Below, one piece after another: positions 1 to 27,267 of a stretch of 27,267 bases of DNA (position 1 is the stretch's first letter; every line of letters begins with the position of its first letter). The stretch is from positions 426,028 through 453,294 of the forward strand of contig FN647849.1 in assembly GCA_000310025.1 (NCBI GenBank), written 5' to 3'. The notes under the pieces were generated by a model that was not told the DNA's origin, did no database searches, and was given only the letters and a program-made list of their open reading frames with translations. Both the position numbers and the translations under genes were made by a program. This DNA is from Ectocarpus siliculosus. Its lineage: Eukaryota > Sar > Phaeophyceae > Ectocarpales > Ectocarpaceae.

Positions 1-29
1 GCCGGAACACCTTCCTTTCCCTTCCTCAG

Positions 30-176
30 GGGTGCTACGGCCCTTCCATGCGCAAGCGTCCCCGCGGGCCGGCGGGAGACTTCGACGGGGGTAAGGCGCG
101 CCTGAACGACACCGCCGACAACAACCTGCCCACGCCACACTCTCCCACGCCGCTGGTGGGCAACTCCGGGTTCTAG
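30..176 (+). CDS. 3'-terminal exon of an unrecognised plus-strand gene
   Basis: The exon opens after a pyrimidine-rich acceptor (cag at 27-29) and reads in one frame from GGG at 30 to TAG at 174-176, giving 48 residues that start GCYGPSMRKRPRG and end PLVGNSGF. The codons are GC-rich and the peptide is hydrophilic, with basic, Pro, Asn and Thr residues, like a disordered C-terminal tail. The rest of the gene lies left of the window, so no function can be assigned. The ATG at 48 is in frame, so a short ORF starting there cannot be excluded, but the splice signal and the open frame before it favour a terminal exon. Moderate confidence in the exon and none in a function. Confidence 0.5.
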   Translation, partial: GCYGPSMRKRPRGPAGDFDGGKARLNDTADNNLPTPHSPTPLVGNSGF

Positions 177-2513
177 AAGCAGCTACGGCAGGGGAGAGAG
201 CAGGCCGCCCACACGCGGTACATGTTGCTGTGCGCGCCGTACGTTGTGCGCTCGCCGCTGCTGCCATTCCTGGCGATGGTAGTGATAGTGGCGGTCGCGG
301 TAGTGATGGTGGTGGCGGTCGCGGTAGTGATGGTGGTGGAGGTGGTGAAGACCCAACAGTATGTAGGATGTTATACACACAACGCGATATCGAATATTCG
401 AAGCGGTCCGTATCGTGCTTATTCCTAGCCAGCGGTTTCATGAAAGGGCAGTAAATCTCAAGGGGGGGGGGCGTTTTCCCAACAGACACGGGCGGCTGGA
501 GGGGCGCGTAGAGGGTAGTAAAGCGCCATGATAGTGGCTGCAGGATATTTTGGTAGTATTGCATAGCAACGTCGCCCCAGCACACACGCATCAAGATTTT
601 TCACACAACACACACGAGTACCGTCAGGATGTTTGCAGGAGGCAAGGGCGATGTTTTTCGAGATAGGTTGGGTAGGTAGGGGAAGGGGGGGACAGAGAAC
701 TTTCGAACGCGCCCAGAAACAAATGTGTTTTGTTCGGCGTACCCGAGCTCGTCGTTGTACCGGTAGTATTTATCCCCCACTGCCAGTCCCCCGCACACGG
801 TGTATCGGTGAAGGGGCCTTAGCGTACGGCTAGGCGGTATAATAGTATTGATTTCCTTCCCGTACGTCAGGGGATTGTTCGTGGGGGCATTTCACGAGTG
901 CTCACGAGCGCACACCCTACAAGGAAGGCTGGCTGCAGGAGGCTACATACATCATCTGAGAATACCCTCGCGTGCCTGATGCCGAGCGCTGCCTGGGCAT
1001 CGAGCGCTGCCTGGGCATCGAGACGGCACCAGGCTTACACGTTGGCGCGCACGGTGTGTTGTGTAAGAGACCGTTGGCTCTGTGAAGGTTTGCAAAAACC
1101 AATAGAGGCCCACTCCATCACGACGTGGCGGTTGGTACTGTGGTAACGCGGGCTCATCGACCTGTTAAGGCCATAACACGGAATAACGATGTTCCTTGCG
1201 TCGACAGCCACACATCCCTGGAAGAAGGACGCATTGTTTCACCAGCCCCGCAAGTACAACAAGTTAAGGTGTCTTGGCTCCATGCGAGGTTCGGGGCGAG
1301 TACTTCGAGATAGAGACGGGGTGCTACTACGAGGGTTTGGGCTCACCATTTCCTGTACCTAGATGTAATTCATCAGCCCTAAACAGGAAATTACCACCAG
1401 GAGCTGGCTTCCGGGGCGGGTTTCCAAAGGGAGAAGGCAGTGACAGAGGTCACGCGGGTATTTTCTGGAGGGGGTCGGGGGGGGGGGAGGCGACGACAGA
1501 AGCCGTCGCCCGTTGTTGTGTGGCAGAGGTGTTGATGGGAGCTTTCCACCTGCTGGGGTGACAGAATAAGGACCAGAATTGGGGTTGTTGGGATCCGGGA
1601 TGGATATGTGATTTCTTGAGATCCACCGAGAAATGATCAAGAGTTGGATAACAATCAGAGCAACTCCCCGTTCTGCCTGTCTGACTGGCATCCGACCTCC
1701 GCGGTGCAACTTGAGTGATTAGGCATAAGGGCCCAACTACTCAAGGCACTCAGCTAACGCAATCGGCACAGCTTCGCTTTTGGCGTAGACTAGGACACTG
1801 GTTCGATGCCCTGGTTCTACAGCGTATCGGTTCTGAGAGCAACTCCTGGACTCGATTCTAAATTGAAAGCGTGACACCTCCATATAACTACCCGGCCTGG
1901 TCCCGACGAGTCCCGCGGCAGACAGCAAATGTTGTGGATGGGGAATTTTAAGGACCCGATCACCAATGAACGATTTTTCTGCGAACAACCGGTGAGGCAA
2001 CCTTCTCTGCGGGAGACCGGGCAAAGGAATGAAGCATTTACTCACTCCAAGGAGCCACGCTGCGATTGCGAATACTAGCACCGGAACGTCGATGAGGTTG
2101 CCGCTGCCCATCAATAGCAGGTGGCTCCTTCAGCGATGCCGACCACCACCTGACGTCCCGACCCTCGTTCAAAACATCTGCGCTGGCCGCGTTGCCAAGC
2201 GTGGATTTACCCACACGGAGCTCACAACAGTTTACGAGCCGAAGCGTCACACACACACATCGATCATTATCATTGCTCTCGTAGCTGGCCACCTCTTCCA
2301 GCACGAATTCAAAGACGTCTTCGTCGCTCATGGGACATCAACAACGTCTCATTTCATCGAGGACAAGCCCTGACCCTTCAGAAGCTAGAATACGGACCAG
2401 TCTTCACGTCGTCGGAAAGGCGGTGAATCCCATTTGCTCGAAACAAACACGAGGGCCTCGATGGATGGGAACTGGTTTGTGTGGGTTTGGTCCTGGCGAC
2501 AAGGACCTGTCAG
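177..2513. other. Intergenic stretch with no supportable gene
   Basis: I found no exon with matching phases or a recognisable domain here. It contains the GGT-rich microsatellite, an exact 18-bp tandem duplication at 984-1019, and G-runs near 461 and 1476. Open frames at 1274-1561 (+), 1359-1709 (-) and 1737-2331 (-) have mixed composition and no supporting start or splice signals. It lies downstream of both flanking genes, which converge on it, so it should include their 3' UTRs. Confidence 0.5.
262..350. repeat. Degenerate GGT/GCG-rich microsatellite
   Basis: A 24-base motif of the type GGTAGTGATGGTGGTGGCGG is repeated about three times with changes. One frame would read Gly/Ser/Asp-rich. 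It lies just past the stop codon of the preceding exon and has no convincing start or splice context, so I treat it as simple repeat in the 3' flank. Confidence 0.6.
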
Positions 2514-5500
2514 TCAGTCGCGTCGCGCTTCAAACGCTTCTCTCGTGAAGCGGCCTAAGATTGGGCTGCGACTCGACCCGGCCGCCGCGGCGGAAAGGAA
2601 TCCACCCGCTGTGGCGCTTACCCTGTCCAATGACGACATGATGCAGCACGGAGAAAATGTGAGAGAGAGAGATAGAGAGAACACGAGGCAAACGGGGTGG
2701 ACGCGCAAAGCGGGTTGGGGTGGGGTGGGGGTATCCGTGCCATTGTGGTCATGCTTTTCAAACGAAAAACAACGGCGGCACTCGAGAAGAGGTAATGTGC
2801 CGGTGGTGGCAGGATGTTGACGAAGCCGAACGAAAGTCTAGAGAAAGCCGCAGGGAAATGAACTTTCGAGACGCGTTCGGTACGCATGGTAGGAGGTTCC
2901 ACGACGATGAATAAACGCACCGCGGCTTTCGTACGGGGTGATTGGGTAGGGGTGAGAAGACAGCCCGCGTGGGGTCCTTTTTTTGCTTGTGATGTGCACT
3001 CTTGAAGCAGGCAAAACTTGTTCTTGGTGCTTCGTATTCGGCTTCCTTTGCGATACGCGTTCTGGATCGCAGGGCGGGAACAGGGGTGTCGTGCAGTCTA
3101 CAACGATTTTTGGTAGGGCCCAGAACGGTTTCAACGTGCGTACGTGACGCAAGCGACACCCGTGGAGTCAATCTCACAGAGGCGTGACGAGAACGAACGC
3201 CCTCTTGGCTTACATGACCGTGGGAATGAGCGCTTTCTCCCCGTCCCCCTGGTCCGCCATAACCCTCAAGGTGGTCTCCGCCGTGTTGGCGATGATCACG
3301 CCGAGAGCCCCGGCCCTCTGCGCTGCGAGAGTCTTCATGCTGAAGGAGCAGCCCCCCCTCTCCACCACCGCGAACATCCCCGACACGCGCACCTGCTTGT
3401 GGGCACGCCGACGAGAGACTTGGAGCTCGTTCGGTTCCGCCCGGAACCAAACAACAAGAAGAGCGGTTCTTCCGACCACACGTGCTTGATCGTCGGACGT
3501 TGAACAAAGACTGCTTGTCCAATGCTACAAGTACTTGCAAGGCTGCCGCTCGCACGTGCGTGGTACCGGCCGAGGCAGGTGTCAAAAAGGAGGTACAGCG
3601 GCCAAGAAAGGTGTCACCCGGGAGGTACAGTGCCCCCTGCTTTGACGACACCACGAGAAGGAGGTGCTGTACTCCCTTGCTAAATTTACAAACGTCATGT
3701 AAAGTCAACGCACACCAGCAGCAAACCGAGGGCCTGTACCTCCTCCTTGTTGAGACGTACCTCTGACTGAGCGCTCGTCTCGTGCCCTCGACATTCACCC
3801 CTTGCTCACCTTGTAAGCCTTGTCCTCGCAGCCGTCAATCGGATCGGCCACCGCGATCGCGACAGGAGAGGCTTCCGCGTCCCCGACTCCGGGGCCGTAC
3901 CGCGCCAACCGGTAGTTGAACTCCCGCCCGCCCTGAGCTTTGGACAGCACAAGAAACCGCCCGCCGTCGTCGTCGTCTTTTCTCGCTTTCGCCCCTTCAG
4001 CCGAGTTGCATTTGGTGAGGAAGGCGCAGTACGATTCGTTTTAGCCGCCACCCATCTGACTAGGGGGTCACACGTTCTTTCGAAACGGCCGAAACACGAG
4101 CTTTTGCTGACCTCAAAAGGCGTTGGATAGGTGTGTCGCCCTATCCCTTGGTATCCCCTCGTCCTGGCATTGCTGAATGCTCGGTGCTGGTGGGTTTCGC
4201 TCCTAGATAGACCAGCAAAGAGGGAGCCGCTTTCTCTTACCACGTCGGATGCTTCACGCCGAGAGTCAAACGAGTAACCACGAACCTGGGTTCCGCAGCT
4301 TTTCCGTGCCCAATGTGCGCCCCTCAGGGAACACAACAGATGAACGGCACGTCAATCCCGTGGGTATCCATCGGCTATATATGGGGTTCCGCAGAATTCA
4401 CCACGACGGAACGGAGAATCATCTCAGGGAAGACGGAATACTTGTCACGAAGATTTTCCGTGCCCGCAGCCCGCCCCCTTACGGGACACAAGGGCTGGAT
4501 AGCACGTCCATTCCACCATTCATTGAGTTCCGCAGAATCTATCCCGACTACTCGAACAGAAGAAGCTACACTTATCACGAAATTCTGCACCTTGCTCATC
4601 TGCCGATGGCGTTGGGGACGGCAGGGGGCACGCGCCGTAGGGAGAGATGGCCGCTCGAACTTCCACTCCCCAGGACAGAAGCGCCTCTACGCTGGACCCG
4701 TTTCCCCGCGAAATCCTAGCAAATCGTTTCGTTCCGGAAAGGTGCGGCTGATATCTCGCACATGTTGTGGATGACAGAAACGCAAGGCTTGACGGAGAGC
4801 TCTGGTCTGACGTTCTTCAAGAGTAAACACTTCCAATCTTCGCTACCACCAAAACGGAGAAGATTCCACGTGTTTCGTGGGGGCCGAGCCGTGGTGGAAA
4901 AAGAAACAGCATCGTTGTAAGCTTGGCTTCGCCAGTCGGTTAATCTTCTTCGGGGTGTCCCCAACTTTCGTTTGCAAAGGTTATCCCTAAACCTGGCGGT
5001 GCGTTGCCGTTGTACTCACATCGCCACCGGGATGTTAACGTCGTCGGTCAGCAGGTTCCCCGCCGGCATGTCCGCCAGAGCATCGTCTCCGTTCAGCAGC
5101 ACCATCCCGCCCCCGACCACCGCTGCCCCGCTCGCGCCTCCAGCGCCGCTGCCACTATCCCCCGAAGAGACGCTGCGTGTAGCAGCAGCAGCGGCGGCGG
5201 CGGAGTCTGCAGCCTTGGTGCTGGTGATTACGTCTTCTCCGGCAAGAGCGGTCGTGTCTTGCGGGGGTGCGGCTGTGTCAGCGACGGCGTTGAGAACGGC
5301 GACTTGGACGTTCTTGGCCTTCTCCACGAAGGTGCAAACCCCGCGCTTGACGAGAGCGATTACTGGTTCTCGTCCGTCACCGACCTTATCGAAAGAGGCA
5401 CACCGAAAACGGAAACCATTGTCACACCACCGAGTTTGATTTATTTCACGGGTTTGACGCTTGACAAGGCTGCTAGACCATGTTGTTAGCATAGCGAGAC

Positions 5501-6125
5501 ATGCAAGGGGTCCGACTAGTGAGCCATCCCATATGTGCAGGTGGGAATTTCAGTGGTTGGGAGAATTTCCGGAAAGTGGAAGTATTGCCACAAACTACGA
5601 GGGCGTCCGTTTCGAGTGTAGACTTTGGGCACGCTCGCATCTGCACTGATTCTCCTTCTCCGCTCCGAGCCACTTACGAAAGCTCAAAGGTAGCCCTATT
5701 CAAAGCACGGGTCGTTTCGCGGTTCATCCCGAAAGTGCTTACAGTATTCTTGAACCGGTTGGCTGTGACTACCGCCAACGACCTATCCTACGAAATCGCT
5801 ACGGTAGGTACTCTCGTAACCATCGGTCTCGACGCCGCAACAGTTTGGTACTCTTTGAAATAATGTTGAAGACAATCGTTAAAGAATGTCAGGTAACGAC
5901 AACTAAATATATTATCTTGAGCGGCACTACGCCGCGCCCTAACCCCGGGCGCACCTGAACTCCCCCGCTCAGCAGCCTGAGATTGCGCTGGCATGCCGGA
6001 GGGGGATCGGATAGAGCCATCGAACGAGGCTCGCAAGACCACGACGGCTGTGCTACATCCTCCTCACTAGCACCGCGCAGCCCCCCCCAGTCTTTTGGGG
6101 CTTGCATCAGGTACTCTCCGCGCAC
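2514..6125 (-). CDS. Tandem PA (protease-associated) domain protein, 5' end unresolved
   Basis: Six exons read on minus: 6125-5955, 5384-5020, 4715-4591, 3994-3810, 3392-3214 and 2622-2514, stopping at TGA 2514-2516. All five GT-AG junctions agree in phase (0, 2, 1, 0, 2) and the exons total 378 codons including the stop. The product has two PA domains. PA1 shows DPPPAC, VKRGVCTFVEKAKNVQ, an Ala/Gly/Ser-rich insert of about 50 residues, MVLLNGDD, MPAG, and IPVAM joined to ISRGNG. PA2 shows ADPIDGC, VERGGCSF, AQRAGALGVIIANT, and IPTVM joined to VSATAGG. PA domains are non-catalytic substrate- or ligand-binding modules of secretory and vacuolar proteins. The protein ends 35 residues after PA2 with no membrane segment or protease domain. 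The start was not found: the first exon begins at phase 0 with VRGEYLMQAP and no ATG, so either a 5' exon lies upstream or the exons continue the PDZ gene next door. Exon calls are strong; gene limits are not. Confidence 0.8.
2658..2680. repeat. Short GA microsatellite
   Basis: A GAGAGA/GATAGA tract about 20 bases long. Read on minus it supplies part of the CT-rich tract upstream of the last PA-gene acceptor at 2623-2624. Confidence 0.5.
4290..4590. repeat. Degenerate repeat inside a PA-gene intron
   Basis: The words GTTCCGCAG (4290, 4386, 4527), TTTTCCGTGCCC (about 4300 and 4454) and a CTTRTCACGAA-type word recur with spacings of roughly 95-150 bases. The array occupies the intron 3995-4590 and runs up to the 5' splice site of the exon at 4591-4715. 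It is a diverged direct repeat of unknown origin. Confidence 0.45.
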
Positions 6126-6693
6126 CTGAAGTTGAAGAGGGAAGGCGCGCACGGGGGGGGGGGGTGACTGGGCGGCCGAAAGCTTATGTACGAGGCATCC
6201 GGCTGGTTACCATTCGCGGTGGGCTCCACGAGCGAGTGAAGGCACAGAGGGGAGTGCGAGGCGTCTCTGTTCCGTGGAATATCGAACAATTGTGGCGCAG
6301 TAAGAACGTGGTCTAGGCTCGGCTTGATGGTGATTCTTCCAACTACACATCTTCCCAGAGCATCGAACTTCGCGACGCAGTAGGCCAAGAGCCCAGGCGA
6401 TCAGAAACCATGTACGAGCACAGAAAAAATGCCCTGAAACGTACGTCTAGCTGAAGCAGAGATGTAATAACAGGAACTTGCGGGAAACACAATCACAGGA
6501 GGCACAATGAGTTGAAAACAATTCGAGTCGAAGCAGAGAAAGAAAAAACACGTGCGTGATACAAATCAGGACGCACAATCTCTGGTTCAGTGACCACCAG
6601 GCCAAGCAGGAAGGGCTCGTCCGATCCCTCAGCCACCAAGCTTCCCGGGACGGAGAAAGTCAGCACCCTCGGCCACACCGCTCGCTGCAACAC

Positions 6694-6896
6694 CTGCCTC
6701 CCGGTTTCCGCGACAATACACGATGCCACAAAACGGAACGGAGTGGCGAAAAGCGTGTGAGGCGGGGTGTATTCCCGACTGTTGTGTTGTTTCTCAGTTC
6801 GGGCGTCAAATTCTGGGATGACTAGTTTCGAGACCTGGGGCAAGGCCTGGCCGCGTCCACCGTTCGGGGAAAACTGGCGAACGGCGAAGAGATCGC
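6694..6896 (-). other. Candidate extra exon between the PA and PDZ blocks
   Basis: On minus an open frame follows a good acceptor (tttttacag, ending at 6897) and reaches a donor CAG|gtgttg after 203 bases (one partial codon plus 67 codons). The exit phase is 0, which would suit the first PA exon, and codons are fairly GC-rich. The frame stays open to the TGA at 6493. The sequence (GDLFAVRQFSPNGG at its start) matches no family I know, and its entry phase 1 does not suit the last secure PDZ exon. It could be a 5' exon of the PA gene, but it has no methionine. Confidence 0.2.
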
Positions 6897-7760
6897 CTGT
6901 AAAAACCCGGCCTAAACTGATGGATGTACGTTCTCACGGCACCCGTCACGTGCGCATTTTCGCGTCTTTGACACCCAAACCCAGCACCACTGGATCCCTT
7001 GTTTCTCCTGTGGACCTCTTCGGTACGTCAAGTGTAGATCATGCACTCATGCGTACGGCCCTCGTTGCAACAGCAGGACAAGATATTTGCAATGGGGTCC
7101 ACAGCATATGGTTTCCGACCAAGGTTTATCCCACTGCATGCCCAAGGCAACTTGCGCAACGCCCGGCCTCTTCGGCTTCATGGAGGGTCGACCTACAAGA
7201 AAACTACACTATAGCGCACACGCTGAATATGCTTTTCTTGCCGTCAAATGGAACCCCAACAAGAAAGAGAAACGCCCTCGTGGGTAGCAGCTACCCGAAA
7301 CTGTCAATGCGTTTATATCTTTGGCGTGCTCAAAAACAGCCGCCCAGAGCGCTGGGGTCAGCACGCACCTTAAGAGCCGCAGTCGGTTTCATCTCCGACG
7401 TGTCTCGCTCGTTCACTCGTACCTGCCATACGCAGGTGTATCATTGCGCAGACGCTCTCTTCTGTGTGAGGGTGTACTACGGGGTCAAACAGGGTACACC
7501 AAGGAATCACGCATAGGTCAACAGGGGAGGTCGTATCGTCCGCAGGGCCTCCTACATAAATGACCAGCCGATATTACCATGAGATCGCGTTGGTTTTTCC
7601 GTGGGCTGAAGGTTGTCTCTCTCGCCTGATGCGGCGTTTGAGTGCCTCCCTTCCCTCCTTCAAGAGATATTTTTGGTATACCGATGCATGGTGGTGGACA
7701 GAGGTGTCTCGCCCGATCAGTATTATAATATCCCTCGACGACTGATTGCGCAATAATCAT

Positions 7761-10700
7761 CTACCGCTGAGAACGGCAAACCTCTCCGGAATTGCCCCAG
7801 CACAGAGTCCTGCCATCTGAGTAAACCTTCAACACATCAACAACGCCTTTTTGTTCCCAAACGATTGTTGCAGTTGTTGTTAACAATGAGTCAGCTTTGT
7901 ACGACTCCGGCCGCGTGCATGCGTGCTTTGTTGTCGGCCTGAAACAGGTGGGGGTTCTCACCAAGTGATCTCCGATCTTGACGCCGGCTATGTCGGACAA
8001 CCCGCCTGCGGTTACTTCGCTGACTACAGCGAGAAGGTTAGCTAGATCGAACGTCAGTCCCATTGGCGCCACTTCCTTGTACCTGAAACGATCACCCGCG
8101 CGTGTTGCACAACAAAAGCAGCCAAAGAGAAAGAAGCGGTAAGGCTGGTCGTCCCCCAACCATTGCAAGGCCAAGGGATCTTCCTGCCGTGCACGTTATT
8201 CCGCTAACGTGTGGTACACCACGCTCGATCAGGTATGTCTATCTGAGACGAACAGGCCGCTAGGTGGAACCGTTGCGCCCTGGGTACATCTAGATTGCCC
8301 ACCGAGGGGCGTCCCACCGACCCGAAGTGCTATCGACCGCTCAACAGCCCGCACCCTGGGCGATGTTCCTAACCGCCAGTGCTTTCGGGGGGGTTAACTG
8401 TCATACGAGGTTGCTTCTGGGATCACTGCCATTTTCTATTCCCAAAGGGTGTAGAAAAGAAACAGTCTCGCTCGCTTAGCTAACAAGAGAGAAACCCTGC
8501 GTGGCCTTGTTTCTTGTCTCCCTGTGGGACCTCGGTTGGTGCATCCAGAGAAAACACCACAAGAACCCGACGTCTAGAATAAGTGAGACGACACGAAAAC
8601 ATTAGGGCGCTCACTCGGCGGTGAACGTGAACTCCTTCCCCTCCTTGCGCAGTCTGGCCATGTCCTTCTTTGACTTTTCGGCCGAAAGCTTGGCCGCCTC
8701 TTCCTCTCGTCGTACCCTCGCTTCCTGGCAGACCAAAGGCAAGATATCACGCGGGGACCGTAGTGATATGCTATATTATCACATCACTGCAACTTGTGAG
8801 AACACGTTGCCAACCGAGGAACTGGAACCTCTTTCCGTCCAGAGCACCCTCGGGTTTCATTTTCCGAAGCTCTCACCTAATGCGCTTACTGGTATTAAGC
8901 TAGGTGTTCGAAGACCGACTGCTTTTCACCTCACCTCCTGCCGCTTTTCGTTCGCTATCCTGTCTATCTCGGCCTGCTCTCTCGCTCGCTCCGCTTCCCT
9001 CGCCTTTGCGGCGGCCTCCAACTTCCTATCCTCTTCCTCTTTCTCCCTTTTAGCGGCCTCGAGCAAGGCCTTCGCTTCTGCGAGGGCGCGTTCTTTCTCC
9101 TACGGAAATCGTTCGGAATGACAGAGCGTCACGATACTCTGTTGATGCAGGTTGATGTGAAAATAACGTCTCACAAGGTCCGGACGACAACGTGTCGAAA
9201 CACAGGGTTGTTGCCGGTTGATGCGACCTCGACGTCTCAGAACGTCCGAACCACAAAAGCGTCGCAAAACTCTGTTGGTGCCGATTGAATTGAAAGCAAC
9301 GTCTCAGAAACCAAGCCAACGTGTGGAAGAGCGGTGGTGAAGCAATGTGGGCCTAGACCATCGACGTGGGCACCAGGAAAGTGCAGCTAGCCTACGTTTC
9401 GCCTTTGTCCCTGGTTTTCGAGAGGTGAGCAGGTTTTAGTGTCTACTTAGTCCTCTTACACAATAACTCATGCTTTCTTGCCTCCTGCCGTATCATTCAG
9501 TCCCTCTCCCTGGCGTGTCTGACCTTTCTTTCTGCCGCTGCAGCGTCGTTCCTTTGTTTGATTAGCTCAGCTATCCGCGCCTCTCCCGGGCGAAACGTAA
9601 CCTCAGCCCCATCCAGGCCCACCAGCTCAACTTTTAGGAAACCCTTGAGACGAAATCCCGCCGTATTTTCCATGGTTCCTGGCGGCGATGCTGCATCTGC
9701 TCCTGCTGTGGGTCGTCCTTCGCCAGAAGCTAGCGCGATGCACATTGGGTCGTTGAGTTGTGCGGCGGCGCACCGCTGATTGCCGAAACCGTCGTCCGAG
9801 GAAGCGGAAGAATTACTTGGATGCGATTGCGGATGTTTCGTGCTTGTGCCGCCACCGTCGCTGGTAACGTCCACTAACGGAAAGATCGCCAACCTTGCGG
9901 TGCGAGAGGCCGTCAAGAAAAAATGATGAAGCCGTGTTGAGCGTGGTTCGGTAGCAGGAGTGTTAGTTGTTAGATAAAGACTTATCCACTAGCTACTCAG
10001 TCAGCGCTGAGTAGCATAGTGGATAAGTCTTTATCTAACACGGAGAAGTGAGCGAATAAAGCTACAGTGACGGTGGCGGAGCCTGGGATGTGTGAGACCG
10101 CAGGCGCCACGTAACTTATGGTGGTGAAATCCTTTGTCACCTGGCGAACCGACTGTTTCATGCGATTGACGCCCTATCGTGCGATCGCGTCATGTTTAGG
10201 AAATACTGTGCTGTGAGAGGCAATAAACGTACTTCTCAGATAAACGCGAGCTGCACGTTGAGTATGATAAACGAGAATACACCTAGTACCGCCGCAACAC
10301 CTTGATCAACAGCGGATAGCGACTCCGAATACGCCCACACAAGCACGAACTATAGCCACACACAGAACGCTAATCTGAGACAAACAATTTCAAGAGTACC
10401 TGGCTGTCGAAGAATCAGACGCGGGCTGATGCGTTGCCAAGATTGTCGCCATTGATTGCTCGATCCACTCGTTCAGAGAGATGGAAGATAGGGGGATGTC
10501 GTTGACCTTTACCAGAAGGTCACCGCTGACAACTCCCGTCGCCTCCTTCAAACAGGACGAACACAGTGGGGAAGCACAAAACTATCGGGTCCAGCCAGTT
10601 GGTCACTCTACCGGCAGCGGCAAGCACCGGTATGAATATGTGTTCATCGTATCACGTATCCAACGCTATGTATCCACCGCTAACCCTCCTATGTGTCCGC

Positions 10701-11111
10701 TTCATTGCGTTGCCACCACCACACCTGCTCAGCGTCACTCCTATGCATACTGCCGTTTGGGAGTTTTGCAAGATATTTACTCACAGGACTCCGGGCTTCT
10801 ACGACCACAAAGCCGGCCGAGCGCTCCGCTGCGTGACCTTCGCCGTCGTCCTCGGATCGTTCTTCTCTTCTGCCTGTCGGTGTCTCGCTCCCAGTAGCAG
10901 CAGGACCACCAAGACTTGTGATCATCAGCCCTTCCAGTCGATCCCCCGCTCCCGATACGGCAAAGTCCAAGGACGACCCTGTTCTTGCCTCCATGCTGCT
11001 GCTGGTACTTCTCCGATCGCTATCAGCAAGCGCAAGCGGGATAACTTTATCGGTGCAGACTATGAAAGGGAGATATCCAAGAGATCGCAGAAGGCTTGAC
11101 AGGGTTGCCAT
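7761..11111 (-). CDS. PDZ - coiled coil - PDZ domain protein
   Basis: Exons on minus: 11111-10785, 10545-10400, 9893-9524, 9099-8935, 8724-8615, 8082-7962, and a weak last exon 7826-7761. Junction phases agree throughout (0, 2, 0, 0, 2, 0) and the total is 435 codons. PDZ1 spans exons 1-2 (GFVVVEARSP, then GVVSGDLLVKVNDIPL, then R-LAIFPL). Exon 3 has a Ser-rich linker and FLKVELVGLDGAEVTF. Exons 3-5 give a charged Ala/Glu/Lys/Arg coiled coil of about 95 residues. Exon 5 ends GKEFTFTA and joins exon 6, YKEVAPMGLTFD, VVSEVTAGG, AGVKIGDHL, a second PDZ. PDZ domains bind short peptides, so a cytosolic scaffold is likely. The start at 11111 was chosen for its A at -3 and G at +4; ATGs at 11189 and 10994 are alternatives. 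The last exon leaves PDZ2 short. Instead, exon 6 may splice to the PA block at 6125. No orthologue recognised. Confidence 0.72.
9126..9301. repeat. Three diverged direct repeats of about 67 bp in a PDZ-gene intron
   Basis: The motif ACGTCTCAnAAnGTCCG, then CACAnnnnCGTCGnAA, then CTCTGTTGnTGCnGnTTGA, recurs three times starting near 9126, 9165 and 9234. The first copy is partial. The array lies in the intron 9100-9523 directly beyond the acceptor of the coiled-coil exon. No coding potential is seen. Confidence 0.55.
9968..10040. repeat. Near-perfect long inverted repeat (hairpin)
   Basis: Left arm 9969-10000 and right arm 10007-10039 pair along 32 bp with one bulged T and a 6-base loop (TCAGCG). 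Outer ends read GTTAGATAAAG and CTTTATCTAAC. The element is AT-rich, unlike its surroundings, and sits in the intron 9894-10399 of the PDZ gene. No clear target-site duplication is visible. It may be a very small MITE-like palindrome or a hairpin-forming RNA in the intron. Confidence 0.75.
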
Positions 11112-12163
11112 GCTTCGTTTCCTCCTATGTCTCGAAGAGTTATCTCGACGCTGATCGGTATCGGATCTCGGATGATGATGTTGTGCCATTGGTGTTGATG
11201 ATTGTACAGCAGTAGTGCTGGTGGTGCTGGTGGTGCCGTAGGAGAAGCACGTGTTGTTTGGGTGATTTCCGCTTGACGGTAGTGGCAACGAAGAGGGTTC
11301 TACTTTCGGTTCTCGCAGGTTCCGCGGCGGTCCATGAACTTCAATGGTCAGTACACTTTGGATCAGTATCCGACCTCGACTAAAAAAAAGCTATTCCACG
11401 TCGACCCGGAGCTTTCTGCGCGCCGAATACGGGGATGGACGTTAAATATCTTTCTTTATTGGGTGCGTTTTTGGTATGCTCACTTCGGCGGGTGATTGAC
11501 AACGACTCAATTACCTAGTCCAACTGGGGATACTGCTGTGATCCTAAAGATTGTGATGCAATTCCTTTCGGGCACATGAAATCCCATTGTTCACACATCG
11601 GAAGTAAACCGTGTAAACGTCGCTCACTCGAGGGCGCGTGTCGGAAACATTTAAAAATCTGAAACCGCCAGAAGGCCGATGAGCCAAGTCACGCCTGTCG
11701 TAGTTGAATGTGTGTCTGGCCTTCATTGAAGCTTGAACATCAATGGGTCCTGATCTATGTGGTAGGATTGGGCATTGCGTGCTGCACATACGATTCTACG
11801 ACATGTTTTAGCTGTTAGATATGTCAATGGTATCTCTGACTCGCCTCCCACAGCCCCGTGTGTACCCCCCCCGCCAAGCTCCGACAAAATGATTCCCCGA
11901 CTCCCCCATGCGGAGAGCTAACAACTGCTGTAACACACAAGCAACAACTTGTGCGACAACAAGAGAACGGCAACCCACGGGACGGCTGTGCACCCCTCTT
12001 GTTCCCCAACTTTCACCACATTAGCTACTACGGAAGGGTACTGGCATCTACCCGCTGCGGTACGAGTAACACAAAGGAGGACGCCGAACCGAGCAGTGTT
12101 TGAACACTCTCCTCTTTCAAGTTTAAAAATCTACGAAGAGGCGAGCTGTTACACGACGACATC
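11112..12163. promoter_or_regulatory. Shared divergent intergenic region
   Basis: About 1.05 kb separates the inferred start codons of the minus-strand PDZ gene and the plus-strand TXNDC9 homologue, so it must contain both 5' UTRs and probably both promoters. I saw no clear TATA box near either ATG. Candidate upstream ATG extension of the PDZ gene (11189) falls inside. A TTTAAAAATCT stretch occurs just before the TXNDC9 start, near 12121. Open frames here are short and have no support. Confidence 0.4.
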
Positions 12164-14792
12164 ATGAATCTCGGTGGCATGGAAGCTATCGCTCAGCAGG
12201 TGGCCGGGAAGGCCATCCTGGATCACGCGAAGGAAACGGAGCAAAAGTTGGTGAGACGTGTGCGTTGTGGAGTAGAGGTTCACAAGAAATCTACCACTGC
12301 CTTTGCTGCGGGAACCTTGCGTTGCTACTCTCCGACATTGCTGTCTACCGTAGGTGACGTAATATACCATACCCCCTTTTGGCCAGTTTTCAACGCGCGA
12401 CTCCTCCAAGACGAAGAGGATGCCAACATTAAATGACATGTTGTCGGAAAGATCTCGAAGAGACGGTTCCAGCGACGCCATTTTCAGCACTATGGCACTC
12501 TACTGTGGAGTATTCGAGCTTCGAAAATCGGTCCACGGGGGGGGGGGGTTATCTTGGGTCATCTTCGGGTACAGTCAGTTTGGTTTGGTGTCAACCAACA
12601 GCGTAGGCTGCCGTAGCATTACACCGAGAAGTCTATTCGCAACATCCCAACGCCCGAGTTCGTGTGAAAAACATTGCGGGTATTTTCAATCACCGAGTGC
12701 TGGAAAATGTACCTTCTGGTGCAGTCTAACAGGCGTCCCACTTTTCGGCGCCGTACATAGATACCTCAGCACTTCTTCATTTTTGACCAGCGGGGACTTT
12801 TCTGTGTCTGGGTAACACCTACCGTAGCATGACTCAGCCGTAGGGCTTTCCTGTTGAGGGCTCTTGCTGTAGCCTGTGGCTGACAGGACGCCATCCACGG
12901 TAGTAGGGGTTCCCCCAGCGTATTACAGCAGTAGTGGTGGATAAGGCCGGTAGGTGCTAGCCCCGGTACCATCGCGGGCAACCGGCATTTTTCAAATTGA
13001 ATGTTCCATCTGAGCTAGACGATTAAGCAATAACACCGGCATTGTGCAGGGCAACCAACATTATATGGCGGGACCACTGCTGTAGCAACACGCGACGAGG
13101 TCAATGCCGATGTCAATGTTGGTCTATGCATACGACACTCAACTATTTTATGCGGAACACGGAACGAACGTCCCGTCCCCGTCCTAGGACGCAAAACTGG
13201 CCAAGCTGGACAACATGGATGAGGACGACTTGGACAAGCTTAGGGAGAAGCGGAAGGCGCAGCTCATTGCCGCCCAGAAGATCAAGCAGGTGAGGGTACG
13301 GGGAGAGGCAATAAAAACGCGACTGGTGGCTCGGTCGGTAGTCTACGCAGGTCCTTCTAGGCAAGCAAGCATACTGGATACAGTATAGGATCGGCTCAGT
13401 CGGGGTTAGGGTTACGGTCTGCGTGCCCCCTCCTTTGTTCGGTCTTTTTTCGTAATAAACTTGCATAAGCAGTCTGACTCGGTGAGAGACGTCGGCGAAA
13501 TTGAGAGATCGAGGCCGTTCCTTGCAGTTGTAGGCACCCTAATTCAAGTCATTCGTCATTGCTCCCTGGACACGGAACAATATTATAGCGGAGCAGCTGG
13601 CTACCGCACTGAGAGGGCGAGGGTGGTGTCTTGGGACACAAGCTCAAGTTGCCGCAGCAGTGAGGAATCACGATTCGATACGCGCACCTTCTCGGCAAAC
13701 GCCGGGCTTGGCTTGAAATTGTGTTGTCACTGCTATTTCGCGTCAAGGCCCCTGAAAGGCACGCCCATCGTGCCTTTCAGGGGGATATGCTGCGTAGCTC
13801 AAAGTTCAGCAACGACATAAGACATCGAGCCTTGACCCCGACAACTGGCTCTTATTTTCCGCGGACGACAACGACCATGTCTACTGCTTTATTCGACCCA
13901 CGACGCTGCCCGTGGGTGTGTATTCTGAATCGTCGGGGTTACTCACCCCTAAAGCAACTTACACCCTGCTAAGAAATCCAGCTTGGCTTCTTGTCTTAAG
14001 ACCCTCAAAAAAATTGGCTTAACCCGGAAAAATGTTTCACCTAGCGGAATGCTCGAGGTATTCCAGGTTGTCCCCCCTCCGTCCCCCCCCGGCGCCACTA
14101 ACAGAACACGCACGTTGCGCTGTGTTTTGCTCTCGAGGAGAGGCACCCCAGAGAATAGACACCGCCTCCTCCTGTGGAAACCTCGGCAGTTCGATTGATC
14201 CAGCGAGGATGCGTTTGCGTTTTGGGCACAAATCGTCGTTGTTTTGACGATACCGTCCCCCGTGTGGATGTGTTTCTATTTCCACTCACACGCATATACA
14301 CAAGATTCACACGCCCCCCCCTTGATGTTGTTTTTTTGAGTAAATAGGACAACCTCTCGAACGGACACGGGCGGTACTCCGAGCTGCCTGACCAGCCCGC
14401 CTTTTTTGAGGCGACCAAGAAGAGCAAGGTTAGTGAGATGGAGGTTCGAGCTCGAGTGGTATTGACCTCGTCTTCACTGCCCACATTGAGGATGAAGAGA
14501 AGGGGAACCCTTGTTTACTTGTTCATAAGTTTCTTGAGATGCAGTTTTTTTTTGTGCCGTTTTGATTCTCTTGCATGATGACAAGTGACAATCCACGTAT
14601 CGTTGTAGGTTGGTGGGACTGCCGCATGAACATCCTGCATCCGACGAGCCCCCTTTTCACTCAGAGTAAGGGACTGCTCGTAACGACCAGCGACCGCTTC
14701 TCCTTGGCTTCGAGGAAGAAGTGTAATTTTCTCCTGACTGACTTTTCGTCTGTCATTTCTCTCTCTCCGTCTCTCTCTCTCTCTCTCTCTGT

Positions 14793-14863
<71 letters not shown>

Positions 14864-17154
14864 GTCATCTCTATCTCTCTTTATCTGGTGNNNNNNNNNN
14901 NNNNNNNNNNNNNNNNNNNNNNNNNNNNNNNNNNNNNNNNNNNNNNNNNNNNNNNNNNNNNNNNNNNNNNNNNNNNNNNNNNNNNNNNNNNNNNNNNNNN
15001 NNNNNNNNNNNNNNNNNNNNNNNNNNNNNNNNNNNNNNNNNNNNNNNNNNNNNNNNNNNNNNNNNNNNNNNNNNNNNNNNNNNNNNNNNNNNNNNNNNNN
15101 NNNNNNNNNNNNNNNNNNNNNNNNNNNNNNNNNNNNNNNNNNNNNNNNNNNNNNNNNNNNNNNNNNNNNNNNNNNNNNNNNNNNNNNNNNNNNNNNNNNN
15201 NNNNNNNNNNNNNNNNNNNNNNNNNNNNNNNNTTATAAAAATAGGCCCGGGGGGTTGGGGGGGGTTTTTCCCACCCCCCAAAAAAAGAGAAAAAAAACCT
15301 CGGGTGGCGGTTTTGAAAAGGGGATAATTTTGGGGGGGGGGGGGGGTTTTTAAAAAAAAAAAAATTTTTAAAAGAAGGGGGGGGGGTGGTCCCCCCCGGG
15401 GGGGGTTTTTTGTGGGGGGGGAACCCCCCCCCCCCCAATGCCCCCTGGGGATGGGGTTTGGGGGAAAAAAGGTCCCCTCTTTGGGGGGGGGGGGGGAAAA
15501 GGGTTTAACCGTAAGGGAAGGAAAAAAAAAGGGGGGGGCCCCCCCCCCCCCCCCCCCCCCCCCCGACGGACAATGTTTTTCGATCGTTTGCTTTTCATGC
15601 TGGCACCGGCCGTGATGTGACGTGACGGATCGTTTTTGCCTTGTCGCAGTTCTGCAAGATCGACGCAGAGAAGTCGCCGTACCTTACCGAGAAGCTCAAC
15701 ATCTTCGTCATGCCTACCATCCTTCTCATCAAGGGAGGTCACACAATACACCAGGCAAGAACGTTCGTTTTGGCGTGGGGGTGTGTGCGTAATAGACGGC
15801 ACCGCATCGCACGGCAGTACTGTAGCCAAGTGCTCTGGCCAAGTTTAGCGTCCACCTGTTTTGTGTCATTGCTCTGTTGTAGCGAACACAAAAATCGGGT
15901 GGCACCACTGCTGCACCTAGCCTAGTAGCCGCTCTGCCGGCAATAGCGACCTGCCCTGAATGTCCACCACACCCTGTGTGCTGTTCCGTGGCACTCCGTA
16001 CGAACCAGATAGATGTACCACTTTCCGGGTGAACAAGGCAGGCACATTCCGTCAATGTGTCTGTAGCATCATCGTCTTCTCCTTTTTCCGAATGCATGCT
16101 TCTTTTGTCTATCCTGTTGGAATCGGACCCATGCTTTTGTCTGTTTGCATGATCGTCGTCTCCTTTTTCCGAATGCATGCTCCTTTTGTCTATCCTGTTG
16201 GAATCAGACCCATGCTTTTTTCTGTTTGCATGATCGTCGTCTCCTTTTTTCCGAATGCATGCTCCTTTTGTCTATCCTGTTGGAATCGGACCCATGCTTT
16301 TGTCTGTTTGCATCAGCGTCTCCTTTTTTCCGAATGCATGCTCCTTTTGTCTATCCTGTTGGAATCGGACCCATGCTTTTGTCTGTTTGCATGATCGTCT
16401 TCTCCTTTTTTTCCGAGTGCATGCTCCTTTCTTGTAGCGTGGTGGAATCAGATCCTACATTTTGTCTCTTGCATTATTTTCTCCTTCCCGTTTTCCCGAA
16501 TGCATTCTCCTTCCTCCTACAATCGTATTGGAATCAGATCGTAAATTTTCCTGCACTGCTGTAGCGTCATCTTCTCCTTTTTTCCGAATGCGTGTTCCTT
16601 TCTTGTATATTGGTGGAATCAGATCCGCGGGTTTGAGGAGCTGGGTGGCACGGACGACTTCCACGAAGACACGCTAGCCTTCGTGCTAAGGTGGGGATTC
16701 CGGAATGCAGCTCTCAACTGTGGTGGTAATCTCAGCAGTCGGACGTGGTGGGAAGGGGCAGGCATCCAGTCAGGCACCCATCAAAGCTTGCGCACCACAA
16801 CTTTTCCCTTGTCCACCCAACCCCCGCCCCTTTCTCCGTAAATTCGACTATTGTTGTTTACGCTGCTCTTATCGGTGCTGTTGTTGTTAGTGCTGTTGTT
16901 GTTGTCTAAGCGTAAAAACCGTTCAGGTGTCTCCTCATTACCCTTCCAAGTACTAAATATTTTACGAAAAACGCGAACGTCTGCCGCCGTGAAACCGTAC
17001 ATCTCCCAGCCAATACGGCGTCCTCAACTTCGACGGAGAACCACCATCGGACCCCACGAAAGCTTCGGCCGGGGTTAACTCCATCGCCATGAAGATGCTG
17101 GGGAAGGGGGCGGCAAGGGCGGGGGCTAGGGAAGGCGACGAGGCCGACTACTAG
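12164..17154 (+). CDS. TXNDC9: Thioredoxin domain-containing protein 9 / phosducin-like protein 3 (exon missing, probably in gap)
   Basis: Visible exons: 12164-12250, 13188-13289, 14348-14428, 15650-15754, 16623-16690 and 17010-17154 (TAG 17152-17154). Visible phases agree (0, 0, then 0, 2 after the gap). The order of motifs matches TXNDC9: N-terminal helix (MNLGGMEAIAQQV), LDNMDEDDLDKLREKR, NGHGRYSELPDQPAFFEA, then FCKIDAEKSPYLTEKLNI, the cis-proline MPTILLIKGG, GFEELGGTDDF, YGVLNFDGE, and a tail ending DEADY. This family has a thioredoxin fold without a CXXC redox centre and regulates the CCT/TRiC chaperonin during actin and tubulin folding in the cytosol. About 32 codons between KKSK and FCKID, covering the family's HFYR-type strand and following helix, are not visible and probably lie in the N gap. 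The visible parts plus this estimate give about 227 residues, close to the family's usual 226. Intron 15755-16622 has a GC donor. Confidence 0.93.
13749..13783. repeat. Perfect 15-bp inverted repeat with 5-base loop
   Basis: Arms 13749-13763 (CCCCTGAAAGGCACG) and 13769-13783 are exact reverse complements around CCCAT. It lies in the TXNDC9 intron 13290-14347. There is no T-tract or other sign of a terminator, so its role is unknown. Confidence 0.75.
14757..14882. repeat. (CT)n microsatellite
   Basis: About 120 bases of nearly pure CT dinucleotide, broken by a short GTGTGT and one ACTCGTCAT segment, end eight bases before the N run. It lies in a TXNDC9 intron. Long open frames reading Ser-Leu or Arg-Glu across it are artefacts of the repeat, and it is a likely cause of the assembly break. 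Confidence 0.9.
14891..15232. other. Assembly gap (342 N)
   Basis: Undetermined bases within TXNDC9. The missing thioredoxin-fold exon belongs between 14429 and 15649 and is not visible in the readable parts, so it should fall here or in the corrupted bases just after. The true gap length may differ from the N count. Confidence 0.95.
15233..15564. other. Low-quality, homopolymer-stretched sequence
   Basis: Nearly every run of G, C, A or T is expanded (up to 24 or more C), composition is abnormal, and no exon reads through. Normal sequence resumes at GACGGACAATG, 15565. This looks like a poor read end beside the gap and not biology; bases here should not be trusted. Confidence 0.85.
16070..16625 (+). 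repeat. 82-bp tandem array (7 copies) ending at the TXNDC9 3' splice site
   Basis: The landmark CCGAATGCATGC recurs at 16088, 16169, 16251, 16330, 16413, 16496 and 16584 (spacings 81, 82, 79, 83, 83, 88), the last three diverged. Each unit runs through TCTCCTTTTTTCCGAATGC, TCCTTTTGTCTATCCTGTTG and GGAATCRGA. The array fills most of the second half of the GC-AG intron 15755-16622. The GGAATCAG of the last unit is the acceptor used by the exon at 16623, so the array supplies the polypyrimidine tract and splice site. Confidence 0.85.
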
Positions 17155-17184
17155 GGGGGCTGGAGAGGAGAGGAACGTGGGCGT

Positions 17185-17420
17185 ATGCGACACGCGCCTT
17201 CTCGTTGTTGGGGTGCCGGCTGGAGTGTTGACCTCGGCCAATCATGCGACACGCGCCTTCTCGTTCTTGGGGTGCCAGTTGGAATGTTGGTCTCAGCCAA
17301 TTATGTGACACGCGCCTTCTCGTTCTTGGGGTGCCAGTTGGAATGTTGGCCTCAGCCAATCATGCGACGCGCGCCTTCTCGTTCTTGGGGTGCCAGTTGG
17401 AATGTTGGCCTTAGCCAATC
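17185..17420. repeat. 59-bp tandem array, 4 copies
   Basis: Units begin at 17185, 17244, 17303 and 17362, exactly 59 bases apart, each running from ATGCGACACGCGCCTTC to CTCAGCCAATC with a few substitutions; the first copy is the most diverged. It begins 30 bases after the TXNDC9 stop, so it is probably in the 3' UTR or just beyond. Because 59 is not a multiple of 3, open frames through it shift frame between copies and are not coding. Confidence 0.9.
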
Positions 17421-17653
17421 AGCGCCTGGGTATCCTCGCTCGTCACCTGGAGCTGTACCGTGCCAGAGTGGTTCTCGCCAAGGTGTCGTAATTTCCAGCC
17501 ATCTTTTCGCTATGGTCGCCTAGAGGCGACGACGGTCGTACATTTCTTGGCGTCTGGAGGGAGAATGGAGAGGGGGGAGAACAGCCTTCTCGAGGCGGGA
17601 GGTAAGAAAGGGGAGGGCGGCACTTGGCATTTCGAGGGGGAACAGGCGACAGG

Positions 17654-17781
17654 AAACCGGTGCGACGATAGAGGTGTTTGGCGAAGGCGCGGGCATCATT
17701 TTAGCGGTAACAGCGGCAAACCGGTGCGACGTTAGAGGTGTCCCGCGAAGGCGCATGCATTGTATTAGCGGTAGCACCGGG
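17654..17781. repeat. 64-bp direct repeat, 2 copies
   Basis: Copies begin AAACCGGTGCGACG at 17654 and 17718 and share GAGGTGT, CGAAGGCGC and TTTTAGCGGTA or TATTAGCGGTA blocks. A poly-G run follows near 17838. No coding signal. Confidence 0.7.
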
Positions 17782-20700
17782 GTTGAGATACGAGAGAGTG
17801 GGGAGGAGGGCGCTCAGAATCCCCTCATGGAAGTCGGGGGGGGGGGGGGGGGAGGGGTGATTCCAGCAGCGGGCGACCCGGATTTTCGAAGTCAATGTAC
17901 GTGATCGCTAGGTTTGGTTTGTCGTGTGGTGGTTTGTCGGCACACGCGCGAGTTATGTGCTGCGCAGCACGCCGCGTGCGTCTTGCGTCTTGTAGCGTCG
18001 CCGATGGTTGAAAATCGGGTTTTGGCGCCACCTTTCTTTCTTTTTTTCCATCGTTTTTCAGTCTTGCCAACATCGCGCTGGTGGTGACCCCGCAGGAACG
18101 TCATTACCGTGGCTTTTTCCACCATGCTCTGCACGCACTTGCTTTTCCTCCTTGAGACGGAGGTTTTGGGGCTATTTTGTTTGGGTCTCAGACGCACGCA
18201 TGCGCACATGGTGTGATCGTGCTTTCGTATGTCACTATGTCACTGTAAATTTTGCGCGTCGGGGCAGTCAGTAATCGAGCACAAGCGTGTGCAAGGTGTA
18301 CCCGTATTCGGCATTTACGGCGGAGGGAGGAAGAGGGGAGTGCGAATCTACATTCGGGGATGGCACAACGTTCTTGTGATAAATCCTTTGCTGTGCTGCA
18401 TGGACGTTTTATTTGCTCGCCCGCCGGAATATTTTGTGGTCATTTGTATTTATGTTTTCTTTGAAATTTCGCGACAGACGAACAGGAAAACGAGCTAGAT
18501 CGAACCAAGGGCATGAATATCCGAGCTTTGGGCGGTGCGACGGCAGCAGAGCCATCACGTGGCAACAGCACCGTCCGTGGCTGCGATACACGTCATTTGT
18601 GCTGTTCTCGCCGTGTGGGAATTGTTGTATTCGGAATCTTTCAGTGCTAGGTACTCCAAGTACGCCAAGAGGTAACCAGCAGGTTCTTTCTCCGCTCACC
18701 CACAACCCCGATCGACTCGGGTAACTCTCTCGAACGGGGTTGTAGAACTACTTCCAAGGAGAGCTGCAGTTGTTTTTTGCGACATAGGAGGGTATTATCG
18801 ACAACGCGGTTGGCAGAAAAACACAGGCAACAAACCTCCGACAGGAAGACGTACACCGGAAATAGGGGGTCCCCGCGGAAAAATTATTCGCGTTTGATCG
18901 GAGGGGGGGCGTCTTGGCCAAGAGGGCACGCAGAGGACACGGCGCATGATGCCGTTTTCTGTTTCCTATCCTTCGCAAAAGACGGACGGGGCCGAGAACA
19001 AAAACGTGGGACAAAACAAATTTGCCTACCGAATTTGTGAGACGCAAAGCAGGAGCGACGCCCAAACCTAAGGATCGCCATTGTCGCAAAGATGAGGACA
19101 CACGAAGGGGATGATCTGGGACCGTGAAACAGAGAGACTGGGTTTACGTTTCATGTCGAGCCTCTATACAACACCGGCAAGCTCCGATTGGGCCTCATAC
19201 ATTCAAGGTCGGGCCGAGCATGAGTTTGGTTTCTTGCGGTACTCATTGCGAGGACTGTGGGTAAATCGTTGAAATGGAAGACAAAGGGGGGAAAAGTTGT
19301 CGGAACAGATGCACGCTGCTTGCGCAGGGAAGGACTTTATCAGTGCGCAACTCCCTCTACATGCGTGGCTGTGCAGCCGTACAAAAAAAGGCCGGTCGGA
19401 TCCGTCGCCGTTGCCTTTGGTTTTCTTCGACAACAGACAAATGTGAACTCATTCATGTTGCCGCGCGTGTGTGTGATCAGGCGGTGATCAATCACCCTGG
19501 CAAAAACTATTGTGCCTGAGAAACATGCCCGCGACGTGGTCGTTCGTTCACCGAAAAAGAGAACACTCTTCGCTCGGAAACTGAGGATCAAACGCAACTA
19601 ACGCCCAAAGGAGAACAGAGTCTCCGCGCCCTTCGTCGAACAGACCGCGAAGTCTATCACACGAGTATGGACACGGCATGAATATTGCCGATCAGAGCGC
19701 TGCGCGTGGAACGCCGAGTGGTTTGAGGAGTCGCACAGACACACCCAATCACAAGCACGAACGCACACCAGATTTGGTGTTGAATGGTGATTTGTTTTTG
19801 AATCAAAATTTTATGGCGATTTCTTCAAAACTTACACAACGATTCTCCTGATTTACAATGTAGACCCACCAACGGTTGCCAAGACACTAGCAGAAACACG
19901 GAAGGTGGAAAACAAAAATCGTGAAATTGTTTCTGACTCTCTTCATCACGAGAACACAACAACGACGGCAGAAGTCCGGCCACCAAAACGCCTTAAGTTT
20001 AAACACAAGAGGAACGACCACCCACGATACACACACAAAAAAAACGGTGTCCGTCCCTCACAGCCAACAAAGACGACAGCTCTCAAGGTGTAACTCCCCC
20101 CCCTCCCCAAGACCCAAACAATATGAACCACGAAATAAACAAAGAGGGACAAACATAAATACCGGGGGGCACCGGAGAGGGAGCAGCAACAATTCTCACG
20201 GGAGGCATGCGGGGAGAAGCGGCATGTGGCGCCCCCTCCACAGCTACGTCTCCTGCACAGCGGTCCTCCTCCGGTAGCCCACTACCACCACCATTTACTC
20301 ACTCACTACAATTTTCGAGTTCCTGTTCTGCAATTACCGGGGTACTTGTACGCTAGACACGTGTATGACGCGGAACAATCGCATCGACTACAGGGCACCA
20401 GCCAGCACGCCACCCCGATCTGCTTCCAACATCGAAAACAACCGCCAACGAAAGAGGTGGGGTGAACACGAACAGGCGCGCGCACAAGCAACAGCAGATG
20501 ACATAAATACACAAAAACAAATTTTCGTTTGCTCTACTTGAAAGTCCCCGAGGGCCTGGGCGGCACACTCGCAAGGTCCTATCCCGGAGGGACATCGAAC
20601 GTTACCGGATCGAACAATTGGCATACATAGGGGCAGCTAAACGCTGCCAGTGGGCGTGGCGTGTGCCGTACACGTACTTGGTACACACGTACAAACTCTA

Positions 20701-21084
20701 GGTGATTATGCTACTCCGAGTACAGTCGAAGAAAGTAAAAGTAATCGTGAACCATTCGAAATCACAACCAGATCATTCGAAATAGGTCTAAAACGTAGAC
20801 TATCCTACAGTTCTCCAATACGCCAAAAGAGAAAAATGCCGCCCGAGGGACACCCAGGCAGTCAAAGAACATCGTAACAGCGAAACCGGAAAGAACAAAA
20901 ATCAAAGAACGGCCACGCAACTTTCAGCATATCAGAGCAAGGTACATCCCACGCATCGGCGTTTTGGGCTGGGATGGATGCATTGTATGTTACGCACTAT
21001 CTTCTCCTCTAAAACAATACAATAAAACGTGATAACCAACTAACACAGCACACATACGACAGTGGCGGGATGCGTGTCCCAGGT
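17782..21084. other. Long stretch without a supportable gene
   Basis: Open frames are short, overlap one another on both strands, and lack matching splice signals or recognisable motifs. Composition shifts from mixed (17.8-19.8 kb) to A/C-rich on plus with frequent ACACAC and CAACAA words (19.8-21.0 kb). The A/C-rich part lies downstream of the minus-strand exon at 21085-21705 and is plausibly its 3' UTR or flank. Small exons of unknown genes could have been missed. Confidence 0.4.
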
Positions 21085-21705
21085 CTAATTGGGCGATCTT
21101 ACGTCTAACCGAAGCATGTCGTTCTTCTCTGCCTCCATGTCTCGGACCGTCTCCAACCAAGCGGAGCTCCCGGAACCCAGCACGTTTTGCAACGCACGCG
21201 CGCCGTTTTCGTTTCTGCCAACGTCAACGGCACCAGCAGCAGTGGCGTCACCCTCTTGAGCACCGCTCTGAGCATCATAGGCGGTTGCCTCCACCCCCGA
21301 CAGGAAGGCGTTCTCCATTCGCCACGGTTGGTCGGTGGCGGCGGCGTCGGTGGTGTCGGCGGCGGCGGCGGCGGCGTAGTCGTAGTCGTTTGTGGTGGTG
21401 CCGACGGTTGTAGCAGGCGCTTGTTGCCGTGGCGGCGGTGAAGATTGCTGCTTGAAAAATTGGCACGTGTCAACGAAGAAGGGGTCGAGGATACTCGAGA
21501 TCTGGTCCATCGACACCGCTGGAGCCTGCCTGCTAGCGCCGGCGCCGTCGTGGGCAGCAGCGGGGGGCGTGGCGTTGGGCGAACGCCTGCCTCTGTTGTC
21601 GCGGGCGGAAGAGTGCCTGGGTGGAGGGGGCGGCGGTGGCGGCATGTTTTTGTTGATGGTGCGCGTGGAGTTCGATTTGGGAGATGATCGCTTGCAGATG
21701 CACAT
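21085..21705 (-). CDS. Low-complexity Pro/Ala/Gln-rich protein, probable 3' exon
   Basis: A 206-codon open frame from ATG at 21705 to TAG at 21085-21087. It begins MCICKRSSP, has a run of eight prolines, then SMDQISSILDPFFVDTCQFF, a Gln/Pro stretch, an Ala tract (DYDYAAAAAADTTDAAA), and a more ordered C-terminus with ALQNVLGSGSSAWLETVRD and LRLDV. The frame stays open upstream to about 21915 but without an earlier ATG, so the true gene may enter through an acceptor such as tctgcaag just above 21690. The ordered segments and stop favour real coding. The pattern would suit a regulatory or nuclear protein, but no domain is recognised. A competing frame reads Thr/Pro/Arg-rich. Confidence 0.5.
   Translation of the reverse strand: MCICKRSSPKSNSTRTINKNMPPPPPPPPRHSSARDNRGRRSPNATPPAAAHDGAGASRQAPAVSMDQISSILDPFFVDTCQFFKQQSSPPPRQQAPATTVGTTTNDYDYAAAAAADTTDAAATDQPWRMENAFLSGVEATAYDAQSGAQEGDATAAGAVDVGRNENGARALQNVLGSGSSAWLETVRDMEAEKNDMLRLDVRSPN
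21330..21420. repeat. GGC/GTC trinucleotide-rich tract
   Basis: Imperfect GGCGGC and GTCGTAGTC repeats; on minus they encode the Ala/Thr/Asp run of the overlapping low-complexity exon. Typical trinucleotide repeat within a coding frame. Confidence 0.6.
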
Positions 21706-22463
21706 CGTCCAAGTGAAGCGGCAGGAGCACCAGTAGCCGTGGCGCCGACGGTAGGAGCGATGGGATGCGGCACGACCGTCTCTGCTGGTGTGTGGGCTGG
21801 TAGGGGAAGGAGGTGCTGAGGGCGAGTTGAGATTTTGGGTTAGGGTTAGGCTGTGGGGGTGCGGGGGGTGGCCGTTCGTGCGCTTCTTTCTCCGCCTGTC
21901 GTGTGCATTCTCCACCTCAGTTGATGTGAGTCAGCACCAATTTGAGGCGCTGATCCTCGCATTTTGTTTTGATTGGCTCGGCGTGAACAGTCCTTGAATG
22001 ATGAACATCAGAAGATCAGAATGCACCCGGCGTGTTCGACGAATCATAATTAATCTTCAGAAGGGGGTTGCCAAGGACAGGGGAAACATCAATTAAACGA
22101 GTTCCAGACTCAGCTTGCTGCTTTCTACCTTAAGCCCTGACGTGCAACACGAAATGTCAGAACCTATGTCCTTGTAGGCTCTGCTTGATGCTGGTACAAC
22201 CGTCTCTTGCATCCACGAAAATTACAACAACAAAAAAAAATTACAATTTCGATATTCCCGCTAACCCCTGACACCGCCGGCTCAGCATGCCTCCCAAGAT
22301 TCTGTGGGTGACGTACTCGTTCGTCATTTTTTTTTCGAGAAATTCGCCGTTCGTTGTGTTTGGAACCAACAACAGAGCGTGCGGTGCATGTATGTCGTGC
22401 GTGTAGCCCCGCTCCTCGACAGAAAAAGCAACACACGACGGGCAACACACACGCACGCGCACT

Positions 22464-23122
22464 ATGAAGTATCTCCATGCGCTACGGCGGGAAGTGTTTG
22501 CCCTGCACGCCAGAGCGCCCCAAAATTTGCTGCGCTCGCCGGCGGCGTTGCCCTCCGCTGCTGAGGTGCAGAGGGGCAGGCCTGCTCTCTTGCGCCATGG
22601 GCAAGGGTGTGGAGCGGGCTGCGGCTGTGTGTGCGACGTCCAGGTGTGTACAACGTCAGAGCAAACATGTTGTTCGTTGGATGGGTGCCTTCATATATAG
22701 TTTGTGTTTTCCAGGGATTTGGTCCGTGTTTCGAAGGAACAACCACTTTATATCACAATTCTTGATCCCTGAAGGGTGTGACCACGTGACACTCGACCGG
22801 CGTGCTTCTGCCGCGTCAGCAGAGTTATTTTTGTGTATACCCCGCGTATCCTTCTGGACTGAAACGATCGACACGTCGAAGGACACTCAAACAAGATGCA
22901 TTATTTAGCAAAGAGTTGGGACGACTGGTTCTACGTACCACGCATTGAGGGACTGCTGGCGGTCCCTTCCCCGCCGACCTTTGAACTTCGAACATTGTTC
23001 ACACCCGCCTCGCTGGCTCTCTTTTTCAGCAGAAGAAGCAACGAGAGAAATGTCCTTTTCGGCAGCAGCAGCTTTACCCAGAAGCTCGCATACACCCCAG
23101 CAGCTTACTTGCAGTGCCTTGA
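22464..23122 (+). CDS. Candidate small two-exon gene, mitochondrial-targeting-like N-terminus
   Basis: Exon 22464-22643 starts MKYLHALRREVFALHARAPQ and ends GCGCVCDVQ at a CAG|gtgtgt donor; exon 23030-23122 follows a strong ctctttttcag acceptor and reads QKKQREKCPFRQQQ, then LYPEARIHPSSLL to TGA. Both are phase 0 and give 90 residues. The first 35 residues are Arg/Leu/Ala-rich with no acid but one Glu, as in a mitochondrial presequence, followed by a Cys-rich segment. A CAG repeat at the acceptor allows splicing three bases later (one Gln fewer). No family is recognised. Another frame from 22477 runs 143 codons without an intron but has poor composition. The gene is plausible and unproven. 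Confidence 0.4.
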
Positions 23123-23309
23123 TGGCTTGATGGGGAGTACCTATCAATTCATACACGGCAAGACACACCCTTTTTTCAATGATATTTTTATTTTTTTTAT
23201 ATTATTTTCGGCGCGGCTAAGTATAGTCTATATCCCACCCGCGGGGAAAAATCGAACACCCACCCCATCTGTGGGGTATTCATCATATTCACAGATAAGC
23301 CCTCTTTAC

Positions 23310-24085
23310 CCCACCAGTTGATCTCGTCCTACGAGACTCCAATCGACACATGACATGAACGAGTGTGTTGTGGCGTTGCAGGGCTCGTCGTGAAGCCGAA
23401 ACGGTACAGTTTTGCTGCTGCCTCGGCCGGCGGAGGAAACAGTACAGCCACCGCTTTTGGGCAAGATAGCCTTGCTTACCCAGCCACCTGGATCTCGCTA
23501 CACACGACCCCGATCGATTCACAAGCACTGGAAGGAGCGTGTAGTTGAGTGATGCACACACAGCACGCAGCAGCGGCTGACGGGGGCAAACAGGTGCAAA
23601 ATCCCGCCGCTATACATGTAGCGCGAAACCACTCGAGTGGAAACCGAACACTGCCTTCTCTCTCTTGCAGAAAGGCTTCCCTACTTAACACACTTGGTAT
23701 CCTCTGCTGTATCTCGCCTTACGAAAGACCCCGAACGACACGAGAGTGTGTTGCTGCGTTGCATGAAAGGCTAAAACGGGTTCAGTTTTAGGTGCTGCCG
23801 CGGCTGGTGGGAAAAACTATCGCATGCATGTGCGGGACATCTACATTGATAGCTTCGATAACCACGTGGATCTCGCCCTGCAAGACTCGAATCGCAACAC
23901 AAGCCACCGCCGTGGTGTGTGGGTGTGGTGGATGCACGCACAGTACACAGCAACGGGCAGCAGCTGAGGAAGGGGAACAAGAGGGGGGGGGGGTAGACAA
24001 TTCAACCCCTTCCGCACAGACCCAAACACGTGGAAACTCGACCACTGCCTTCTCCATTCTCGCAGATATGCTTCCAACAACGAAA
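23310..24085. repeat. Diverged tandem duplication of about 385 bp
   Basis: Two copies (about 23310-23700 and 23700-24085) share ordered blocks: GAGTGTGTTG (23361, 23744), GGTACAGTTTT or GGTTCAGTTTT, a GGATCTCGC block, GATGCACRCACAG, and CTGCCTTCTC followed by GCAGA (23651, 24045). A shorter CTCGYCnTACGA-type word recurs at about 190-base intervals, hinting at an older half-unit. No coding signal is consistent across copies. Confidence 0.6.
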
Positions 24086-24256
24086 GGGACTCGGCACCAT
24101 GAAGGGACAAGGGCATACAATTCATCTACACGTACTCCGCACACAGATGGATACATGGCTATGAAACCAGCAGGAGGCCGCGAGCATGTTATGTTCGAGA
24201 CGCGCGCAGACATTTGATTGGCCCTGGTTTCGCTACAAACCTGACAAACGCCGTGC

Positions 24257-24268
24257 TATATATAAATA
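24257..24268 (+). promoter_or_regulatory. Possible TATA box
   Basis: TATATATAAATA stands 59 bases before an ATG at 24327 that opens a frame ending at a consensus donor. Spacing suits a core promoter with a short 5' UTR. AT-rich words can occur by chance, so support is positional only. Confidence 0.35.
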
Positions 24269-24326
24269 GCTGTTAATTCAATCAAGCCCGTTTCGCAGCT
24301 CGAAGCACCAAACTTCACGCTGATAC

Positions 24327-24495
24327 ATGTACACCTTCGAAGGAGTGACGAACTCGCTCGAGACTTCGCCAGAAGTGGATGACGTATGCATAGGTAGTAT
24401 AGCGTTGAAGGGGTTGTTGAAATTTGGGATCGCCCCTACGAGGGTCGTTCCGGTGAAGCGGACTCGTCTAGATTTACCGAGCAAATTCGCCCGGC
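24327..24495 (+). CDS. Candidate first exon of an unrecognised gene
   Basis: ATG at 24327 opens 56 codons plus one base, MYTFEGVTNSLETSPEVDD at the start and RLDLPSKFARR at the end, stopping at a perfect donor C|GTAAGT (24496). A TATA-like box lies just upstream. The exit phase is 1. It could be the first exon of the gene whose internal exons appear at 26041-26579, but that would need at least one more exon to change phase to 0, which I did not find. Codon bias is weak. No domain recognised. Confidence 0.3.
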
Positions 24496-26040
24496 GTAAG
24501 TACATCTACGTACCTACCTCCAAGTTTTGTTTGGAATTCTCCGGACGATCGTCCCGAAATTTTGACCTTCAGCGCTCTATACAACTTCAAGAAACGACCC
24601 CGCCCAAGTTGTGAGGGCACCACGCTGTAGGGACTTGACTGAGGTTGCTTTTGAGGGTTGGCCCACTTTTGTTGGGGTGCAACTGCAGCCGTAGTTGTGG
24701 GCGAATAGCCGACCCGTCCCTTATAGGAAAGCGTCCGCTGTGAGATCTTGTCGTCATCGATGCCTTGTCGTTTCTGAAACAATAATGAAAAGGGTTTTGT
24801 GGGGACTTGCAAACAAGGTGATTTTGGTTATGTCACGCACAAAGCCACGCGTGGGTCCCGCGCATGATTCAGCGGAGCGCCCACCGAAAGGCACCAACAT
24901 CGCGGGTGTAGACGCCTGGTATAGGCAACCACATGTCAGGAGTACAGGTAGGTTAGACGGCAAGCCTCGTTGGTGCAGCTCAGTAGGTGTCGATGAGCCA
25001 CGCGCTGAACAATGCAGCCTCTCTCACCCATAACGAAAGGATACTTTTCGACGTCAGCGGAGCAAGAAAACACACCTTTGCGCAGGCAGACACTGAACGC
25101 GCCAACGCTTAGGAATCTCTTAATTTGCTCAGCCCTTCGCTCCTTACTCATCAGCTGGGAGACAACAGGGAATATGTAGGAGTTAGTATGGCAAGGGTCA
25201 AGTTCTTGTATTTCTTATTTCATGAAAATCGGACGCTCGATGTCTTGAGTGGTAGTGGGTTCCCGATTGATTTCACCCTCTATGTCAGCCACCCGCGCGC
25301 CCTACAGAGAGCCCACGACCGTGTTGGAATAGATTTTACTCTTTCGCGCTTGGGCGCTCTCCGAACGCAATCCGTCATGCCAAGGCGAAGGCGTGAGCAA
25401 CCTCCACGTTCAATAGCGCCCGTTTCTCCAAGAGTGGGGTGTTGCCGACATCTCCCCTACGGCCAAGTGCCTCTTCCACCATCCCCGACCAAACAATCCC
25501 AGAGTCCCCACACAACAAAGTTCCCTTCTTTCCCTCTCTCTCTCTTTGGGGAACTCGACCACAAGAGCACCACTTTCCCTCCTCTAAAACACACAACGAT
25601 CGTTTTTGTAGTGGCACTCAGAGCGTTGATGCCACCGCAGCACTATATGGTGCGCTCACTCTGACATACGATAACGGCTGCCTCACGTACAGAAAGTAAG
25701 GTTAGTACGACCAGGGAGGGGGGCACGCAGACCCTATCCCTAACCCCCAACTAACCGATTCTATACTTAATCCAGTATGTTTGCTTTACCAACGAAACCT
25801 GCGTAGACTATTTAGTGACTGCCTACGCAAAGAAAGTAAGGTTATTTTAGTACGAAACAGACCAGGGAGGGGGCACGCAGACATTAACCAACCCTAACCC
25901 TAACCCCAACCCCAACTTTTTGCCGCTCCTATACTTCATCCAGTATGCTTGCTTGCTTAGAAGGGCCTGCGTAGACTGCTGTACGAAAAGGCAGTTGGGA
26001 TTCTGATCCTTGTTGCACGAACGGTGGGTGACGTGCGCAG
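24496..26040. other. No supportable exon; intron or intergenic
   Basis: If the candidate exon at 24327 belongs with the exons from 26041, this is intronic. Open frames at 24695-25033 and 25125-25664 (+) have mixed composition. The right part holds the telomere-like duplicated block. A missing linking exon may be hidden here. Confidence 0.35.
25679..25980. repeat. Direct duplication containing telomere-like CCCTAA repeats
   Basis: Copy 1 (about 25679-25810) and copy 2 (about 25820-25980) share AGAAAGTAAGGTTA, GACCAGGGAGGGG, GGCACGCAGAC, a CCCTAACCC-rich stretch, CTATACTTMATCCAGTATG and CCTGCGTAGACT. Copy 2 has the clearer telomere-type run (ACCCTAACCCTAACC, then ACCCCAACCCCAAC). These are interstitial short telomere-like tracts, not a chromosome end. 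Confidence 0.75.
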
Positions 26041-26579
26041 GTAGCGGTGGACCGGGAGGGGGTTGTGAGGGACGCGACTTTTGCGGCGAAGCGGCTGGCG
26101 ATGGGGGTGGACGGGGCGCCTCTTCGGTCGAGGACAGGCAGGCTGCTGGTGCACGACTGCCCTTGCGACACGCTGGTCTCCCTGGGGTAAGAGCATCACT
26201 GCCCTTGGGGTTGTCGATAGGTACACAGCGCCCGTAGCGCCGGTTGTGTACTCACCTCTTTGGTGTTCGAGCATCGCGGTCGAAGCGATGATTTGGCTTG
26301 GGATACCGAAAGATCTTGCCGTGCTGGTTGGAAATATTATAACCGTTCGGAAGCAAGATTGAATATTGGACACAACCCCTTTTTAGTTAACTGATTTCGT
26401 ACTCCCTGTCATCACCACCGTTGGTGATCATTTTTTTTTTTTTTCCCGTTCCTTTGTTTGTTTCTTTTTCCTCTCCTTTTTCGGGGGTCAGATCGATAGC
26501 CACGACCGAGTGCCGGGACGAGTCCCTCGAGTCGCTGCGTAACCGCCTGCTCTTCTCGCCGAGCGCCCCTCCATCGTTT
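26041..26579 (+). CDS. Two internal exons of an unrecognised plus-strand gene
   Basis: Exon 26041-26186 follows acceptor gtgcgcag and reads VAVDREGVVRDATFAAKRL, MGVDGAPL, then GRLLVHDCPCDTLVSLG to donor GG|gtaaga, phase 2. Exon 26492-26579 follows a T-rich acceptor ending gggggtcag and reads SIATTECRDESLESLRNRL then SPSAPPSF to donor TTT|gtaagg. GG plus A gives Gly, so the junction is in phase, and both exons have GC-rich third positions. The start and the end are not identified; the gene may run off the right edge. The peptide resembles a soluble folded protein, but I do not recognise the family. The minus strand is also open across both exons, with weaker splice support. Confidence 0.55.
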
Positions 26580-26866
26580 GTAAGGAACCTCGTTCGAAAG
26601 TTGGGCCAGCCGACATCCGCCGCTACTTGCGCCCAGGTGGGGGGGGAATAAGAGTAAAAGCTCATTTACAAAAAAAATTGCGTGTTTGTGGATTTACGGC
26701 CGTGGTTGCGCACTTTTGAGACCGGTCTTGTGAATGCGTGCGCTTCGCCTCGAGCCTTCAAGCCGCTGCGGTGTTATCCAGATTCGCTAAAAACCGCGTG
26801 CCTTGCTAAATACCACCGCACCAACCCCTACATTCGGAACGAAGAGTAGATGTTGAAGGAGAGTGG

Positions 26867-27140
26867 TTATGGCGCCACAAGGCGTGGCAGATCAAGCATT
26901 GCTGCCATCATTTGTCGACGGAACTTGTCCACCTGCCCAATGCTGTATGCTCCCTGTGCACTTGCCTGTTTCTCGGCTGACAAAATTAGTTCGTGACTCC
27001 GTCGCAGATGATCGGTGTCCCCAACCTCTCCCGCAAATGTGCACCTCGTGGTGACATTCGAACAAACTTCCCACATGGTTTTCTGTTGCACACCTTGCAG
27101 CGTTGATGCCAAACGCAATAAATCCACCCTGCGCTGCGCT
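26867..27140 (-). CDS. Open frame of unknown origin, C-terminal fragment
   Basis: On minus a frame of about 90 codons is open from the homopolymer-rich edge to TAA at 26867-26869. It reads AQRRVDLLRLASTLQGVQQ, HELILSAEKQASAQGAYS and ends MMAAMLDLPRLVAP, with an amphipathic helical pattern. There is no usable start because its 5' side is corrupted sequence. It could be a terminal exon or a decayed mobile-element ORF. The plus strand also has an ATG frame here (26850) of similar length, so strand is uncertain. Confidence 0.3.
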
Positions 27141-27196
27141 ATCCCCCCCCCCCCCCCCAAAAAGAACCCCCCGCCAAGGCAAGCGAAAAAAAAAAA

Positions 27197-27227
<31 letters not shown>

Positions 27228-27267
27228 GCCAAAAAAAAAAAAAAAAAAGGCGCCCCCCCGAGAGGCG
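27139..27267. other. Homopolymer-rich low-quality window end
   Basis: Runs of C and A up to more than 20 bases, with the same look as the corrupted bases after the N gap. Probably a contig or read end. Confidence 0.75.

Follow-up and report, generated by a model that had tools for sequence, protein, structure and literature searches.

A predicted brown-algal gene joining PDZ and PA domains through two overlooked exons

The PDZ and PA blocks found in a 27,267-nucleotide stretch of the Ectocarpus siliculosus genome (contig FN647849.1, 426028-453294; hereafter the window) very likely form one predicted gene, joined through two exons, E7 and E8, and coding for a protein of 847 residues. We regard one gene as the most likely reading because these two exons, overlooked between the blocks, complete the second PDZ domain (PDZ2) and begin the first PA domain (PA1). 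When the exon chain was rebuilt from splice sites and reading frame, the frame was unbroken across 14 exons of the minus strand from 11111 to 2514, with all 13 introns bounded by GT..AG and 210-675 bp in length. This single 14-exon model scores above the Pfam cut-offs both for PDZ (PF00595, 31.6 bits; cut-off 23.2) and for PA (69.4 bits; cut-off 23.9).

Gene model and exon order

The 847-residue model comprises, in order, a weak PDZ1, a charged helix of ~90 residues, PDZ2, PA1, and PA2. A sequence-only reading of the same DNA had also placed the two blocks in one gene, but with twelve exons, about 790 residues, and a single joining intron of ~1.8 kb. Two of those twelve exons had been located, and the remaining ten were reconstructed here from frame and splice sites. 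The one-gene proposal stands; with E7 and E8 included, however, the exon count becomes 14 and the length 847 residues, and the interval taken for a single intron contains exons 7422-7369 and 6693-6577. Simple reasoning from phase leads to a wrong model of this gene, and the two exons correct it. The exons are as follows.

E1, 10785..11111, minus strand: start ATG at 11111, possible weak signal peptide and first part of PDZ1; coding score -1.3 bits.
E2, 10400..10545, minus strand: PDZ1 core with GDLLVKVND; sub-threshold PDZ_6 and PDZ matches.
E3, 9524..9893, minus strand: end of PDZ1, linker and start of the charged helix; open in the chain, coding score -10.8 bits.
E4, 8935..9099, minus strand: charged Ala/Glu/Lys/Arg helix.
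E5, 8615..8724, minus strand: end of the charged helix and first strand of PDZ2.
E6, 7962..8082, minus strand: first half of PDZ2, with the PMGLTF loop and ending in KIGDHL.
E7, 7369..7422, minus strand: predicted middle of PDZ2, VRVNERDTSEMKPTAALK, phase 0 to 0; absent from the earlier model, the only Pfam PDZ match of 73 acceptors.
E8, 6577..6693, minus strand: apparently closes PDZ2 (VLQRAVWPRVLTFSVP) and supplies the first PA1 strand (LVVTEPEI); putative bridging exon, phase 0 to 0; absent from the earlier model.
E9, 5955..6125, minus strand: PA1, beginning VRGEYL.
E10, 5020..5384, minus strand: PA1 core, containing RGVCTF and, at about 5301-5110, an insert rich in Ala/Ser/Gly; PF02225.
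E11, 4591..4715, minus strand: end of PA1 (IPVAM/ISRGNG junction).
E12, 3810..3994, minus strand: first part of PA2; PF02225.
E13, 3214..3392, minus strand: PA2 core with RGGCSF; PF02225.
E14, 2514..2622, minus strand: end of PA2 and stop codon; coding score -5.5 bits.

Coding scores come from a 3-periodic model, with 4018 codons from 30 kinase matches in this genome as training set and the other introns of the gene and positions 2500-100 as background; E1, E3, and E14 score below zero. An alternative in-frame ATG for E1 lies at 11189.

Exons between the PDZ and PA blocks

Taken only as far as GDHL, PDZ2 scores 12.3 bits against PDZ_6 and 12.1 bits against an unrelated Pfam DUF. The interval 7940-6126 contains 73 AG sites that are followed by at least 12 open phase-0 codons and then GT, and for each of these we scanned against Pfam a test peptide consisting of the last 25 residues of E6 and up to 23 residues from the acceptor. 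A Pfam PDZ match at E ≤ 0.001 was obtained from one acceptor of the 73, the site before 7422 (PF00595, 1.3e-5, 25.9 bits; PDZ_6, 9.9e-5), with a test peptide that extended five residues beyond E7 into the intron; the other 72 sites, which include the direct 7962 to 6125 join, gave no such match at this threshold. The same acceptor ranks first of 79 against the harmonin PDZ fragment (score 67, next 53). On coding score E7 is uninformative: among 2962 control segments, 401 do as well as its -0.9 bits. At the level of sequence, the predicted exon 7422-7369 continues PDZ2.

With E8 beginning at 6693, the whole model reaches 31.6 bits for PDZ and 28.8 bits for PDZ_6, both above the cut-offs (23.2 and 27). 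In a PDB search PDZ2 aligns to the harmonin PDZ domain across E6, E7, and E8 as far as the last strand (E 0.011); with a longer E8, in a longer query, the harmonin match has an E-value of 0.36. The top PDB row for PDZ2 is a non-PDZ chain, a WD-repeat kinase, which matches E8 residues (E 0.0027, with no single stretch passing alone).

E8 (6693-6577) has a coding score of +4.1 bits, compared with -12.6 bits directly upstream (6834-6694) and -14.1 bits directly downstream. Of 1296 equally long open control segments, one attains the score of E8, although these controls overlap one another and much of the background, which favours low scores. This score cannot fix the strand, because one frame on the opposite strand reaches 5.4 bits vs 4.1 for the E8 frame; E11 behaves likewise (3.7 bits on the opposite strand vs 2.8). 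A sliding scan of the gene's own strand also showed a different frame with 2.3 bits at 6330-6181, which was left out of the model. With harmonin as the sole reference, the acceptor before 6693 comes second of 51 (score 78; best 79, at 7328), so this ranking does not single it out. An E8 beginning at the acceptor before 6896 was ruled out by phase.

At the other end of E8, the E8/E9 junction LVVTEPEI/VRGEY aligns with LKVTSPDSIKGIY, the start of the PA domain of plant VSR1, with a score of 33. The E8 donor thereby ranks first among the 87 phase-0 donors of the interval for the VSR1 PA start (next 24); across all 13 introns, 259 internal donors score no higher than 28, and when the E8 tail was shuffled 5000 times, 33 was reached in 5 cases. 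In a phmmer search with E8-E11, VSR1 was found at E 0.25, and the match did not extend into the E8 strand. E8 thus seems to contain both the close of PDZ2 and the opening of PA1, a single exon bridging the two domains.

Three other readings of the interval were weighed against these results. The splice originally proposed, directly from 7962 to 6125 in a gene of twelve exons and about 790 residues, has in its favour that E6 and 6125-5955 would meet in phase 0, the former leaving after GDHL and the latter opening with VRGEYL, both being present as described and with usable splice sites. The join itself is not supported, because the second half of PDZ2 is lost and the GDHL-VRGEYL sequence returns nothing from Pfam even at E 10; moreover, it requires an intron of 1836 bp, vs 210-675 bp elsewhere in the gene, and we find this model scarcely credible. 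Two neighbouring genes on the same strand, with a PDZ/helix gene ending and a PA-PA gene starting within 7961-6126, would fit the usual use of PDZ and PA modules in separate compartments, and an ATG is present inside E9 (VRGEYLM). The sequence-only reading had noted correctly that a convincing last exon is missing from the PDZ block and a start exon from the PA block: the read-through of E6, which begins at 7961 and meets a stop near 7762, has a coding score of -24.9 bits, and the open frame of exon 6693-6577 contains no ATG. Both observations count against two genes, as do the phase-0 continuation of PDZ by E7 toward the PA block and the apparent first strand of PA1 in E8, which a start at the E9 ATG would drop. 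We therefore hold two genes to be quite unlikely.

A single gene with different borders of E8, or with an additional intron in E10, is rather unlikely and overlaps our preferred explanation. From an alternative phase-0 acceptor before 6834 an uninterrupted frame of 894 residues results, in which PDZ and PDZ_6 still exceed their cut-offs of 23.2 and 27 (29.5 and 27.4 bits), and the Ala/Ser/Gly-rich insert of E10 scores 4.1 bits in frame vs 5.0 bits in another frame. An E8 spanning 6834-6577 was nevertheless replaced, on the fall in PDZ score from 31.6 bits and on the negative coding score of 6834-6694 given above.

PDZ1, the N-terminus, and the PA domains

PDZ1 is weaker than the sequence-only reading had stated. 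It lies below the Pfam cut-offs, both for PDZ_6 (20.4 and 14.8 bits in two scans vs 27) and for PDZ (15.9 vs 23.2 bits), and a PDB search returned one match, HTRA3, at E 1.1. A weak signal peptide is possible at the N-terminus, although hydropathy does not distinguish it from chance: its value of 1.53 over 11 residues is reached by 17 of the 78 ATG-initiated ORFs of the window, 14 with a small-residue cleavage pattern. A membrane segment is not evident in the model (best 19-residue hydropathy 1.52), which contains two N-glycosylation sequons, at residues 185 and 654.

The PA domains are firm, as had been claimed: PF02225 exceeds its cut-off of 23.9 bits in two stretches, with 71.2 and 69.4 bits, and PA1 as assembled from E8-E11 scores 26.9 bits. 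The RGxCxF motif, which is common to PA domains widely, is kept in both, as RGVCTF at residue 541 in PA1 and as RGGCSF at residue 764 in PA2. The best PDB match of PA2 (E12-E14) is VSR1 (4tjv, E 4e-5), and keratinase KP1 is also matched (E 9.1e-5). In VSR1, the C-terminal carboxylate of the cargo is held in salt bridges by Arg95 of 95RGDCYF100 (PMC12796998).

Proposed function, known systems, and relatives in the genome

At E 1, Pfam finds in the model only PDZ, PA, and one unrelated sub-threshold match. We infer that the protein belongs to no known type of enzyme. It could instead act as a multivalent binder of protein C-termini, because PA1 and PA2 keep the arginine motif of VSR1, PDZ2 has PMGLTF, and an aminopeptidase PA domain has been likened to PDZ. 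PDZ2 would take one protein C-terminus at its PMGLTF loop, which presumably occupies the place where PDZ domains hold the carboxylate; PA1 and PA2 would take other C-termini through the arginine of RGxCxF, as VSR1 does with its cargo, and the charged helix would space PDZ1 from the remainder of the protein. The likeness to PDZ was drawn for the PA domain of a secreted aminopeptidase, which tends to hold peptide C-termini (PMC10449631). The protein is probably located in the secretory pathway or outside the cell, a placement suggested by the extracellular or lumenal position of PA modules in described receptors, peptidases, and ligases (PMC4021871).

We tentatively put forward, as a possibility that we do not rate highly, a secretory-pathway receptor or scaffold, neither a VSR nor an RMR, that would use two unrelated folds that read C-termini, PDZ and PA, to bring together several cargoes by their C-terminal residues. 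Should the protein prove lumenal, its PDZ modules would be in an unusual place, and a role in cargo binding would become directly testable. Both families are already known; what is combined in one predicted protein is two folds able to read protein C-termini. Among the matches listed, no eukaryotic non-protease protein with both PDZ and PA was named in open-access papers, and in the passages checked of two papers that name both domains, no single protein holds the two. The PDZ-PA architecture may already be annotated elsewhere.

On the PA side, the plant VSR1 and RMR receptors likewise have a PA domain with an RGxCx-aromatic cargo loop, and it is with VSR1 that the beginning of PA1 aligns. VSRs, however, have thioredoxin-like and EGF domains of their own (PMC12796998), whereas the predicted protein has two PA domains and PDZ instead; RMRs have their own membrane span and RING, neither of which was found in the predicted protein by hydropathy or Pfam. 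No Pfam match to EGF repeats, a thioredoxin-like domain, or RING was found in the model at E 1. PA-TM-RING ligases (GRAIL, RNF13) likewise use PA as a protein-binding module, extracellular or lumenal in these ligases (PMC4021871), but the predicted protein does not match RING and shows no obvious membrane span.

On the PDZ side, PDZ2 aligns with the PDZ domain of harmonin; PDZ in scaffolds such as harmonin, TAX1BP3, and scribble differs in that here it is joined to PA, which these scaffolds are not known to contain. Secreted PA peptidases (M28 aminopeptidases, keratinase KP1) are alike in that PA2 matches KP1, but no peptidase domain was found in the predicted protein. SPPL proteins are eukaryotic PA proteins too, with a Peptidase_A22B domain that the predicted protein does not match.

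We searched the 189 Mb assembly (492 contigs) for relatives of each half. The PDZ half gave at least six matches at E 0.01, all within its own gene, and the PA half at least nine, seven within its own gene and two in distant PA exons on contigs C26 and C14; a second copy of either half that would support the join was not found in these searches at E 0.01. The viral contigs yielded 15 pattern matches, with no relative among them. A PDZ-family profile search of the genome gave two matches, neither inside the window, which it probably misses because the exons are too short. Of 29 chosen ORFs around the C26 and C14 exons, two match PA and two Peptidase_A22B, and none was reported with PDZ at E 0.01; an SPPL protein, with PA and Peptidase_A22B among the scanned ORFs, probably lies at the C14 locus of the same genome.

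Inverted repeat within intron 2

Intron 2 of the PDZ/PA gene, which separates E2 from E3, contains a perfect inverted repeat (9968-10040) with two arms of 24 nt spaced 25 nt apart. When the genome was searched with a 23-nt arm of this repeat, allowing up to two mismatches, 16 sites were identified, eight of which form four opposed pairs on contigs C475 (the contig of the window), C9, C6, and C52; the reversed control of the arm matched no genome site at the same tolerance. The repeat is a member of a small transposon-like family.

Linker helix, PA1 insert, and E8

The linker helix, the charged stretch between PDZ1 and PDZ2 (about 9555-8620), is abundant in Ala, Glu, Lys, and Arg and scarce in Leu, and because of this composition it may be a single α-helix rather than a coiled coil. 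Within the first PA domain, PA1, a loop carries an Ala/Ser/Gly-rich insert (5301-5110) for which the coding signal is ambiguous between frames and which may hide a small intron. E8 (6693-6577), comprising the end of PDZ2 and the start of PA1, has a coding score of 4.1 bits in its own frame versus 5.4 bits in one opposite-strand frame, and two of the three opposite-strand frames are open.

Neighboring and additional genes

Features outside the PDZ/PA gene
About 12164-17153, + strand: divergent neighbor gene with a thioredoxin domain
16058-16512: minisatellite
17185-17421: minisatellite
L020:9284-9589 and L020:6521-7276 (locus on contig C26): other PA gene, PA score 45.9 bits, and a large ORF downstream of it

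The neighbor gene resembles TXNDC9; its thioredoxin domain scored 27.4 bits with the exons joined by eye, and the gene is interrupted by an N gap (14891-15232) followed by homopolymer-rich sequence. Both minisatellites lie in or near the 3′ part of this gene; their repeat units measure roughly 81 and 59 bases. Downstream of the PA gene on C26 is a large ORF that appears PA-like as judged by eye only.
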